From contig NZ_CP042913.1 of assembly GCF_008065115.1 (NCBI RefSeq), forward strand, positions 4,691,278 through 4,755,277: a stretch of 64,000 bases of DNA. Reading direction: 5' to 3'. Positions within the stretch are counted from its first letter, which is position 1. Each line of letters begins with the position of its first letter. The notes under the pieces are model-generated. The model did not search any database. It saw only the letters and a program-made list of their open reading frames with translations, and had not been told where the DNA came from. The translations under genes were made by a program, and so were the position numbers. Positions 1 through 64,000 of the stretch are shown in pieces. This stretch comes from Bythopirellula goksoeyrii. Lineage in GTDB: Bacteria; Planctomycetota; Planctomycetia; Pirellulales; Lacipirellulaceae.

Positions 1-2
1 AT

Positions 3-206
3 CTGAATGTCATCTGGCTGGTCTCCAACGGTGGTGAGCCGGCTGACCAGACGCATATCCTTGTCTCGTATGTTTACAAAGCCGTTTTCAGTTTCTATCG
101 CTACGGCTATGGAGCTGCCTTGTCGATGGTAATCTTTGTACTATTGCTCGCTGTTAGCTTGTATTCTCTACATCGTACCCGCGCAACTGAGAGTGTTTAT
201 ACGTAA
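3..206 (+). CDS. Sugar ABC transporter permease, MalF type (C-terminal fragment)
   Basis: The reading frame enters from the left edge and ends at TAA 204-206, so only the last 67 residues are seen. They include a membrane segment (SMVIFVLLLAVSLYSL) followed by a short basic tail, as at the end of MalF/UgpA-type permeases. A MalG-type permease starts 54 bases downstream on the same strand, the usual malF-malG order. The predicted role is the first inner-membrane subunit of a carbohydrate importer. The substrate cannot be told, because the binding protein and ATPase lie outside the window. The family call depends largely on the neighbour. Confidence 0.6.
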   Translation: MNVIWLVSNGGEPADQTHILVSYVYKAVFSFYRYGYGAALSMVIFVLLLAVSLYSLHRTRATESVYT

Positions 207-260
207 CGGATGAAGACCGGCAGGTTACGCTTCCGGCTCTTCTAAATTAGACAAATTGCC

Positions 261-1091
261 ATGAAAGAATCATTACTTATCACCTTGTCTCGCCACTTGC
301 TGCTCTTGGTCTTCGCGGCCATCAGCATCTATCCCGTGCTGACGGTATTATCGATTTCGCTCAGGCCGGGCGACCAACTGCAATCGACTGATTTGTCGAT
401 TATTCCTCCCAATTGGACTTTCGCCGCTTATCGAGAACTGTTTACCGAGCAACCTTTCTTACGTTGGCTGGGGAACTCTCTGTTGGTGTCGACTCTCGTT
501 ACTTTCACAGGAGTAGTGCTTGCCTCGATTGGAGGTTATGCGTTGAGCCGATTCAATTTCATCGGGCGGCAAGCCACGATGCTGGCGATTCTGACCACCC
601 AGATGTTCCCTGCCACGATGTTGCTACTTCCTCTTTACATCTTGATTGCCAAATTACACTTGGTAGATACCTTCTTGGGACTGTTAGTATTCTACGTTTC
701 TACTGCACTCCCCTTTTGCATTTGGCAAATGAAAGGCTTCTATGACACGATCCCTCCCTCGCTCGAAGAGGCGGCCCATATTGATGGCTGTAGCCGAGCC
801 AGCGCTTTCTGGCTTATCATCCTGCCCATTGCAGTCCCGGGCTTGGTGATCACGGCCCTTTTCAGCTTCATGACCGCCTGGAGTGAATACATCGTGGCTG
901 CTCAGGTATTGCAAGACCGCGATATGTTTACGCTGCCACTTGGAATCAAAAGCTTTCAGGCGAGTATGTCGACGCAGTGGGCACTCTATGCCGCCGCATC
1001 GTTGCTGGTGAGTGTGCCCGTGGTAATCGTGTTCCTGGCCTTGAGCCGTTACCTTGTATCAGGCATGACTCTTGGAGCGGTGAAGGAATGA
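261..1091 (+). CDS. Carbohydrate ABC transporter permease, MalG type
   Basis: This 276-residue inner-membrane protein has about six membrane segments, starting with one at residues 13-33. The EAA loop that docks the ATPase is clear: SLEEAAHIDGCSRASAFWLI at about residues 167-186, followed by LPIAVPGL. Length and layout match MalG/LacG-type permeases of the CUT1 group. It follows the MalF-type subunit directly and is probably cotranscribed with it. The ATG at 261 is the natural start. The substrate is unknown; maltose or another oligosaccharide is possible, but nothing here decides it. Confidence 0.85.
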   Translation: MKESLLITLSRHLLLLVFAAISIYPVLTVLSISLRPGDQLQSTDLSIIPPNWTFAAYRELFTEQPFLRWLGNSLLVSTLVTFTGVVLASIGGYALSRFNFIGRQATMLAILTTQMFPATMLLLPLYILIAKLHLVDTFLGLLVFYVSTALPFCIWQMKGFYDTIPPSLEEAAHIDGCSRASAFWLIILPIAVPGLVITALFSFMTAWSEYIVAAQVLQDRDMFTLPLGIKSFQASMSTQWALYAAASLLVSVPVVIVFLALSRYLVSGMTLGAVKE

Positions 1092-1428
1092 ACGTTGGAG
1101 TATCGACGGGCAAGACGCCTCCCTGGCAAGATGGCGGAACCACAGTTTTGCTCATTCTGCAAGCTGCTTGCCTTCCACGGCACCTGCAAAACGTGTAACT
1201 TCTTTGCTACTGGGGAGTTGCAAAGTGTCAATTGTATGGGTTGGGCAGAATTTTCACCGAACTGATCGAGAAATGTTTCCCAAAAAGGTGACTAAAACTG
1301 GTGTGTTTCACTCTGCGTTTCTAAAATGGAGCCAGGGATCGACTGGGCGGTGAGACGACCATTTGGTAGCCTCGCACCAGAAATTCGATAAGGATTCATT
1401 CCTTCAAAACCATCAGGACACCAGTTTG
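1092..1428. other. Intergenic stretch, nothing convincing
   Basis: These 337 bases lie between the MalG-type permease and the ClpP-like gene. A 36-codon frame starts at ATG 1088, overlapping the permease stop, and ends at TAA 1196-1198. It has no recognisable motif and I do not call it. No strong hairpin with a T-run, tRNA or repeat is evident. The region presumably holds the transporter operon's end and the promoter of the next gene. Confidence 0.4.
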
Positions 1429-2052
1429 ATGACGCAGGTCCACAACGAAGAAGACAATCGAGTCCCCGAAATCGCCATCACGGGGGATCTTACCGAACAC
1501 GAGTCCGAACTCACTGATCGCCTCTTGGATATAGAACCTGGCGGTCAGTGTACTTTCTATTTCGACTCGCCAGGTGGCAGTCCCTATTGTGCCGTTTCGT
1601 TGATGACGATCATTCGCTTGCGGGGCTTACGGGCGACCGGGGTTGTCACGGGCGAATGTTCTTCGGCAGCTTTATGGCCGTTCGCCGCTTGTGAACGCCG
1701 GTTCGTATCGCCCTACAGTGTCTTACTGTTCCATCCAATGAAATGGCAAAGCGAAGAAAATGTGGGACTTGCTGAAGCCGCAGAGTGGGCACGCCATTTT
1801 GGTCATCTAGAAAAAGACATGGATGCGCTGCTGGCCGATCTGTTTGGTGTGTCTCGCGACATGATGCGCAGTTGGATCAATCCCGGGAAGTATGTTTCGG
1901 GGAGCGAGTTGGCTGGCGCCGGGTTAGCAGAGTTGATCACCGCAGCCGATCTTGTCAGTCCAACGGGAATCTTTCATCTGCTCCATCCAGACGAGGCACA
2001 GGATGCAACTTCACCTGAAGTGAGCAAGCCGAAACTCCGCAAGGCACCGTAA
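1429..2052 (+). CDS. ClpP-like serine protease homologue
   Basis: The 207-residue protein has the ClpP/crotonase fold signature. FDSPGG (45-50) matches the conserved D-S-P-G-G turn, GECSSAA (75-81) carries the nucleophile-position serine S79, and the histidine is H102 in LLFHPM. In ClpP the third residue, an Asp, lies in an R-D-x-F/Y-x-S motif. Here the matching stretch reads NPGKYVSGSEL, so the Asp seems to be missing. I chose ATG 1429 because AGGA (1415-1418) sits 10 bases upstream; the open frame extends back to a TTG at 1363. It stands alone with no ClpX/ClpA partner, unlike housekeeping clpP. It may be an accessory or inactive ClpP-family protein. Confidence 0.7.
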   Translation: MTQVHNEEDNRVPEIAITGDLTEHESELTDRLLDIEPGGQCTFYFDSPGGSPYCAVSLMTIIRLRGLRATGVVTGECSSAALWPFAACERRFVSPYSVLLFHPMKWQSEENVGLAEAAEWARHFGHLEKDMDALLADLFGVSRDMMRSWINPGKYVSGSELAGAGLAELITAADLVSPTGIFHLLHPDEAQDATSPEVSKPKLRKAP

Positions 2053-2150
2053 TTGGAACTCTACACCCGTTGCACATCGCTGCCGCGGGCATGCGCAGTA
2101 ACGAAGATCTTACTCGGCACTGGACTGTCCGATGGATCGCCTCAAGCACA

Positions 2151-2489
2151 CTAAGTGCGTGCCAACTGTCCGGCATGAACCGCTTCGCAACGGGTGGAAA
2201 AATGCGGTAAGGCCTGATCTAAGCGGCAAACATGCAGAGCTTCAAGACACTCTGGTGAAAGGCCCGACAATCTTAGTGCCCCCCCATGTTTGAGTACTCG
2301 CTTGTGTAACATGACCAACTGACCCATCAATTGGCTGGGAAAGAAATCAATGGTGTCCATCTCAAGCACAAGCCGATAGACGAAATGTTGGTCTAGCAAG
2401 GACCATAAACGGTCGGCCAAGTTGTCGAAAGGTTCATCCGTGGGCGTTAGCTGCACGATCAACCAATCGGGTCCGCGATCGATTCTCAT
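2151..2489 (-). CDS. STAS-domain protein (anti-sigma factor antagonist-like)
   Basis: A 112-residue protein of the SpoIIAA/STAS type. It has a strand-helix pattern with LVLEMDTIDFFPSQLMGQL near the middle, the place where STAS proteins carry a phosphorylatable Ser/Thr in a D-x-(S/T)-G-like loop, then a conserved GGALRLSGLSP strand. Here the loop reads IDFFPSQLM, so a serine is present but the context is not canonical. The frame can also start at ATG 2522; neither start has a strong ribosome site. No partner kinase or phosphatase lies beside it. It would act in the cytoplasm in a partner-switching signal path. Confidence 0.65.
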   Translation of the reverse strand: MRIDRGPDWLIVQLTPTDEPFDNLADRLWSLLDQHFVYRLVLEMDTIDFFPSQLMGQLVMLHKRVLKHGGALRLSGLSPECLEALHVCRLDQALPHFSTRCEAVHAGQLART

Positions 2490-2638
2490 GACAATTGTCC
2501 ATTTTCGGTTCCGTCCAAACATGCCGCCGGGAAGAGCCGCCTACGGCAGCCTGTGTTGGGCGTAGATTAGAAAGAGAAATCATTCTCAAACGCTCCCCCT
2601 AATGGCAATCTTATACCTGGACACTCACTCGAGACAAG

Positions 2639-2658
2639 TGAAGTTTATCAAAACTTCA
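2639..2658. repeat. Perfect 8-bp inverted repeat between alaS and STAS gene
   Basis: TGAAGTTT (2639-2646), a four-base loop ATCA, then AAACTTCA (2651-2658). It lies downstream of alaS and upstream of the STAS gene. The stem is AT-rich and lacks a T-run, so it is a weak terminator candidate. An operator for the STAS gene is the other reading. Confidence 0.4.
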
Positions 2659-2758
2659 TTTATGGGAGATGAGCTAAGCAGAGAAAGTTATTTCTCAACG
2701 CCATTTGGCAACTATTCATCTCTTCACAAGGAATTTGCTAGCACGAAATGACTCGGTA

Positions 2759-5578
2759 CTACTTATCGAGCATGGAGACAATCTTTTGTCGAGCTACTTC
2801 TAAAGCCTCTGGTAGTCGGCTAGGTTCTTTGCCGCCAGCCTGTGCTAAATCTGGCCGGCCTCCACCTCCTCCTCCCAAGGCTTGTGCAACTGGTTTAATC
2901 CAGTTTCCTGCATGGCCTCCTCGGGCTTGCAAGTCTTTTGAGATACCTGCTACGAGGGTTACTTTGTCATCCCCCTCGGTGCTGGCCAAAAGTATCGCAC
3001 TCAAGACGACTTTTTGTCGGATTTGGTCGATCAATTGCCGCATCAAGTTCGCGTCGGCCGTAGGGACTTCGGCCACCACAACTCGAACATCGCCCACGTC
3101 TGTCGCAACTTCAAGCAGGGAATCCGCAGACATTGGCCCTGCAGCGGCCCGCTGGGTCAACTTTTCACGCAAGACGGCCACCTCTTCATTGACTGCGGCC
3201 ACCCGTTCAGGCACAGCCAGGGGTGTCACGGAAAGCATCTTGGCAACTTGGGTGAGAATTTCCTTTGCTTGGGCAGAATTCGGTATTTCGTCGCTAATGT
3301 TAGTTGCCACTCCACTCGCGTCGCGACTTGGAAGTGTCCCCCCTGAAGTGAGTAGCTTTTTTAGTTCTCGCTGTTTTTCCAACAAATCGGAGACATTCTC
3401 AGCTAGGGCCAGTTGTGGACAATCGATCGTCTCAGCCGCACTTTGGACAGCTTCCGAGATTTGCTCGGAGTACCGTATTGCCTGGGGGCCTGTAAGTGCC
3501 ACAATGCGGCGCGTGCCAGCCGAGACTCCTTCTTCGGTGACCACTTCGAAAGCCTCAACCTCGCTGGTGTTGGTAAGATGGGTACCTCCACATAGTTCCT
3601 TACTAAAGCTTCCCATCGATACCATCCGGACCGGGTCGGGATATTTTTCGCCGAAGAGCATCATCGCTCCCAGTTTGCGTGCCTCTGCCAGGGGCAAGGT
3701 CTCCCACTTTACCTGCTCAGCTCCTTCAACGAGTTTGTGTACATCTTGCGTAATCGCACCAATTTGCTCCGCAGTAACAGGGCTAAGATTGGTGAAGTCA
3801 AAGCGTAGCCAATCGCAATCCACTTTGCTCCCCTGCTGTTGGGCGTGGGAACCCAAGTGCTTTTGCAAAGCGTGGTGCAGAATATGCGTCGCAGAGTGAG
3901 CGCGGCGAATCCCTTGGCGACGTTCAGTATCAACGACCGCCTGGACGGCATCACCCTCTCGTATGATTCCTTTGGTAAGCTGCCCAATATGAACGATCAA
4001 ATGACCGTCTTTCTGGGTGTCGGTCACAGTGAACTCGAAATCTTCGCCGACAAGTCGGCCTGTGTCTCCCACCTGACCACCGCTTTCGCCGTAGAAGGGA
4101 GATTGGTCCAGCACGACTCGAACCGACTTGTGGCTCTGGTCGTTGAGTTCGTCGCACAAATGATCCTCGGGGGCCTCACCAACCACGATTCCCTTCACAA
4201 CGGCTTCGGCCTCGGTAGTTTCATAACCCAGGAAAGGGGTGCTGTGCAGCGCGTGTTTAAGCGAGTCCAGTGGCCCTTTGGCACCCATGACCGTGTGCTG
4301 AACCTTTCCCGACGCCTCGCCGTGAACTTCCATCGCACGTGTGTAACCATCCCAGTCGAACGTAAGATTGTGTTCGGCAGCAAGTGCCTCGAACAACTCC
4401 GGTGGGACACCATAGGTTTGGTACAATTCGGCGGCGACTTCTCCCTCGACTTTGACGCGGTTATCACTTCGCATTTCGTCAAACACTCGGTCAATTCGGT
4501 TGAGACCGGCGTCAATCGTGCCGAAGAAGTTGGCTTCTTCCTGCTGAATCACTCCGGCAACGCGGTCGGCGGTCTCGGCCAACTCGGGGTAGGCATTCCG
4601 CATGGCTTCGACCACCTCGGGGACCAACTTATGTAGAAATGGTTCTCGAAGTCCTAACTGGTGACCATCGAGCACGGCACGACGGAGTAGGCGTTTGACG
4701 ACGTATTTTTCCTTATTGGCCCCCGGATAGACGTTCTCATGGACAGCGAAGGTGCATGCGCGAACGTGGTCCGTGATCCGTCGACAACGTCGACCAGCGT
4801 CGGTGTCGAGCGCGTATTTTACACCGCAAACTTCCGCAGCGGCTTGAACGATCGGCATGAGGTTGTCGATGTGGTAGTTGGTTGGCACTCCCTGCAAGGT
4901 GGCCACCGTCCGTTCCAGTCCCATGCCGGTATCGATATTCTTTGAAGGAAGTGGTCGCAGATTGTCGGGAGGATCACCCACGCGATTGAATTGTGTGAAA
5001 ACTAGATTCCAAATCTCTACCGATTTCCCTTGATCGGGATGAAAATAGATTTCACTACAGGGACCACAGACTCCGTCGGGGCCCTGACTGGGGGCACTGG
5101 CAGGCCAGAAATTCTCATCTTCCTCGAGCCGCTCAATCCTGGCAACGGCAAGTCCAACGTCCTTAGACCAGATCTCTGCGGCTTCATCGTCATCAAGATA
5201 CACGGTGACGCTGAGTCTCTCAGGAGAAATACCAAGCCATTTCTTATCTGTGAGAAACTCCCATGCCCAGTTGATCGCATCGCGTTTGAAATAGTCGCCG
5301 AAGCTGAAGTTTCCCAACATTTCGAAGAAGGTGTGGTGATAGGCCGTGCGGCCGACGTTGTCGATGTCGCCGGTTCGCAAACATTTCTGACAGCTGGTGG
5401 CACGGGTATAGTCTAATTTTACTTTGCCAAGAAAATGATCTTTGAACTGGTTCATCCCCGCAGGGGTAAACAGTACCGAAGGATCCCAGGTGGGAACCAG
5501 TACGTCGCTGGCAACACGGGTGTGGCCCTTCGTTTCAAAGAATGCCAGATATTTTTCGCGGAGTTCGTCGGTTTTCAT
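2759..5578 (-). CDS. alaS: Alanyl-tRNA synthetase
   Basis: This enzyme charges tRNA-Ala and proofreads Ser/Gly mischarging in the cytoplasm. The 939-residue product begins MKTDELREKY. It shows the class II catalytic core (LFTPAGMNQF at 36-45, GMGLERT at 218-224). The editing site has HSATHIL (H561, H565) and CGGTH (C663, H667). The C-terminal C-Ala domain ends with the usual glycine run LGGGGGGRPDLAQAGG. It is somewhat longer than the usual 870-880 residues. The frame is open back to 5860, but the family's standard N-terminus fixes the start at ATG 5578. It faces away from the yceH-type gene, with 176 bases between. Confidence 0.97.
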   Translation of the reverse strand: MKTDELREKYLAFFETKGHTRVASDVLVPTWDPSVLFTPAGMNQFKDHFLGKVKLDYTRATSCQKCLRTGDIDNVGRTAYHHTFFEMLGNFSFGDYFKRDAINWAWEFLTDKKWLGISPERLSVTVYLDDDEAAEIWSKDVGLAVARIERLEEDENFWPASAPSQGPDGVCGPCSEIYFHPDQGKSVEIWNLVFTQFNRVGDPPDNLRPLPSKNIDTGMGLERTVATLQGVPTNYHIDNLMPIVQAAAEVCGVKYALDTDAGRRCRRITDHVRACTFAVHENVYPGANKEKYVVKRLLRRAVLDGHQLGLREPFLHKLVPEVVEAMRNAYPELAETADRVAGVIQQEEANFFGTIDAGLNRIDRVFDEMRSDNRVKVEGEVAAELYQTYGVPPELFEALAAEHNLTFDWDGYTRAMEVHGEASGKVQHTVMGAKGPLDSLKHALHSTPFLGYETTEAEAVVKGIVVGEAPEDHLCDELNDQSHKSVRVVLDQSPFYGESGGQVGDTGRLVGEDFEFTVTDTQKDGHLIVHIGQLTKGIIREGDAVQAVVDTERRQGIRRAHSATHILHHALQKHLGSHAQQQGSKVDCDWLRFDFTNLSPVTAEQIGAITQDVHKLVEGAEQVKWETLPLAEARKLGAMMLFGEKYPDPVRMVSMGSFSKELCGGTHLTNTSEVEAFEVVTEEGVSAGTRRIVALTGPQAIRYSEQISEAVQSAAETIDCPQLALAENVSDLLEKQRELKKLLTSGGTLPSRDASGVATNISDEIPNSAQAKEILTQVAKMLSVTPLAVPERVAAVNEEVAVLREKLTQRAAAGPMSADSLLEVATDVGDVRVVVAEVPTADANLMRQLIDQIRQKVVLSAILLASTEGDDKVTLVAGISKDLQARGGHAGNWIKPVAQALGGGGGGRPDLAQAGGKEPSRLPEALEVARQKIVSMLDK

Positions 5579-5754
5579 GCGGACTGAATTCAGGGTCTGA
5601 GAGTGATAGAAAAGTCTGAATATACAGCAGGCACGGCAACAACGGCAGGGCATCTGTCCGAGTGATTGAAAGTTGGGCCATTTTCGCCACTCGTCGACCA
5701 TTCCTATGACTCGTATACTCACAACTAAGAAACACTTTGCCTGGAGCCAAAAAC

Positions 5755-6522
5755 ATGAATCTTGAAGCAGCCCCCGAATCAGAAGGACCTCGCTGGCAGC
5801 CGCTCGATCGCACTGAACGGCGCGTCTTGGGGACACTGGTCGAAAAAGCGAAAACGACACCTGATAATTATCCCCTCTCCCTCAACGCATTGGTCAATGG
5901 CTGCAATCAGAAAAGCAATCGCTTCCCCCAGATGCAGCTCGACGAAGAGCATGTCGACGACGCCATCGAGAATCTGCGTAAGGTCGGTGCCGTGGCGACA
6001 ATTCAGGGAGATGGACGTGTCGACAAGTTTCGGCATCTGGCCTATGACTGGTTAGGAGTCGACAAACGCGAGCTTGCTGTGATGGCGGAGTTGTTGCTGC
6101 GAGGTGCCCAGACCATGGGAGAACTGCGTGCCCGCGCTGCTCGAATGGAGCCAATTTCAGGTCTTTCTGAATTGCGGCCTCTGGTGGAGAGCCTGCGGCA
6201 GAAGAAGCTGGTCATTCTGCTCACGCCTCCGGGTCGTGGCTGCGTACTGACCCATGCCCTGTATCAAGAGCAGGAATTAGCCAAAGTTCGGGCGGAGCAT
6301 GGCAACGCCGTCGTGGGGGACGAACCGTTATCCGATGAAGAAGATACACCGGCCTCCACAGCGACCCGTTCATCGGTTCAAGCTGCACCCACGCAGATTG
6401 TTCATCGCGAGGAGTCAGGCGATCTCAAACGGGAATTGGCCGAACTTCGCGAGGAACTTTCTGGAGAGATCCACCAATTGCGAAGCGAATTGGAAGATTT
6501 GAAACAGCAGCTAGGCGTGTGA
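5755..6522 (+). CDS. yceH: YceH-family (UPF0502/DUF480) winged-helix protein
   Basis: The 255-residue protein starts with the family hallmark LDRTERRVLGTLVEKAKTTP and then YPLSLNALVNGCNQKSNR, parts of the first of two winged-helix modules. The second module begins near LAVMAELLLRGAQT. A C-terminal coiled coil (about 220-252, DLKRELAELREEL) is added. The function of the family is not established. ATG 5755 has GGAG at 5743-5746; an upstream in-frame TTG at 5737 is less likely. The 3' end overlaps the convergent MFS gene by 12 bases. Confidence 0.85.
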   Translation: MNLEAAPESEGPRWQPLDRTERRVLGTLVEKAKTTPDNYPLSLNALVNGCNQKSNRFPQMQLDEEHVDDAIENLRKVGAVATIQGDGRVDKFRHLAYDWLGVDKRELAVMAELLLRGAQTMGELRARAARMEPISGLSELRPLVESLRQKKLVILLTPPGRGCVLTHALYQEQELAKVRAEHGNAVVGDEPLSDEEDTPASTATRSSVQAAPTQIVHREESGDLKRELAELREELSGEIHQLRSELEDLKQQLGV

Positions 6523-7845
6523 ATGCTTTACTGACACGAGTGGCGGTGTCGCCCAGAAAGCTGCCACAGCGCAGACGCCTGCCAGCGTAGCGAACAACCA
6601 GAGTGAAGGGGTGAACCCTTCCAAATAATCTACGCTGACTCCCATCACCACGGGGCCGACGGCGCTCGCTCCCACCGCGGCGGTAAGTGATGTGCCACGG
6701 ATCTTTCCCAGATGCGAGCGCCCGAAGTAGCGGGCCCAAGCGGTGCCGGCAATCACTGATTTTATCCCCTGGCCGCAGCCATAGGTTCCGTACCCAAGGA
6801 CGAGCATATCCCTGTCGGCAGCACCAGCGAGAACTACACATCCCAAGCCGATCAGCGACATTGCGACGACAAGCAACCAACGCATTGCCAGACGATCTGC
6901 CAAGATTCCCCCCACTACTTGAGTCGCGGCCATCGCAAATGCAACTGATGTCACTGCGGCAGTTGAGTCCTGTGCTGTGAAGCCTTGAGAGCGAAAGACC
7001 CCGACCAAATGGAATACAAGTCCGGTTCCGATGAGCGACCAGACTGCCGTAGAAATCAGGAGAATCCAATAGGCACGGTGCTGCATTGATTCGCTCAAAT
7101 TGAGTTCATTGCCGTAGCTGAAAGATTTGCGTTTCGCGGCGTGAAATCTTAGACCATCGGGAACCTGCCCAATTTCGCGAGGGGATTCACGCAACAGCAC
7201 AGCAACGAGAGGCAAGAATCCGCCTATCATGATCGCGGCAAAGACTACATATGTCCCCCGCCAACCGACCGAATCGATAAGCGCCACGATCGCTATCGGT
7301 ACGAGGCCCCACGCCCCTGCCATCGAGACCTGTGCGATACTGCTGGCCAGTCCCAAGCGACGATCAAACCAAGCCGCTAAAGTATTGTTGGCAAGCAGGG
7401 TCATCGTGCCAGGGCCGAACGTTCGTAAGAGTAGGAAGGAAACAAATAGGGTTGCAAGTCCAGTGGCCTGGGAGGCCACTACACAAGCTCCAGCCATTGC
7501 GACAAATCCTCCAATTGCCATCCGGCGTATGCCGAAACGGTCGATAAGAGACCCAATCGAAGTCAATGACAAGGCAGCTAGTAGGGTTGCCGCCAAGTAG
7601 GTACTGGACAATGCCGTATTGCTCAAGCCAAATTCGGCGATGAATTGCTCGTTAAAATAGCTAACACCAAAAGTCTGCCCTGGACTCGTTGCCAACATCA
7701 TCATGATTGCTAGCGGAAGAATCACCCAGCCATAAAACCAGGGTAAGGTGGTCTCTTCTTGGGTAGCAATGGGCTCCGGGGATGAAACTGCCGTTCGTGT
7801 GGCAGAAGTCATCAACTCCGCAATCTCTGCGCTCGGGGTGGACAT
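6511..7845 (-). CDS. MFS transporter
   Basis: A 444-residue inner-membrane protein with about 12 membrane segments. It carries the MFS loop 2-3 signature GSLIDRFGIRRMAIGG and the related second-half motif GGILADRLAMRW. The N-terminal WFYGWVI followed by a long first helix resembles the monocarboxylate/oxalate-formate antiporter branch. A cytoplasmic linker near RFHAAKRKSFSYG separates the two halves. I placed the start at the ATG at 7845 (MSTPSAEIAE); an ATG-less extension reaches 7884. The substrate is unknown, though the branch suggests an organic acid. It is divergent from the BASS carrier gene, and the two may share a control region. Confidence 0.8.
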   Translation of the reverse strand: MSTPSAEIAELMTSATRTAVSSPEPIATQEETTLPWFYGWVILPLAIMMMLATSPGQTFGVSYFNEQFIAEFGLSNTALSSTYLAATLLAALSLTSIGSLIDRFGIRRMAIGGFVAMAGACVVASQATGLATLFVSFLLLRTFGPGTMTLLANNTLAAWFDRRLGLASSIAQVSMAGAWGLVPIAIVALIDSVGWRGTYVVFAAIMIGGFLPLVAVLLRESPREIGQVPDGLRFHAAKRKSFSYGNELNLSESMQHRAYWILLISTAVWSLIGTGLVFHLVGVFRSQGFTAQDSTAAVTSVAFAMAATQVVGGILADRLAMRWLLVVAMSLIGLGCVVLAGAADRDMLVLGYGTYGCGQGIKSVIAGTAWARYFGRSHLGKIRGTSLTAAVGASAVGPVVMGVSVDYLEGFTPSLWLFATLAGVCAVAAFWATPPLVSVKHSHA

Positions 7846-8100
7846 GGGGATTCGTTCTGGATTCGGAAGAGGGCCTCTTGCCACTCCTCTAGGTAGGCTT
7901 GCAAAGGTGGGATCGTATGCGGGAAAACGGCATTATAGACCAGACAACCAACTAAGACACTAGTGATTCCCGTAGGGTTCAAGTGGGACGTGACTGAGGA
8001 TGAATCTGGATGCGAGTTCTGCTATTCTAGTGAAATCCGCGGCGATACTGGGCGATTGCCTGGTATCGCGACCAATTTTCTTCGCACGTGACGGCAACTT

Positions 8101-9192
8101 ATGAGAGTGGATGAATCCCTAGAGAAGCGCAAACGGATTCCTGATCCAGTTCCTGATGAGGGAATCTCTGCTCTGCTTAAGTGGATTCATATCCATTTCT
8201 TGTGGCTCTTGATTGGATGCTACGTCTTTGCCGCTTTTCTGCCTGAACCAGGTTTGGTGATCCGCAAGCTGTCCTGGGGGAATCCCTATGCCGGTGAGAT
8301 AACGGCTCCTATGCTGTTATTGGCGGTTCTCTTGTTTTGCGCTGCTGCTGTTGTGCGTTGGGAACAAGTCTGGCAGCTCCTACTGCGACCAGGCATCTTG
8401 ATCATGGGGTTAGTATGTATCTGGCTGGTACCGAGTCTATTTGTGGGAATGCTGGGATGGGTAGTTCCGCTACTACTCGGAGAAACAGCCACGAGTGGAA
8501 CTCTGGTCGGTTTGGCACTAGTAGCTGCCATGCCAGTGGCAAATTCTTCGGTCGCTTGGACTCAAAACTCGCGAGGAAATGTCGCCCTCGGATTGGGGCT
8601 GATTGTACTCACGATCTTGCTCAGCCCCTTAGCAACCCCGCAAGTACTCAAGCTAATGGGGCTAGCACTCTCGCCGCAGGACACGGCGCACAGTGAAGAA
8701 CTGGTGAAGCGATTTACTGGGACGTTCTTCATCGTATGGGTCATTTTGCCTTCGCTGGCTGGGATGTTGTTCAATCGGATTGTGGGGGCAGAGTTAATCG
8801 AACGAAAGAGAAGCTGGATTCGTTTTGTCAGTGCGCTGGCACTCTTGGCTCTCAATTATACGAACGCTTCTCTGGCATTGCCTGGGCTGTTTGAACGGCC
8901 AGTTTGGCGAGCCATTTTTCTGGCTGGCGGGTTGGCAGTTGCTCTACAACTACTTGGAGTTGCCAGCGCCTGGTTGCTTGCCCGCATGACTTCGCTAGAC
9001 CGGGAATCGACTACCGCACTTGTTTTTGCCTTCAGCATGAAACACACAGGGTTGGCGCTCGTGTTGGCAGGCGAGGTCCTTCAGCAAGAACCGCGTGTTA
9101 TCTTGCTGATCGTGCTCGCGACCTTATTGCAGCATATTCTGGCTGGCTTTGTGGATAGGTATTTGACAAGGCACACAACTGCGCTCAGTTGA
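8101..9192 (+). CDS. Bile acid:sodium symporter (BASS) family carrier
   Basis: The 363-residue protein has about nine to ten membrane segments after a charged N-terminal tail of some 30 residues. The motif AMPVANSSVAWTQNSRGN in the middle and SMKHTGLALVLA near the end match the two cross-over regions that bind Na+ in BASS carriers. The family takes up bile acids, pantoate, pyruvate and other organic anions with sodium; the substrate here cannot be read off. It is divergent from an MFS carrier, which suggests a local organic-acid transport locus. Its last 8 bases overlap the convergent kinase gene. Confidence 0.8.
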   Translation: MRVDESLEKRKRIPDPVPDEGISALLKWIHIHFLWLLIGCYVFAAFLPEPGLVIRKLSWGNPYAGEITAPMLLLAVLLFCAAAVVRWEQVWQLLLRPGILIMGLVCIWLVPSLFVGMLGWVVPLLLGETATSGTLVGLALVAAMPVANSSVAWTQNSRGNVALGLGLIVLTILLSPLATPQVLKLMGLALSPQDTAHSEELVKRFTGTFFIVWVILPSLAGMLFNRIVGAELIERKRSWIRFVSALALLALNYTNASLALPGLFERPVWRAIFLAGGLAVALQLLGVASAWLLARMTSLDRESTTALVFAFSMKHTGLALVLAGEVLQQEPRVILLIVLATLLQHILAGFVDRYLTRHTTALS

Positions 9193-11890
9193 TCGCAGGA
9201 GTCTGTACCAACACGACCCATCCAGCTTTAAGTGTTTTCTTCGTATCAGTCATCATATCCTGGATCGTATAGGAAACCGGCTCGAAGACTCCCCAGTAGG
9301 TCGTTTTAGGATTGATGGAAAGAGGGTCATGGTAGCCAGCGATGAAATGGTCTTCGCTTGCATCCATTGCTTCTAAAACTTCAGGGAAGACTCTGGGAGG
9401 ACTTTGCTTGTCTTTCCAAATCGAGAGAAAAGGATGGTTGAGAATTAGACCGCGTTTCCCAGCCTTCACCGATGTATCGAGATAGTCTTCACGTAGATCG
9501 ACTAGCACAATGTCTTTTCCTTTTTGGACGTTCTTGTTCAATACTTCAAAATCTCCCAACTCTACCGACATTGAAAGCACAGCTATTATCTTAGGTTTCT
9601 CATCTTGTGCTGGATTGCTCCAGACAGGGACAGAAAATGCGACTTTCAGTTCGCCGGTAGTAGTACTGAGATAGACAGCGGACAGATTTGGCGACTCAAT
9701 CGGCTCGATTGATTCAGCATGTTCTTCGGTAAGGTTTTTACCTAGTCCATGAAAGTAATCTCGATAGGCATAGTTTTCCAGGAAGCTATCCTCAGGCAGC
9801 TTAGTCTCCTCCACTATCAGAGGATGGCGTGTAATCTGCTTGCCCGAGAGATCGTTTACAAACCAACTATCGGAAGGTGAGCGATCCATATTGTCTTGGC
9901 GATGCTTCTTGATCCATTTGGCCAACGGATAAGATTCTAATTCGCTTCTCGCATCATCTTCAGAAAAACTCTGAACCATTTCGATAAGCTCGGGCTCGCT
10001 GGCTGCTTGTTGTAAGATCTGAAACCGTTTGGTGACGTATTCTCCTATGTCGTTGGCCGCGGTCTCAGCCGCGAGAGGGAGCGTGTCCCGGGCTTGCTGC
10101 ATCGCGTTGGCTATCGTCCTTTGCCGGGCCTGGAAAGCTGTCCAAGCGAGCGCCGCAAAGGCACCGACAACAAAAAGAAACGGAAGCCCACGTCGCAGAA
10201 TCCACCGGCGTGACGGATAAAGATGGCTTGCCCGGGAGAGCCATGTATCCACGCCTGCCCCCGAATCAATCCGCGTATAGCGATGAGAGCTAGAAGAGTT
10301 GCTTGGCTCCAAATAGCCATGCACTAATGCCGGCAAATCGTTCCCTTCGCAAAAAGGCGTTAGCTCTGCCGCAACTTCAGCCGGAGTTGCGTAGCGGTCC
10401 TCCGGCTTCTTAGCGACCATCTTTTCGATGATCTCCCACAGCTTGCGAGGGACAGCGTTCGTGCGAATCGGTGGCAACGTGGATTTCTCATGCGCTTTTT
10501 CAGGGCGCAAATCCGAATCAACAAATGGTGGTTTCCCTGCGAGAAGGTGATAAAGCGTACAGCCAAGGCTGTAGATATCAGCACGGATGTCGACACTGGT
10601 GGTCTTCCACTGCTCTGGGGACATATACATGCCTGTGCCCATCGCCTTGTTGTCAAACCGAGTCAAGCGATCCTGGGCATCCCCCGCCAAGAGAGCCAAG
10701 CCAAGATCGAGAATCTTTACGACTCCCTCCACGGGTTCGTCTGCTTCAGCAATCGCTGGTTGACTCGCCACTCCATCTCCATCAACAAGCGTTAGCATCA
10801 AGTTTGAGGGCTTGATGTCTCGATGAACCATTTCATTGCGATGGATGTACTGCAACCCCCGCGCTGCCTGGCGGACGACTTCACAGGCGTCGGGGACAGA
10901 GAGATGGCCTTGTTGTTCAACCAGATCGTGGACCGACACCCCTTCGATGTATTCCATAACCAGGTAGTGCTGTCGGTCAGTCGGTGCAGAGGAATCGATG
11001 GCGACGACGATGTTTCTGTGCTCCAGTGCGCCGACTGCCTTGATTTCCTGATAGAATCGGCGGATGACCTCTTCGTTGCCTGCGGCAACGTATTGCGGCT
11101 TGATGACTTTGATTGCGCGTTGGCGGCCAAATTGCGTGTGACGTCCTTTATAGACGTCGCCCATCCCCCCACTTCCTAGCAGAGACTCTAGCTCGTAGTT
11201 TCCAACTTTCTTGAGTCGTACAGCAGAAGCCACGGCAGAGTCGTGTCCACCGTCATTTTGCCCAGCACCCATTGTGGGGATCACGGTCCACTGGCGATCA
11301 GTATTACTGGCAGGTTGCTGGCGTAAGGGACGCGGACCATGTTCATCGTAAAGTAATTCATGGACTTCCACGTGGCCGATGCCCTTGAGGTGACGGCGGC
11401 CATGCAGGTGGAAGGAAATCCCTTCAAGCCCGACGTCATCAAGAATAGCCATCACACTCCGCGAAACGAGGATTTCCCCGCCGGTGGCGTAGTCATTTAA
11501 TCGTGACGCGTAATCAACACTTTTGCCCACAAAATTATCGGGGGCCGTCGGGTCAACCTGTGGCACCCCCACGTGCATACTGATGCGAACCTCAACTTGC
11601 CCGCCACTAGGAGTCGCGATGGGGTTTTCAAGGTGGCTTTTCTGCACATCGGCGGCCCAGACGGCTGCTTGAATGGTGTTGTTGAATACCAAGAAGTGGC
11701 CGTCCCCGGCAGTGGAAACGACGCGGCCGGTCATTTCTTCCAGGTGAGCTTCTATTCGCTCTCGATGCGGCATGAGAATCTGCTGAATGAACGCCATGTC
11801 GCGTTCGGTAACACTCCGACCGATCATCTCATTCTTGAGATCAACGCTGCGGCAGATGTCGGTGAAGACGAATGTTTTGAGTTCAGCCAT
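9185..11890 (-). CDS. Cyclase-homology / Ser-Thr kinase / Cache-like sensor fusion
   Basis: A 901-residue membrane signalling protein. Residues 5-180 form a class III nucleotide cyclase homology domain, with metal ligands D11 (FTDI) and D63 (AGDG) and transition-state R130. The purine-determining Lys is S59 and the usual Asn is D126, so activity is doubtful. Residues 230-515 are a Hanks-type kinase: glycine loop GSGGMGDVY, K261, HRD at 356-358, DLG (395-397) instead of DFG, and SPE for APE. One membrane helix (about 568-586) leads to a C-terminal extracytoplasmic region of about 310 residues that reads like a Cache sensor (WFVNDLSGKQI, YAYRDYFHGLG). The order is unusual, because sensors normally come first. 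Confidence 0.85.
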   Translation of the reverse strand: MAELKTFVFTDICRSVDLKNEMIGRSVTERDMAFIQQILMPHRERIEAHLEEMTGRVVSTAGDGHFLVFNNTIQAAVWAADVQKSHLENPIATPSGGQVEVRISMHVGVPQVDPTAPDNFVGKSVDYASRLNDYATGGEILVSRSVMAILDDVGLEGISFHLHGRRHLKGIGHVEVHELLYDEHGPRPLRQQPASNTDRQWTVIPTMGAGQNDGGHDSAVASAVRLKKVGNYELESLLGSGGMGDVYKGRHTQFGRQRAIKVIKPQYVAAGNEEVIRRFYQEIKAVGALEHRNIVVAIDSSAPTDRQHYLVMEYIEGVSVHDLVEQQGHLSVPDACEVVRQAARGLQYIHRNEMVHRDIKPSNLMLTLVDGDGVASQPAIAEADEPVEGVVKILDLGLALLAGDAQDRLTRFDNKAMGTGMYMSPEQWKTTSVDIRADIYSLGCTLYHLLAGKPPFVDSDLRPEKAHEKSTLPPIRTNAVPRKLWEIIEKMVAKKPEDRYATPAEVAAELTPFCEGNDLPALVHGYLEPSNSSSSHRYTRIDSGAGVDTWLSRASHLYPSRRWILRRGLPFLFVVGAFAALAWTAFQARQRTIANAMQQARDTLPLAAETAANDIGEYVTKRFQILQQAASEPELIEMVQSFSEDDARSELESYPLAKWIKKHRQDNMDRSPSDSWFVNDLSGKQITRHPLIVEETKLPEDSFLENYAYRDYFHGLGKNLTEEHAESIEPIESPNLSAVYLSTTTGELKVAFSVPVWSNPAQDEKPKIIAVLSMSVELGDFEVLNKNVQKGKDIVLVDLREDYLDTSVKAGKRGLILNHPFLSIWKDKQSPPRVFPEVLEAMDASEDHFIAGYHDPLSINPKTTYWGVFEPVSYTIQDMMTDTKKTLKAGWVVLVQTPAIN

Positions 11891-11898
11891 AACGTAGG

Positions 11899-11973
11899 GG
11901 CTGGGATTCAGGGATTGGGAGTGAAAGTCGGAATTCTACTCGCCCAGTCCCTAGTCCCCAGCTCCAAGTCCCC
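11899..11973. repeat. Degenerate GGGACT-type short repeats
   Basis: The gap upstream of the kinase gene is filled with imperfect 6-8 base units. One set reads on the + strand (GGGGCTGGGATTCAGGGATT from 11896). A second set, read on the minus strand, runs GGAGCTGGGGACTAGGGACT near 11946-11965. The two halves are in opposite orientation. No gene fits here. Confidence 0.5.
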
Positions 11974-11976
11974 CAC

Positions 11977-12267
11977 TTAATATCCATATACCATTGGCAT
12001 GGAGGAGACGACTACAGGTGTGTAGGCTGTACGGTATCTTGTGACCGTACCGCCTAGCAGGGGGCGATAACGAGTTCGGGCGACAGGAACCCGCTGGTAA
12101 GCCACAGCTGGTGCAGGGGCGTAAAAACTTGTCACCTGTATCGGGGCTGGCGCAATATATGTTGGAGCCGGAGTATAGTAAGTCACGTAGGCAATCTGAG
12201 CAAAAGTTTTTTCAGCGACGACCACACAAAGCAAACAACCAACGAGCAGCATTAGGCATTTGTTCAT
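11977..12267 (-). CDS. Small secreted Tyr/Pro/Val-rich protein
   Basis: The 96-residue protein opens with a signal peptide (MNKCLMLLVGCLLCVVVAEK, probable cleavage after FA-Q at about 22-24). The mature part is rich in Tyr, Pro, Ala and Val, with PAPTY and RYR motifs and a C-terminal VYGY. Small exported proteins of this sort are common in planctomycetes. I do not recognise a function; a surface or wall role is only a guess. It sits alone on the minus strand upstream of the kinase gene start. Confidence 0.6.
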   Translation of the reverse strand: MNKCLMLLVGCLLCVVVAEKTFAQIAYVTYYTPAPTYIAPAPIQVTSFYAPAPAVAYQRVPVARTRYRPLLGGTVTRYRTAYTPVVVSSMPMVYGY

Positions 12268-12408
12268 CGAAGTTTTCCCTGTTCTAAGGCAAGTGTAAAA
12301 CTCAGCCGTCCGTTACGCGAATTCCTCAAACTAGTATCCCACGCCTGGAATTCAACTGCAACTAGGTTCTCGAATCGTTTCAAGCTAGCAGGAAATTGCA
12401 AGGCCCCT

Positions 12409-12672
12409 TCAAATGCCTAAATTTGCCAGTGCCGAAGCTACCTGATTCAATGCGCTAGTAATTTGGGGATGCTCGGTCTCGAATTTCAGAACCAAATCCT
12501 GTACTTCGCCAGATAATATGCCTTCATCTTCCGAAGGTGGTGCGTCGACGGCACGTTCGATGTCGTTGATTAGCGACTGCAATTGCTCGTGAGAGCCTTC
12601 GTCGAGTGCTGAAGACGCTGCGAGCTCAGCCCTTAGTTGTTCCAACTTTTCGAGGAGAATGGTCTTCTTCAT
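12409..12672 (-). CDS. DUF4404-type small protein
   Basis: An 87-residue acidic, mostly helical protein beginning MKKTILLEKLEQLRAEL. It ends with FETEHPQITSALNQVASALANLGI-like sequence, of which HPQITSALNQVA is the characteristic DUF4404 stretch. The function of the family is unknown. I chose ATG 12672 because GGAAG sits about 9 bases before it; the frame is open back to 12726. The gene is divergent from pgi, with 186 bases between. Confidence 0.65.
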   Translation of the reverse strand: MKKTILLEKLEQLRAELAASSALDEGSHEQLQSLINDIERAVDAPPSEDEGILSGEVQDLVLKFETEHPQITSALNQVASALANLGI

Positions 12673-12858
12673 GCCAGGCTTCCAATAGTGAGCGATCAAG
12701 TGGAAAACAAGAATTCTGCCAGACATAGCAGCTTATATTCCATGATACTCTATGACCACCGGATTGGCGATTCCCCTACCTTGCGGTTGGCTGTTAGAAT
12801 TGGCCAGTGCCAATTGGACTCACCGTTTTGAATCGTTTTCGATCGCAGAAGGACTCCC

Positions 12859-14277
12859 ATGCCCGATATTACCATCTCTTACGACCCGAGGGGAACGTAC
12901 TTGCCAGAGCATGGCCTGGCTTCGGACGAACTGGCCAAACTTACTCCGCAACTGACTGCGGCTCGCAACGACGTGCTTGCAGATGCTGAGCTATGGGCCG
13001 ATGGTGTGACCCCACCTTCGAACAAAGTACCACTCGATGCCGGTTTCCACTATCTCCCCGAGCGACTACTGGCCGAATACCAGACGGGTGGTACTGAGAG
13101 TGAGGTTGGTCGCATCATCGCTACTGCCAATCGATTCTCGGCGGTAGTTGATCGCGTCGTCGTGTTGGGAATCGGGGGTTCCTACATGGGAGCGCGGGCC
13201 CTCTTGGAATCGTGCTGCCATCCCTACTTTAACGAACTTCCTCGAGCAATTCGTGACAATCGGCCACGCATCAGCTTTGAGGGCAATAATGTTGACAATG
13301 ATGCCCTGCAAGGATTGTTTGACTTACTTCCTTCCACTATGTCGAAGAGTGACGTAGACGACCGCTGGGGCATCGTGGTCATCAGCAAAAGCGGAGGGAC
13401 ACTTGAAACTGCTTCTGGCTTCCGAATTCTCCTTCGACGTCTTCAAAAAGCACTCGGCCCGAATCAAGAACAACTTGCCGATCTCGTCGTGCCGGTCACC
13501 GGTACGAGTGGCAAATTGTTTGACTTGGCAACTGCATTGGGATGCCGTGAGTTGTTTCCCGTCCCCGATGGAGTCGGAGGACGGTTCTCTGTCTTGTCAG
13601 CTGTCGGTTTGTTGCCCGCCGCGATCATGGGACTCGATGTTGTGCAACTTTTGGAAGGGGCTGCCGCGATGAATGAACACTTCCGCACGGCACCGGTCGG
13701 AAAAAATGTTGTGCTTGATTACACCGGCATCTGCCACCTCATGGAAAAGCAACTGGGCTGTGATGTTCGCTTGCTCTCGACATGGGGTAAGCAACTTGAG
13801 GCGTTTGGACTTTGGTACGACCAACTACTGGCGGAAAGTCTTGGGAAACGAGAACGAGGTGCTTTGCCGCTAACCATCGTAAACACTCGTGATTTACATT
13901 CTCGAGGCCAGCAGCACCAGGAAGGCAAACGCGATAAGCTGATCACGAATATCATTGTCGACCAGTGCAAGACCGCGCCAGTGTCCATCGGCACGAGCAA
14001 GTTTAATCAAGATGGTCTTGACGAATTGGCGGAGAAGACCATTCCCGACGTTCTCGCCGCTGCCACGCAAGGGACCAATCAGGCCTACCGAGAGGATAAT
14101 CGGCCGACGGCTGATCTCCATGTGCCGGCGATCAATGAATTCGTCATGGGACAACTCTTTCAGATGTTCATGTTGGCCACAGTCGTCGAAGGGAGATTAG
14201 TGGGCACCAATCCGTATGGCCAACCGGGCGTCGAAGCCTATAAGAAGAACATGAACGCCATCCTGCGGGGAAACTGA
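12859..14277 (+). CDS. pgi: Glucose-6-phosphate isomerase
   Basis: This enzyme interconverts glucose-6-phosphate and fructose-6-phosphate in the cytoplasm. The 472-residue length matches the shorter bacterial form. Key motifs are LGIGGSYMGARALL, the phosphate-binding VISKSGGTLETA, GGRFSVLSAVGLLP, the base-containing RGQQHQEGKRDKL and the C-terminal lysine in GVEAYKKNMNAIL. ATG 12859 has AGAAGGA 6-12 bases upstream. It heads a probable three-gene run with an UPF0173 hydrolase and a secreted protein. The window also encodes gnd, zwf and two phosphofructokinases. Confidence 0.95.
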   Translation: MPDITISYDPRGTYLPEHGLASDELAKLTPQLTAARNDVLADAELWADGVTPPSNKVPLDAGFHYLPERLLAEYQTGGTESEVGRIIATANRFSAVVDRVVVLGIGGSYMGARALLESCCHPYFNELPRAIRDNRPRISFEGNNVDNDALQGLFDLLPSTMSKSDVDDRWGIVVISKSGGTLETASGFRILLRRLQKALGPNQEQLADLVVPVTGTSGKLFDLATALGCRELFPVPDGVGGRFSVLSAVGLLPAAIMGLDVVQLLEGAAAMNEHFRTAPVGKNVVLDYTGICHLMEKQLGCDVRLLSTWGKQLEAFGLWYDQLLAESLGKRERGALPLTIVNTRDLHSRGQQHQEGKRDKLITNIIVDQCKTAPVSIGTSKFNQDGLDELAEKTIPDVLAAATQGTNQAYREDNRPTADLHVPAINEFVMGQLFQMFMLATVVEGRLVGTNPYGQPGVEAYKKNMNAILRGN

Positions 14278-14305
14278 AAAGTTCTGGGACTCGTAAGCGA
14301 GAGGA

Positions 14306-15001
14306 ATGAATGTGTCAGTTGAAATAACGTGGTTAGGACATTCATCGTTTACGCTGAAAACTGAGCGCGAGACTTTGTTGGTAGATCCATTTCTGGATGA
14401 GTCGCCGACGGCACCGATCAAAGCTTCCGCTATCGAGACAGACTACATACTGCAAACGCATGGCCACTTTGACCACATTTTGGATACAGTGGCAATTGCC
14501 CAACGGACTCATGCACGTGTGCTGGGGAACTTTGAGATCTGTGAGTGGCTCAAGCAACAGGGTGTCGCCGAGGACCAACTTACGGCGATGAACTTAGGAG
14601 GAGGGGTCAATCTCCCCTTTGGTCGGGCACAGATGACCGTCGCGCATCACAGCTCGGGGCTCCCAGACGGGAGCTATGGCGGAAGTGCGGCAGGATTCCT
14701 ACTCGATCTGGTAGATCTGCGTATTTATATCTCAGGAGACACAGCACTTTTTTCAGACATGAAACTTATAGGGTTGCGAGGAATCGATTTGGCGATCTTG
14801 CCCATAGGCGACTTATTCACTTTGGGACCTGAAGACGCAATCGAGGCGATCAAGCTGCTCGACTGTAGACGAGTCATTCCTTGCCACTACAATACCTGGC
14901 CTCCCATTGAGCAAGACGTGACAAGCTGGGCCGAGCGTGTTCGCACTCATACGACTTGTGAGCCGCTCCTACTTGCTCCTGGAACATCAATAACACTTTG
15001 A
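14306..15001 (+). CDS. UPF0173 metal-dependent hydrolase (metallo-beta-lactamase fold)
   Basis: A 231-residue member of the UPF0173 family. It starts with the typical ITWLGHSSFTLKT, then LLVDPFL, the metal-binding motif THGHFDH and a second His in TVAHHSSGLPDG. YISGDTALF supplies the bridging Asp and PCHYNTWPPI the last His. These line two metals as in glyoxalase II-like hydrolases. The physiological substrate is not known for the family. It follows pgi by 28 bases and is followed almost without gap by the next gene, so cotranscription is likely. Confidence 0.85.
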   Translation: MNVSVEITWLGHSSFTLKTERETLLVDPFLDESPTAPIKASAIETDYILQTHGHFDHILDTVAIAQRTHARVLGNFEICEWLKQQGVAEDQLTAMNLGGGVNLPFGRAQMTVAHHSSGLPDGSYGGSAAGFLLDLVDLRIYISGDTALFSDMKLIGLRGIDLAILPIGDLFTLGPEDAIEAIKLLDCRRVIPCHYNTWPPIEQDVTSWAERVRTHTTCEPLLLAPGTSITL

Positions 15002-15003
15002 AG

Positions 15004-15921
15004 ATGGTGAATAATTCGATGCTGCGAAATCAACTCTTACCAATACTTCTTCTGGTCATGTTCGCGCTAGCTCCCGTGGGACTTCTGCGTGCTCAAAGCG
15101 TGATCCAATGGAAATTCGTTCCGGGAGAGTCTCATGACTATCGACTAACGCAAACGGCACGCCTCGAATCTGGTGCCGGGAAAACCAGAACACAAATTGC
15201 CGATGTTGCCGAGCAAATCGACTTTACCTGGAAAGTGGTTGAGGTCGATGCGGAAAGAACAGCAACGCTTTCTGTTCAAGTGAATTCCTATGCCTTGACT
15301 GCGAAAGGACCCGATGGGCAGGAAGTAACCTATGACTCACAGTCTGCTTCAGATCCTCAGGGATACGCTGCGATGTTACTCCCAATTGGCCGTCGCTTGA
15401 GCGAAGAACCGGTACAACTCTCAATGTCCCCTCAAGGAATAGTAAAACTCCTTGACTTGCCGATCGACCTGGCCGACGCGGTGAAATCAGTGCCTGGAGG
15501 AAAGCTATTTGCCAAAGATGGCGGAGCTGGGAGTTTTGAATCGTTGGCTCGCTTGGGAGGGCCGCTGTCGTTGCCAACAGGTGAGGTTCAAGAGGGAAGT
15601 ACTTGGAAGGATACTCTTGAGATGGAGATCCCTGCGTTGGGCAAAGCAGCTGTAAAGTTTGAGTATCAGATTGGCAAATTGCCGGACAACAATCGAATCT
15701 CTATCGAGCAGCAGATGTCGCTTTCGCCACTGGAGGACGCAGAGGCAACGTGGTCCGTAGATAGTCAGACATCCACAGGGGAAGTGCAATTCGACTCGGA
15801 TTCGGGGCGGTCCGAAAGCTCCTCTCTGAGTTACAAGGCAGAGCTGATCTCCGAATCGAATCCTTCAATGACGCTTGAACAAAATGTCAAATTCACCTCT
15901 TTATCGGATACCACGCAGTGA
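15004..15921 (+). CDS. Secreted protein, possibly DUF6263 family
   Basis: The 305-residue product has an N-terminal signal peptide ending near LLRAQS. The rest looks beta-rich: alternating strands such as IQWKFVPGESHDYRLTQ, GSTWKDTLEMEIPALGK and FEYQIGKLPDNNRIS. The overall pattern resembles the DUF6263 family of exported planctomycete proteins; I am not certain of the number. ATG 15004 lies 2 bases after the stop of the hydrolase gene, and ATG 15019 is an alternative. Its stop abuts the convergent Rieske gene. Function unknown; it probably acts outside the inner membrane. Confidence 0.6.
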   Translation: MVNNSMLRNQLLPILLLVMFALAPVGLLRAQSVIQWKFVPGESHDYRLTQTARLESGAGKTRTQIADVAEQIDFTWKVVEVDAERTATLSVQVNSYALTAKGPDGQEVTYDSQSASDPQGYAAMLLPIGRRLSEEPVQLSMSPQGIVKLLDLPIDLADAVKSVPGGKLFAKDGGAGSFESLARLGGPLSLPTGEVQEGSTWKDTLEMEIPALGKAAVKFEYQIGKLPDNNRISIEQQMSLSPLEDAEATWSVDSQTSTGEVQFDSDSGRSESSSLSYKAELISESNPSMTLEQNVKFTSLSDTTQ

Positions 15922-16260
15922 CTACTGTTCAGCAGATTGTGAGTTCTGGTCGATAAGTTGCACCTGGATTTCTTCCCCTTTGACACGAACGGGATAAGAA
16001 GGAATCTTCAAGCGAGGATTGTCTCGCCAAGTGCCGTCGCAGATGTCGAATCGCCAAGCATGCCAAGGGCAAGTGACGGCCCCTTCCTCGTCCAATTGAC
16101 CAGCTCCCAATGAAGCCCCCATGTGGGGACAGAGATCATCGATAGCGTAGTAAGAGCCGTCTCGATTAAACACGGCCACGAGCTTGTCACCGATTGCAAA
16201 GGTCCCCCCCTGCCCTGCGGGGATCGCTCCAACTTTTGCCACCGTGACATATTCCGACAT
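15922..16260 (-). CDS. Rieske [2Fe-2S] ferredoxin-like protein
   Basis: A 112-residue protein with both Rieske cluster motifs: CPHMG (C-x-H) and, 18 residues on, CPWHAW (C-x2-H). The set CPHMGASLG then VTCPWHAWRFD matches the NirD/biphenyl-dioxygenase ferredoxin type, which carries electrons in the cytoplasm. No signal peptide or membrane anchor is present. I chose ATG 16260 (MSEYVTVAK), the usual family start; the frame is open to 16323. No oxygenase partner lies nearby, so its redox partner is unknown. Confidence 0.85.
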   Translation of the reverse strand: MSEYVTVAKVGAIPAGQGGTFAIGDKLVAVFNRDGSYYAIDDLCPHMGASLGAGQLDEEGAVTCPWHAWRFDICDGTWRDNPRLKIPSYPVRVKGEEIQVQLIDQNSQSAEQ

Positions 16261-16415
16261 TGAGGGCAGCTCCAAGATGAAAATCCGTGTTTCGTGTTGA
16301 CCACTATGCCAGGATACTAGCAATCATCGAGAACTTCTAGCACTGGTTCAAACGCCAGCAGGCGATTATCCTTAAGTGAAGGAGTTTCTATTCTCAATTC
16401 ATACCGCTTAGTGCC

Positions 16416-16736
16416 ATGCCAACAACTGATCCTGCCATTTCGCTTCGAGATTTCCAGCAACTCATTCGACAGATGTACCTAGAAAAGGACGTGGCGCGTG
16501 GTATCGACGGGACCTTTATGTGGTTGATGGAAGAAGTTGGTGAGCTGGCAGCGGCCCTACGCGAAGGGACCCCTGACGAACAGGCTGCAGAATTCGCAGA
16601 TGTTCTCGCTTGGCTGACTACGATTGCCAACGTGGCCGGTGTTGATCTCTCAGCAGCGGTCGCTGAAAAGTATGGTGAGGGGTGTCCGGGTTGTGGTTTG
16701 TTGGTTTGTACCTGTGACGACGCGGAGAAGCCGTGA
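16416..16736 (+). CDS. MazG-like nucleotide pyrophosphohydrolase
   Basis: A 106-residue single-domain MazG-fold protein. The metal-binding helices show MEEVGELAAALR (E-x-x-E-like) and EFADVLAWL (E-x-x-D), which bind Mg2+ for hydrolysis of NTPs or dNTPs to NMP and PPi. The C-terminal tail CPGCGLLVCTC has four cysteines, also seen in relatives (a GCP-C-x-C pattern), and may bind a metal. The stop overlaps the next gene's GTG start (GTGA at 16733-16736), so the two are translationally coupled. The preferred nucleotide is unknown. Confidence 0.8.
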   Translation: MPTTDPAISLRDFQQLIRQMYLEKDVARGIDGTFMWLMEEVGELAAALREGTPDEQAAEFADVLAWLTTIANVAGVDLSAAVAEKYGEGCPGCGLLVCTCDDAEKP

Positions 16737-18970
16737 TCTTCCCGACCAGGATAATACAACAACTGTCGCACTCTTTCGCCTACCTGTTTCTCTTGGTTGG
16801 CATTGTGCAGGCCCAAGTGGAAAAACCCCGCATTACCGATGTGCGCATCGGATTTGCCAATGCCTACAAACTGGGGTGCTGGACCCCGGTACAAGTAGAT
16901 ATCGAGGGAGGATCGCAAGCTCTCACAGGAACCGTCCACATCACGGTTCCTGATGGAGATGGCGTGCCGACTACGGTCGTGAATCTTCCCAATCGCCCCG
17001 TCGGGATCGAGCCAGGTCGAACCACGACTGTACCTCTTTTTGTTAGAGTGGGTCAATCCAGTGCGCCTCTTGAAGCAAGGTTTATTTCAGACGATCGCAA
17101 GGTTCGTGTATCACGTACTTTCTTCGCTGGACCAGAAGCCGGCGACGGGGTCATAACAGGAGGATTGCCTGCAACCAATCGATTAATAGTCACTCTTGGT
17201 CCCTCGCTGGGACTTGGTGATCTGCTGGCCAATGAAGCAGATGATGAGCTTTCTAGGACGCGACTCATCCAATTAGAATCTACGGCCGATCTGCCGACTC
17301 AGTGGCAAGGATATGAAGGAGTCGATACCCTCATATTATCCACTTCACAAGCCGATTTGTATCGTCCTCTATTGCAAAATCCTGCGCGTACCGAGGCGAT
17401 CCGCCGCTGGGTGGAAACGGGTGGCAAAGTTGTGCTCTTCTGTGGTTCGCAGGCCGAGGAGTTGTTAGGATCCGGTGGTGCGCTGGCTGATTTGGTTCCG
17501 GGCAAGTTTTCTGAGATCGTAGACATCGAGCAGTCCCAAGCACTGGAAACATATAGCGGATCCGAAAAATCGATCACTCCTGATCGACGCGTCAACTTCC
17601 AGGTTCCCTTGCTCACCGACATTCGAGGCAGGCAAGAGGCCATTGCTCGACGAGGCCCCCAGAGTATTCCTTTGGTAATCCGCTCCTATCTAGGTTTCGG
17701 AGAGTTAACATTTGTCGGCTTGGATTTTGACAGGCCTCCCCTGCGTGATTGGCCAGGTCGTATTGGCTTCCTGCGAAAATCCCTTGACTGGGGAAATGGC
17801 ATTCATTCGCAATCGGGGGCCAGTGATACGGTCGAAGTAAGTAACGAGGATATCATTACCCAACTCCGCAATGTGCTTGATCAGTCGTTTGTGGGTGTTA
17901 CCGTGGTGCCATTTGCTTTGGTGGCATTGCTCGTGGTGGGCTACATCCTGCTGATTGGTCCCGGTGACTATTATCTAGTAAATAAGATTCTGAAGCGTCC
18001 CGAGTTCACGTGGATTAGTTTCCCACTCATGGTTGCCGCTGTGTCAGCAGGTGCCTATTGGTTTGCCAACTGGCAGAAGGGGGATCAACTGCGAGTCAAT
18101 CAAGTTGAAGTCGTTGATTTCGATGTGAGTAACAATGCAGTCCGCGGTACGACTTGGACGCACTTTTTTACACCTCAAGTGAATGAATTTGATCTTTCGT
18201 TTCAGCCGGCACTTCTTGGTCAGGGAGATGCACCCGAAAATCAACACTTGGTTGCTTGGCTTGGGCAGCCAGGATATTCCCTGGGAGGCATGCAATCGAG
18301 TAGCGGTCAGACGTCATTATTTGATAGAGGCTATAAGTTTTCCCCGGAATTGAGCGCTATGAAAAATGTTCCAGTGCAATTGTGGTCTACTAAAACGATC
18401 ACCTCACGATGGAACGCCAAGGCGCCCACACCGTTAGATCCCGCATTGTCTCGGACTGACGAGCAATTGCTCGGAGGGACGATTGCCAATGAATCGGACC
18501 AAACGCTGGAAGACTGCGTGCTACTCTACGGACAATGGGCCTGGAATCTGGGGCAAATCCCTGCCGGATTGACGATTGACCTGAGCGAAGCGAAACAGCC
18601 CCGGATGGTAAAAACACTGCTTACAAGTGCAACTGCGGGGGATACAACCATTACCAATACGGCCTCAGACGGCACAGTCCCATTTCGGCTGGCGCAAGAA
18701 GATGTCACACGAATCACCAAGACGATGATGTTCTTTCACGCACTTAGCGGCGGTCGCTATACTGGCATGTTGGACCGTTATCAGTCATTCTTGGATATGA
18801 GTCATTTCCTGGAACAACCTGACCTGGCGATCCTACTAGCCAAGAGCAGCAATCCTGGTAGCCAGTGGTTTGACGATGACAAACCACTGGGAAGTGATGA
18901 AGATCGCCATTGGGTTTACTATCGATTCTTATTGCCCGTGGGACCGAACGAGCAGAACGATTCACTTTGA
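16733..18970 (+). CDS. Large exported membrane protein of unknown function
   Basis: A 745-residue protein with a signal peptide (cleavage near VQAQ, about residue 27). A beta-rich periplasmic domain follows, then a Rossmann-like segment (VDTLILSTSQADLY, GGKVVLFCGSQAEELL) like class-I glutamine amidotransferase folds. Two membrane helices lie near residues 390-412 (VTVVPFALVALLVVGYILL) and 432-450, and a second soluble domain ends the protein. Large proteins with this order occur in planctomycetes near ABC transporters. The GTG start at 16733 overlaps the MazG-like stop, and an ABC ATPase follows 64 bases later. It may be the partner of that ATPase, but that is inference. Confidence 0.7.
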   Translation: MIFPTRIIQQLSHSFAYLFLLVGIVQAQVEKPRITDVRIGFANAYKLGCWTPVQVDIEGGSQALTGTVHITVPDGDGVPTTVVNLPNRPVGIEPGRTTTVPLFVRVGQSSAPLEARFISDDRKVRVSRTFFAGPEAGDGVITGGLPATNRLIVTLGPSLGLGDLLANEADDELSRTRLIQLESTADLPTQWQGYEGVDTLILSTSQADLYRPLLQNPARTEAIRRWVETGGKVVLFCGSQAEELLGSGGALADLVPGKFSEIVDIEQSQALETYSGSEKSITPDRRVNFQVPLLTDIRGRQEAIARRGPQSIPLVIRSYLGFGELTFVGLDFDRPPLRDWPGRIGFLRKSLDWGNGIHSQSGASDTVEVSNEDIITQLRNVLDQSFVGVTVVPFALVALLVVGYILLIGPGDYYLVNKILKRPEFTWISFPLMVAAVSAGAYWFANWQKGDQLRVNQVEVVDFDVSNNAVRGTTWTHFFTPQVNEFDLSFQPALLGQGDAPENQHLVAWLGQPGYSLGGMQSSSGQTSLFDRGYKFSPELSAMKNVPVQLWSTKTITSRWNAKAPTPLDPALSRTDEQLLGGTIANESDQTLEDCVLLYGQWAWNLGQIPAGLTIDLSEAKQPRMVKTLLTSATAGDTTITNTASDGTVPFRLAQEDVTRITKTMMFFHALSGGRYTGMLDRYQSFLDMSHFLEQPDLAILLAKSSNPGSQWFDDDKPLGSDEDRHWVYYRFLLPVGPNEQNDSL

Positions 18971-19034
18971 CCGAGGTTGTGACGACCCGTCTCGCTGAAT
19001 ACCAACCACTTGCCACCAATCAATAGCCACACCC

Positions 19035-19961
19035 GTGATAGAAGTCCACGACCTAACTAAGAAATACGGTGACCTGTTCGCCATCAACAAGATCGAGCTC
19101 AAGCTCGAACGTGGGGATGTGTTCGGATTCATCGGCCCCAATGGAGCTGGCAAAACAACGACCATGCGGATCCTGGCCACGTTGCTCAACCCTACCTGGG
19201 GCGAGGCCTACGTGGGTGGCTATTCGATTTACACGAAGCCCAAAGAAATTCGCCGCATCATTGGCTACATGCCTGATTTCTTCGGCGTGTATGACAATAT
19301 GCAAGTGATCGAGTATCTGGAGTTTTTCGCTGCGGCATATCGTATTAAGGGACCCGAGAGACGCAAGATTTGCAACGAAGTCCTCGATCTGGTCGATCTT
19401 GGCTACAAACGCAATGAATTAGTGACCAGCCTTTCGCGTGGCATGACCCAGCGGCTTGGCCTCGCGAGGGTGTTGTTGCATGATCCTCAGGTCCTCTTGC
19501 TTGACGAACCCGCTAGTGGTCTAGATCCCCGCGCACGTATTGAGATCCGCGGCCTGCTCAAGGAATTACGCAACATGGGCAAGACGATTATGGTATCCAG
19601 CCATATCTTGCCGGAGTTGGCCGACATCTGCAACAAGATCGGCATCATCGAGCGGGGAGAATTGATCGTCAATGCCGACGTCGCTGATGTAATGAAACAG
19701 GTCCGACAGCAGTCGGTACTCAAGATCGACGTCTCGGATGATCGAGAGGCAGCCGCCAAACTGCTCGAACAGCATGAAATGGTCGAGAAGGTTGAAGTAG
19801 GCAAGCAGGGACTGCGGGTCACGCTTATCCCTGGTGACCACGACTACAGTCAGCTCGCTCGATTGCTGCTTGACAACGGCTTATCGCTCACCCAGCTCGG
19901 CGAGGAAGAAATCAACCTGGAAACGGCCTTCATGACACTGACCAAGGGAATTACTTCCTGA
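19035..19961 (+). CDS. ABC transporter ATP-binding protein
   Basis: A 308-residue ATPase of the CcmA/ABC-2 (drug- or lipid-export) type. It shows Walker A GPNGAGKTTT, signature LSRGMTQRLGLAR (S-R-G-M in place of the usual S-G-G-Q), Walker B VLLLDEPASGLDP and the H-loop SSHIL. A C-terminal domain of about 80 residues resembles that of export ATPases. The GTG start at 19035 gives MIEVHDLTKKYGD. No ABC-2 permease lies downstream; a tRNA gene follows. The only membrane protein beside it is the 745-residue product upstream. Confidence 0.9.
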   Translation: MIEVHDLTKKYGDLFAINKIELKLERGDVFGFIGPNGAGKTTTMRILATLLNPTWGEAYVGGYSIYTKPKEIRRIIGYMPDFFGVYDNMQVIEYLEFFAAAYRIKGPERRKICNEVLDLVDLGYKRNELVTSLSRGMTQRLGLARVLLHDPQVLLLDEPASGLDPRARIEIRGLLKELRNMGKTIMVSSHILPELADICNKIGIIERGELIVNADVADVMKQVRQQSVLKIDVSDDREAAAKLLEQHEMVEKVEVGKQGLRVTLIPGDHDYSQLARLLLDNGLSLTQLGEEEINLETAFMTLTKGITS

Positions 19962-19965
19962 ATTT

Positions 19966-20094
19966 GGAATTCTGAATGCGGATTGCTGAATGGAGGGTAA
20001 GACAAGCATTTCCGGCTAGCTCCGTCACCTTGACAACGTGGGCGCGAAGGCCAAAATGACAGTTCTGATGCTGAGTCGCTGCATTCTGAATTCC
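19966..20094. repeat. Inverted GAATTC-rich repeat upstream of tRNA-Glu
   Basis: GGAATTCTGAATGC (19966-19979) is matched by GCATTCTGAATTCC (20081-20094), an inverted pair of 14 bases with one mismatch, 101 bases apart. Further partial copies follow up to about 20115 (CCGAATTCCACACTCCGCAT). It fills the gap between the ABC ATPase and the tRNA. A candidate -35 box TTGACA is at 20030, but no good -10 follows. Confidence 0.55.
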
Positions 20095-20120
20095 GAATTC
20101 CACACTCCGCATTCGTCCTC

Positions 20121-20193
20121 GCCCCGTTCGTCTAGTGGCCCAGGACACCGCCCTCTCACGGCGGAGACAGGGGTTCGACTCCCCTACGGGGTA
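20121..20193 (+). tRNA. tRNA-Glu (anticodon CTC)
   Basis: The 73-base cloverleaf has an acceptor stem GCCCCGT pairing with ACGGGGT (the first pair is G-U) and discriminator A20193. The D arm holds TCTAGTGGCCCAGGACA. The anticodon stem-loop is CCGCC CTCTCAC GGCGG with CTC in the loop. The T arm is CAGGGGTTCGACTCCCCTA, its stem AGGGG/CCCCT. No CCA is encoded. Close agreement with bacterial tRNA-Glu throughout. Confidence 0.95.
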
Positions 20194-20249
20194 CTGTGTT
20201 AGCGCAGCAAGCGGTTCTATTTCATTTTCCGAACCTTCAGGGGCTTCAT

Positions 20250-21368
20250 ATGTCTGTCTTGTGCGCTTGCCTGATGCTTTTTCTCGTCGGCCAGATAGCG
20301 AATGCGGATAATGCCACTGTTTGGGTTGGCATGGGGGCGCCACAGCAGGGGGAAAAGGAAGGCATCTATCGTACGATCCTTGACGAAGAAACAGGAGTAC
20401 TGGAGCCTCCTCAGTTAGTTGCCGAAATCGGTGAACCAGAATTTCTCACTCTGCGCAGCGATGGCAGGCGATTGTACGCGGCGTGTCGACTGCCCAACGG
20501 TGATGGAGGTGTGGCGGCTTTTGAAATTGGTTCCGATGGCAAATCGCTCCAGCTTATGAATACACAGCCTCTTGGCGGAGGCAGAGCGTGCCATGTCGCT
20601 ATTGATCCTACTACTCGCTGCCTGTATAGCGCACAATATGGCGACGGAACCGTCGCCGTCTTCCCCTTGGCCGAGGATGGGAGTATTGAGGCTCGATCTG
20701 CACTCGTTGAACACAAAGGTTCAGGACCTGACGCTTCACGCCAAGAAACTCCGCACCCTCATTCTGTGAATCCGTCTCCCAACGATAGCTTCCTATTGGT
20801 CCCGGACTTGGGCACAGACAGAGTCGAGATCTATCGAACTGACCCAGCGACCGGGACCCTCGAGTCATATGGCCATGGCAATTCGCCTCCAGGAGGCGGT
20901 CCCCGTCATATGACCTTTTCATCTAACAGCGAATTTGCCTACGTCGTCAATGAGATGGGGCTCTCTGTTACGGTTTTTAAATACGATTCTAAAGCCGGCT
21001 CATTGGAACCCATACAAACGATTCCCACGATACCTGAAGACCTCCGAACCCCGGGGAACAATTGTTCTGAAATCCGTATGCATCCAAGTGGCCAGTTTCT
21101 CTATACAGGCAATCGTGTCCATGATTCGATTACTGCATTCAGAGTCGACCCTCAATCGGGGAGGCTGACGTTCATCGAAGTCGAAGCGGCCCACGGCAAG
21201 CATCCCAGGAATTTCAACGTCGACCCTAGTGGCAAGTGGTTACTCGTCGCTGGTCGAGACTCCAACTCAATTTCAGTTTTCAAGATTGACCAAGATTCAG
21301 GAGAGTTGGACTATACCGGTCAATCCGTGAGCTCACCTGCTCCGATTTGCATCGTGTTCCAACCATAA
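20250..21368 (+). CDS. Secreted lactonase, 6-phosphogluconolactonase-like beta-propeller
   Basis: A 372-residue protein of the YbhE/lactonase family, a seven-bladed propeller. Repeated blade motifs are YAACRLPNGDGGVAAFEI, YSAQYGDGTVAVFPL, PHPHSVNPSPNDSFLLVPD, YVVNEMGLSVTVF and YTGNRVHDSITAFRVD. PHPHS is a family landmark. An N-terminal signal peptide (MSVLCACLMLFLVGQIANAD) suggests export, which is odd for a pentose-phosphate enzyme; it more likely hydrolyses another lactone outside the cytoplasm. I chose ATG 20250 because it gives the signal peptide; the frame is open to 20196, just after the tRNA. Confidence 0.8.
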   Translation: MSVLCACLMLFLVGQIANADNATVWVGMGAPQQGEKEGIYRTILDEETGVLEPPQLVAEIGEPEFLTLRSDGRRLYAACRLPNGDGGVAAFEIGSDGKSLQLMNTQPLGGGRACHVAIDPTTRCLYSAQYGDGTVAVFPLAEDGSIEARSALVEHKGSGPDASRQETPHPHSVNPSPNDSFLLVPDLGTDRVEIYRTDPATGTLESYGHGNSPPGGGPRHMTFSSNSEFAYVVNEMGLSVTVFKYDSKAGSLEPIQTIPTIPEDLRTPGNNCSEIRMHPSGQFLYTGNRVHDSITAFRVDPQSGRLTFIEVEAAHGKHPRNFNVDPSGKWLLVAGRDSNSISVFKIDQDSGELDYTGQSVSSPAPICIVFQP

Positions 21369-21383
21369 CGATTTTGGTGCATG

Positions 21384-21408
21384 TGGGATGGATCAGTAAC
21401 TCATCCCA
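21384..21408. terminator. Possible shared hairpin between convergent genes
   Basis: TGGGATG (21384-21390) pairs with CATCCCA (21402-21408) around an 11-base loop, between the ends of the lactonase and tspO genes and just into the tspO stop. The stem is perfect, but there is no T-run on either side, so termination is only possible. Confidence 0.3.
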
Positions 21409-21883
21409 AGTTTAGCCTCCAAATAGAAAAGTTGAGAACTGCGGCGAAACTAACCCATAAGAGATAGGGAATCAAAAGCCAACCTGCCAAATGTGAATGG
21501 CGAAAGAATATCGTAGTGGTCGCAACAATCGCCAACCACAGTAGTGCAATATCAACAAAGGCCCAACCAATCTGATGGTACCGAAAAAAGATCCACGACC
21601 AGGCAAGATTCAATAGTAGTTGAACGCCGAAGAGGAAAAGTGGCAAAGTTGCAGCACGTATTCCTCTCTCCTGCCACACAAGCCATGCAGCAATTGCCAT
21701 CATTAGATAAAGCGTTGTCCATACGGGACCAAAAATCCAGGATGGCGGATTCCATGTAGGCTTGTTTAGAGTCTGATACCAGCCATCGATTTCAGGAGTC
21801 GTGGCAGTCGCCCCCAGTCCACCTGCAGAAAGACAGAGCACTATGAATAGGACCAGGCCGATCCAACGCATTCGGTCATTCAT
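21401..21883 (-). CDS. tspO: TspO/MBR family membrane protein
   Basis: A 160-residue protein with five membrane helices and the tryptophan-rich TspO signature: [20 protein letters not shown] and [16 protein letters not shown] in the first half, then [12 protein letters not shown]. The family binds porphyrins and other tetrapyrroles in the membrane, and in some bacteria it regulates pigment or stress genes. It stands alone, convergent with the lactonase gene. Length is normal. Nothing in the neighbourhood shows its specific role. Confidence 0.9.
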
Positions 21884-21990
21884 TGTTTCTCCTTCTGGCT
21901 GTTCTTATAGTAGTGTCTAGAGGTCACAATTATATGGTGACTGCCACTTCATTCTTGCCAGTTTTGCGACAAACTTCTACTGCAATCAAG

Positions 21991-22019
21991 TTGACTTGCC
22001 CCAAATCCTCATCTAGTCT
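21991..22019 (+). promoter_or_regulatory. Candidate sigma-70 promoter for the ECF operon
   Basis: TTGACT (21991-21996), a 17-base spacer and TAGTCT (22014-22019) lie 60 bases before the GTG start at 22079. The -35 is a 5/6 match; the -10 is only 3/6. Confidence 0.3.
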
Positions 22020-22078
22020 GAATAGTAATCTTCGCCGTATGGGTACACTTCTCCTTTACCATTGGTAACTCGATTGCA

Positions 22079-22741
22079 GTGAGTGGCGACCTACAACTTC
22101 AAGACGATACCAGCCGCGGCGGACTTTTTGTCGTAGTGGTTTGCTTTTTCGTTTTCGGATTTCTGGCAACTCTCGCAATTCAGTTCTTGGTCTCTCTCCT
22201 GTTGAATAGTCTACAAGATCGCGAGCTTGACTCTCCAGAATTGCTGGGAGAAGTTGTCAACAAGAAACTCATTGAACCCGCATCTCACCTCAGCCCCGAA
22301 GAAGTCGTTAGCATTCAACTGGATGGATTGGGATCCACCAATCAAACTGTCGGGATTCGTCAATGCTTTGCCTTTGCTTCCCCTTCTAACAAATCTATAA
22401 CGGGACCACTTACACGATTTGCCAGTATGGTCCATAGGCCTCCCTATGATGCACTCCTGAAACCACAAGAGTTGCTAGTCGGGAAGCCCGAAATTCACGA
22501 TGATCATGCATCTGTCACAGTGACCATGCTCGATTCTCGGGGTAAACTACAGGCTTTCTTATTCCTGCTCGGCAGACAAAAAGAAGGGGAATACTCTGGA
22601 TGCTGGATGACGGAAGGCGTTTTTCCATTGCAGCCGTTGGCTCCCCCAGAATCGGCGAGTCCCCCAACGGTTTGGTCCCCTCGGAAACCAATGAATAGAA
22701 CTGGGGTATCCAACGATGTTTGGTGCCCAAACGTTGCCTGA
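22079..22741 (+). CDS. Membrane-anchored DUF4864-like protein
   Basis: A 220-residue protein with one membrane helix (about residues 16-44, LFVVVVCFFVFGFLATLAIQ). Its extracytoplasmic domain matches the DUF4864 pattern: LSPEEVVSIQLDGL, then CFAFASPSNKSITGPLTRF, a conserved N-x-x-x-G-P-x-x-R-F signature. The function of DUF4864 is unknown. The start is GTG 22079. Its 3' end overlaps the first possible start of the sigma factor gene (22716) by 26 bases, which points to an operon and possible co-regulation with the sigma/anti-sigma pair. Confidence 0.6.
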   Translation: MSGDLQLQDDTSRGGLFVVVVCFFVFGFLATLAIQFLVSLLLNSLQDRELDSPELLGEVVNKKLIEPASHLSPEEVVSIQLDGLGSTNQTVGIRQCFAFASPSNKSITGPLTRFASMVHRPPYDALLKPQELLVGKPEIHDDHASVTVTMLDSRGKLQAFLFLLGRQKEGEYSGCWMTEGVFPLQPLAPPESASPPTVWSPRKPMNRTGVSNDVWCPNVA

Positions 22742-23399
22742 ACACGTAAAGCGATTTATGAGTGCGTTTCACCCCGAATCTGGTCTACCACTGGCTCCCG
22801 AGGAGGTTGTTACTCCTGCGGGGGGGGATTTGGGTGTGCGCTGGATGTTTGCACTTAAAAAGCAAGACGAGAGTGCTTTTCAAAATCTCCTGCGACAATT
22901 TGGTGGTAAGGCATTCGCCGTCTGCTTGCGAATTCTGTGCGACCAGCAAGCAGCTGAGGACGTGCTATCCGAAGTTTTTTGGGAAATTTGGCAGAATCCT
23001 GAGCGATATGACTCATCGAGAAGCTCACCTCAGACGTATATCCTTTTGATAGCGCGCAGCCGTGCTATAGACCGACTGCGAACTCTGGGAAGAAAGGGGA
23101 GTCTAGTCGTCGACAATCTGGCACCTTATTTGGAGAGCAATTCAGTCGATCCGATTGGGTCTCCAGAAGACAAAATAAGCACAAAAGAGGAAGCTCAATT
23201 GGTCCGAACGGCCCTGGGCCGATTGAATGTCACGGAGAGGGAAGTATTGGAACTTTCATTCTTCGAGGGGCTTAGCCATCAGCAAATTGCTGACCGCCTG
23301 CAGTCCCCCTTGGGAACCGTAAAGAGTCGAATTCGACAAGGTTTGAGTCACCTCAGAGCAAAACTATCCTCAACTTTCCCGGAGCGAAATCAAGAATGA
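22716..23399 (+). CDS. ECF-type RNA polymerase sigma factor
   Basis: A sigma-70 family protein of up to 227 residues, with region 2 at about 45-112 (AEDVLSEVFWEIWQNP, the core-binding and -10 reading part). Region 4 at about 165-215 has REVLELSFFEGLSHQQIADRL followed by GTVKSRIRQGLSHL, the -35 binding helix-turn-helix. The pattern is close to SigK-type ECF factors. ATG 22758 (MSAFHPESG) is an alternative start that avoids most of the overlap upstream. The next gene is its likely anti-sigma factor, joined by an ATGA overlap. Confidence 0.85.
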   Translation: MFGAQTLPEHVKRFMSAFHPESGLPLAPEEVVTPAGGDLGVRWMFALKKQDESAFQNLLRQFGGKAFAVCLRILCDQQAAEDVLSEVFWEIWQNPERYDSSRSSPQTYILLIARSRAIDRLRTLGRKGSLVVDNLAPYLESNSVDPIGSPEDKISTKEEAQLVRTALGRLNVTEREVLELSFFEGLSHQQIADRLQSPLGTVKSRIRQGLSHLRAKLSSTFPERNQE

Positions 23400-24178
23400 A
23401 TTGCGAAGATCGAAAAGATCTACTCTTGGAGTATGCTCTGGGGCAACTCAACCCCTCGGCCGAAGCTGAGATGCGCAATCACCTAGACGGGGGATGTAAA
23501 GTGTGTTCTCGGGAGCTCGCTGAGATCTCTGCAGCCTGGGCAAGTTTGGGAGTGAGCCTTGATTCTGTCGATGTTCCACTCTCGGTCGAAAAGAGGATCA
23601 TGTCCAAAATTCTCTCCGATGCGAACCAGTCATCAACTGTCTCTATAAAAGAGACCGTAGTCCTTCCAGAACGAAGCAATGAACAGACGCTTCAGCGTAG
23701 TATTATGCCCTATGTCTTGGCTGCTTCGCTATTGGGTGCTGTCACTGCTGCCCTATGCTGGAAACTCCTACCTGAGGGAATTGATGTAGCAAGTTCACCC
23801 AAGCAAGAAACTTGGGGAGACGCAGCACTAGAACCAAATTCTCCTGGGTTTCATACGGTGGGACTCAAGCCTTTGGCTAGCAAGGAAGGAATTACTCTTT
23901 CGATTGTCCGCAATGAGGCGGTGAAGCAGTGGCATGTACTTGCCGCTGGCCTCCCGGCTACCGATCCCAAGTCAGTCGTGCAATTGTGGGCAGAATTGAA
24001 ATCTGGTGACTTTGTTCGGTTGGCAAGTCTCCCAGTCAGTGAACATCGAACTGCTAGTGCCGTGATCGACCTGACCGAAGGGTCATCGGAATACTCAGGG
24101 CTTTGGCTCACAGTAGAAGACACTGATTCGGAGGCTCATCCAGGAGACAATGTGCTTTTCCGAGGCATTATCGAATGA
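23396..24178 (+). CDS. Anti-sigma factor, RskA-like, with zinc-binding N-terminus
   Basis: A 260-residue protein starting in the stop of the sigma gene (ATGA, 23396-23399). The N-terminal domain has the H-x-x-x-x-x-C-x-x-C motif HLDGGCKVC typical of zinc anti-sigma factors. One membrane helix lies near residues 103-123 (IMPYVLAASLLGAVTAALCW). The outer domain resembles RskA (GLPATDPKSVVQLWAELKSG, then VRLASLPV). It should hold the sigma factor at the membrane until a signal, perhaps regulated proteolysis, releases it. The inducing signal is not visible. Confidence 0.8.
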   Translation: MNCEDRKDLLLEYALGQLNPSAEAEMRNHLDGGCKVCSRELAEISAAWASLGVSLDSVDVPLSVEKRIMSKILSDANQSSTVSIKETVVLPERSNEQTLQRSIMPYVLAASLLGAVTAALCWKLLPEGIDVASSPKQETWGDAALEPNSPGFHTVGLKPLASKEGITLSIVRNEAVKQWHVLAAGLPATDPKSVVQLWAELKSGDFVRLASLPVSEHRTASAVIDLTEGSSEYSGLWLTVEDTDSEAHPGDNVLFRGIIE

Positions 24179-24248
24179 TCTAGTCGCAACATAAACTGCT
24201 CTGCAGCATTTCGATGCAGACGCCTCTAGCGTTCGTTAGACTAACAGT

Positions 24249-24938
24249 ATGCGAACTCCCATCTATTGCCGACCTGCCGCCCATCAGCTCTTTGAGGCGG
24301 AAATTGCAAATCTCGATACCGGGGCCGGGCTTTTTCGAGCGGCATTTGCGATTGCCCTCCATGAACGGCCCGAGGCACGAATTGTGGAAGCTGAAACGGT
24401 CGTTGAGCAACTTGCGACAACTGTACAGCGGCGAGTCCACTCCAATTCAAAGGAAGCCTTGTTGGCTCACCTACACGATGTGCTATTCGATGTGTTCGGT
24501 CTTCGAGGAAATACGGACGACTATTACAATCCGGCCAACAGTTACTTGCCCGACGTATTGCATTCCCATAAAGGGCTACCCATCACATTGGTGCTTATCT
24601 ACAAACGTGTTGCTGAACTTGTAGGCCTTACCGTGTACGGCATCAATTCACCAGGTCATTTCATGGCAGAAGTGGAATCTGCAGAGGGTGTGTCTGGCAG
24701 ATCGATGGTCGTGGATCCTTTTTTCGGTGGGAGCGTGCTAACTGTCCAGGAAGCAAAAGAACGGATCGAGCAGACAGCCGGAAGGCCCCTAGTGGTATCG
24801 ACAGAGTGGCTGCCACGAGCGACTCACCAGCAGTGGTTAGCCCGCATGCTGGTGAATCTTCTTTCTGTATTTACCGCCACGGGACAAGAGCGAAACATGC
24901 TGGCGATGCAGGAACTATTGGGACTTCTAGAAAAGTGA
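24249..24938 (+). CDS. SirB1-family transglutaminase-like protein
   Basis: A 229-residue protein of the SirB1/Transglut_core2 family. The hallmark stretch is YYNPANSYLPDVLHSHKG followed by LPITLVLIYKRVAELVGL and YGINSPGHFMAEV. The transglutaminase-like fold is implied. The position of the usual catalytic Cys is not occupied by an obvious cysteine, so it may be non-catalytic, as are many relatives. The C-terminal TPR-like tail found in longer members is mostly absent. It follows the anti-sigma gene after 70 bases. Its role is unknown. Confidence 0.8.
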   Translation: MRTPIYCRPAAHQLFEAEIANLDTGAGLFRAAFAIALHERPEARIVEAETVVEQLATTVQRRVHSNSKEALLAHLHDVLFDVFGLRGNTDDYYNPANSYLPDVLHSHKGLPITLVLIYKRVAELVGLTVYGINSPGHFMAEVESAEGVSGRSMVVDPFFGGSVLTVQEAKERIEQTAGRPLVVSTEWLPRATHQQWLARMLVNLLSVFTATGQERNMLAMQELLGLLEK

Positions 24939-25015
24939 TTCGCCGTTTTATCCTCCTAAGGTAGAATGGCAAGAGTTGCTTGATATCTTGCGTTTATGTT
25001 CTCTTGGTGGTTTAA

Positions 25016-26821
25016 GTGTCTTCATCATTGATTCTGAAAATAAGCCGAATCGCTTCCCGCGGACTCAGTCTGCTTTTTCTACTGTTGGTAAATCAACAGC
25101 TCAGCGCTGACGTGGCGGTACTCTCCAATCGAACCCAGGCCAGCGTTTCCATCGAACTGCATCCTGTGGGGGAGGTCAAACGTTCTCTAACAATATCTCC
25201 GGGAGACTCGCGGCCTGTTTTCTTCAATCGGAGCCTAAGTGTGAGATTTGGCCAGGGGCTGATATTTCAGACCCTCGAATTAAGTCCAGGTTGTGCATAT
25301 TTCTTTAGGCAAGGTCTGGGAAAGAATTCTCTTTCCTTAGAGAAAATTGGCCTCGGGAAGAGCGATCTGGAACCCCAGGCTCGAATGGCGAAAGATTCAA
25401 ACGTCGCACATAAGAGTGGGTTAGTAGAAATTCCTGTCAAAATAGCTGTCGACGACGACGAACCTACGCATCGTTCAATCTGGGAACCACGTTTGCGGGA
25501 AAGAGTGGCAGCAGCTTCGCAAATCCTAGAGGTGAATTGTGGCGTTCAACTCGAGGTGGTCGGGGTCGAGACTTGGGACTCTAACAACTCTACGCATGAT
25601 TTCCATCAATCCATGCATGAGTTCGAGCGTGAAGTCTCATCGAAGGGAGTTCGGCTGGTAATCGGTTTCAGCAGTCAATATGAGGTCAGTTCTGGACGCA
25701 CCCACATGGGTGGCAGTCGTGGTACTTTGTTTCCCTACATCTTGCTCAAGGAGCGGGCTCGTAACGTGCGGGAGTCTCATCGGCTCGAACTTTTGGTACA
25801 TGAACTCGGACATTTTCTGGGCGCGACTCACAGTCCAGAACCCACTAGTGTCATGCGACCGGTAATCGATATTCGACAACCAGCGACGTTCGGTGGAAGA
25901 ATCCAGTTCGATCCGGTGAACGCGTTGTTGATGTCGCTGGTCACTGACGAGTTGCGTGAAAGACATGTCCCTAGCTTTGGAGATGTCTCACTGCCCACCA
26001 AGCAGCGTATGATCGAGATTTACGAAGTTTTGGCCGAAGCACTTCCGAATGATCCTGGTGCAGCACAGTACAAGCGGTTGGTAGCTTCAGCCACCTCTCC
26101 TCGATTGATTCAGGAAGTAAGAGAAGTACTACGTCAACTCACTCAAATGGCCAAGCTAGAAAAAGCCCGCGCAGATAAGAATACTGCCGAGGGTGTGCAT
26201 CATGCAGAAAGTAATTTAACTGGCGACGATTTGACAGCTCGCTTTGTACGGGAAGCGGCTGCGGTGGTCAGTGAGTTCAAAACCCACGAACAGTCCGAAG
26301 CGATGCTACTTGCCCTAGGGATCTTCATGGACACCGAGGGAGCACTCCTCTCTTTTCCTTTTACCAAAGGTTTGGTATCGCAAGTGGAATCAGAGCAGCA
26401 AAGAGTTGATCGTGAAGCTCTGCTCGGAGAACCAACGATGCGCGGCCGCACCGATCTGGCTAAGCATTTCTTCGTCTCAGCCCATTTGGCCGTTGCGCTA
26501 GGTGGCTCAAATGCTCGGGGAGTCGGATTGGCCAAAGAGGTCCTCGATGCGAATGGAGGAACAGGATTTAGTTTTGTTGACATGGCAGCAAACCGAGCGG
26601 GAATCATCTTTGCTGAAAAGATTCTGGCCGGTAAGGTTGAGGTCGAGCAACTTGCAGACGGATTTACCGTGAGTCGTTATCTACCAGAACTTGACGGCTT
26701 GGCCGAAGGGATTCGAGGGGATAAACTTCGCACCCAATATGCGAAAAATGACGGCGCCCTCTTGAACGCAGAATTGCAAAAAATCGAACAGCGCATCTTA
26801 GGCTTGCCGATTTATCAGTAG
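25016..26821 (+). CDS. Secreted zinc metalloprotease (metzincin-like)
   Basis: A 601-residue protein with a signal peptide (cleavage near residue 31, LSA-D). The zinc site is HELGHFLGATH (H262, E263, H266, H272), the extended metzincin motif, followed by SVM with M280 as the Met-turn. The protease domain, about 135-290, includes a typical region on archaemetzincin/astacin-like lines, but I cannot place it in a named subfamily. An N-terminal beta-rich domain and a C-terminal helical part of about 300 residues are unassigned. The start is GTG 25016. It stands alone between the SirB1-like gene and the carbon block. Confidence 0.7.
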   Translation: MSSSLILKISRIASRGLSLLFLLLVNQQLSADVAVLSNRTQASVSIELHPVGEVKRSLTISPGDSRPVFFNRSLSVRFGQGLIFQTLELSPGCAYFFRQGLGKNSLSLEKIGLGKSDLEPQARMAKDSNVAHKSGLVEIPVKIAVDDDEPTHRSIWEPRLRERVAAASQILEVNCGVQLEVVGVETWDSNNSTHDFHQSMHEFEREVSSKGVRLVIGFSSQYEVSSGRTHMGGSRGTLFPYILLKERARNVRESHRLELLVHELGHFLGATHSPEPTSVMRPVIDIRQPATFGGRIQFDPVNALLMSLVTDELRERHVPSFGDVSLPTKQRMIEIYEVLAEALPNDPGAAQYKRLVASATSPRLIQEVREVLRQLTQMAKLEKARADKNTAEGVHHAESNLTGDDLTARFVREAAAVVSEFKTHEQSEAMLLALGIFMDTEGALLSFPFTKGLVSQVESEQQRVDREALLGEPTMRGRTDLAKHFFVSAHLAVALGGSNARGVGLAKEVLDANGGTGFSFVDMAANRAGIIFAEKILAGKVEVEQLADGFTVSRYLPELDGLAEGIRGDKLRTQYAKNDGALLNAELQKIEQRILGLPIYQ

Positions 26822-26874
26822 TCAATTTCGCATTTTCCGTATTGTTCAGGCCATATTTTGCAACCGCGTGCCAA

Positions 26875-26903
26875 TTGTTGGGTCGCTTTCCTGCCGCTAC
26901 AAT
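26875..26903 (+). promoter_or_regulatory. Candidate sigma-70 promoter for the carbon block
   Basis: TTGTTG (26875-26880), a 17-base spacer and TACAAT (26898-26903; 5/6 match to TATAAT) lie 99 bases before the phosphofructokinase ATG at 27003. Confidence 0.4.
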
Positions 26904-27002
26904 ACTTGATTCTGTTAGAAGTTGCTTAGGCAAAAACTAGTATCGTTCATTGAAATCCCCGCTAAATTGCGGCTTGCTAGAAGAGATTGCTGGGTTCAAG
27001 AA

Positions 27003-28304
27003 ATGGGTCGTCCGAAGAATATGGTTGTCGCGCAAAGTGGCGGCCCGAGTTGTGTGATCAATAGCACGCTGAGAGGTATTGTAGAAGCGGCCCGCGAGTC
27101 GTCTGAGATTGGCTCAATCTACGGAGGCCATCACGGCATCGAGGGGGTTTTGAAAGAAGAATTGATCGATCTATCGGCACAATCTTCCGAAGAAATAGCT
27201 TTGCTAAGGTTCACTCCTGCTGCCGGTTCAATTGGCACCTGTCGTTACAAACTCAAGAGCTGGCAAAATGAAGATTTCGATCGAGTGATCGAGATCTTCA
27301 AGGCCCATGATATTGGATATTTTCTCTACATCGGCGGCAACGATTCGATGGACACGGCCAATAAGGTCGCGGCTCTCGGCCAGGAGCGGGGACTGGATCT
27401 CATCGGAGTTGGTGTTCCCAAGACGATTGACAACGACGTTGGCGATAGCGAGTTCAAACTTATCGATCATACCCCCGGCTACGGCTCGTGTGCCAAGTAC
27501 TGGATGCATATGGTGCAAAATGCCAACGAAGAGAACGCGGGTTCCTCTCCTGCGGATCCTGTCTTGGTATTGCAAGCGATGGGTCGCAAGATCGGGTTCA
27601 TTCCAGCCGCAGCGAGGTTGGCAGACCCCAATCGTGAGATGCCGTTGCAGATCTATCTTGCAGAGCGAAAGGTGACTTTGGAGCAAGTGGCCGACAATGT
27701 AAATGACCAACTCAAACGCGATGGGCGGGCGATGTTGGTTGTAAGCGAAGGGCTCGACGTGGGTGATCTGGGAGAAGTAAAAGATTCTTTCGGTCACACC
27801 TCTTTCGGAGCCAGTCAACTCACCGTGGCACAGCTAATCGTCAACTACCTCAACTCAACAGGCCTTGCAGCGAAGGGTGCGGCCCGCTGCAATGTATCAG
27901 GCACAGACCAGCGGAACTCCATCGGCTACGCTTCGGTGGTTGATCTCGATGAGGCTTATGAGGTGGGCGTGAAGGCATTGCAACTGGCCGCTGCAGGAGA
28001 GAGCGGCTTCATGTCCACGATCCTGCGCAAACCCGGTTCCACCTACGGCGTGACCTATGACAAGGTTCCGCTGCCCGAGGTGGCCAACAGCGAACGGACG
28101 TTCCCTGAAAAGTGGATTTCTGCTGATGGGCTCGACGTTTCCAATGACTTCGTCGACTACTGCAAGCCGCTGGTAGGCGATACGATGGTGAGCTTGCCGA
28201 TGGAAAATGGTCGACAACGTCTCGCCCGTCTCAAGCCACTTTTTGCAGAGCAGAAGCTTGGCAAGTATGTACCGCAGGCTGACCGTAGTAAGGCTCCTGC
28301 GTAA
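27003..28304 (+). CDS. pfp: Phosphofructokinase, pyrophosphate-dependent type (copy 1)
   Basis: The enzyme phosphorylates fructose-6-phosphate to fructose-1,6-bisphosphate, reversibly when PPi is the donor. The 433-residue protein has AQSGGPSCVINSTLRG at the N-terminus, YIGGNDSMDTANK and PKTIDNDVGD. ATP enzymes have G-G-D-G-S and P-G-T-I-D-N-D. Here the GGND and PKTIDND residues (Asp for Gly, Lys for Gly) mark PPi use. ATG 27003 (MGRPKNMVV) is the natural start; the frame is open to 26922. It heads a run with a HAD hydrolase, gnd, an SDR and zwf. A second, distantly related copy is at 38686-40014. Confidence 0.9.
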   Translation: MGRPKNMVVAQSGGPSCVINSTLRGIVEAARESSEIGSIYGGHHGIEGVLKEELIDLSAQSSEEIALLRFTPAAGSIGTCRYKLKSWQNEDFDRVIEIFKAHDIGYFLYIGGNDSMDTANKVAALGQERGLDLIGVGVPKTIDNDVGDSEFKLIDHTPGYGSCAKYWMHMVQNANEENAGSSPADPVLVLQAMGRKIGFIPAAARLADPNREMPLQIYLAERKVTLEQVADNVNDQLKRDGRAMLVVSEGLDVGDLGEVKDSFGHTSFGASQLTVAQLIVNYLNSTGLAAKGAARCNVSGTDQRNSIGYASVVDLDEAYEVGVKALQLAAAGESGFMSTILRKPGSTYGVTYDKVPLPEVANSERTFPEKWISADGLDVSNDFVDYCKPLVGDTMVSLPMENGRQRLARLKPLFAEQKLGKYVPQADRSKAPA

Positions 28305-28345
28305 CTCGCTGAGCAAGATTAAGAATCCTTGAAACTAGGGCAAGC

Positions 28346-29215
28346 ATGAAAGATTTTACCCCCAAGCACGAGTTCTTCGTGGGCATCGATTCCGATGGTT
28401 GCGTCTTCGACACCATGGAAGTGAAGCACAAAGAATGTTTCATCCCGGCATTTGTCAACTTCTACGAACTTCAAGGCGTGAGCAAGTATGCCCGCGAAGC
28501 AGCCGAGTTTGTGAATCTTTACTCCAAGAGTCGTGGGATCAATCGATTCCCGGCGCTGGTAGAGCAACTCGATTGGTTGCGCCGACGTCCCGAGGTGAAG
28601 GCTCGCGGAGTGAGAGTGCCTCGCCCTGAGGGTGTGATTAACTGGATCGAACAGGAAACCAAACTTGGTAACCCTGCCCTGGAAAGAGCAACTGAAGCGA
28701 CGGGGGATCCAGATCTGATGAAAGCACTGGAATGGTCTCGTGCAGTGAATGAAGCCATCGCCGATATGGTGCGTGGTGTGCCACCGTTTCCGAATGTAAA
28801 AAAATGTCTCGAGAAGCTTGGCGAGAGATCAGACATGTTGGTCGTCTCAGCCACACCCAACGCAGCCCTTGAGGCCGAGTGGCAAGAGCATGGCGTGGCT
28901 GACTATGTGCGGGCAATCTGTGGCCAAGAGTCGGGCACGAAGAAGGAAACCCTTGTGGTCGCCGGTCAATACGATCCGAACAAAGCGATGATGATTGGCG
29001 ATGCCCCGGGCGATCACAAAGCCGCCGTGGCCAACAACTGCCTGTTCTTTCCCATCAACCCAGGTCAAGAAGAAGCCAGTTGGAAGCGACTTCTGGATGA
29101 AGGAATCGATCGCTTTTTCGCAGGCACCTTTGCAGGTGACTACCAACAACAGCTAGTAGATGAGTTTAATCAGTACCTCCCCGCCACCCCGCCCTGGCCA
29201 GTGGACTCAAAATAA
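28346..29215 (+). CDS. HAD-superfamily hydrolase
   Basis: A 289-residue HAD phosphatase with motif I DSDGCVFDT (nucleophile D15, acid/base D17), motif II VVSAT, a conserved lysine in GTKKETL and motif IV MIGDAPGDHKAA. A long helical cap, about residues 25-140, lies between motifs I and II. The gene follows pfp by 41 bases, and gnd comes 100 bases later, so a sugar-phosphate substrate is plausible but unproven. I do not recognise a named family. Confidence 0.8.
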   Translation: MKDFTPKHEFFVGIDSDGCVFDTMEVKHKECFIPAFVNFYELQGVSKYAREAAEFVNLYSKSRGINRFPALVEQLDWLRRRPEVKARGVRVPRPEGVINWIEQETKLGNPALERATEATGDPDLMKALEWSRAVNEAIADMVRGVPPFPNVKKCLEKLGERSDMLVVSATPNAALEAEWQEHGVADYVRAICGQESGTKKETLVVAGQYDPNKAMMIGDAPGDHKAAVANNCLFFPINPGQEEASWKRLLDEGIDRFFAGTFAGDYQQQLVDEFNQYLPATPPWPVDSK

Positions 29216-29257
29216 CCTTTGAAATGGCTTACGACTGATTGCTAACAGCCTATGACT

Positions 29258-29291
29258 TCGTTCGATAATCTTCAAATCGATTTAGAACGAA
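29258..29291. repeat. Inverted repeat in the gnd leader
   Basis: TTCGTTC (29258-29264) and GAACGAA (29285-29291) form a perfect 7-base inverted pair 20 bases apart, ending 24 bases before the gnd ATG. An operator is possible. The bases before it (29228-29257) look like degenerate short repeats. Confidence 0.3.
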
Positions 29292-29315
29292 ATAACTCCC
29301 TATTTGGAATATAAA

Positions 29316-30755
29316 ATGTCAGAACTTTGTGATTTTGGACTGATCGGTCTCGCCGTGATGGGTGAAAATCTAGCACTGAACGTCGAAAGCCGTGGCTATC
29401 GCGTGGCCGTGTTTAATCGTACTACATCGAAGGTCGACGACCTCATGGCAGGCCGAGCCAAGGGAAAGCAATTCGTTGGCTGTCACAGTTTGGAAGATCT
29501 GGTCAGCTCGCTCAAGACACCCCGTCAGGTAATGATGATGGTCAAAGCAGGACCCGCAGTGGATGACCTGATCGAAACCCTTATCCCCCTCTTGTCACCC
29601 GGCGATATTCTCATCGACGGGGGCAATACTTTTTATGCGGACACCGAACGTCGTACCAAGTATGTCGAAAGCAAAGGACTACTCTATTGCGGCACAGGTG
29701 TCTCTGGAGGTGAGGAAGGCGCTTTGCTAGGTCCTAGCATGATGCCTGGTGGAAGCGAGGCCGCTTGGCCCCATGTTAAACCAATCTTCCAAGCTATCGC
29801 GGCCAAGGTCGGTCCGAACGATGATATCCCCTGTTGCGAATGGGTCGGACCGCGTGGCGCCGGTCACTACGTCAAGATGGTGCACAACGGCATCGAGTAC
29901 GGCGATATGCAGATGATCTGTGAAGCCTACTTTCTCTTGACTGAAGGCTTGGGGCTTTCCAACGAAGAGTTGTACGACGTTTTTGAAGATTGGTACCAGG
30001 GTGAACTCAACAGCTACTTGATCGAAATCACACGTGACATCTTTAGCGTCATGGACGACGACGGCGGCTACTTGGTCGACAAGATCATGGATCGTGCCGG
30101 AGCCAAGGGGACCGGCAAGTGGATGAGCCAGTTGGCCCTGGACCTCGGTGTCCCCAGCACCTTGGTGACCGAGGCCGTCTATGCGCGTTGCCTGTCGGCC
30201 ATGAAGGAAGCCCGGGTGCGAGCGAGCAAGGTGCTTTCGGGACCAAATCCAAAATACTCTGGCGACAAAACCAATTTCATCGAGCAGATTCGTGATGCCC
30301 TGTATGCCTCAAAGATTTGCAGCTATGCCCAGGGATTTGTGCAAATGCAGGCTGCGGCGATTGAGCACGACTGGCCCTTGAACTTTGGCGATTGTGCCAT
30401 GCTGTGGCGTGGTGGTTGTATTATACGTGCCGTTTTCCTTGATCGCATTAAGGAAGCTTTTGATGCAGATCCGAAGTTGGAGAATCTGCTGCTAGCTCCT
30501 TACTTCCAAGAGGCTGTCGAGCGATCTCAAGATGGCTGGCGACACGTGGTTGCATCGGCAGCACAATTGGGCATCCCAACCCCCGCCTTCTCGGCCGCCC
30601 TAGCCTACTACGATGGTTACCGCCGCGAGCGACTACCAGCCAATCTGCTCCAGGCTCAGCGCGACTATTTCGGTGCACATACATTCGAGCGTCTCGACAA
30701 ACCGGGTACTTTCCACGCGGAATGGATTCAGCTGCGGAAGAAGCCCAAGCAATGA
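29316..30755 (+). CDS. gnd: 6-phosphogluconate dehydrogenase, decarboxylating
   Basis: It converts 6-phosphogluconate to ribulose-5-phosphate with NADP+ in the oxidative pentose phosphate pathway. The 479-residue length is that of the long (E. coli-type) form. Motifs are the dinucleotide site FGLIGLAVMGENLALN, the substrate-site GVSGGEEGALLGPSMMPGG and the catalytic GAGHYVKMVHNGIEYGD with its Lys and Asn. ATG 29316 gives MSELCDFGL; the frame runs back to TTG 29304. zwf lies two genes downstream. Confidence 0.96.
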   Translation: MSELCDFGLIGLAVMGENLALNVESRGYRVAVFNRTTSKVDDLMAGRAKGKQFVGCHSLEDLVSSLKTPRQVMMMVKAGPAVDDLIETLIPLLSPGDILIDGGNTFYADTERRTKYVESKGLLYCGTGVSGGEEGALLGPSMMPGGSEAAWPHVKPIFQAIAAKVGPNDDIPCCEWVGPRGAGHYVKMVHNGIEYGDMQMICEAYFLLTEGLGLSNEELYDVFEDWYQGELNSYLIEITRDIFSVMDDDGGYLVDKIMDRAGAKGTGKWMSQLALDLGVPSTLVTEAVYARCLSAMKEARVRASKVLSGPNPKYSGDKTNFIEQIRDALYASKICSYAQGFVQMQAAAIEHDWPLNFGDCAMLWRGGCIIRAVFLDRIKEAFDADPKLENLLLAPYFQEAVERSQDGWRHVVASAAQLGIPTPAFSAALAYYDGYRRERLPANLLQAQRDYFGAHTFERLDKPGTFHAEWIQLRKKPKQ

Positions 30756-30790
30756 CTAACTGTCAACTGCCCACCGACCATTGACCACAA
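30756..30790. repeat. Degenerate AACTG/GACC-type short repeats
   Basis: The gap between gnd and the SDR gene is made of imperfect 7-8 base units: AACTGTC, AACTGCCC, ACCGACC, ATTGACC. It resembles the short-unit tract upstream of the kinase gene in style, not in sequence. Confidence 0.45.
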
Positions 30791-30799
30791 GCAACACTT

Positions 30800-31582
30800 A
30801 TGACCTCGGAATATTTGCAGAAACAATTTGGCCTCGATGGGCAGGTGTCCGTTGTGATCGGTGGCACGGGAGTGATCGGGGGGGCATTGTGTGATGGCCT
30901 GGCTCAGGCGGGTGCGCACGTCGTAGTGGCTGGGCGCAGCGAGGAACGTGGTCAGGCACGTGTCCAAGCGATTGAGAAGCTAGGAGGTAAAGCATCTTTC
31001 TCTTCCGTGGATGCCACTTCGCGAGAATCTCTGCAACAACTGCTCGACACCGTGATTGGCGAGCATGGCCGTGTCGATTCCTTAATCAACGGCACAGGGG
31101 TTAACTCCGCAACTCCTTACCTGGAAATCACCGACGAAGAACTACAACGTATTTTCGACGCAAACTTCATGGGAACGCATCTGGCCTGTCAGATCTTTAT
31201 TCCTCAAATGGTCAAGCAAGGAGGCGGATCGATTCTTAACATCGGCAGTGTCACTTGCTTTCTTCCGTTGTCGCGTGTCTACATGTACGCCGCCACCAAG
31301 GCTGCCATACTGAACCTTACACAAAACACGGCCCGGGAATTTGCGCCTCAGAAAATACGGATTAACTGCCTCTGTCCTGGATTTTTTCCTGCCGAACAGA
31401 ATCGCAAGATCCTTAGCCCCGAACGAACTGAGAGTATCATGAGGCACACTCCGATGGATCGATTTGGTTTGCCTGAAGAACTTGTTGGCGCGGCACTCCT
31501 GCTGCTCTCTCCAAAAGCAGGAAGTTTTATTACGGGGACTGCGATTTACGTCGATGGTGGGTTCACGGCGATGACAATTTAA
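30800..31582 (+). CDS. Short-chain dehydrogenase, fructuronate/mannonate oxidoreductase-like
   Basis: A 260-residue SDR with the NAD(P) motif GGTGVIGGALCDGL (a T-G-x-x-x-G-x-G variant), an NGTG turn, catalytic Ser in NIGSVT and YAATKAA (Y-x-x-x-K). The C-terminus has the usual ITGTAIYVDGGFTAM. The N-terminal QKQFGLDGQ leader is typical of SDRs annotated as D-mannonate/fructuronate oxidoreductases; that is the best guess, not a proof. It sits between gnd and zwf, which supports a sugar-acid substrate. Confidence 0.75.
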   Translation: MTSEYLQKQFGLDGQVSVVIGGTGVIGGALCDGLAQAGAHVVVAGRSEERGQARVQAIEKLGGKASFSSVDATSRESLQQLLDTVIGEHGRVDSLINGTGVNSATPYLEITDEELQRIFDANFMGTHLACQIFIPQMVKQGGGSILNIGSVTCFLPLSRVYMYAATKAAILNLTQNTAREFAPQKIRINCLCPGFFPAEQNRKILSPERTESIMRHTPMDRFGLPEELVGAALLLLSPKAGSFITGTAIYVDGGFTAMTI

Positions 31583-31590
31583 TAATGAAT

Positions 31591-31631
31591 ACTGCGACCA
31601 GCAGTCGCGGCTTTGTGGCGGCAGTTTTTTT
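31591..31631 (+). terminator. Intrinsic terminator after the SDR gene
   Basis: ACTGC (31591-31595) pairs with GCAGT (31621-31625). Inside is a second stem, GCGAC/GTCGC (31594-31598 with 31604-31608), as an alternative fold. Seven T follow (31625-31631). It ends 38 bases before zwf, so zwf may have its own promoter or be attenuated. Confidence 0.55.
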
Positions 31632-31668
31632 AGGTTTCCCTTTCCTTGACGTTTAGGAGCCCCAATTC

Positions 31669-33123
31669 ATGGCCGCGACTATTGTTATCTTTGGCGCTTC
31701 GGGCGATTTGACGAGTCGCAAGTTGATACCTGCCTTGTATCAACTCTATCGCAAAGGAAGGCTCTCATCGACTTTAAACATCGTTGGGGTCTCGCGAACG
31801 AAGTTTACTCACGCCGAGTGGAGGGAGGAGCTTGCCCGATCCACCGAAAAGTTTGTGGGAGAATCGTTTAACTCCGAGAATTGGGAACAGTTTGCTGAGA
31901 GAATCTACTATCAGCCGGGCGACATCGGACAACCGGACGATTTTACCTCGCTTTCTAAGTTCTTAGACGAACTCGAAGGTGGCGAAACCTGCACACGCGT
32001 CTATTACCTCTCTACAGCTCCCCGGTTCTACCAACCGGCGATTGAGCAGCTGGGCCAGGCGGGAATGTCTTGCGAATCCAACGGTCCCCGCCGTGTCGTG
32101 ATCGAAAAACCGTTTGGAACGGATTTGAAGAGTGCCCGGGAACTCAACCGGGTCACACATGAGGTCTTTGCCGAACAACAGGTCTACCGAATTGACCATT
32201 ATTTGGGCAAAGAAACCGTGCAGAACTTGTTGGTTCTCCGCTTCGGCAACACGATTTTTGAGCCGATTTGGAATCGCAACTACATCGACCATGTTCAGAT
32301 CACAGTGGCCGAGGAAGTCGATGTCGGAAGCCGTGCTGGGTACTACGATTCGGCCGGCGTTGTGCGCGACATGGTACAAAACCATCTGCTGCAACTATTG
32401 ATGGTGGCGGCAATGGAAGCACCCGTGCGGTATGAAGCTGATTCCATCCGAAACGAAAAGGTGAAGGTGCTTCACGCTATTCGCCCCCTTGAGACTGAGC
32501 AAATCCGCGATTACACCTTCCGAGGGCAGTATCGTGGATACACGAGCTCGAAGGGTGTTGAACCAACTAGCCGCACACCAACCTTTGCTGCACTCAAGCT
32601 GTGGATCGACAACTGGCGCTGGCAGGGGGTGCCGTTTTATCTCCGCAGCGGCAAGGCGATGTCCTGCCGCACGACGCAGATTGTGATCCAGTTCCACTGT
32701 CCTCCGCACAATCTGTTTGAGAACAGCCCCACCAGCTTGGGTGAGTCAAACCGCTTGGTGATCCAGGTCCAACCTGCCGAGGGGATCCAACTCCATTTTC
32801 AAACGAAAGTACCAGATGCCGGCATGAAGATGCGTCAGACCGACCTGAATTTCAACTATCAAAAGGAATTTCGCGGGGCGATTCCCGAAGCTTATGAACG
32901 ATTGCTGCTCGATGCGCTCGAAGGTGATGCCAGCCTGTTCGCCCGGGCCGACGAGGTAGAAGCCGCCTGGAAGGTTTGCGACCCGATTCTGGAAGCTTGG
33001 ACGGCTCGCGACAAACCAACCCTGTTCATGTACGACCCAGGCTTCTGGGGCCCCGATGAGTGTCGTGAATGGATGCTTGCTCAAGGACGAGAGTGGTTTG
33101 ATACTTGTCCGCTATTGGGGTGA
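31669..33123 (+). CDS. zwf: Glucose-6-phosphate 1-dehydrogenase
   Basis: It oxidises glucose-6-phosphate to 6-phosphogluconolactone with NAD(P)+. The 484-residue protein has the coenzyme site IFGASGDLTSRKLIPALYQL, the active-site RIDHYLGKETVQNLLVLRF (with the catalytic His) and the conserved EKPFGTDLKSA. ATG 31669 has AGGAG 8-12 bases upstream (TTAGGAGCC). It is preceded by a terminator-like hairpin. Together with gnd and pgi it makes up most of an oxidative pentose phosphate set; no cytoplasmic lactonase is in view. Confidence 0.96.
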   Translation: MAATIVIFGASGDLTSRKLIPALYQLYRKGRLSSTLNIVGVSRTKFTHAEWREELARSTEKFVGESFNSENWEQFAERIYYQPGDIGQPDDFTSLSKFLDELEGGETCTRVYYLSTAPRFYQPAIEQLGQAGMSCESNGPRRVVIEKPFGTDLKSARELNRVTHEVFAEQQVYRIDHYLGKETVQNLLVLRFGNTIFEPIWNRNYIDHVQITVAEEVDVGSRAGYYDSAGVVRDMVQNHLLQLLMVAAMEAPVRYEADSIRNEKVKVLHAIRPLETEQIRDYTFRGQYRGYTSSKGVEPTSRTPTFAALKLWIDNWRWQGVPFYLRSGKAMSCRTTQIVIQFHCPPHNLFENSPTSLGESNRLVIQVQPAEGIQLHFQTKVPDAGMKMRQTDLNFNYQKEFRGAIPEAYERLLLDALEGDASLFARADEVEAAWKVCDPILEAWTARDKPTLFMYDPGFWGPDECREWMLAQGREWFDTCPLLG

Positions 33124-33169
33124 TACAGTATTGTTTGCCGGAACTGCGCACGGCTTGTTCCTGCCTACA

Positions 33170-33397
33170 TTAGTGCTCGGCTAATTTGCGAAGTACATCA
33201 CGTTCTTTGTCCATTACTTTCTCGGCAACCTTAAACTGTCTTTCAAATTCTGCATCGTAAGGGATGAGTTTTAGGCCATCGTAAGTTTCCAAGACAAGCA
33301 CTTTATCCCCTTTGCCGACTCCCAGCTTCTTTAGCATTTCATCCGTGAAAACGATTCCCAAGGAATCTCCGACATCGGTTATTTCGACTGTGAACAT
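33170..33397 (-). CDS. AbrB/MazE-type antidote, Doc-partner-like, without a toxin
   Basis: A 75-residue swapped-hairpin DNA-binding protein: VGDSLGIVFTDEMLKKLGVG then KGDKVLVLETYDGLKLIPYD. The C-terminus (EFERQFKVAEKVM, then RDVLRKLAEH) matches the family of putative addiction-module antidotes that usually precede a Doc/Fic toxin. Here the 3' end faces the end of zwf only 46 bases away and no toxin gene fits. It may be a solitary regulator or a toxin-module remnant. The promoter is shared with the divergent psd gene. Confidence 0.7.
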   Translation of the reverse strand: MFTVEITDVGDSLGIVFTDEMLKKLGVGKGDKVLVLETYDGLKLIPYDAEFERQFKVAEKVMDKERDVLRKLAEH

Positions 33398-33520
33398 GGT
33401 TAATTCTCCGAGTTTGCTCGAATCGTAGCATATTCAAGGTAAAATCTCGACGCTTGAATCTCCGTAGCTAATGTGTACTCTGGAAAGATTACCCACCAAG
33501 CGAAATAATTCGGTAATCTG

Positions 33521-34468
33521 ATGGCGGAATCTGAAACCTTAGACCCCTCCCCTCCCCTGCCGGAGAACATTCGCAGTGTGCAACCGGGTGGGGGCGTCTG
33601 TTACCAGATTGAGCTTACCTGGGGTCGCTGGCGTAGGTGGTATCTGCAGACTTTTCGTCAAGGATATGTCTGGCGGATGGCCGACCTGCGTCGGGGAGAC
33701 TCCACAGGGGCTCCGCATGAGATTCTCGACCCCCGTGATCTCAAATATTGCGAAAATCAATGCACAGCCCATTGGCTCCCGTCTGACGACCCCTTCACGT
33801 GGCGAGACCGGCTACCATTCGCCCGCTGGGGACTTGCTGAATTGCAGATCATGGGCTGGCCCTTGGTCGCTGCGATTGCTCTCTTGCTGTGGCTGGGCAG
33901 TCCGTGGCAGTGGTTTGCTGTGATACCGGCCGTGGTACTGGCTCTGATCGTTTATTTCTTCCGTGATCCACCTCGCCAGATTCCCACGGATCCCTCAGCA
34001 ATTGTCTCACCAGCTGACGGCACGATCGCTGAGATCACTGAAGTTGATCACTACGATTTTTTCAACGGTCCCGCGGTTCGCATCGGAATTTTTCTCTCCA
34101 TATTCAATGTGCATGTCAATCGTTCCCCACGAGCAGCGCGTGTCGTTGACATGCACTACAAGCCGGGAGAATTCCTCAACGCGATGAACCCCGAAAGCGC
34201 GATTCGCAATGAATTCATGTGGATCGGACTGGAGGAGCTTGACCATCCAGAGCGAAAACTGGCCGTGCGAGCGATCTCAGGGTTAATCGCCAGACGAATC
34301 GTCTGCATCCTACGGCCTGGGCGGGAGGTCCAACGTGGCGAGAAATTTGGTATGATCAAGCTTGGTTCACGGACGGAGTTGATTCTACCTCGGGATTCGG
34401 TCGAGGTGACCACGGCTGTCGGTAACAAAGTGCTAGCCGGCAGTTCGATTCTGGCCCGGTATCGATAG
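33521..34468 (+). CDS. psd: Phosphatidylserine decarboxylase with N-terminal extension
   Basis: It makes phosphatidylethanolamine from phosphatidylserine at the membrane. The 315-residue protein has the pyruvoyl-enzyme motifs VSPADGTIAEI and FNVHVNRSP. The self-cleavage region is GMIKLGSRTEL, where the serine in the GSR turn becomes the pyruvoyl group. Before the enzyme domain (from about residue 140) lie about 100 soluble residues that do not match the usual family and a membrane segment near 112-146. pssA follows after 29 bases, so both steps of PE synthesis are in one operon. Confidence 0.9.
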   Translation: MAESETLDPSPPLPENIRSVQPGGGVCYQIELTWGRWRRWYLQTFRQGYVWRMADLRRGDSTGAPHEILDPRDLKYCENQCTAHWLPSDDPFTWRDRLPFARWGLAELQIMGWPLVAAIALLLWLGSPWQWFAVIPAVVLALIVYFFRDPPRQIPTDPSAIVSPADGTIAEITEVDHYDFFNGPAVRIGIFLSIFNVHVNRSPRAARVVDMHYKPGEFLNAMNPESAIRNEFMWIGLEELDHPERKLAVRAISGLIARRIVCILRPGREVQRGEKFGMIKLGSRTELILPRDSVEVTTAVGNKVLAGSSILARYR

Positions 34469-34497
34469 TAATAGATGATTTCCCCCAAAATATCTGC

Positions 34498-35364
34498 ATG
34501 AGACCTATTCGCGCAATCAACGTGCTGCCGACCCTGTTTACCTTGGGAAACCTGGTGTGTGGGTTCTTCGCGATTGTCGTTGCTAGTCGAATTGCCAAAG
34601 CGGGTACCGTTGACATCTTGCCCTCGCCCAAGCTGGAAACTTATCGCCACATCTTCGATAGCATTGATCCAACACATAATCTCATGCTTTGCGGTGGCTT
34701 GATTTTCCTAGCAATGCTGTTTGATACTTTTGATGGCCAGGTCGCTCGCATTACCAGAACCACTAGCGATTTCGGCGGCCAGCTCGATAGCTTGTGCGAC
34801 GCGGTATCCTTCGGCGTAGCCCCAGCTATCCTATTGGTAAAAATGTGTCCAGACTTTACCAGCGTCCACCGCGAAGCGGTCTGGTCAATCTCTGCCCTGT
34901 TCGCATGTTGCGCGACTTTGCGACTCGCCCGATACAATGTCGAGACCGATGAAACCGATGACCACGGCACCTTCACTGGACTCCCATCCCCTGCCGCGGC
35001 GTCAGTAATTGCCAGCTGGGCCATGTTCTCCTATACACTCCGCAATGAGATTAACTATGAGAACTTCGCCGGCTATGACTGGTGGTTACAACGTATCCTG
35101 CCGCTCTGCGCGATAATCATCGCCGTACTGATGGTTTCACGAATTCCCTATCCACACATTGTTACTCAATTCGTGCGGGGCCGGCGCAGCTTTGCGCATG
35201 TCGTCGGCTTGCTATTTGCCATTATGCTATTGGTGACTTTTCGATGGTATGTGGTTCCTTTCGTGTGTGGGCTTTATGTGGCAGTTCCCGCAGCACAATA
35301 CCTCTGGAAGTTATCTCGAGATAAAGCGAATTTGAAAAAACCAGTATCTGGTGAGGTCGCATAA
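34498..35364 (+). CDS. pssA: CDP-diacylglycerol-serine O-phosphatidyltransferase
   Basis: It makes phosphatidylserine from CDP-diacylglycerol and serine in the inner membrane. The CDP-alcohol phosphotransferase signature is complete: DTFDGQVAR, then G eight residues later, then D-x3-D in GGQLDSLCD. The 288-residue protein has about seven to eight membrane segments and starts with the usual NVLPTLFTLGNLVCG. It lies between psd and ribE; ribE starts 2 bases after its stop, so translation is probably coupled. Confidence 0.95.
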   Translation: MRPIRAINVLPTLFTLGNLVCGFFAIVVASRIAKAGTVDILPSPKLETYRHIFDSIDPTHNLMLCGGLIFLAMLFDTFDGQVARITRTTSDFGGQLDSLCDAVSFGVAPAILLVKMCPDFTSVHREAVWSISALFACCATLRLARYNVETDETDDHGTFTGLPSPAAASVIASWAMFSYTLRNEINYENFAGYDWWLQRILPLCAIIIAVLMVSRIPYPHIVTQFVRGRRSFAHVVGLLFAIMLLVTFRWYVVPFVCGLYVAVPAAQYLWKLSRDKANLKKPVSGEVA

Positions 35365-35366
35365 CC

Positions 35367-35966
35367 ATGTTTACAGGGCTCGTAGAGAGTTTGGCGACCG
35401 TGCGAAACCTGGCCTCCCAGGGACCAGGTGTGAGACTGGAGATAACCGACGCTCTAACCGCAGCCCGTTCGGCGGTCGGGGACAGCATCGCGATCAATGG
35501 CTGCTGTCTAACGGTTGTGGCTCTCGATGAGGAGGTCCTAGCATTTGAAGCTGGCGAGGAAACCCTTCTGCGAACAACTTTAGGCAATGTAAGTGTAGGG
35601 GACCGAGTCAACTTGGAAACTTCACTTTGCCTGGGCGACGAGCTTGGTGGTCACCTCGTAACAGGCCATGTTGATGGCGTTGGGGCGGTTGAAGAGCGAA
35701 TCGACGATGCTGAGTGGTCCAAGTTTTGGCTGCATGTCCCGGGTGATTTGACTCGACAGATGGCCAGCAAAGGGAGCGTGGCAGTCGATGGCGTGAGCCT
35801 CACCTTAGTCGATGTGGAACGTCACCGATTCAGTGTGGCGCTGATTCCCCATACACTCAAAGTAACCACGCTGGGGCTGCGGCAAGTGGGTGACCGAGTC
35901 AATTTAGAAACCGATGTTCTGGCCAAGTATGTCGCACGTCAACTTGCCTGGCAATCTGAAAAGTAG
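35367..35966 (+). CDS. ribE: Riboflavin synthase, alpha chain
   Basis: It forms riboflavin from two molecules of 6,7-dimethyl-8-ribityllumazine. The 199-residue protein opens with the family hallmark MFTGLVESLATV. The two lumazine-binding repeats each carry the pattern SIAINGCCLTV / SVAVDGVSLTLV and a G-H-V(D/E)G turn (GHLVTGHVDGVG). Its start is 2 bases after pssA. I see no FMN riboswitch. A REP-like hairpin and rsmA follow. Confidence 0.95.
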   Translation: MFTGLVESLATVRNLASQGPGVRLEITDALTAARSAVGDSIAINGCCLTVVALDEEVLAFEAGEETLLRTTLGNVSVGDRVNLETSLCLGDELGGHLVTGHVDGVGAVEERIDDAEWSKFWLHVPGDLTRQMASKGSVAVDGVSLTLVDVERHRFSVALIPHTLKVTTLGLRQVGDRVNLETDVLAKYVARQLAWQSEK

Positions 35967-35979
35967 GTGTTGGCATCAA

Positions 35980-36005
35980 CCGGGGTCGAGGACGACCCGG
36001 CTCAC
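35980..36005 (+). repeat. REP-like hairpin element, copy 1
   Basis: CCGGGGTCG-AGGA-CGACCC-GG followed by CTCAC. The core stem GGGTCG/CGACCC closes a four-base loop. The same element occurs twice between queD and queE (43872-43896 and 43932-43957), here in the orientation of the second. It lies in the 72-base gap between ribE and rsmA. Confidence 0.65.
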
Positions 36006-36038
36006 ATCTCGAAACTCGAAATTTGAAACACTCCGCCC

Positions 36039-36944
36039 ATGAACCGCCAGACCAAGACCTTCTTAATGAATCGTTTCCGCGAGATGGGGATATCTCCGGC
36101 AACGCGGCATGGGCAAAACTTTCTCATCGATCTGAACCTCCACCGAGTGATCATCGACGCTGCCGATCTTACTGAGCAGGACGTTGTGTTGGAAATTGGT
36201 ACGGGCACGGGAGCCTTGACAACGTTGATGGCCGAAAAGGCTGCCGGGGTGGTCACTGTTGAGATCGATGGCCACTTGTTCGAACTTGCAAGCGAACAAC
36301 TCATCGACTTTCCCCATGTGACGATGCTCCACCAGGATGCACTCAAGAACAAAAACAACTTTGACAGCCGGGTACTAGAAGCGATTGGCGAAAAACTGGC
36401 AGAGTACCCCGATCGCCGCTTAAAACTAGTGGCCAATCTACCTTACAACATCGCTACACCCGTGCTGAGCAATCTTTTGCTTTGCGAACATGTGCCCCAT
36501 TCCATGGTAGCCACCATTCAAAAGGAGTTGGGAGACCGTATCGTGGCGCAACCTTGGAGCAAAGACTACGGGGCGCTCAGCGTGTGGATGCAGGCTCAGG
36601 CCGAAGCGGAAATTGTGCGATTGATGCCACCAACGGTATTCTGGCCAATGCCAAAGGTTGAGTCGGCTATTGTGCGAATAGTGGTCGATCCGGCCAAGCG
36701 AAGCACAATCCCTGACTTGCGATTTTTCCATCAGTTTGTCAAAGCAATTTTCATCCATCGTCGCAAGTTTCTGAGGGCGAATGTCGTGGCGGCTCTCAAA
36801 CACCACCTCTCCAAGGCCGAAGTGGACGAGATACTAGCTGAGATGCAACTTTCTGATGAAGCTCGCACCGAGCAACTCGATGTGTCGACACTCATGAGAC
36901 TAACGGAATTGGTACGGTCTCGTGCACCAAACTGGACACTATGA
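36039..36944 (+). CDS. rsmA: 16S rRNA (adenine(1518/1519)-N6) dimethyltransferase
   Basis: It dimethylates two adjacent adenines near the 3' end of 16S rRNA. The 301-residue protein has GQNFLID, the SAM site VLEIGTGTGALT, the acidic TVEIDGHL and the catalytic motif LVANLPYNIATPV (N-L-P-Y). The C-terminal domain shows VESAIVRI and the FIHRRKFLR motif. ATG 36039 follows a REP-like element. A small helix-turn-helix gene is convergent 45 bases after its end. Confidence 0.95.
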   Translation: MNRQTKTFLMNRFREMGISPATRHGQNFLIDLNLHRVIIDAADLTEQDVVLEIGTGTGALTTLMAEKAAGVVTVEIDGHLFELASEQLIDFPHVTMLHQDALKNKNNFDSRVLEAIGEKLAEYPDRRLKLVANLPYNIATPVLSNLLLCEHVPHSMVATIQKELGDRIVAQPWSKDYGALSVWMQAQAEAEIVRLMPPTVFWPMPKVESAIVRIVVDPAKRSTIPDLRFFHQFVKAIFIHRRKFLRANVVAALKHHLSKAEVDEILAEMQLSDEARTEQLDVSTLMRLTELVRSRAPNWTL

Positions 36945-36989
36945 AATGGCAAGCCGTTTGCGAAAGCTTCCTGCATGAGTTGCCGATAG

Positions 36990-37214
36990 TTAACCTCCAT
37001 TCACTCTTTGCCACCCACGTTCAAACTCCTTCACCGCCGGGTCGGGAACACGGAGCTGACCTTCGAGATCGACAAAAGGCAACTTACCTGACTTGAGAAG
37101 CGCACGAATCTTACGGCGAGAAACGTGCCATCGGTGAGCCAGGTGTGTAAGCGAGTGACTGTCCTCGATAGGATCATGATGCTCAAATGCTGCAGGGCGT
37201 TTCATGGGTGCCAT
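36990..37214 (-). CDS. Small helix-turn-helix (excisionase/MerR-like) DNA-binding protein
   Basis: A 74-residue protein whose core LTHLAHRWHVSRRKIRALLK followed by SGKLPFVDLEGQLRVPD has the winged-helix shape of excisionase-type HTH domains: a two-helix head, then a wing reading K-L-P-x-x-x-x-x-G-x-L-R-V. There is no phage integrase in the window, so it is more likely a chromosomal regulator. ATG 37214 has GGGAGG 10 bases upstream (37224-37229). It is divergent from hisB. Its target is unknown. Confidence 0.65.
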   Translation of the reverse strand: MAPMKRPAAFEHHDPIEDSHSLTHLAHRWHVSRRKIRALLKSGKLPFVDLEGQLRVPDPAVKEFERGWQRVNGG

Positions 37215-37382
37215 AGTTTCGTGCCTCCCAAGAGATGAGTGAAGGGCGTCAGCAAGTACGCGTTCAGGAGCGATTATACCAGTCAGGGGGACAATCTACC
37301 AAATCGACTGGTTTTCTCGGAGTTTTGGTACCCCTTGAACCAGTCCCCTTTGGTTCAGGTCCATGATAAGATGAAAAGAAAG

Positions 37383-37413
37383 CAATAGCGACCAGGTTTA
37401 GTCGCGGCTATTG
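37383..37413. repeat. Hairpin in the hisB leader, shared motif with 31594
   Basis: CAATAG (37383-37388) pairs with CTATTG (37408-37413), with an inner GCGAC/GTCGC stem. The core GCGACCAG...GTCGCGGCT recurs at 31594-31612 in the terminator-like structure after the SDR gene. It lies 30 bases before hisB. Either a leader structure or a copy of a short dispersed hairpin. Confidence 0.45.
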
Positions 37414-37442
37414 AACTAATTGCAAAATACAAGTGAAACACG

Positions 37443-38033
37443 ATGGCACGTACTGGAAAACTCGAACGTAAGACGAATGAAACTGATATCAATATCGATC
37501 TGTGCCTCGACGGCACGGGTCTAGCAAACATCCAGACTGGCGTTGGTTTTCTGGATCACATGCTTGATCTTTTCACAAAGCATGGGGCATTCGATATATC
37601 GCTCAAGGCCGATGGCGACCTACATGTTGATCAACATCACACCGTGGAAGACTCCGGCATTTGTCTGGGCTTGGCGCTTCGAGAGGCGTTAGGTAACAAG
37701 GCCGGGATTCGCCGCTATGGGCATTTCACGCTGCCGATGGAAGAAACCTTAGTAACGGTGGCCGTCGATTTCAGTGGCCGCAGCGTATTGGAATATCGTG
37801 CACCTGTACCTGCCGCTAAAATTGGCGACTTCGACAGCGAACTCTTGGAAGATTTCTGGCAAGCGGTCTCTGCCAACGCGCTATGCAATCTTCACGTCCT
37901 CTTGCACTATGGCCGCAACAGCCATCACATTGCCGAGGCAATTTTCAAGGCGACGGCCCGCGCGATGCGGATGGCCGTCGAGTCGGACCCTCGAATGCCC
38001 GGTGTTCCGAGTACCAAGGGGACTCTGGAGTAG
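37443..38033 (+). CDS. hisB: Imidazoleglycerol-phosphate dehydratase
   Basis: It performs the sixth step of histidine synthesis. The 196-residue protein is the single-function form. Metal-binding motifs are [27 protein letters not shown] and the second set [22 protein letters not shown]. No other his gene is in the window, so the pathway genes are scattered. Its end is 13 bases from the convergent ppa gene. Confidence 0.95.
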
Positions 38034-38046
38034 GTGAGTTTGAAAT

Positions 38047-38658
38047 TTACTCCCCAAATTGCTCGGCGTAGTCCGCCATTGCCGCTTCAATCACTTTCTC
38101 TGCATGTTCTCGACCATAGGCTTCACTGACTTTCACCGGAGGTTCATCCGGAGTGAGCATTTTGTACGTGCTAAAATAATGCCGTAGGCGATTGACCATG
38201 ATCACCGGCAAGTCAGAGACGTCCTGCACATTCTCCCACATCGCATCGTTGTCCAGAATGGCAATGATTTTGTCGTCAGCCTCGTTGTCGTCGAGCATAG
38301 GTAGCCCTCCAATCACGCGCGCCTTGAGTATAACCTCCCCGACATTAATGGGACGCTCGCTGATGACACAAATATCAAGCGGATCGGAGTCGCCAGATTT
38401 AGCTCCTAGCATCATCGCCTTCACCCGGTCGCCACAATACGTCTTAGGGATAAAACCGTAAAGCGTCGGAGCAAAAGAAGACGTGCGATTAGGGCGATCG
38501 ACGCGTAAGTAGCCGGTCTTCTTGTCGAGTTCATATTTCACCCGGTCGAATGGAGTGAGCTCAATGTAGGCATAAACGAGCCGCGGCGCATCAGGACCCA
38601 CTTCAAGACCATGCCACGGGTGGGGCCGCCACTTAAAGAACGGAGCTGGGAAGCTCAT
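38047..38658 (-). CDS. ppa: Inorganic pyrophosphatase, family I
   Basis: It hydrolyses PPi to phosphate in the cytoplasm. The 203-residue protein has the family I signature [10 protein letters not shown] (three metal-binding Asp) and the later [15 protein letters not shown]. It lies 27 bases downstream of the second PPi-type phosphofructokinase on the same strand and is very likely cotranscribed with it, an odd pairing since one enzyme uses the PPi that the other destroys. Confidence 0.93.
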
Positions 38659-38685
38659 AGAGATTTTCAGCCTTATATGTGTCGC

Positions 38686-40014
38686 CTAACGATGGACTTC
38701 GCCATCATCGACATAAGTTTCAAGAAATCGGGTCAGTCGCTGGAAATCGCTGTCACGTTCGATATAGCGGACAACCGTGACCAGGGTTTCAGGATCGACC
38801 AAGTCGTCGAAGGGGACATACTCTAATTGGAGTTGTCCCGAGATGGAGACCATCACGCCGTTGAGCCGTTTTTCAACAAGTGCCCGATAGGCACCTACGC
38901 CCAATTGGCTTCCAAGCATCACGTCGAAAGCGTGTGGCCTAGCACAGCGGGCCTCGTAGCCGAGTTGCACGGCATTCACCTTGCGTTTCTTGCCAGTTTG
39001 CCGATTGTACTCTTTAGCGATCAAATCGGCGAAGACATCGTGTAAATTGACCGCGGAGATATTGATATGACCGTGATCGTCACGGCCTATCCCTTCGAGA
39101 TACTTGCTGGGCAGGAATTCCGCGAGCCCTTCGGCGATCACGATCACGCCGTACTCTTTGCCCTCGCGCTCGCGGGCTGTCATAGTGGCAACGATGCGAG
39201 GGATGACCGCTTCCATATTCATGACGGGTCGGCTGCTACTCTCGCCCGTGGAGGGATCAACCGTTTCTTCCGTGGTGCGATACTTCCCTACTACGTCTTC
39301 AACACTTACGACCAAGCTCGCTTCGCCTGCGATTGCCACTCCGTAGGCTAGCCAGCCCGCACTACGTCCCATGGACTCACAGAGAAAATAGCTGCGATTG
39401 GCCTCGGCATCTGCCAACAGATTGCGAACTTCGGCGGCAAGAAAATCAACAGCGGTAAAGTACCCAAAAGTGAAGTCGATACCTCGATAATCATTGTCGA
39501 TCGTTTTGGGTAAGTGAACGATGGGAATTCGGTGTGCATCCAGAGGAAGCCGCTCCTGGAACATTTTGAATTTATTGGCCGTTTTGAGTGTGTCATCGCC
39601 GCCGATTGAGATGAGCACGTCCACACCGATTGAGCGGAGTGCCTCATAAACTGTTTTGAGTGGGGCACTTTTTTCTGGATCGGCCAAGTGAGACGGATGA
39701 GAAACCAGCTTTCCCGGGTTGGTACGTGCCGTACCAATCATGATTCCGGAGGAATTGCGAGTCCGACCGAGCATTTTGTGATTGACCATCACATAGTCGC
39801 GACCCTCTTCAAGCGGATGCGAGGGGCTGTACTCCACCAGAGCGGAATACCCATGCTTGATGCCGACGACTTCAATGTCGTTGCGCAGAAAGGCCGTAGC
39901 GGCTGCGGAGATAACTGCGTTGGCGGCAGGAGCAGGCCCACCTGCGAACAAGATCGCCGCCCGACGGAAGTTATGCATCATTTTCGGAGGACGCGAGAGG
40001 GTATTGTCAGCCAT
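38686..40014 (-). CDS. pfp: Phosphofructokinase, pyrophosphate-dependent type (copy 2)
   Basis: A 442-residue phosphofructokinase with SIGGDDTLKTANKF and HLPKTIDNDYRGIDFTFGYF. The G-G-D-D and P-K-T-I-D-N-D residues are those of PPi enzymes; ATP forms have G-G-D-G-S and P-G-T-I-D-N-D. Other sites are ESMGRSAGWLAYG and QLGYEARCARPHAFD. It is clearly not a recent duplicate of copy 1. It may work in the gluconeogenic direction or as a PPi source. It lies between accC (177 bases upstream) and ppa. Confidence 0.92.
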   Translation of the reverse strand: MADNTLSRPPKMMHNFRRAAILFAGGPAPAANAVISAAATAFLRNDIEVVGIKHGYSALVEYSPSHPLEEGRDYVMVNHKMLGRTRNSSGIMIGTARTNPGKLVSHPSHLADPEKSAPLKTVYEALRSIGVDVLISIGGDDTLKTANKFKMFQERLPLDAHRIPIVHLPKTIDNDYRGIDFTFGYFTAVDFLAAEVRNLLADAEANRSYFLCESMGRSAGWLAYGVAIAGEASLVVSVEDVVGKYRTTEETVDPSTGESSSRPVMNMEAVIPRIVATMTAREREGKEYGVIVIAEGLAEFLPSKYLEGIGRDDHGHINISAVNLHDVFADLIAKEYNRQTGKKRKVNAVQLGYEARCARPHAFDVMLGSQLGVGAYRALVEKRLNGVMVSISGQLQLEYVPFDDLVDPETLVTVVRYIERDSDFQRLTRFLETYVDDGEVHR

Positions 40015-40191
40015 AATTTATCGTTCCCAAGTCTCAAGTTGTCAAAATCCAGCTATCGGGTTGGAGGCCGCCGTCTGCCCTGCCCGAGGCTGTGCATTGT
40101 AGCCTAAGGATGCGACCTCGAAAATGGTCCCATGGGGCAGCCAGATTGGCTGTCTTAGAATTTTCAGGTGGAAGCCTGCAATTCGGAAGAA

Positions 40192-41538
40192 CTATCCAAA
40201 CGTGAATTCTCGCTCGATGAAGGTCGTATCGATCCGGCCCTCAGCGAAAGCGCTATGGCTTAGAATCTCCTGGTGCAAGCCGGCCGTGGTCTGAATGCCA
40301 TCGACCTGCAACTCAGAGAGCGCCCGCTGCATCGTGCGGATTGCTTCGACACGAGTAGGCTGATGCACAATCAGTTTACCGATCATCGAGTCGTAGTAGG
40401 GGGGGACCACATATCCGCTGTAGACGTGAGAATCAAATCTCACGCCAAAACCGCCAGGAACGATCAACCGCTCAATTTTTCCCGGTGAGGGACGGAAATT
40501 GTTGCGAGGATCCTCGGCGTTAATGCGGCACTCGATAGCGGCACCAGATTGCACAATATCCTCCTGGCTCATAGAAAGTTTCTCACCCGAGGCGATCAAA
40601 ATCTGCTGCTTGATCAAGTCAATCCCTGTGACCATCTCAGTAACGGGATGCTCAACTTGGATACGGGCGTTTACTTCAATGAAATAGTAGTTGCCTTCCT
40701 TGTCGACAATAAACTCCACGGTAGCAGCGTTGGTGTAATCTGCTTCAGAAATCAAGCGCCGAGCCGAGTTGCACATCGCATTACGGGTTTCTTGATCAAC
40801 GCTTGTGCTGGGGCTTTCTTCGATCAGTTTTTGGTGGCGTCGCTGCACAGAGCAATCACGCTCCCAGAGATGCACAACGTTGCCGTGGTGATCAGCAAGC
40901 ACCTGAACTTCGACGTGGTGCGGTTGTTCGATGTACTTCTCAAGATAAACATCACCATTGCCAAAGGCTGCTTCGGCTTCTGATTTGGCTTGATTGAAGG
41001 CAGTCTTGAGAGCAAGGTCGTTGGCTGCGACCCGCATGCCACGTCCACCACCACCAGCGACCGCCTTAATCAACACGGGGAAACCTACCTCGTGGGAAAA
41101 GTGCAACGCGTCGTCTACTGATTCAACGATTCCGTCGCTCCCCGGCACGACTGGCACCTCAGCCTGCATGGCCAGTTTGCGGGCCTCGTTCTTATCGCCA
41201 AGCTTCGCCATCGCCTCGGGATTGGGACCAATGAAATCTATGTTGCAACTACGACAGATTTCGTTGAAATGAGCGTTCTCTGAGAGAAACCCGTAACCTG
41301 GATGAATGGCTTGCACGTTGCCGACCTCGGCAGCACTGATTACGTTGGCAATTCGCAGATAACTGTCAACGGCACGCGGGGGGCCGACGCAGTAGGCTTC
41401 ATCGGCCAAATCAAGATAGTGGGCACCTCGATCCCCTTCGCTATAGATGGCAACCGTTTCGATGCCCAACTCCTTGCATGCACGGATCACTCGTAATGCG
41501 ATTTCTCCCCGGTTGGCTATAAGGATTCTTTGATACAT
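40192..41538 (-). CDS. accC: Acetyl-CoA carboxylase, biotin carboxylase subunit
   Basis: It carboxylates biotin on AccB with ATP and bicarbonate, the first half of malonyl-CoA synthesis. The 448-residue protein has [19 protein letters not shown] at the N-terminus, the glycine loop [17 protein letters not shown]-grasp residues in [17 protein letters not shown] and the biotin-site RINAEDP. accB lies 68 bases upstream and a Xaa-Pro peptidase before that, the order also found in Bacillus and other bacteria. Confidence 0.96.
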
Positions 41539-41606
41539 GGCGGAGAGCGGGAGCGAAGGAAAAAACCTACTTCAAGTGGTAGGAGAAATAAAGTGACTGG
41601 GGTGAG

Positions 41607-42101
41607 CTAGCCGCGCTGAACCTTGAACAGCTTCTGACCGTATTCGACCGGGTCGCCATTCTCTACAAGGCGGGCCAATAACTTACCGGAACATTCAGCG
41701 GGGATTTCGTTGAACACCTTCATGGCCTCGATGATGCAAACGACAGTATCTGACCCAACAGAGTCACCCACACTCACGAGTGCCGGCGATTCGGGGCTCG
41801 AAGCAACGTAGAAGGTACCAACCATGGGGCTGGTCACATAAGCGACATTAGCCTCTTCGGCCGCAACGGCCTGTGGAGTACTATCGGCTGCTGGAACTGC
41901 TGTTGGAGCTGGCGTTGGAGCAAGTGGCACCGAGGCGCCTCCCACCGTGACCACCGGTTCCTGACCGCGGCGAAGACGAATCCGCTGGTCTCCTTGTCGC
42001 AGGTCAACCTCAGCTAATTCGTGCTCGTTCATTAATTCGACAAGTCGTCGCACTTTGCGAACATCGAATACATCGCTCGATCCGGATCCTCCATTACTCA
42101 T
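41607..42101 (-). CDS. accB: Biotin carboxyl carrier protein of acetyl-CoA carboxylase
   Basis: A 164-residue protein with an N-terminal helical part (VRRLVELMNEHELAEVDL), an Ala/Pro-rich linker (PLAPTPAPTAVPAADS) and the biotinyl domain. Biotin is attached to the lysine in IIEAMKVFNEI, the standard E-A-M-K-(V/M) motif. I chose ATG 42101 (MSNGGSGSSD); the frame is open to 42155 with a basic extension that is not typical. It is flanked by the aminopeptidase gene (98 bases upstream) and accC. Confidence 0.94.
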   Translation of the reverse strand: MSNGGSGSSDVFDVRKVRRLVELMNEHELAEVDLRQGDQRIRLRRGQEPVVTVGGASVPLAPTPAPTAVPAADSTPQAVAAEEANVAYVTSPMVGTFYVASSPESPALVSVGDSVGSDTVVCIIEAMKVFNEIPAECSGKLLARLVENGDPVEYGQKLFKVQRG

Positions 42102-42199
42102 GTCACGTCTCCTGCTGTCCTTTTTGTGGGTGCGTTTCCCTGACCGACCAGCCATCGGTAATTTCCTTTATGGCGATCGGTTGTAAGGCAAGCGAGCGG

Positions 42200-43291
42200 T
42201 CAACCAACCACACATTCTTCTATTTGCTTTGGCACGGAGGTCAAGACTTCATGCCCCTCTCGGGTGACGAGGATATCATCCTCGATCCGCACTCCACCCC
42301 AACCTTCGAGATAAATACCTGGCTCAACGGTCACAATCATGCCCGCCGCCAACACCCTCGATTGACCTTGGGCCAACCTTGGAGCCTCATGGATTTCCAA
42401 CCCCGTTCCATGGCCCAGACCATGCCCAAACTGCTTGCCGTAACCCGCCTTGTCAATGATCGTGCGGGCAACTTTATCGACAGCCTCGCAGGTGACCCCC
42501 GGTCGAATCGCAGCGATAGCGGCCATTTGGGCCTTCAACACCACTTCGTAGATTTTGCGTAATTTAGGCAAGAGTTTACCGGTCACTAACACACGGGTCA
42601 AGTCGCTCATGTACAGGCCCTCGTTCACCCCCCAATCGATCAAGGTGAAGTCCGCCTCGCTCAATCGCTGGTTGGTAGGACTAGCGTGAGGAAGTGCTGA
42701 CCGGTAGCCAACTGCCACGATGGAGGGAAAACTCATGCATTTCCCGCCAAAGCGGCGTGCCTGGTATTCCAGCTCGGTCGCGACCTCCAATTCGGTCATT
42801 TCGGGCCGCAGGCTAGCACGTACCACTTCAAACGCGCGCCGTGCCTGGTCACAGGCGGTGCGGGTACGGTCGATTTCGGTGCGGTCCTTGATCAAACGCA
42901 GTTCTTCAACCCATCCTGTACAGGGGACCAATTCACACCCGGGCACTTCCTTTTCTAACCCTGCGTGAAGTTCGAGCGTCATCGAAGATGCTTCGACAGA
43001 GAGCCGCTTCACCTTGGCCTTGGTAAGTATCTTGGCAACCCAGGGGAGCATCTGCACTCCCGGGCCCCGAATCTCTGTCTCCAAGTCGGGGCACTCTTCG
43101 CTAATTTGAGTCGTGTAACGCTCGTCACTAATGAGGATCCCATGCTTCGGAGTTATGAGCAGGTAGCTATCGTCACCCGTGAACCCTGTCAGATAGGTCA
43201 CATTTACAAAGTTGGTCACCAACAGGGCGTCGGTACCCTCTTTGCGAAGTTCTCTCGCAATTTTGCTGCGGCGTTGGGCATAGTTGGACAT
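42200..43291 (-). CDS. Xaa-Pro aminopeptidase (M24 family)
   Basis: A 363-residue cytoplasmic metallopeptidase that removes an N-terminal residue before proline. The metal ligands are in LIDWGVNEGLYMSDLTRV (two Asp), GHGLGHGTGLEIHE (His), VTVEPGIY (Glu) and RIEDD (Glu), all present. The N-terminal creatinase domain starts MSNYAQRRSKIAREL. ATG 43291 is the likely start, as the extension to 43417 is unlike the family. It precedes accB as in many bacteria, where it is often called aminopeptidase P or YqhT. Confidence 0.9.
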   Translation of the reverse strand: MSNYAQRRSKIARELRKEGTDALLVTNFVNVTYLTGFTGDDSYLLITPKHGILISDERYTTQISEECPDLETEIRGPGVQMLPWVAKILTKAKVKRLSVEASSMTLELHAGLEKEVPGCELVPCTGWVEELRLIKDRTEIDRTRTACDQARRAFEVVRASLRPEMTELEVATELEYQARRFGGKCMSFPSIVAVGYRSALPHASPTNQRLSEADFTLIDWGVNEGLYMSDLTRVLVTGKLLPKLRKIYEVVLKAQMAAIAAIRPGVTCEAVDKVARTIIDKAGYGKQFGHGLGHGTGLEIHEAPRLAQGQSRVLAAGMIVTVEPGIYLEGWGGVRIEDDILVTREGHEVLTSVPKQIEECVVG

Positions 43292-43466
43292 CGGGTCGAG
43301 TCTCGGCGATCTATTCGAATGTTCTTTTTGGCGATGATCTTGCTGTGCCCAATATCGGGCACTCTGCATTCTGTGGCAAGAGCGACTGTGGCAGACTCGT
43401 ATGCATATCGCGGCCAATATGTTAGGCTAGCACCTCCGCTAAGTATAAATAAAAGGGCCTTCATCC

Positions 43467-43868
43467 ATGTTTCGAGTCACCCGTGAAATAGACTTCTGCT
43501 ACGGCCACCGCTTATTGAACTACGATGGCAAGTGTCGCTACCTGCATGGCCACAACGGCCGGGCCGTAATTAGCATTGAGGGATCGGAGCTGGACTCGCG
43601 TGGGATGGTGCTAGATTTCAGCGACATCAAGAAGACGGTAAGCACTTGGATCGACGAGAACCTGGACCACCGCATGATCCTTTGCAGCCGCGACCCCGTG
43701 GTGCCCATGCTCGAAGAAATGGGCGAGCCACTCTACTTATTGGACGAAAACCCGACGGCTGAGAACATCGCCAAGTTGATCTACGATCAGACCAGGGCAC
43801 ATGATGTGCCCATCGTCGAAGTGCGGCTGTGGGAGACCCCGCGGTGCTTTGCGACGTATGCACCGTGA
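43467..43868 (+). CDS. queD: 6-carboxytetrahydropterin synthase (QueD)
   Basis: It converts 7,8-dihydroneopterin triphosphate to 6-carboxy-tetrahydropterin for queuosine. The 133-residue protein has zinc ligands in YGHRLLNYDGKCRYLHGHNG (a His followed by C-x3-H-G-H, the cysteine of which is catalytic). The C-terminal Glu motif is VEVRLWETP. AAAAGGG lies upstream of ATG 43467. It is the first of four preQ1 genes, although queE and queC are on the other strand. A pair of REP-like hairpins separates it from queE. Confidence 0.92.
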   Translation: MFRVTREIDFCYGHRLLNYDGKCRYLHGHNGRAVISIEGSELDSRGMVLDFSDIKKTVSTWIDENLDHRMILCSRDPVVPMLEEMGEPLYLLDENPTAENIAKLIYDQTRAHDVPIVEVRLWETPRCFATYAP

Positions 43869-43871
43869 ACT

Positions 43872-43896
43872 GCGAGCCGGGTCGTCCTCGACCCCG
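43872..43896 (+). repeat. REP-like hairpin element, copy 2 (left half of inverted pair)
   Basis: GCGAGCC then GGGTCG-TCCT-CGACCC and CG. It forms a small hairpin and is the inverted partner of the copy at 43932-43957. It begins 3 bases after the queD stop. Confidence 0.7.
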
Positions 43897-43931
43897 ATTT
43901 CCCAAAACAGTTTCTTGTGGAGCGACATTGA

Positions 43932-43957
43932 CCTGGGTCGACGACGACCAGGCTCGC
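43932..43957 (-). repeat. REP-like hairpin element, copy 3 (right half of inverted pair)
   Basis: Read on the minus strand it begins GCGAGCCTGGTCGTCGTCGA, matching copy 2 with few changes. The pair is separated by 35 bases and could fold into one cruciform or serve as a two-way terminator for the convergent queD and queE. Its edge is 8 bases from the queE stop. Confidence 0.7.
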
Positions 43958-43964
43958 TGATACT

Positions 43965-44651
43965 TTAAGTCCCTCTTACAGGCCCAAACCACTCGATCTG
44001 CTTTCGCGGGCAGAAGGTCCACCCGTGCTCAATGCAGATTGGTTCCAGCCATGCGCTTCGTGGCTGAAGCTCCTCCAAAGTCGTTCCCTGGGGCATCAGC
44101 AGCACACGGTCACCTTGTATTCCAGAAAAGTGGCTCAGAAACTCCTCGACTTCCTCAATTTCTCCCGCGTGGTCGATGACAAATTTTAGTTGGTAATCGT
44201 GCTGCTCAAGCAGTTGAGCTATCACCTCGGGTTGAAATCGTTGACGCTCATGACGACGGTGCCAATGAGGAAACTGCTCGGCGTCCGGCCCGCTGGAGCT
44301 GAGCTTGGGGCTAATGGACATTAGATCACACTCGACGGGCAGGAACAGGGTGCCAGCCGTCTCGACGGTGATGTGCCGACCGCTGGCGCGCAATGACTCG
44401 GCAAGAGGGATAAGCTCCGCAAAAAGCATCGGTTCCCCGCCCGTAAGCACCACGTGCTGGCAATCCCACTCTTCGATCTCCGCCACGATTTCATCGACCG
44501 CGTAATCAGTTCCTTCGGGCTGCCATGAAGTGAACGGGGTATCACAGAACCAGCAGCGCAGGTTGCAACCGCTCGCGCGGACAAACACGCTGGGAGTGCC
44601 AGTCAGCAGTCCTTCTCCCTGCACCGATTTATAGATCTCTGCAACTTTCAT
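43965..44651 (-). CDS. queE: 7-carboxy-7-deazaguanine synthase (radical SAM)
   Basis: It converts 6-carboxy-tetrahydropterin to 7-carboxy-7-deazaguanine. The 228-residue protein starts MKVAEIYKSVQGEG. It has the radical SAM cluster motif CNLRCWFC (C29, C33, C36; C-x3-C-x2-C) and the SAM-binding LTGGEPML. queC ends 3 bases upstream of its start, so queC-queE is an operon. Length is normal for QueE. Confidence 0.95.
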   Translation of the reverse strand: MKVAEIYKSVQGEGLLTGTPSVFVRASGCNLRCWFCDTPFTSWQPEGTDYAVDEIVAEIEEWDCQHVVLTGGEPMLFAELIPLAESLRASGRHITVETAGTLFLPVECDLMSISPKLSSSGPDAEQFPHWHRRHERQRFQPEVIAQLLEQHDYQLKFVIDHAGEIEEVEEFLSHFSGIQGDRVLLMPQGTTLEELQPRSAWLEPICIEHGWTFCPRKQIEWFGPVRGT

Positions 44652-44654
44652 AGT

Positions 44655-45353
44655 TCAAACTTGATATTCTATCGGATCTTCAAGTCCCGCGTCAGCGAAA
44701 CCTTGTTTGCGAAGCTGGCAGGCATCGCACTTGCCGCAGGCTAGCCCTGCTTCGTTGGGCGAATAACACGTATGGGTCAGACCGTAGTCAACGCTGAGTT
44801 CCATGCCTTGTCGAATGATTTCTGCCTTAGTCATCTGGATTAGTGGAGCATGAATTGAGAATTTGGTCGCCCCTTCCACCCCGGCTTTGGTGGCCAAGTT
44901 GGCAAGCTGCTCGAACGCAACGATAAACTCCGGTCGGCAGTCGGGATAGCCACTATAGTCGACCGCGTTGACACCAACGAAGATATCGGCCGCTCCCAGC
45001 ACCTCAGCGAAACCCAGGGCCAACGAGAGCATGACCGTATTGCGAGCCGGAACATATGTGACAGGAATACCTACCGACATTTCCTCCCCACTACGACCTT
45101 GTGGAACCTCAATGTCTGCCGTCAGGGCACTTCCACCCAAACTAGCCAAATCAATCGAGACGAGTTTGTGATCCTGAATTTTCAAGGAGTCGGCTACCCG
45201 CCGAGCCGACGTCAGTTCAAATCGATGACGCTGGCCGTAGTCGATGCTCAAGGCGTGGACCTGAAAGCCCTGGCTGAGTGCGATTGCGGCAGTTGTCGCC
45301 GAATCGAGGCCACCGGAAAGCAACACCACGGCATGTTTGGGGGAGTCTGTCAT
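44655..45353 (-). CDS. queC: 7-cyano-7-deazaguanine synthase
   Basis: It makes preQ0 from 7-carboxy-7-deazaguanine, ammonia and ATP. The 232-residue protein has the PP-loop [16 protein letters not shown] at the N-terminus and the zinc site [20 protein letters not shown] (four Cys). It is the first gene of the queC-queE operon and is divergent from queF across about 110 bases in which I see no preQ1 riboswitch. Confidence 0.96.
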
Positions 45354-45463
45354 AGTCTAAAAATACATCAATCGACACCAATTCTCGGGAGCCTCAAAAA
45401 TGAGCCACTTTGCGCCCGCTCCTTATCATGCCACAATCACAGATTCGCTGAAAGGAGAGCCCC

Positions 45464-45820
45464 ATGAGTGACTTCCGCACCAAGCTGGAAACCTTCGAAA
45501 ATCAGTTTCCCGAGCGGGATTACCGTATCGAGATTGTTTGCCCCGAGTTTACGTCGGTCTGCCCCAAAACGGGTCAGCCTGATTTTGCTACCATTACGTT
45601 CACATATATACCTCACAAGTTGTGCGTCGAGCTGAAAAGCTTGAAGCTCTATCTGCAGAGCTACCGCAATGAGGGGATTTTTTACGAGAATATCACGAAT
45701 GTCATTCTCGACGACATGACGGCTGTCTTGTCACCTCGGTGGTTGAAGATCGTAGCGGCGTTCACCGCACGCGGCGGAATCACTGAGACGGTGACAGCCG
45801 AGTTCGCATCGGCTATGTGA
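45464..45820 (+). CDS. queF: preQ0 reductase (NADPH-dependent 7-cyano-7-deazaguanine reductase)
   Basis: It reduces the nitrile of preQ0 to preQ1, the last step before tRNA insertion. The 118-residue protein is the short, single-domain type. C33 in [12 protein letters not shown] forms the thioimide and D40 is the acid. The QueF motif [20 protein letters not shown] is complete. AAAGGAGAG lies just before ATG 45464. With queD, queE and queC it makes a complete preQ1 pathway from GTP apart from the first enzyme; tgt and queA are outside the window. Confidence 0.95.
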
Positions 45821-45889
45821 GAAAAGCAAAGCCGGGGGATTGCTATCTCCTGACATTACGATCCACCTAATTCATCGCAGGAGAATTTC

Positions 45890-46903
45890 ATGCCAGCTAC
45901 CCCCCGAGTTATCATCTCCGCTTTCGGCGACGAAGCCGCCATTCACAAGACCGCTTGGGAACAGTATTCCGCGCTGGCTGCTTTAGGACTTGAATACTAC
46001 AGCATACGTTTTATCGACGTCGGCAATGGCATCAAGAATGTGATGAATCTCACCAAGGCGGAGATCACCAAACTACGGCACCTGGAGGGGGACTTCGGAC
46101 TGAATGTCGCCTCGATAGGCTCGCCCATTGGCAAGGTGAAACTCGTTAGCGCCGACGATGGCACTTCGAACAAGTTTGTACCTTTCAAAAAATACTTGGC
46201 AACGGAGGTGGCAAAAGCTTGCGCGATGGCTCACGCATTCGAGACGAAACTCATTCGAGGGTTTTCCTTTTATCACCCTAAGGGGACTGATCCGTGGGAC
46301 CATCTGCCACAGGCTGTCGATCAACTCGGCGAGATTGCCGAGATGTGCCACCGAAGCGATTTAACTTTTGGCCTGGAAATCGAGGCCAATCTAGTAGGAC
46401 AAACGGGACAGTTGATGGCGGAGTTACATCGACGTGTGAACCACCCTGCCCTGGTTACCATCTTCGACGGAGGAAATATCGTAAGCCAAGGCTTTTCGAC
46501 TCAAGAAACCTTTGAGCAATACCAGGCGATGAAGCCCAGCATTGGTTGGATGCACATCAAGGACTACCACGATCCCCAACTTAACTCGCGTCAGACTCAC
46601 GTCGAGGAGGACAAGTTAAAGAATTTCGTTCCGGCTGATGTCGGTGACAGTGGGCATGACCAGATTCTCAAGGATTTTGCTCTCGAGATACCCAAACTAG
46701 AACGACGATTGAAGCGACGTGGTATTCCCGGAGTTTTCCTCGACCTGGAACCACACCTAAAGGGTGGCGGTCAATTTGGCGGATTCAGTGGCCCAGACGG
46801 AACCGCGGTAGCTCTCAAGGGACTTACTCGTATCCTCGACTACCTAGGAATCGACTATCACCTGCGTGATTTTGGCGACGTCTGTGCAGATCGTGGGTTC
46901 TAG
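45890..46903 (+). CDS. Sugar phosphate isomerase/epimerase-like TIM-barrel protein
   Basis: A 337-residue protein of the xylose-isomerase-like TIM barrel (AP-endonuclease family 2) fold. Likely metal ligands are E in LEIEAN, D in TIFDGGN, H in WMHIKDYHDP and E in LDLEPHL. The substrate is not clear; relatives act on sugars, inositols or hydroxypyruvate. CAGGAGAA precedes ATG 45890. It follows queF by 69 bases and overlaps the convergent FHA gene by 4 bases. Confidence 0.8.
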   Translation: MPATPRVIISAFGDEAAIHKTAWEQYSALAALGLEYYSIRFIDVGNGIKNVMNLTKAEITKLRHLEGDFGLNVASIGSPIGKVKLVSADDGTSNKFVPFKKYLATEVAKACAMAHAFETKLIRGFSFYHPKGTDPWDHLPQAVDQLGEIAEMCHRSDLTFGLEIEANLVGQTGQLMAELHRRVNHPALVTIFDGGNIVSQGFSTQETFEQYQAMKPSIGWMHIKDYHDPQLNSRQTHVEEDKLKNFVPADVGDSGHDQILKDFALEIPKLERRLKRRGIPGVFLDLEPHLKGGGQFGGFSGPDGTAVALKGLTRILDYLGIDYHLRDFGDVCADRGF

Positions 46904-49900
46904 TCTTGAGATGCTTCAAGACATTTATTGCCACCATCTATAGGTAGCGAGTCTGCTTGCTCTGAGAATTCGGCCGTTTTGCTCTCCGCTCCCCCGTCGC
47001 GAATCATTTCAAGCAGCTCTGCTATGAGTTTGAACCCCCAATAAATACTCACGACTCCGACTGCACATCCGCCGAGAAAAAGGGGATGGGCGAAATGTTC
47101 GGCTGAAGCAATCATGGCAGTTGCGGTTCCCCCCGCAATCGAGGACACCAGAAACTTGCCCAAGACACCTTCGAAGTGGCGACGTTTGCTATGCTTGGCA
47201 ATAGCAGAGCGGGCGGAAGTATTTGCTAGCTCTCGCATGGAGGCCAAATCAATGGGCTGTGATGGCTTACTCGATGTCGCTTTCAGGTCTGCGATGTCCA
47301 GCAATCCGTGAGGTTCTTCGGGCTTAATATCTTCTGTCTCTGTTCTCTTAGGAGATGCCGTATGAGAGTTTGTTTTCTGGATTTGAGAATCGCCATTGAA
47401 ACTAGACTCTTGAATGCCACTATAGGTGTGAGGGTTCGAGACACCAGACACTTCTCCTCTCACGCGTCGCATGAGATTCGACATATAGGCTTCCAGGTCC
47501 CCATCGTCTTCGCCATCCGCTTCAGAGAGAGGATTACTTGGCAGCGGAGAATCCTTAGCGGGTGCTATTGATTCTGGCGCTAGAGGGGATCTCTCTTCGA
47601 CCTGTCCAAAGCCGTTTTCATCAAGCAAATGGCTGTATTGATCGATGAACGAAGGTGGCTGGAAATCAGCGGATGGCTCCGCTTGTTCTTCTTTTTCTTC
47701 GAGATCGATAGGAGTGGTAAGTGCAACGGTCGGCGATTTGACGTATTCTGTGGAATCTTCTTCTGTGGGCACCGCTTCCGCGCTATCGGAGTTGACCTCC
47801 GATTCACTTGGTAGCTTAATAGTCATAGCTTTCACTACTCCCGTAGTGTCAGTGGCACCTGCCCCACGGGCCTGCTCAAGCTCTGCCAGAGTCTGCTTGT
47901 GAACCACGTTCAACTGCTGTGCCTGTTCACTACATTCGGTCAGCAACTCTTGCGATTGTTTTAGATCGGCTGTCAACTGTTCGATTTTGCTTTCCCGCTC
48001 TGCAAGAGACTTGGCGACGTGGTCACGTTCTTGCTCAACCAGAGAGAACTTCTTATGAACTGTTTCGAGCTGGGAAGTTAGTTCTTCAATCTGATCAACC
48101 TGGGCAGCTATGCACTGGAAATATTCCTCTTGCTCTTCATCAATCTGAGAGTCTTTGGAACGCAGCTCTTCCAGTTCAGCTTTGAAACCTTCAGACTCCG
48201 ACTCTTGGGAAGCCAATCTCTCCACAAGTTGGTTCCGCTCTTGTTCGACTTCTTCAAGTTTCGTCCGCAAAGTGTCGAGATCGGTGCTTAGCAGATCTAT
48301 TTGGCTCTCATGGTTGGAGATACTTGTAGCATGCTGTTCACGTTCAATCGAGAAAGCTTCGATCTCCGCCCGCTTACCCTCAAGTTCACTCGTTAGCTCG
48401 ATAAGTTGTGACTCTTGTGAGGCGAAGCTTTGGGCTATATTATCTCGCTCCTGCTCAGCTAGCGCAATACTCGCTCTGAGTTCATCGAATTCGGCACGAA
48501 GCTGCTCTATCGTATTCTCGCGGTCAGTGATCTTCTCTGAGAATTGTTTGCGCTCTTCCTCATGGCGAATGACGTTCGCCCGCAAGTCATCCAATTCGCC
48601 TGTCAGCAGCTCAATCTGTCCAATTCGGGCGGCAATGTCTTCATTTAATTCGGCCTGAGCTTCCTCGCTCTCAGAGACGATAGCGTGGAGTTGTTCCAGC
48701 CGTTGAGAGGCATTCTGGAGTAGTTCTTCGCGTGCATCGATATCTTCCTGGATCGATCGCAATTGTTCTGACAATTGGTCGCGTTCTACTCTGAGTGCCT
48801 CAAACGCATTCTTGTCGAAGTTGACTTGCTCTTCTTCAAGTTCTTCGATGCGGAATAGGTTTTCTTCCTCTGCCTTCTTCAGCCGAGTGATTTCAGCTAG
48901 CGATTGCTGCCATTCCGAGGTAAGGCTCTTGACGTCGATCTCCAACAACTCGTTTTGGTTGCGTTGCTCAGCAGCCTCGTTGATCAGCTTCGCTTTCTCG
49001 TCCGAATACTGTTCACGCTCCGTGCGCAACTCAGATAGTTCATTGCGGAGGTCTTCTTGCTCACTGGAGTGCCGTTCTAGATTTTCGACAGTAACCCGAA
49101 GTTCCTCTTTTGCACACTGCAAGAGCTGTTGATAATCTGATGCCGAGCGTTGTAGATCCTCAGACTCCTCCTTCAAACGAGCGTTTTCTGTTTTCGCTTC
49201 AGAAAGCTCTTTTCTAAGAGCGGCCAATTCATCGGAGAGTTCATTTTGGCCCTGAATCTGTTCTGCAAGTCTGGCTTCTGCGATCTGTGCCGCTTCCAGG
49301 GATGCAACGTGATCATGCTCCAGTTCGGCAATACGATTGTCTTGCTCGGCAATCTGCTGAGAGAGTTGGTTTTTCTCTTCCTGGAGGCAATGCGTAGATT
49401 CTGTAAATTGATCGCAATTTGCACTCAGTTCGTCGATTCGACGCTGTGCTTCTTGACTTCGTGCCTCTGCCTCATTCAGCGCCGCTTCTAATTGAGATGT
49501 TTTTTCGTAGGCAGCAGATAACTCGCCAATCACACGATCCAACTCCGCGGCCTGCTGCGAGTCACGCTCAGTTGAGCTGTTGCGGAGTTGCTCTAGTTCG
49601 TGGGAAAGTGATTCGCGTTCTGCCTGGCCAACTTGGAGTTGTTCGGATAGCTGGTGAATCTGTTCCGAGGTGTTGGTGCGGACTTCTTCTAGTTCTTCGG
49701 CGAGCAATTCACGTTCACCTTGGACGGAATGAAGTTGCTCGGTCAGGTGCCGGACCTCCTCGGTAGCGTTGGTTCGCAACTGCTCCACCTCACCGGAGAG
49801 CCAATCCCGTTCTCCCTCTAGGGCCTGCAATTGCTCAGCAAGACTGCGGTTCTCTTCTGCAAAACTCGTCCGAAGTTGTTCCAATTCAGCGGCAAGAGAG

Positions 49901-50571
49901 TTTCGCTCCTGCTCGGCAGCTTCCCAGCGTTCGGCATAGGATTCTGCTTCTTGCTGTGACTTTTTTGCAAGTGATCGCTCCTGGCGGAGGCTTGCGATCA
50001 GACTCCTGCACCGATTACGCGACTGCTGATTAATCTCGGCAAGTTTCTTATCTGCTTGCAGTGAGCTCTTGTCTCCGACCAACACAATGGTATCGCAGAC
50101 TTCGTACTTTCTTGACGATTCTTCTGTCTGGCAGGGCTGTGGGTCTGGTGGTAGGTCAGGAGTCTGCTCCAACTTCGGTTCGTTACTGGGAGTATTTTTG
50201 GCGTCCTGTGGCAGCTCAGAATCGACGGCATCGGTGATTGCTAGTTTCAATTGCAAACTGCCGATCGAGAGTTTGTCACCTGCATAGAGTGGTGCAGTAG
50301 TGAACTCTTGGTCATTGAGCAACATCCCTGGCGACCAGCTTGTGGCAGTGACTCCATCGCAGCCGTGCACCAACAGACAATGCAGAGGGCGAACCTGCTC
50401 TTCTGCGAGCCGTACTTGGCAACTGGGGCTCGAGCCGATGGTACATTTACCCGCAGGTAGTTCGATCGAATGGGTCCACTGGTCATCACTGAAAATATCC
50501 AGCTTGAACCGAGTAGGACTCGACGGGAGACTTTGCGATGCAACTGTTTCTTCTACTTGCAGAGTGGTCAT
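46900..50571 (-). CDS. Large FHA-domain, coiled-coil membrane protein
   Basis: A 1223-residue protein. A FHA-like domain lies at about residues 25-115 (KCTIGSSPSCQVRLAEEQ, VRPLHCLLV, then LLNDQEF). Where canonical domains have R and S for pThr binding, this one has S (IGSS) and R (VRP). A coiled coil of about 750 residues follows, rich in Glu/Gln/Leu, with 32-residue repeats at first and seven 35-residue repeats later. A Ser/Pro-rich part and two C-terminal membrane helices (about FLVSSIAGGTATAMIASAEH and LFLGGCAVGVVSIYWGFKLI) end the protein. No signal peptide, so the rod is cytoplasmic. Start ATG 50571; the frame runs to 50715. A structural or scaffolding role is my inference. Confidence 0.75.
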   Translation of the reverse strand: MTTLQVEETVASQSLPSSPTRFKLDIFSDDQWTHSIELPAGKCTIGSSPSCQVRLAEEQVRPLHCLLVHGCDGVTATSWSPGMLLNDQEFTTAPLYAGDKLSIGSLQLKLAITDAVDSELPQDAKNTPSNEPKLEQTPDLPPDPQPCQTEESSRKYEVCDTIVLVGDKSSLQADKKLAEINQQSRNRCRSLIASLRQERSLAKKSQQEAESYAERWEAAEQERNSLAAELEQLRTSFAEENRSLAEQLQALEGERDWLSGEVEQLRTNATEEVRHLTEQLHSVQGERELLAEELEEVRTNTSEQIHQLSEQLQVGQAERESLSHELEQLRNSSTERDSQQAAELDRVIGELSAAYEKTSQLEAALNEAEARSQEAQRRIDELSANCDQFTESTHCLQEEKNQLSQQIAEQDNRIAELEHDHVASLEAAQIAEARLAEQIQGQNELSDELAALRKELSEAKTENARLKEESEDLQRSASDYQQLLQCAKEELRVTVENLERHSSEQEDLRNELSELRTEREQYSDEKAKLINEAAEQRNQNELLEIDVKSLTSEWQQSLAEITRLKKAEEENLFRIEELEEEQVNFDKNAFEALRVERDQLSEQLRSIQEDIDAREELLQNASQRLEQLHAIVSESEEAQAELNEDIAARIGQIELLTGELDDLRANVIRHEEERKQFSEKITDRENTIEQLRAEFDELRASIALAEQERDNIAQSFASQESQLIELTSELEGKRAEIEAFSIEREQHATSISNHESQIDLLSTDLDTLRTKLEEVEQERNQLVERLASQESESEGFKAELEELRSKDSQIDEEQEEYFQCIAAQVDQIEELTSQLETVHKKFSLVEQERDHVAKSLAERESKIEQLTADLKQSQELLTECSEQAQQLNVVHKQTLAELEQARGAGATDTTGVVKAMTIKLPSESEVNSDSAEAVPTEEDSTEYVKSPTVALTTPIDLEEKEEQAEPSADFQPPSFIDQYSHLLDENGFGQVEERSPLAPESIAPAKDSPLPSNPLSEADGEDDGDLEAYMSNLMRRVRGEVSGVSNPHTYSGIQESSFNGDSQIQKTNSHTASPKRTETEDIKPEEPHGLLDIADLKATSSKPSQPIDLASMRELANTSARSAIAKHSKRRHFEGVLGKFLVSSIAGGTATAMIASAEHFAHPLFLGGCAVGVVSIYWGFKLIAELLEMIRDGGAESKTAEFSEQADSLPIDGGNKCLEASQD
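47926..48660 (-). repeat. Seven tandem 35-residue coiled-coil units (105 bases each)
   Basis: Within the FHA gene, seven consecutive units of exactly 35 residues (five heptads) begin with an E-R/E-Q motif: ERKQFSEKITDREN, ERDNIAQSFASQES, EREQHATSISNHES, ERNQLVERLASQES, EQEEYFQCIAAQVD, ERDHVAKSLAERES, plus a divergent first unit AQAELNEDIAARIG. Confidence 0.75.
49620..49907 (-). repeat. Three tandem 32-residue coiled-coil units (96 bases each)
   Basis: Units beginning ERNSLAAELEQLRTS, ERDWLSGEVEQLRTN and ERELLAEELEEVRTN are 32 residues long. A partial fourth follows (ERESLSHELEQLRNS). The length is 4 residues more than four heptads. Confidence 0.75.
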
Positions 50572-51291
50572 AATGCCTGGCCAAGATGTGCAAAAGTAAG
50601 GAGCATAGGGAAATTCGATCCCCCCATAGGGGGTGACCCAAAAATCATGATGTACGCAATAGTAGGTCACGAAAGCACAATCCAAGCGCGGATGCGGCGA
50701 AAAGGCCTCAGACAATTGCGAAGGTGAGCGCTTGGATTGTTGGGGAAAGCCCAGTCATAGAAGTTCTGCAAGTGGCTTGGATCAGATTTTGCGGATTGTG
50801 TCAAAAATAGGGTGTTCCCAGACGCGAGAACAACCGATTATCGAAACTGCTGGGTAGTGGCTAGACATTTAGCCCCAAGAATGAGGAATTAGACAAAATT
50901 TCCTGATTCAGGGTGATTTGTCCTGATTCGCAAAGGAAAAGTGTGTTATTTCAAGCGCTTTTTCGAGAGGCTAGTTGAGTTCGTAATTGCTTACAAAATA
51001 AGGACTTACGTGGATTATTGCTGCGAAACTGAGGTTTAAGGGCGTCTTTTTGGGTTTGTGCGACCTAAACTCAGCCGGATGCGTACTATAGTTACGTTGC
51101 ATCTCGCATAGTTTCCCCCTGAGAGGGGGGGCGAGCTGAGGAACAAAAGGCACTTTGGAATTACGCCGGTTGGATCGGCATTTTCCAAAGCGGAACAGAG
51201 CAAAGTGGCAACCGCGACAACTATTTGAGACTTGCCTCCCGGCAATCCAAAGGATATTGGACGTCGCGACCTGATCGGTAAGGTGAACAGC
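50572..51291. other. Long intergenic region, divergent control
   Basis: These 720 bases lie between the FHA gene (minus) and the TraR/DksA gene (plus). Short open frames here have no signs of coding. TCCTGATTC occurs twice 19 bases apart near 50902-50930. TATAGT near 51090 is a possible -10, without a clear -35. I see no tRNA, terminator or small RNA with confidence. Confidence 0.4.
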
Positions 51292-51705
51292 ATGGCTAGA
51301 AAAGACTCAATATTGAAATTGCGTGAACTTTTGGTTTACCGGCGCGATGCCTTACGCAAGGCTTTGGCCGGGGACCTGAGTATGCTCAAGTCTTTACCAG
51401 AGCAGACTGGTGGGGATGTGGTCGACGCTGCCCTCGATGCTGCCCAGGATGAAATCAGCTCGCAATTGGCCGAGGTCGAGAGCCGCGAGTTGGCTCAAAT
51501 CGAGAGTTCCTTAGAGCGGATGCGCGAAGGGACTTACGGACAATGTGAAGTTTGTGAAGGCAAAATTCCATTGGCTCGCCTGAATGCCCTTCCTTATGCC
51601 ATAACTTGCATCGATTGCCAACGTGCGTCTGAGTCGGGTGGTGGCGGATCAGTAAGCAATAATTGGGGGAGTCTCGTCGATAGCGATTTCAGCTATACTG
51701 ACTAG
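51292..51705 (+). CDS. TraR/DksA-type zinc finger protein
   Basis: A 137-residue protein with an N-terminal helical part (MARKDSILKLREL) and a C4 zinc finger CEVCEGKIPLARLNALPY then CIDC (C-x2-C...C-x2-C), typical of DksA/TraR proteins that bind RNA polymerase and change promoter response to ppGpp. The DxxDxA-type tip here reads DAALDAAQDE. AAGGTG precedes ATG 51292; the frame runs to 51232. It probably acts on stress or growth-rate control. It stands upstream of an HtrA protease. Confidence 0.85.
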   Translation: MARKDSILKLRELLVYRRDALRKALAGDLSMLKSLPEQTGGDVVDAALDAAQDEISSQLAEVESRELAQIESSLERMREGTYGQCEVCEGKIPLARLNALPYAITCIDCQRASESGGGGSVSNNWGSLVDSDFSYTD

Positions 51706-51786
51706 AGACGCCTGATAGAATTCAGGGATTAACAGAGTGCCAAAGAGCACTTTGTCGCTCACAAGCCAAAAAAAGAGAATCCTTTG

Positions 51787-52929
51787 ATGCTTCCAGGAAA
51801 ATTGCCAATATCCGTGAGGCTCTTTCTAGTATCTATTTTGGCGTTCTGGAATTCGTTCTCTCCACTTCGACTCGCTGCTCAGCAAGTAACAAGCAATGCT
51901 CCTGTCAGCGAACGAGAACAGGCCTTTGCGGAATTAGACCGCGATGTAGAGTCACTCGATTCTCAACTTGGCATCTACAAGCGTGTCATTAAGCTCGTTT
52001 CTCCTTCAGTAGTGCATGTGGAAGCCACACCACGTCCTCAGTATCGCTTGAGACGGGATGCCGAAGAGGCGGGGTCCGCCGTGCTGGTACGTTATCGTGG
52101 GTCTGACTACGTGCTGACAAATCGCCATGTAATCAAGCATTCTGACGCAAGTCTAATTTCCCTGGAATTATCCGACGGTCGGCAGCTACGTCCTCAACGG
52201 ATATGGGAAGATCGAGAAACAGACGTAGCCGTGCTACTCGTAGAAGCAGCCAATCTTGTCCCTGCTCGCATCGGCAATAGCGACCAGATGGAAATTGGCG
52301 ATATCGTTCTTGCTTTTGGCAGTCCCTTCAATCTCCAGCGAAGCGTGACCCGAGGAATCATCAGCGCCAAGGGCCGCTCCAACCTGGACCTTGGTGAAGG
52401 GGAAGTGATGTATCAGAACTTCCTTCAAACCGACGCGGCCATCAATCCTGGAAATTCTGGTGGACCGCTGGTGAATATGCGAGGGGAAGTCATAGGCATG
52501 AATACTGCCATTGCCAGCAATTCCGGTGGCAACGAAGGTATCGGCTTTTCAATCCCCATCAACATCGCAGTGCGTATCATGCGCCAACTCATCGATGCCG
52601 GCGAAGTCGAACGAGGTTTCCTTGGAGTTGCATTGGACCGCAGTTTTGACGATGCCTCGGCACGTCGGGTTGGCCTGACTCGGCTGACGGGTGCCCGAGT
52701 AACCAACATTACTCCCGGTTCGCCAGCCAGTGGAGCCGACATTCAGACGGGTGACATCATCCTTCGTTTCGACGGAATGTTGATCGACAATGACGAGCAC
52801 TTAATCAATCTAGTCAAACGCACTGAAGTGGGGCGCAAGGTGCCCGTGGAGCTATTCCGCTCAGGTCAGCTAGAGAAGGTCTATGTCAGTATCGTACGAT
52901 GGGAAGTCCCTGATCAGTCGGCTCCCTAG
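51787..52929 (+). CDS. HtrA/DegP-type serine protease with PDZ domain
   Basis: A 380-residue exported protease. After a signal peptide (cleavage near LAAQQ) comes a trypsin-like domain with the full triad: H114 in TNRHV, D146 in ETDVAVL and S224 in GNSGGPL. A single PDZ domain follows (about 280-365, GFLGVALDR, GSPASGADIQTGDIILRFDG). This is the DegS-like layout, although the N-terminus looks like a cleaved signal peptide. It should degrade or sense misfolded envelope proteins. ATG 51787 is preceded by an in-frame TTG. It is convergent with the nucleoside-hydrolase-like gene. Confidence 0.9.
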   Translation: MLPGKLPISVRLFLVSILAFWNSFSPLRLAAQQVTSNAPVSEREQAFAELDRDVESLDSQLGIYKRVIKLVSPSVVHVEATPRPQYRLRRDAEEAGSAVLVRYRGSDYVLTNRHVIKHSDASLISLELSDGRQLRPQRIWEDRETDVAVLLVEAANLVPARIGNSDQMEIGDIVLAFGSPFNLQRSVTRGIISAKGRSNLDLGEGEVMYQNFLQTDAAINPGNSGGPLVNMRGEVIGMNTAIASNSGGNEGIGFSIPINIAVRIMRQLIDAGEVERGFLGVALDRSFDDASARRVGLTRLTGARVTNITPGSPASGADIQTGDIILRFDGMLIDNDEHLINLVKRTEVGRKVPVELFRSGQLEKVYVSIVRWEVPDQSAP

Positions 52930-52954
52930 GCTCAATCTCTTAACTGCGGCAGAC

Positions 52955-53875
52955 CTACTTCAGCCCGCGCAGTATGCAGTCAATCGTTGCCTCGACGTTG
53001 ATGTCGACCACAACATCCATATTCGGCTGATGCGGCGAATTACGCCGACGATCAATGACCGTCATCCCACGAGTTAGCTCGCCACTGGTTTCCACGTCGC
53101 AGTAGAGTCGTTCGGTGGTCAGCAATTCCGGATGAAGAATGCCGACAATGGCAACTGCCTCTGGTACGAGCAATCCTTCGATACCCAGTCGCTCATGAGA
53201 GGAACGCAGCGCGCCAGGAAGTAGTTTGCGGAGTACGCGACCGCGGTTCGTCTTCTCATCTGGCAAACGATCAAGCAAGTCATAGCGCAGGACGACTTTC
53301 GAACTGACGTCCAATGGCAACAAAGTCTTGGTAATTGGGCTAAGAAAAACAGAACGTGCGGATTCACAATCGCAATAGACATTGAACTCGGCGGTGGGAG
53401 TGACATTGCCTGGTCCCGCAAGTGTTCCACCAACGATAAACAAGTGCCCCACTTGCATTGCCAAGTCCGGTTCGCGCTGCAAGACCGTGGCAATATTGCT
53501 CATCGGCCCCCCTGCCACGATCGTGATTTCTCCTGGAGAGGTTTTGATCTCATCGGATATGAGTTTAACGGCAGAATGACGATGGTGGAGTTCTGCGATG
53601 CGAAAATTGGCCCCACAGAGCCCATCCTCTCCCCAATACTCGCGACCATCGGTGACGAGCAATTGATCTGGATCCGCAGCTCCCACTCGTGGCCAACGCT
53701 GAGGATCAAGCTGCTCGACGAGTGCCTGTACATTCAGTGTGGCCTGCTTGGGGCCAACATTTCCCCCAGTCGCAGTGACGGCGACCACTTCAAGCTTCGG
53801 ATCGAAGAGCGCCAAGCAGAGCGCAACTGCATCGGCTACACCTGGGTCCACGTCGAGAATCACTTTTCTGGCCAT
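52955..53875 (-). CDS. Nucleoside-hydrolase-like protein with altered active site
   Basis: A 306-residue protein of the inosine-uridine nucleoside hydrolase fold. The calcium loop reads DVDPGVADAVAL: D8, D10 and D15 are present, but the usual D14 is Ala. EFNVYCDCESA matches the ribose-binding E-F-N region. Near the C-terminus, where families have H-D-P-x-A-V-A, the sequence is LVPEAVA, so the catalytic His and a calcium Asp seem to be lost. DVETSGELTRGMTVIDRR is well kept. It may be inactive or act on another substrate. Divergent from trpD. Confidence 0.8.
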   Translation of the reverse strand: MARKVILDVDPGVADAVALCLALFDPKLEVVAVTATGGNVGPKQATLNVQALVEQLDPQRWPRVGAADPDQLLVTDGREYWGEDGLCGANFRIAELHHRHSAVKLISDEIKTSPGEITIVAGGPMSNIATVLQREPDLAMQVGHLFIVGGTLAGPGNVTPTAEFNVYCDCESARSVFLSPITKTLLPLDVSSKVVLRYDLLDRLPDEKTNRGRVLRKLLPGALRSSHERLGIEGLLVPEAVAIVGILHPELLTTERLYCDVETSGELTRGMTVIDRRRNSPHQPNMDVVVDINVEATIDCILRGLK

Positions 53876-53961
53876 TTGGCTTCTTGCCGATCCTTTTTTT
53901 GCCTAGGAGAAGTGTGGCACTCCTGCCAGAATAGGGGGATGCGGCACTGAGCGGAAATGGC

Positions 53962-54016
53962 TCTCTCGGGAGAGACATCAACTCCGACAACCGCTGGGCC
54001 CGATTTCATTTCGGGC
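53962..54016 (+). promoter_or_regulatory. Two hairpins in the trpD leader
   Basis: TCTCT-CGGG-AGAGA (53962-53975) and GCCCGA-TTTCATT-TCGGGC (53998-54016) lie 34-90 bases before the trpD ATG at 54051. No Trp-codon leader peptide is visible and no T-run follows, so a classical attenuator is not shown. Confidence 0.3.
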
Positions 54017-54050
54017 ATTGTAAGGTCCGATCCTCCAAGAAACAACCAGT

Positions 54051-55079
54051 ATGGAAGACACATTCAGCACATTGAGGTCCCAAATAGTCGCTGGAGAAGA
54101 TCTCACAGCCAGCCAAATGAAAGGTGCTATCGGTCAGATCATGACGGGAGGCTGCACCGATCTGGAGATAGGGACATTCTTGACGGCCTTGGCCGAGAAG
54201 GGAGAATCGGTTGCCGAAGTTGCCGGGGCGGCGGCAGCGATGAGGGCGAACATGACGCCCATTCTAAGCCATCATGACGTCCTGCTCGACACGTGCGGCA
54301 CCGGTGGAGGTGGGAGCACCACATTTAATATTAGCACTACAGCCGCCCTGGTAATCGCCGCCGCAGGTGTTCCCGTCGCAAAGCACGGCAATCGCAGCGT
54401 AACCAGCAAGAGCGGCTCGGCAGATGTGCTCGCTGGTTTAGGAGTAAACATCGAAGCTACGGTGCCCCAAGTGGAACGGTGCTTGAACGAACTAGGGATC
54501 TGTTTTTGCTTTGCTCCGCTGATGCACCCTGCCATGAAGCATGTCGCAGCAGTTCGCAAGCGGTTAGGCATCCGCACCATATTCAATCTCCTCGGCCCCT
54601 TGGCAAATCCAGCCGGGGCAGGATATCAATTGCTGGGAGTTGGGCGGCCTGAAATCCGGCCTCTCATTGCCTCGGCACTAGGGATGCTGGGTACAGAGCG
54701 TTCGTTTGTTGTGAGTGGCTACGATGGTCTCGGCGAGGTTACGCTGGCTGGCACCACGCATGTCACCGAAGTGTCCCCAGCTGGAGAAAAAGAGTTTGAA
54801 TGGGATCCAGAGGATTTCGCAATTTCACGTAGTGGGCTCGATACACTACAGATTACAAGTCCTGAGGACAGCGTTCAACTCGTACGAAGTGTGCTGGATG
54901 GAGAACCCGGACCTGCCCGAGATATTGTCCTCTTAAATGCCGCAGCGGGGCTGCTGGTGGTTGGCCACTCTGCCTCCCCTAAAGAAGCAGCCTCAGTAAC
55001 TGCGGAAGCAATCGATCGCGGCAAGGCCCAAGCATTGCTCGATCAGCTAGTTTGCTTGTCCCACGAACCGGCGAGTTGA
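54051..55079 (+). CDS. trpD: Anthranilate phosphoribosyltransferase
   Basis: It joins anthranilate to PRPP in tryptophan synthesis. The 342-residue protein has the PRPP-binding CGTGGGGSTTFNIST, the KHGNRSVTSKSGSADVL anthranilate site and the usual LGPLANPAGAGYQLLGV. It is the only trp gene in the window. A PhnP-like hydrolase gene follows after 29 bases and may be cotranscribed. Confidence 0.95.
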   Translation: MEDTFSTLRSQIVAGEDLTASQMKGAIGQIMTGGCTDLEIGTFLTALAEKGESVAEVAGAAAAMRANMTPILSHHDVLLDTCGTGGGGSTTFNISTTAALVIAAAGVPVAKHGNRSVTSKSGSADVLAGLGVNIEATVPQVERCLNELGICFCFAPLMHPAMKHVAAVRKRLGIRTIFNLLGPLANPAGAGYQLLGVGRPEIRPLIASALGMLGTERSFVVSGYDGLGEVTLAGTTHVTEVSPAGEKEFEWDPEDFAISRSGLDTLQITSPEDSVQLVRSVLDGEPGPARDIVLLNAAAGLLVVGHSASPKEAASVTAEAIDRGKAQALLDQLVCLSHEPAS

Positions 55080-55108
55080 GCTAGTTCGTCAACTACAGGA
55101 ACCATCCA

Positions 55109-55915
55109 TTGTCCCGATTGCCTACAACACGTGATATCCGAGGCCAGCTGATATTCCTCGGCACCGGTACTTCGGTGGGAGTTCCTGCCATTGGCTGTGG
55201 GTGTGAAGTTTGCACGAGTACCGATCCACACAACAACCGCACTCGGTGCAGTTTGGTATTGGGGCTCGAAGCAGGAAATCTATTGATCGACACTTCCCCC
55301 GACCTGCGCACCCAACTCTTGCGCGAAAAAATTGGTATAGTTCAGGCCGTTCTCTACACCCATGAGCATGCCGACCACATCTTCGGACTCGATGATTTGA
55401 GATTGATGCAGTTCTACCTTGGCGGTCCTGTACCATTGTATTGCGAGCAACAGGTGGAGGATCGTATTCGCAAGTCCTTCGACTACGCGTTTCGCGATCC
55501 GAGTGGCTTGCACCGTGGGGCCGTTCCACAATTGCAAATGGAGAGAATAGGCCTGGAGCCCTTTAAGGTACTCGGAACCCCGGTTATTCCGCTTCGTCTA
55601 GAGCATGGGCCGCATTGCCAAGTACTCGGATTTCGCTTCGGTGATGTGGCTTACTGTACCGACACGAATTCGATTCCCGTCGAAAGCATGAAAAAGCTCC
55701 GCGATTTAGAAGTGCTAATCCTCGACTGCCTGAGATTCAATCCTCATACGACACACTTTAGTCTAGATGAAGCGCTGGCAGTTGCAGAAGAACTCGCGCC
55801 GCGCAGGACACTGCTGACACACCTATCGCACGAACTGGATCACGCCAAAGTAAGCGCTAAACTCCCTGCCGGAGTGGAACTAGCCTATGACGGCCTGAGC
55901 GTTCCACTCCAATGA
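55109..55915 (+). CDS. MBL-fold hydrolase, PhnP-like
   Basis: A 268-residue metallo-beta-lactamase-fold protein resembling PhnP (phosphoribosyl cyclic phosphate phosphodiesterase) and its relatives near lipB. It has LIFLGTGTSVGVP and the cysteine pair CGCEVC, the metal motif THEHADHIFGLDD, the late metal Asp in CTDTN and LLTHLSHELDH. Two metals are expected. The TTG start at 55109 is supported by AGGA 9-12 bases before it (55097-55100). It follows trpD on the same strand; the true substrate is unknown. It ends 36 bases from the convergent prc gene. Confidence 0.85.
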   Translation: MSRLPTTRDIRGQLIFLGTGTSVGVPAIGCGCEVCTSTDPHNNRTRCSLVLGLEAGNLLIDTSPDLRTQLLREKIGIVQAVLYTHEHADHIFGLDDLRLMQFYLGGPVPLYCEQQVEDRIRKSFDYAFRDPSGLHRGAVPQLQMERIGLEPFKVLGTPVIPLRLEHGPHCQVLGFRFGDVAYCTDTNSIPVESMKKLRDLEVLILDCLRFNPHTTHFSLDEALAVAEELAPRRTLLTHLSHELDHAKVSAKLPAGVELAYDGLSVPLQ

Positions 55916-55951
55916 AGTAGCTTCTTTCTCGCTTCTTAGCTTGAACCTAAG

Positions 55952-58156
55952 TTACTTCGCCAGGGCGACATTATCTTCGTGCAACAATTCAAGATAATCG
56001 AGTGCAATCGCAATGACCTCTTCGTTGTAGGGCGTCATCGGAAATACCGGACTATCTTTGTCTTCGAGACTCTCGAACATTTCTTCTTGATCTTTGTCCG
56101 AATTAACTTCAGCACGCTCAGCTAGGAACTTTTCCTTATTGAGCGTCACTGTGGGCTCTTGCTGACGTTTGATAATCTGATCGATCTTTTGCTGTTCTTT
56201 GATGAAGAACTCTGCTTTGGCTTCACGAGCAGCGGACCGTTGCTTCAATTGCTCGATCATGGGAGCCGAAACCGCGTGGTAATTGTCATGTGGTTGTGGC
56301 GCGACCCGGTCGAACTTAAGAGCATAATCCAAATCTGCCTCGCCGATTCCTTCCCAATAGCTCGTGCGATAGGGAATCTCAACATCAGAGACAACACCAC
56401 GGTTCTGCGTGCTGTCTCCGCTGGGTCGATAGAATTGCTGGATGGTCATCTTAAGGGCACCCAGATTAGGAGCTTCTTGCAGTGGCAAGATTTGCGTCCC
56501 AAGTTCGAACAATTGCTGAACGGTTCCCTTTCCATGGGTTGAGTGGTCGCCAATCACTAGTCCACGACCATAGTCCTGAATCGCTCCGGCAAAAATCTCG
56601 CTAGCGCTGGCACTAAATCGATTGATAAGCACAATCAACGGTCCCGACCACACTTCGCCGGCTTCTTCGTCGGGATAAGGCTGAACTCGACCGTCAGGAC
56701 CCTTAACCTGGACCACAGGACCCTTGTCAATAAATAAGCCCGTGGCTTCCACCGATTCAGGAAGCGAGCCACCTCCATTGAAGCGAAGATCCATTACGAC
56801 AAGGTCGACGTTCTGCTTGTTGAATTCTTCGAGTAACCTGCGAACGTCCCGAGTCGTGCTTTTGAAGTCCACTTTGCCGGCCCGACGACCTTCCATATCC
56901 ATGTAAAAGCTCGGCAGACTGATAACGCCGATGCGTCGCGAGGGACCATTCGATCCCTTTTGTTGTTCTAAGATCTTGCCTGTAACATTCTCCACAGTTT
57001 CGGTTTCGGGCACGATCGAGTCAACCGCATGAGAGTGCTCGTCGGAAGCGGTCGGATCCGTGGCAGGAGTTTCCTGGATCGGACGCTCTAAGATCTCGCT
57101 ACGAGCCTCGCTGTCTTTTAATTCAATACGCGCCCGCGTTATGTCGTAAATCTTACGACCGGACTTGTCAGCTGGCATGACTTCGAGCCGCACGATCGTG
57201 TTCGGCTTACCCCGGATCAATTGAACGACATCGTTAATCTTCATGTCGACGATATCGACAAATTCGCCATCAGTTCCCTCGGCAACGCCAACAATGACGT
57301 CTTCAATTTTGAGTCGTCCATCCTTGTCGGCTGCTCCACCGGGTACGATCCGGCGAACGATGGTTTCACCATACTTGGATTCGAGTGATGCTCCGATTCC
57401 ATCAAGCTCCAGGCGCATCTGAATCGTAAAATTATCCAAATTGCTTGGAGACATGTAACTGGAATGGGGGTCGAAGCTGGTCGTGATCGCAGTGAGGAAA
57501 TCCTCCAACAATTCGTCATTACTGTGTTGTTCCCAGTTGCGCTGAATACCACGGTACCTCTTGTGTAGTTTTTCAACGGCTTCTTCTTGGGGAACCTCGT
57601 CAGCTAGTTCCAATAGCAAATCGTATTTGACCCGCTTGCGCCACCTTTCGTTGAGTTCTTCTTTTGTCTTGGCGTAGCCCCATTCATCGGGATCACGAAT
57701 CATGGTTTCATCAAGCGTGAAATCATGCTCGTCGTCGATGTATACTTGAGCGACGGCAACTTGCTCATTGACCCGCTGCAGGAATCGATCGAAGATCTTC
57801 TTGGCGATTTTCACATCCCCAGACTTAACGTAGTCATCTAGATTGTCACGCTCGGCCATGAATTCATCTACGTCGCTCTGTAGAAAAAACAGTTTCATGC
57901 GATCGAGGCTCTTAAGAAACATGTCGAGAGCCCGATGCGAAATCTCATCGTCCATCTGCATTTCAGAGAGATGCCTGCGATCCATCAGCGCGGCTACCAT
58001 AATTGCAATATGGCGATCAACGCGCGTGGGATCCGTAGGCTTGGCGACTACGGTCGGAACCAATAGCGCTGTCGCCAAACATATGGTCGCTAGTGAGGCC
58101 AACACGAAATTGCGAAAAGGCCGTGACAGCCCGAAACGCTCTCCGTCAAAAAACAT
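55952..58156 (-). CDS. prc: Carboxy-terminal processing protease, Prc/Tsp type
   Basis: A 734-residue exported protease with an N-terminal membrane/signal segment (about 15-35), then the Prc helical domain (ERWRKRVKYDLLL, SFDPHSSYMSP), a PDZ domain (GIGASLESKYGETIVRRIVP) and the S41 catalytic core. The core has NRFSASASEIFAGAIQDYG with its Ser and STHGKGTVQ with its Lys. A C-terminal helical part follows. It cleaves tagged or misfolded periplasmic proteins at the C-terminus. ATG 58156 has GAGAGG about 10 bases upstream. It carries a ~45-residue insert near ETPATDPTASDEHSHAVDS. Confidence 0.9.
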   Translation of the reverse strand: MFFDGERFGLSRPFRNFVLASLATICLATALLVPTVVAKPTDPTRVDRHIAIMVAALMDRRHLSEMQMDDEISHRALDMFLKSLDRMKLFFLQSDVDEFMAERDNLDDYVKSGDVKIAKKIFDRFLQRVNEQVAVAQVYIDDEHDFTLDETMIRDPDEWGYAKTKEELNERWRKRVKYDLLLELADEVPQEEAVEKLHKRYRGIQRNWEQHSNDELLEDFLTAITTSFDPHSSYMSPSNLDNFTIQMRLELDGIGASLESKYGETIVRRIVPGGAADKDGRLKIEDVIVGVAEGTDGEFVDIVDMKINDVVQLIRGKPNTIVRLEVMPADKSGRKIYDITRARIELKDSEARSEILERPIQETPATDPTASDEHSHAVDSIVPETETVENVTGKILEQQKGSNGPSRRIGVISLPSFYMDMEGRRAGKVDFKSTTRDVRRLLEEFNKQNVDLVVMDLRFNGGGSLPESVEATGLFIDKGPVVQVKGPDGRVQPYPDEEAGEVWSGPLIVLINRFSASASEIFAGAIQDYGRGLVIGDHSTHGKGTVQQLFELGTQILPLQEAPNLGALKMTIQQFYRPSGDSTQNRGVVSDVEIPYRTSYWEGIGEADLDYALKFDRVAPQPHDNYHAVSAPMIEQLKQRSAAREAKAEFFIKEQQKIDQIIKRQQEPTVTLNKEKFLAERAEVNSDKDQEEMFESLEDKDSPVFPMTPYNEEVIAIALDYLELLHEDNVALAK

Positions 58157-58398
58157 GACAATCCCTCTCATTGTTACGCTTAGTAAACTATTGCGTCTGA
58201 AGTAAATGATATGCCTGCAACTACGGTAAGATAGGTGTCCAGGCAAATCGTCGCAGATGGGCATCAAGCCCGAAATAGGTTGTTGTCATAGTACAAGGCG
58301 AGCCCGATGCGGACAAGATCGACACACACGGGGCAAAGTCGCAACATTTAGCTATGAACCGACTTCCGGCTCTACAATGGGACCGAAATGCGGACAAT

Positions 58399-59406
58399 CT
58401 ATTTCGCTTGAGACGTTCTGCCAGGAAGACTCGTTCCGTCGTCTTGTACGGAATCACCAGCGGCGGGGTTCACTCCAAAATCAAGCAATTTGAGCACGCT
58501 CCAGCGATTAGGCTGAGCGTCGGCGTTGAAATCCGTGGACCAGGCTTGTGCCTCGCCACCTGGAATCTTCGAAGATATCATCCTGATACTTTGAATGCTC
58601 CCTTTTTCTCGAAAGCGAACAGACTTTTCGCAGACGCAAGGGACAAGCTGATCTCCTATCAACAGGGGAACGTGTTCTGCAACAAGACCTGATGTATCCG
58701 TGGGAGTGGTCGCAACAGGCACTTGTTCTGCCTCCTCGAATGTTTCACGACGAAGGAAATGAGGAAACTTTTCAGCCGAATAGTAAACGCGGTCTCGCAG
58801 ATTCTGAGCATCTTCGCCGTAAAGTACATCCCAAACCTCGCACTCAATGGGACGCTCATCGAGCATGACAATCTCGTCATCGCGTCGAGAAATGGAAAAG
58901 ACGACACCAGGCCGATCAGTTAAGAGCCTCAATATCCTAGTATTGACGGGTCCCACAATCTGTTTGCCAGAGACTTCTACCGTTGCCTGGGTTTCCAGTA
59001 CATAACTGTCTTCGGCAATTGCCTTCAAAGTCTCCTTTTGAAGGGTCACACTTCGACCATAGATTTTTCCAGAAGCATCAAAGGTTTCGGTAGTGATTTC
59101 AATTTCTCTCCACGAACCAATCGGGAACTTAGCCCAAAGATGATGCTGTGAAGGATAGGTGAATTGTTCTTGATCAGACCTTGTCTTTTCACTCTTCGAT
59201 GTAGGTTCTGCAGGTTGCCCCAAGTCTACCGATGCTGTGCTCTCCAGCTCTGGTTTCAATTCAGCATCGGCCTGCGTTCGGTCGTCACCGGCAGTCAAGA
59301 CTGCTGACACCTGCTCTGCAGGAAGTTTTTCCTTAGCAAATAAGCTAGGAGCCAAGAGGCTATTTGCAAAAAAGAGACAGACAATGGCGGTAGTGAAATT
59401 CAGCAA
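58399..59406 (-). CDS. Secreted protein of unknown function
   Basis: A 335-residue protein with a signal peptide (MLNFTTAIVCLFFANSLLAP, cleavage near LFAK) and a Glu/Ser-rich linker to about residue 80. A beta-rich domain with WAKFPIGSWREIEITTETFD and VTLQKETLKAIAEDSYVLET follows. I do not recognise the family; the W-x-x-F-P-x-G-S-W motif resembles a group of exported planctomycete proteins. It follows the SelA-like gene on the same strand by 176 bases and precedes prc. Confidence 0.6.
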   Translation of the reverse strand: MLNFTTAIVCLFFANSLLAPSLFAKEKLPAEQVSAVLTAGDDRTQADAELKPELESTASVDLGQPAEPTSKSEKTRSDQEQFTYPSQHHLWAKFPIGSWREIEITTETFDASGKIYGRSVTLQKETLKAIAEDSYVLETQATVEVSGKQIVGPVNTRILRLLTDRPGVVFSISRRDDEIVMLDERPIECEVWDVLYGEDAQNLRDRVYYSAEKFPHFLRRETFEEAEQVPVATTPTDTSGLVAEHVPLLIGDQLVPCVCEKSVRFREKGSIQSIRMISSKIPGGEAQAWSTDFNADAQPNRWSVLKLLDFGVNPAAGDSVQDDGTSLPGRTSQAK

Positions 59407-59582
59407 TCTAGCGATTCCAAATGACGAAAAAGGAACGACGCAATTTGACGAGATCAGATACCCATGATAATTGCTATTATAAACTTTGCCAGTGGTAGAA
59501 CAGAGTGGGCGAAAACAGAGTGAACTAAGAGACTCCCGCCTTTATGCAGTAGAAAATGAGTCTATCCAACAAGCGCGATCTA

Positions 59583-60683
59583 TCACTCGCAAGCGGCAAC
59601 AAGGTGCTGATCCCAGCGGGGAAATACGCCACGCAAGTCAAGCCACACTTCTCCGTCCTGACTTTCATTTTGTTGGTCGCGGCAGTTGATTCGAGGTGTA
59701 GCCTCCAGAAAAGCGTCTCTGAGATTGTTGCCCTCCTCTCCATCCGGCTTGATGACAACCGCCCAAGAGTCGTTCGCCAGGCGGGCAGCATCCGATTCAC
59801 ACCAGACCGAAGTGCAGCGAGTTGGCTGGGCCGATGCAACATTTTTGCACGAGGTGAGAAGCGTAGCAATTCGTTGCGCCCTTTGTTCAAGATTCTCAAG
59901 CGGCGTAGTCAAAAGTTGCCACAAGGGAATCTGATGTGTTACACGGTCGCCGGATTGATAAATCTTCATCGTGGCACAGAGAGCAGCCAAGGTGAGTTCG
60001 TTAGCGGTGTTCTCATCGATGGGAGCATGACGAACACACTCGGCAATCTTTTCTTCTTTGCCGACGACAATTCCGCAACTAGGCCCCCCCAGTAGTCCGG
60101 CACCATCGACGACAACCATATCTGCACTCTCTAATCTCTGTGCAATCGTCTCGTAGTGAACCAAACTAAAGTCTCCAGGGTTTAGTAGCCCTGCATAGCG
60201 AGCGACAATGACATTGCCACCAACAGCCCTGGCTGTTTTCTCAGCCACTGCAAAACTATGAGTGACCCAAGCACTCTCTGCGCCCGTGGTCTCAACGAGG
60301 GCCGTCGCAACACGGTCGGACAAGGTGGAATTCGCCGCTAAATACTCTGTTGATACACGTACGAGCTCGTCGACTGCCACCTCGGCCAAAGGCGGGGTTG
60401 GCTGACAGTCGCCCAAAAGAATCCCCGTGGCATTAACACAGGGGATGGAACTCTCTGCAGGGCCAAGTAGTCGGCGTGCTAATCTTTCAGCCAACTGACC
60501 TACCGAAGGAATATTCCCCCAATCAGCACGTTGCCGAATGTTTGTTTGTAACTCCTCGAGAAATCCAGTTGCTCGTTGCGCAACAGTAGTTTGATTCACC
60601 CGTTTTACTACTCGGGCTACTGTAGGATGCGATAAGAGCTCGCCGAGCGAAGGGAGCTTGGAGAATGGTGATTCTGATTTCAT
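59583..60683 (-). CDS. SelA-like protein lacking the PLP lysine
   Basis: A 366-residue protein aligning by eye with selenocysteine synthase (SelA). It has the N-terminal LPSLGELLSHPTVARVVKRV, then CVNATGILLGDCQP where SelA has an I-N-A-T-G-V motif. GAGLLGGPSCGIVVGKEEKI matches G-D-K-L-L-G-G-P-Q-A-G in SelA, and LTLAALCATMKIYQ is also shared. The PLP-binding lysine just before L-L-G-G-P is replaced by Gly, and the middle is about 90 residues shorter. It is thus unlikely to make Sec-tRNA. ATG 60683 gives MKSESPFSKLP. No selB or selD is nearby. Confidence 0.75.
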   Translation of the reverse strand: MKSESPFSKLPSLGELLSHPTVARVVKRVNQTTVAQRATGFLEELQTNIRQRADWGNIPSVGQLAERLARRLLGPAESSIPCVNATGILLGDCQPTPPLAEVAVDELVRVSTEYLAANSTLSDRVATALVETTGAESAWVTHSFAVAEKTARAVGGNVIVARYAGLLNPGDFSLVHYETIAQRLESADMVVVDGAGLLGGPSCGIVVGKEEKIAECVRHAPIDENTANELTLAALCATMKIYQSGDRVTHQIPLWQLLTTPLENLEQRAQRIATLLTSCKNVASAQPTRCTSVWCESDAARLANDSWAVVIKPDGEEGNNLRDAFLEATPRINCRDQQNESQDGEVWLDLRGVFPRWDQHLVAACE

Positions 60684-60807
60684 GAGAAGGCACAGCAATA
60701 CGGAGTTAACTGGTCAAGTCCGTATTATCGTACTCTTTGAGTCAAGAGTCTAGCACCTGCATTTTAGCGAGTGATTCCCGCTCTGCCTGCGAGAATGTTC
60801 TGTGCGA

Positions 60808-60987
60808 TTACTTGATCCCTACTTGCTCAGGAGAGGGAAACGGGTCGTTCTTCGCTTCCTGAAGGATGCGCCGTTCGTTATTCCATTTCCCGAGACCTGG
60901 CGGTGATGAGTCTTGCCAGGCTGTGCAACCGCTGACAAGTGTCCATGCCATGAAGGTCACGCCGATTGACCAGATATGTTTACGCAT
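60808..60987 (-). CDS. Small lipoprotein
   Basis: A 59-residue protein starting MRKHIWSIGVTFMAWTLVSG at ATG 60987, with the lipobox LVSGC at residues 17-21. The acylated Cys is residue 21. The mature part, rich in Trp, Asn and Pro (TAWQDSSPPGLGKW), ends at TAA 60808-60810. It begins 43 bases after the end of the secreted-protein gene at 61031 and is probably cotranscribed with it. Function unknown. Confidence 0.65.
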   Translation of the reverse strand: MRKHIWSIGVTFMAWTLVSGCTAWQDSSPPGLGKWNNERRILQEAKNDPFPSPEQVGIK

Positions 60988-61030
60988 GTTATTGTCAGAC
61001 TCTTGTAACTAAGCCGCGTGGCGGCTGCTT

Positions 61031-61492
61031 CTAGGGATCAAGGCGAGGTTGAGACATCCACTCACCCACGGTCTGCGGGCCGCTGGATGGCTCAGGTTCT
61101 GCTGTGAACAACTTACTCCAGAAACCCTGCTTCTGCTGAGCAGACTGACGAGAACTAGATGCTGGAGATTCTTCGCCGCCAAATGTGAACATTTCCTTGG
61201 TGCCTTCCCATGCCTTGGCAGTACCAGTGCTAACTTTCTGGTACCCCGACTTTACGGGCCCAGTAATTGAGGACATGTCAGGCATCGACACCTTCGGCAT
61301 CGTGATCTTGGGAAGTGGAATTGAGGGCCAACCGGTTTGCCGAACTTCCGAATCCTCATACATTTGAGGAGTACCACCTACTGCTTCCGGTGCGCCTGCA
61401 GACTTAGCGCTGAGCGCTGTGAGTAGCATCATATGACAAGAAAGTACCGCAAACGTAAAGAATGCTTTATTGAATAAATGAGAATGTGTCAT
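61031..61492 (-). CDS. Small secreted protein
   Basis: A protein of about 153 residues with an N-terminal signal peptide (HLFNKAFFTFAVLSCHMMLL, cleavage near SAKSAGA). A repetitive Pro-Lys part follows (IPLPKITMPKVSMPDMSS), then a helix with Gly, Lys and Thr (VKSGYQKVSTGTAKAW) and a Ser/Gln-rich end. I do not recognise a family; the K-I-T-M-P-K-V-S-M-P pattern occurs in exported planctomycete proteins. ATG 61492 and ATG 61501 are both possible. The lipoprotein gene follows 43 bases later. Confidence 0.6.
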   Translation of the reverse strand: MTHSHLFNKAFFTFAVLSCHMMLLTALSAKSAGAPEAVGGTPQMYEDSEVRQTGWPSIPLPKITMPKVSMPDMSSITGPVKSGYQKVSTGTAKAWEGTKEMFTFGGEESPASSSRQSAQQKQGFWSKLFTAEPEPSSGPQTVGEWMSQPRLDP

Positions 61493-61734
61493 ACCAGTCA
61501 TCTCCCGTACTTAGGCTGGAGTGTGCTAAAAGTATTCAACAAGTCACCCTGCCCTTCTACTGTTATTTGGGCCGGAAGTGTTCCAAATCTTGCCAATACC
61601 GTCCAGAGAGGTTTTTGCCAGCAGAATTTGAGCAAATCACAGCGAAAAACTCGAAACTTTAGTGCTCCTGCAGGGTTTTGATATGATAGCTGTCGAACAA
61701 GTGCCGTCCCAAAGCAAGAACCTTCCCCCGAGCT

Positions 61735-62811
61735 ATGCTATCCTTCAAAAATTACAAATCGATGATCGCAGCGGCATTGTCGCTGCAATTCGTTTCGGTA
61801 GGCTTAGCGGCAGCAAAGCCCGATGACTCCGCCGATCTGTTTACACGACTCGATAAAGATACCGACGGCCAGTTGAACTCGGCCGAGATATCAGACGAGT
61901 ACTCCTTTCTCTTCCGCCGGCTAGTGAGGACAGCCGACTCCAACTCGGATGGACAACTTTCTATAGAGGAGTTTCAACAAGGAGTCTCTGCAGAGCGGCC
62001 TGAGAAACCGCTAGCGAAGAAAGTGAGTGCCGAATTGCCCGGTTCCGATGCCCTGCTCTTGTTACTGGCCTGGATGGACACAAACTCGGATCTGACCATC
62101 AAGTCCGACGAAGTACCCGCGAATCTAAAGACGTTGTATAACCAGATCCATCAGCAACTAAAATCAAAAGACAGCAGCCAATTTCGAATAAGGCAACTCC
62201 AACAACAGTCACCCCGCTTTACCCAATTGGCGCTCCGCTACACCCAACGCCAGCAGATTGATGTCGAGGTCGAGTTGTCCCTGCTCTCTGATGAGCAATA
62301 TGCGCTGGTCGAGCGTCTTCGTGGCAAAGTTGAACCTGGAAAAGCCTTCTCAACCCGTGAAAATGCCGAGTCCATTTTCAGTCGATTGGATCGCGACGGG
62401 GATGGTGTTATCGCGATTGACGATCTTCCTGAAGAAGTGAAAGAGCGTTTCTTTGGTATGCTTCAAAGGGCGGACCAGAACGGCGATCGACGAGTCACCG
62501 AAACAGAGTTCTTGGGCTTCCAGGGAAAGGTCTCGAAGTTCTCTGAAATGAACTCTAATCGTCCCGAAGTTACCAAACGAATCGCTCAGCTATTTCGTCG
62601 TGCCGACCGCAACAGTGATGGGATGCTCACTCGCCGGGAAGCTCCCCGGTTTCTGGCAGCGCGTTTCAATGAGATCGACGCCGATGGAGACGGAAAACTA
62701 AGCCGCCAAGAACTGTCTAAGTCACTTGAGTTACAGAATAATGTTGCCCCAGAAATGTCGAACAAATCTTCTCCAAATCGCAAGAGTTCCTCAAAACGCC
62801 CCAAAAAATGA
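61735..62811 (+). CDS. Secreted EF-hand repeat protein
   Basis: A 358-residue exported protein (signal peptide ending near LAAAK). It has seven EF-hand-like loops of the D-x-[DN]-x-[DN]-G type: DKDTDGQLNSAE, DSNSDGQLSIEE, DTNSDLTIKSDE, DRDGDGVIAIDD, DQNGDRRVTETE, DRNSDGMLTRRE and DADGDGKLSRQE. Two of them (DLTI and DRRV) lack the usual Gly at position 6. It probably binds calcium outside the inner membrane. ATG 61735 is the natural start. A basic tail (SSPNRKSSSKRPKK) ends the protein. It is divergent from the small secreted protein gene. Confidence 0.85.
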   Translation: MLSFKNYKSMIAAALSLQFVSVGLAAAKPDDSADLFTRLDKDTDGQLNSAEISDEYSFLFRRLVRTADSNSDGQLSIEEFQQGVSAERPEKPLAKKVSAELPGSDALLLLLAWMDTNSDLTIKSDEVPANLKTLYNQIHQQLKSKDSSQFRIRQLQQQSPRFTQLALRYTQRQQIDVEVELSLLSDEQYALVERLRGKVEPGKAFSTRENAESIFSRLDRDGDGVIAIDDLPEEVKERFFGMLQRADQNGDRRVTETEFLGFQGKVSKFSEMNSNRPEVTKRIAQLFRRADRNSDGMLTRREAPRFLAARFNEIDADGDGKLSRQELSKSLELQNNVAPEMSNKSSPNRKSSSKRPKK

Positions 62812-62825
62812 AAAACTCTTCCTCT

Positions 62826-62879
62826 GGGGGTGTTACACCGCCCCCGAATCTCCGCTTCTCTCTCTAGAGAATCGTTTTT
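62826..62879 (+). terminator. Terminator after the EF-hand gene
   Basis: A GC-rich hairpin (GGGGG 62826-62830 with CCCCC 62841-62845) is followed by TTCTCT-CTCT-AGAGAA (62856-62871) and then TTTTT (62875-62879). The second hairpin with its T-run fits intrinsic termination, 15-60 bases after the stop at 62811. Confidence 0.55.
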
Positions 62880-63029
62880 CCCCGCCCGAACCACGAACTA
62901 TTTTGGTGTGTCGTGCGTATGATGGAAATAACAGACGCGAACTGGATTGTTCGCTGAAGGAACGAGGGATCGGCGGTACAGGTCAATACTCCTGACACAA
63001 AAGTGTCCCCGTCGAGAAGAGGCAAGAAA

Positions 63030-63239
63030 ATGGCAAACTCACAATCTCCAGCACCCAGTCCTGCAGACGCACGCCACGAGTTACCTCCCGTAACTGTGGA
63101 CGGTCATGCCTTGTTTGAATTCAGTTTGAAGTTGAACAGGGATCTCAAGCGACTTGAAACTCGCTTCGGTGCGAAAGACAAGCAAAAGATTCCGTACTTC
63201 AGACAAACCTGGAAGCAGGCTCCCAACAAGCCCCGCTGA
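63030..63239 (+). CDS. Small basic protein of unknown function
   Basis: A 69-residue protein beginning MANSQSPAPSPADARHELPP, with a C-terminal basic helix (SLKLNRDLKRLETRFG) and a PYFRQTWKQAP tail. No known domain. AGAGG lies upstream of ATG 63030, while a GTG at 63003 is also in frame. Coding is supported by codon pattern and ribosome site only. ispH starts 78 bases later. Confidence 0.45.
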   Translation: MANSQSPAPSPADARHELPPVTVDGHALFEFSLKLNRDLKRLETRFGAKDKQKIPYFRQTWKQAPNKPR

Positions 63240-63317
63240 GTTGTCGAATCTCTATGCCTGCGGTTATGATGTTGGAAGCACCTTGCTTCAATCATTCCTC
63301 ACCCAGGCTTTGTACTC

Positions 63318-64000
63318 ATGCGTGTTTTGTTGGCCAGCCCCCGTGGCTTCTGTGCGGGCGTAAATATGGCGATCGATGCTTTGGAACTGGCAATCCAGTC
63401 ACTGCCCGGACCCATCTATGTTTACCACGAAATCGTCCACAACAAATACGTCGTGGATCGCTTCCGCTCTCAGGGAGTCGTTTTTGTTGATTCTCTGGCA
63501 GACGTACCTGAAGGTGCGACCCTCTTGTTCTCCGCTCACGGCGTCTCTCCAGAGGTCCGCCAACTGGCCCGCGACCGCAAACTACGGGCAATCGACGCGA
63601 CTTGTCCGCTCGTGACGAAGGTCCATCTTGAAGCAATCAAGTACGCCAATCTGGGGTACACGATTTTTCTCATCGGCCACGAGGGCCACGACGAAGTCAT
63701 CGGCACCATGGGCGAAGCACCTGAAGCCATTGTACTTGTCGAAACTCCTGAGGAAGTCGATCGACTCACCGTGGTAGACGAATCCAAAGTAGCTTATCTC
63801 ACGCAAACCACACTCAGCGTTGACGACGCCAACCGAATCATCAAGCGAATACGGCAGCGATACCCCGACGTCGCCTCCCCACCCAAGGACGACATCTGCT
63901 ACGCCACCCAAAATCGTCAGGAGGCGGTTTCGGTTCTTGCTGACAAGGCAGATCTCACCTTAGTGCTAGGAAGCCAGAATAGCTCCAACAGCCAGCGACT
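63318..64000 (+). CDS. ispH: 4-hydroxy-3-methylbut-2-enyl diphosphate reductase (5' part)
   Basis: This enzyme makes IPP and DMAPP in the non-mevalonate pathway. The first 227 residues are seen; the gene runs off the right edge. Cluster cysteines C12 (RGFCAGV) and C96 (DATCPLVTK) are present, as is VYHEIVHNKYVVDRF with the conserved His. IGHEGHDEVIGT holds the second His, and YLTQTTLS the Thr that binds substrate. Start ATG 63318 gives MRVLLASPRGFCAGVNMAID. The third cluster Cys is probably the one in the segment beyond DDICYATQNRQEAV. Confidence 0.95.
   Translation, partial: MRVLLASPRGFCAGVNMAIDALELAIQSLPGPIYVYHEIVHNKYVVDRFRSQGVVFVDSLADVPEGATLLFSAHGVSPEVRQLARDRKLRAIDATCPLVTKVHLEAIKYANLGYTIFLIGHEGHDEVIGTMGEAPEAIVLVETPEEVDRLTVVDESKVAYLTQTTLSVDDANRIIKRIRQRYPDVASPPKDDICYATQNRQEAVSVLADKADLTLVLGSQNSSNSQR

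Follow-up and report, generated by a model that had tools for sequence, protein, structure and literature searches.

A conserved SelA-like protein without the PLP lysine in Lacipirellulaceae, a probable pseudoenzyme derived from selenocysteine synthase

Introduction

The closest described relative of the protein reported here is bacterial SelA, the selenocysteine (Sec) synthase, represented by the structures of Aquifex aeolicus SelA (3W1H) and 8UZW. The N-terminal helical domain of SelA binds tRNA-Sec, and in Helicobacter pylori a SelA (HP1513) has been kept after the loss of Sec decoding, with the other sel genes absent; that protein has lost the N-terminal tRNA-binding domain and has kept Lys285, Arg86, Arg312 and Arg315 (PMC4607533). 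The Sec genes of planctomycetes have also been described, and the portion of that paper drawn on here does not mention a lysine-less SelA paralogue (PMC4807772); nor did we find a description of one in open-licence papers on SelA or on planctomycete selenocysteine. By fold, DgaE (7LC0) and Cap15 (8T7J) are more distant relatives. A further precedent is SPTLC1, a protein of PLP fold type I without the lysine, which is retained for a non-catalytic role as the partner of its catalytic paralogue SPTLC2.

Here we describe a SelA-like gene in a window of 64,000 nucleotides from Bythopirellula goksoeyrii (positions 4,691,278 to 4,755,277 of contig NZ_CP042913.1). Its product resembles bacterial SelA at both ends, where the helical N-terminal domain and the C-terminal domain are kept, together with the NATG motif and the LLGGP loop, and SelA is its best structural match; it differs in lacking the PLP lysine, the selenophosphate-binding arginines and about 89 core residues, and in that the B. 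goksoeyrii genome holds no Sec machinery over the cut-offs applied. Like the H. pylori protein, it is a SelA without other sel genes and has lost the dimer-dimer residues, but otherwise it is the mirror image, keeping the N-terminal domain and losing the lysine and the arginines.

Results

The gene was first noticed in a preliminary description of the sequence as an intact SelA-like gene with a shortened core and without its PLP lysine. It and the features to which we refer below are as follows (all on the reverse strand; coordinates of the window).

59583 to 60683, reverse strand: coding sequence of the lysine-less SelA-like protein, 366 amino acids, with the ATG at 60683 and the stop codon ending at 59583
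60438 to 60683, reverse strand: N-terminal helical domain (residues 1-82)
60129 to 60221, reverse strand: remnant of the core stretch (residues 155-185), 31 amino acids, against 120 in the lysine-bearing rows printed
60096 to 60098, reverse strand: codon GGA of Gly196, at the position of SelA Lys285 in the alignment
59586 to 59654, reverse strand: conserved C-terminal motif with LDLRxVFPRWDQ (residues 344-366)
61031 to 61501, reverse strand: S2, upstream, 156 amino acids, no Pfam or NCBIfam match
58399 to 59406, reverse strand: S16, downstream, 335 amino acids, no Pfam or NCBIfam match
55952 to 58267, reverse strand: S41 C-terminal processing peptidase

The reading frame is indeed intact, its translation running from ATG to stop without an internal stop codon. 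Homology to SelA is likewise confirmed: the protein scores 70.3 bits with the Pfam SelA model (PF03841, cut-off 22.8), which makes it a member of that family, and the best sequence matches among solved structures are the SelA chains 8uzw and 3wcn/3w1h. With the SelA equivalog model TIGR00474 it reaches 100 bits, far below the cut-off of 267.9, and the DgaE-family models TIGR01437 and NF047797 give 15.3 and 14.6 bits against cut-offs of 385.3 and 600. The lysine is missing, Gly196 occupying a column that is Lys in 44 of the 88 aligned rows. The preliminary reading of D-G-A-G in place of D-K was right as to the absence of the lysine and wrong in register, since the last Gly stands at the lysine and the Ala at the preceding Asp. 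The core is shortened as well: the stretch before the lysine loop has 31 amino acids, whereas all three of the printed rows with the lysine have 120, a loss of about 89 residues. A sequencing accident is excluded, because orthologues in 11 further genomes share the Gly and a core stretch of 30-38 amino acids. These orthologues are 44-75% identical to the B. goksoeyrii protein. Orthologues with a species name include those of B. polymerisocia Pla144 (75% identity), Lacipirellula limnantheis I41 and Adhaeretor mobilis HG15A2. A search of the genome contigs with the single protein found no relative, and a search with the closer alignment A1 yielded 18 loci.

An AF2 model of the protein was built from 18 sequences (mean pLDDT 73.3, pTM 0.61; residues 74-97 are among those below 50), and a second one, of the Lacipirellula long form, from 10 sequences (mean pLDDT 69.1); both are of moderate quality and uninformative on ligands. 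By Foldseek, the former is best matched to SelA 3w1h_A (E 1.3e-16), and VIA-align gives Z 23.6 with SelA 3wco_B (rmsd 2.5, 271 residues aligned); the long form aligns to SelA with Z 26.8 over 333 residues (rmsd 10.6). After SelA, the next other family is that of DgaE (Z 15.5), and Cap15 also matches (Z 14.9); in contrast to the lysine-less protein, both are PLP enzymes, judging by the family name of DgaE and the title of the Cap15 entry. The human serine palmitoyltransferase complex likewise contributes chains to the matches outside SelA (Z 14.7). By this comparison PLP fold type I is retained without the lysine, and sequence and model alike place the counterpart of the tRNA-binding domain of SelA at the N-terminus.

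With the residue roles taken from PMC4607533 and placed through an alignment of planctomycete SelA to 3w1h, eight active-site residues (Arg86, Arg119, Ser217, Ser282, Asp284, Lys285, Arg312 and Arg315) are invariant in all 44 lysine-bearing rows. All eight are replaced or gapped in each of the 12 short forms: Arg86, Ser282, Asp284, Arg312 and Arg315 are replaced, and the columns of Arg119 and Ser217 are gaps. None of the three selenophosphate-binding arginines (86, 312 and 315) thus remains in any short form, that of B. goksoeyrii included, and the residues of the dimer-dimer contacts of the decamer (T191, T192, D199 and Y220) fall in gaps in all 12 of these rows. Retention is partial in the 24 longer lysine-less rows, with Asp284 in 10, Arg315 in 6, Arg312 in 5 and Arg86 in 3. 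At the lysine position, 34 of the 36 Lacipirellulaceae orthologues have Gly, that of G027 has Ala and that of G028 has Cys; none has Lys. A lysine elsewhere in the pocket, which would have spoken against the loss of PLP binding, was looked for and no alternative was found; no core lysine is conserved across the 36 rows, the commonest, K209, occurring in 9. The protein is thereby predicted to be unable to bind PLP in the manner of SelA or to make selenocysteine. Other residues have become fixed instead: G196 (34 of 36 rows, against 0 of 44 in the enzyme), N264 (35 of 36), R271 (35 of 36 against 17 of 44) and R67 (32 of 36 against 10 of 44); C203 is present in 32 of 36 lysine-less rows and in 13 of 44 enzyme rows.

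An orthologue without the lysine is present in 36 of 43 Lacipirellulaceae genomes, with a fragment in one more; many of the 43 genomes are incomplete, and among those of at least 90% completeness and at most 5% contamination it is present in 27 of 28. No copy has an internal stop in any of the 36 genomes, which come from 11 of 14 genus groups (the copy in G023 is cut by a contig end). Together with the Gly in 34 of 36 rows and the absence of a conserved core lysine, this distribution bears out the earlier suggestion of a conserved, non-PLP SelA paralogue. A separate lysine-bearing SelA accompanies it in 11 of the 36 genomes and was not found in 25. Lysine-bearing homologues within the same genus, raised beforehand as a possible refutation, do exist; where found, they accompany the lysine-less gene as a separate copy, G015 being the exception. 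Six genomes (G015, G020, G026, G029, G031 and G037) yielded no lysine-less orthologue, and some diverged genes may have been missed by distant queries. In G015 and G029 a lysine-bearing SelA was found and no lysine-less orthologue; G037 has the proC-S2 flank but not the gene, neither flank checked in G029 holds it, and G015 and G020 also yielded neither the S41 orthologue nor U8, the neighbour between proC and efp, so that for these two gene loss and an assembly gap are both possible. G032 has a lysine-bearing SelA and, beside proC, a fragment of the lysine-less type cut by the contig end. As a separate observation, G029 carries another lysine-less SelA (L052:153-1565, reverse strand) with Gln at the lysine position (SADQMIGACQGG) and a remainder that is near normal by eye; it is 48% identical to the SelA of another planctomycete and lies on a contig of 3.1 kb, so it may be a contaminant.

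The genome of B. goksoeyrii is one closed contig of 6,473,141 bases, and it was checked for selB, selC and selD, as had been proposed. A search with TIGR00474 found no second SelA, only two pieces of the lysine-less gene itself being matched; the best scores for SelB (166 bits, cut-off 242.25) and SelD (55.9 bits, cut-off 125) remained below threshold. The tRNA-Sec model gave 15 matches, one of which (50.4 bits) exceeded the gathering score of 47 and is tRNA-Leu(TAA) by ARAGORN; the next two (46.4 and 44.3 bits) are tRNA-Ser(TGA), the identity check covering the top three of the 15. By these measures B. goksoeyrii shows no sign of the rest of the Sec pathway. Among the 25 genomes that have the lysine-less gene only, SelD is over the cut-off in none and SelB in one (G022, a broken assembly, which may well have a Sec system). 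None of the 25 has a tRNA-Sec match of 60 bits or more, a line of our own choosing; matches of 47-55 bits occur in several of them, and the identity check of such matches covered B. goksoeyrii.

The 11 genomes with both genes allow a paired comparison over 55 species pairs that are the same for both proteins. Mean identity in the N-terminal domain is 0.48 for the lysine-less protein against 0.31 for the enzyme and is higher in 47 of 55 pairs, and in the C-terminal motif it is 0.53 against 0.41 (higher in 35 of the 45 pairs for which sufficient columns were available). The reverse holds for the first core part (0.43 against 0.67, higher in 1 of 55 pairs), the second core part (0.30 against 0.58, 0 of 55), the lysine loop (0.58 against 0.85, 0 of 55) and the small C-terminal domain before the motif (0.29 against 0.40, 5 of 55); the middle helices are about equal (0.48 against 0.50, 19 of 55). 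Given that the species pairs lack independence and that the copies of the enzyme are perhaps of other origin, the safer figure is the within-protein contrast between the N-terminal domain and the first core part, put at 0.41 (jackknife error 0.04). Such a pattern reads as a change of function and not as decay. Between B. goksoeyrii and its nearest partner B. polymerisocia dS is saturated and omega not computable; dN is 0.177, compared with 0.066-0.124 for five neighbouring genes, 0.258 for S2 and 0.278 for S16. The mean net charge of the N-terminal domain is +2.3 in the short and +1.7 in the long lysine-less forms, against -0.8 in the enzyme, and the whole protein is acidic (mean pI of the short forms 5.2).

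In much of Lacipirellulaceae the gene order is guaA, ettA, efp, U8, proC, S2, the SelA-like gene, often S16, then S41, a phnP-type MBL gene and trpD. In B. goksoeyrii and B. polymerisocia the part from S2 onwards is seen, and proC, efp and ettA were not found in the stretch examined. S16 is near the SelA-like gene at 10 of 22 Lacipirellulaceae loci, and the S41 peptidase gene is in the same stretch at 21 of 22. At all seven loci compared from family f2, which belongs to the same order, SelA precedes S16, and proC lies upstream at six of the seven, 0.8 to some 7 kb away. The lysine position in f2 is Lys in G395, His in G163 and G381, and Phe in G247, G369, G375 and G423; G316, a late find that none of the trees includes, has Gly there and no matching synteny within 18 kb.

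In a tree of 85 rows, the 41 lysine-less rows form one side of a branch with support 100, and in a 30-row tree the 16 lysine-less rows do likewise. G032_L073 and G023_L014, both truncated where their contigs end, and G029_L052, which lacks the lysine and is nearest to the SelA of other planctomycetes, had been dropped before. In the 30-row tree, the lysine-less rows and the lysine-bearing SelA of G395 and G029 together form one side (support 98), apart from the other lysine-bearing SelA of Lacipirellulaceae. From synteny and trees together, the most likely ancestor of the lysine-less gene is an old SelA of Pirellulales, and the working SelA of most relatives is most likely of a different lineage. 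A single loss of the lysine would suit the one-sided branch of 41 rows, in which long branches are involved; against it stand the Lys of G395 at the syntenic locus and the variety of the replacing residue (Gly, His or Phe). In AU tests on 30 chosen rows of the 85, grouping G395 with the f2 lysine-less rows was weakly rejected (p-AU 0.029), grouping it with all lysine-less rows was not (p-AU 0.135), and grouping the lysine-bearing SelA of G029 with the lysine-less rows of Lacipirellulaceae was again weakly rejected (p-AU 0.026). The core stretch before the lysine loop has 115-126 amino acids in 14 lysine-less rows from distant genera and 93-112 in 8 from genera closer by; in genus g1, G030 and G038 it is down to 30-38. 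Since G038 groups with the long forms of its own genus (support 97), the large core deletion happened at least twice.

Weak matches elsewhere in the phylum, in genus g23 of family f5, proved to be other SelA-like proteins with a lysine (FSGGKAIRGPQ in the two printed). L146, L147 and L150 (in G431, G280 and G415) are also other SelA-like proteins of the class; they retain a lysine within a loop of another kind, FSGGKAIRGPQ or YSGGKHLGGPQ, and are perhaps related to DgaE.

Discussion

We consider it rather probable that the protein is a pseudoenzyme derived from SelA that needs no PLP, catalyses nothing and acts by binding through its N-terminal domain. The Sec pathway would have been lost, or a second SelA would have taken over its work; the lysine would then have gone and next the arginines, followed in Bythopirellula by about 89 core residues. 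Selection would now bear most heavily on the helical domain at the N-terminus and on the C-terminal motif, and the remains of the large domain may serve to hold the protein together. It is the constraint on these two parts that makes a binding protein the most likely outcome, and the conservation pattern as a whole favours binding over catalysis, so that the new activity or scaffold suggested at first would be conjectural in either form. Counted against this reading are a dN above that of five neighbouring genes, a small C-terminal domain less conserved than that of the enzyme, middle helices that are merely equal, and the six genomes of 43 in which the gene was not found. That the ligand is tRNA or another RNA is the most tentative part, a guess from ancestry, and a protein ligand is equally possible; tRNA-Sec is excluded as the ligand in genomes without tRNA-Sec. 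The narrower proposal, that in Lacipirellulaceae a selenocysteine synthase has turned into a Sec-independent tRNA- or RNA-binding factor, its catalytic half discarded and in part deleted outright, its tRNA-binding half and C-terminal motif under new and stronger constraint, and the protein retained where tRNA-Sec is absent, is one that we put forward as speculative and, as it stands, somewhat doubtful; the acidity of the whole protein counts against RNA binding.

This locus represents the reverse of the case of H. pylori, in which a SelA also outlives Sec decoding (PMC4607533). As the protein passes the Pfam SelA cut-off, annotation by simple means can credit the genome with a Sec trait that it lacks, and the lysine column offers an easy filter against such errors. 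If the N-terminal domain binds RNA, the family would show a tRNA-modifying enzyme turning into a plain RNA-binding factor, with the stages (the lysine lost and the core kept, then the core deleted) preserved in living genera.

One alternative is a PLP-independent enzyme, in which the Gly-rich loop DGAGLLGGPSCG with Gly196 and Cys203, together with the fixed N264, R268 and R271, would make up a catalytic site of a new kind. With an identity of 0.58 between species pairs, this loop ranks among the best conserved parts, and it has fixed residues absent from the enzyme, but it is less conserved than the loop of the enzyme while the N-terminal domain is more so, Cys203 is missing from 4 of 36 rows, and the core beside the old pocket has been deleted in at least two lineages; we regard this explanation as unlikely. 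The same losses of lysine, arginines and core, the raised dN and the six genomes in which the gene was not found would also suit a functionless selA relic in decay. Such a relic would hardly be free of internal stops in all 36 genomes from 11 of 14 genus groups, be present in 27 of 28 genomes of at least 90% completeness, have Gly in 34 of 36 rows with new residues fixed, and conserve its N-terminal domain better than the working enzyme does, and decay is thus a very improbable account.

The example of SPTLC1 and SPTLC2 raises the analogy of a regulatory or structural subunit in a heteromer with lysine-bearing SelA, for which the 11 genomes with both genes and the serine palmitoyltransferase chains among the structural matches could be cited. 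Unlike SPTLC1, however, the lysine-less protein has no catalytic paralogue that was found in 25 of the 36 genomes, the closed one of B. goksoeyrii included, and the short forms have gaps where SelA makes its dimer-dimer contacts; as a general role a heteromer fails already in Sec-free closed genomes, and we give the idea hardly any credence. The protein might also assist S16 and the S41 peptidase as an accessory factor encoded in one envelope-linked operon, as the frequency of S41 in Lacipirellulaceae (21 of 22 loci) and of S16 in f2 (7 of 7, beside 10 of 22 in Lacipirellulaceae) suggests, but this too seems very improbable. By single-query tblastn, from which diverged copies may escape, S16 is undetected at 12 of 22 Lacipirellulaceae loci and S41 is found at 0 of 7 f2 loci; the SelA-like gene and S16 do not overlap, with 177 nt between them in B. 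goksoeyrii, and other surrounding genes are equally syntenic.

In the same surroundings, no repeats were found upstream of the SelA-like gene, and a promoter-like site 41 nt before its start codon is within the range of shuffled sequence (4 sites in the region, against a mean of 2.2, sd 1.6, in the shuffles). U8 (L060:13771-14307, forward strand, and syntenic copies) encodes about 180 amino acids without a Pfam or NCBIfam match and lies between proC and efp at those of the compared loci where both were found. At 61735 to 62811 of the window, on the forward strand, lies a gene for an EF-hand-type protein of 358 amino acids; its matches to LanM (52.4 bits, cut-off 135) and XopAW (76.9 bits, cut-off 120) are below the cut-offs and probably reflect the EF-hands only.
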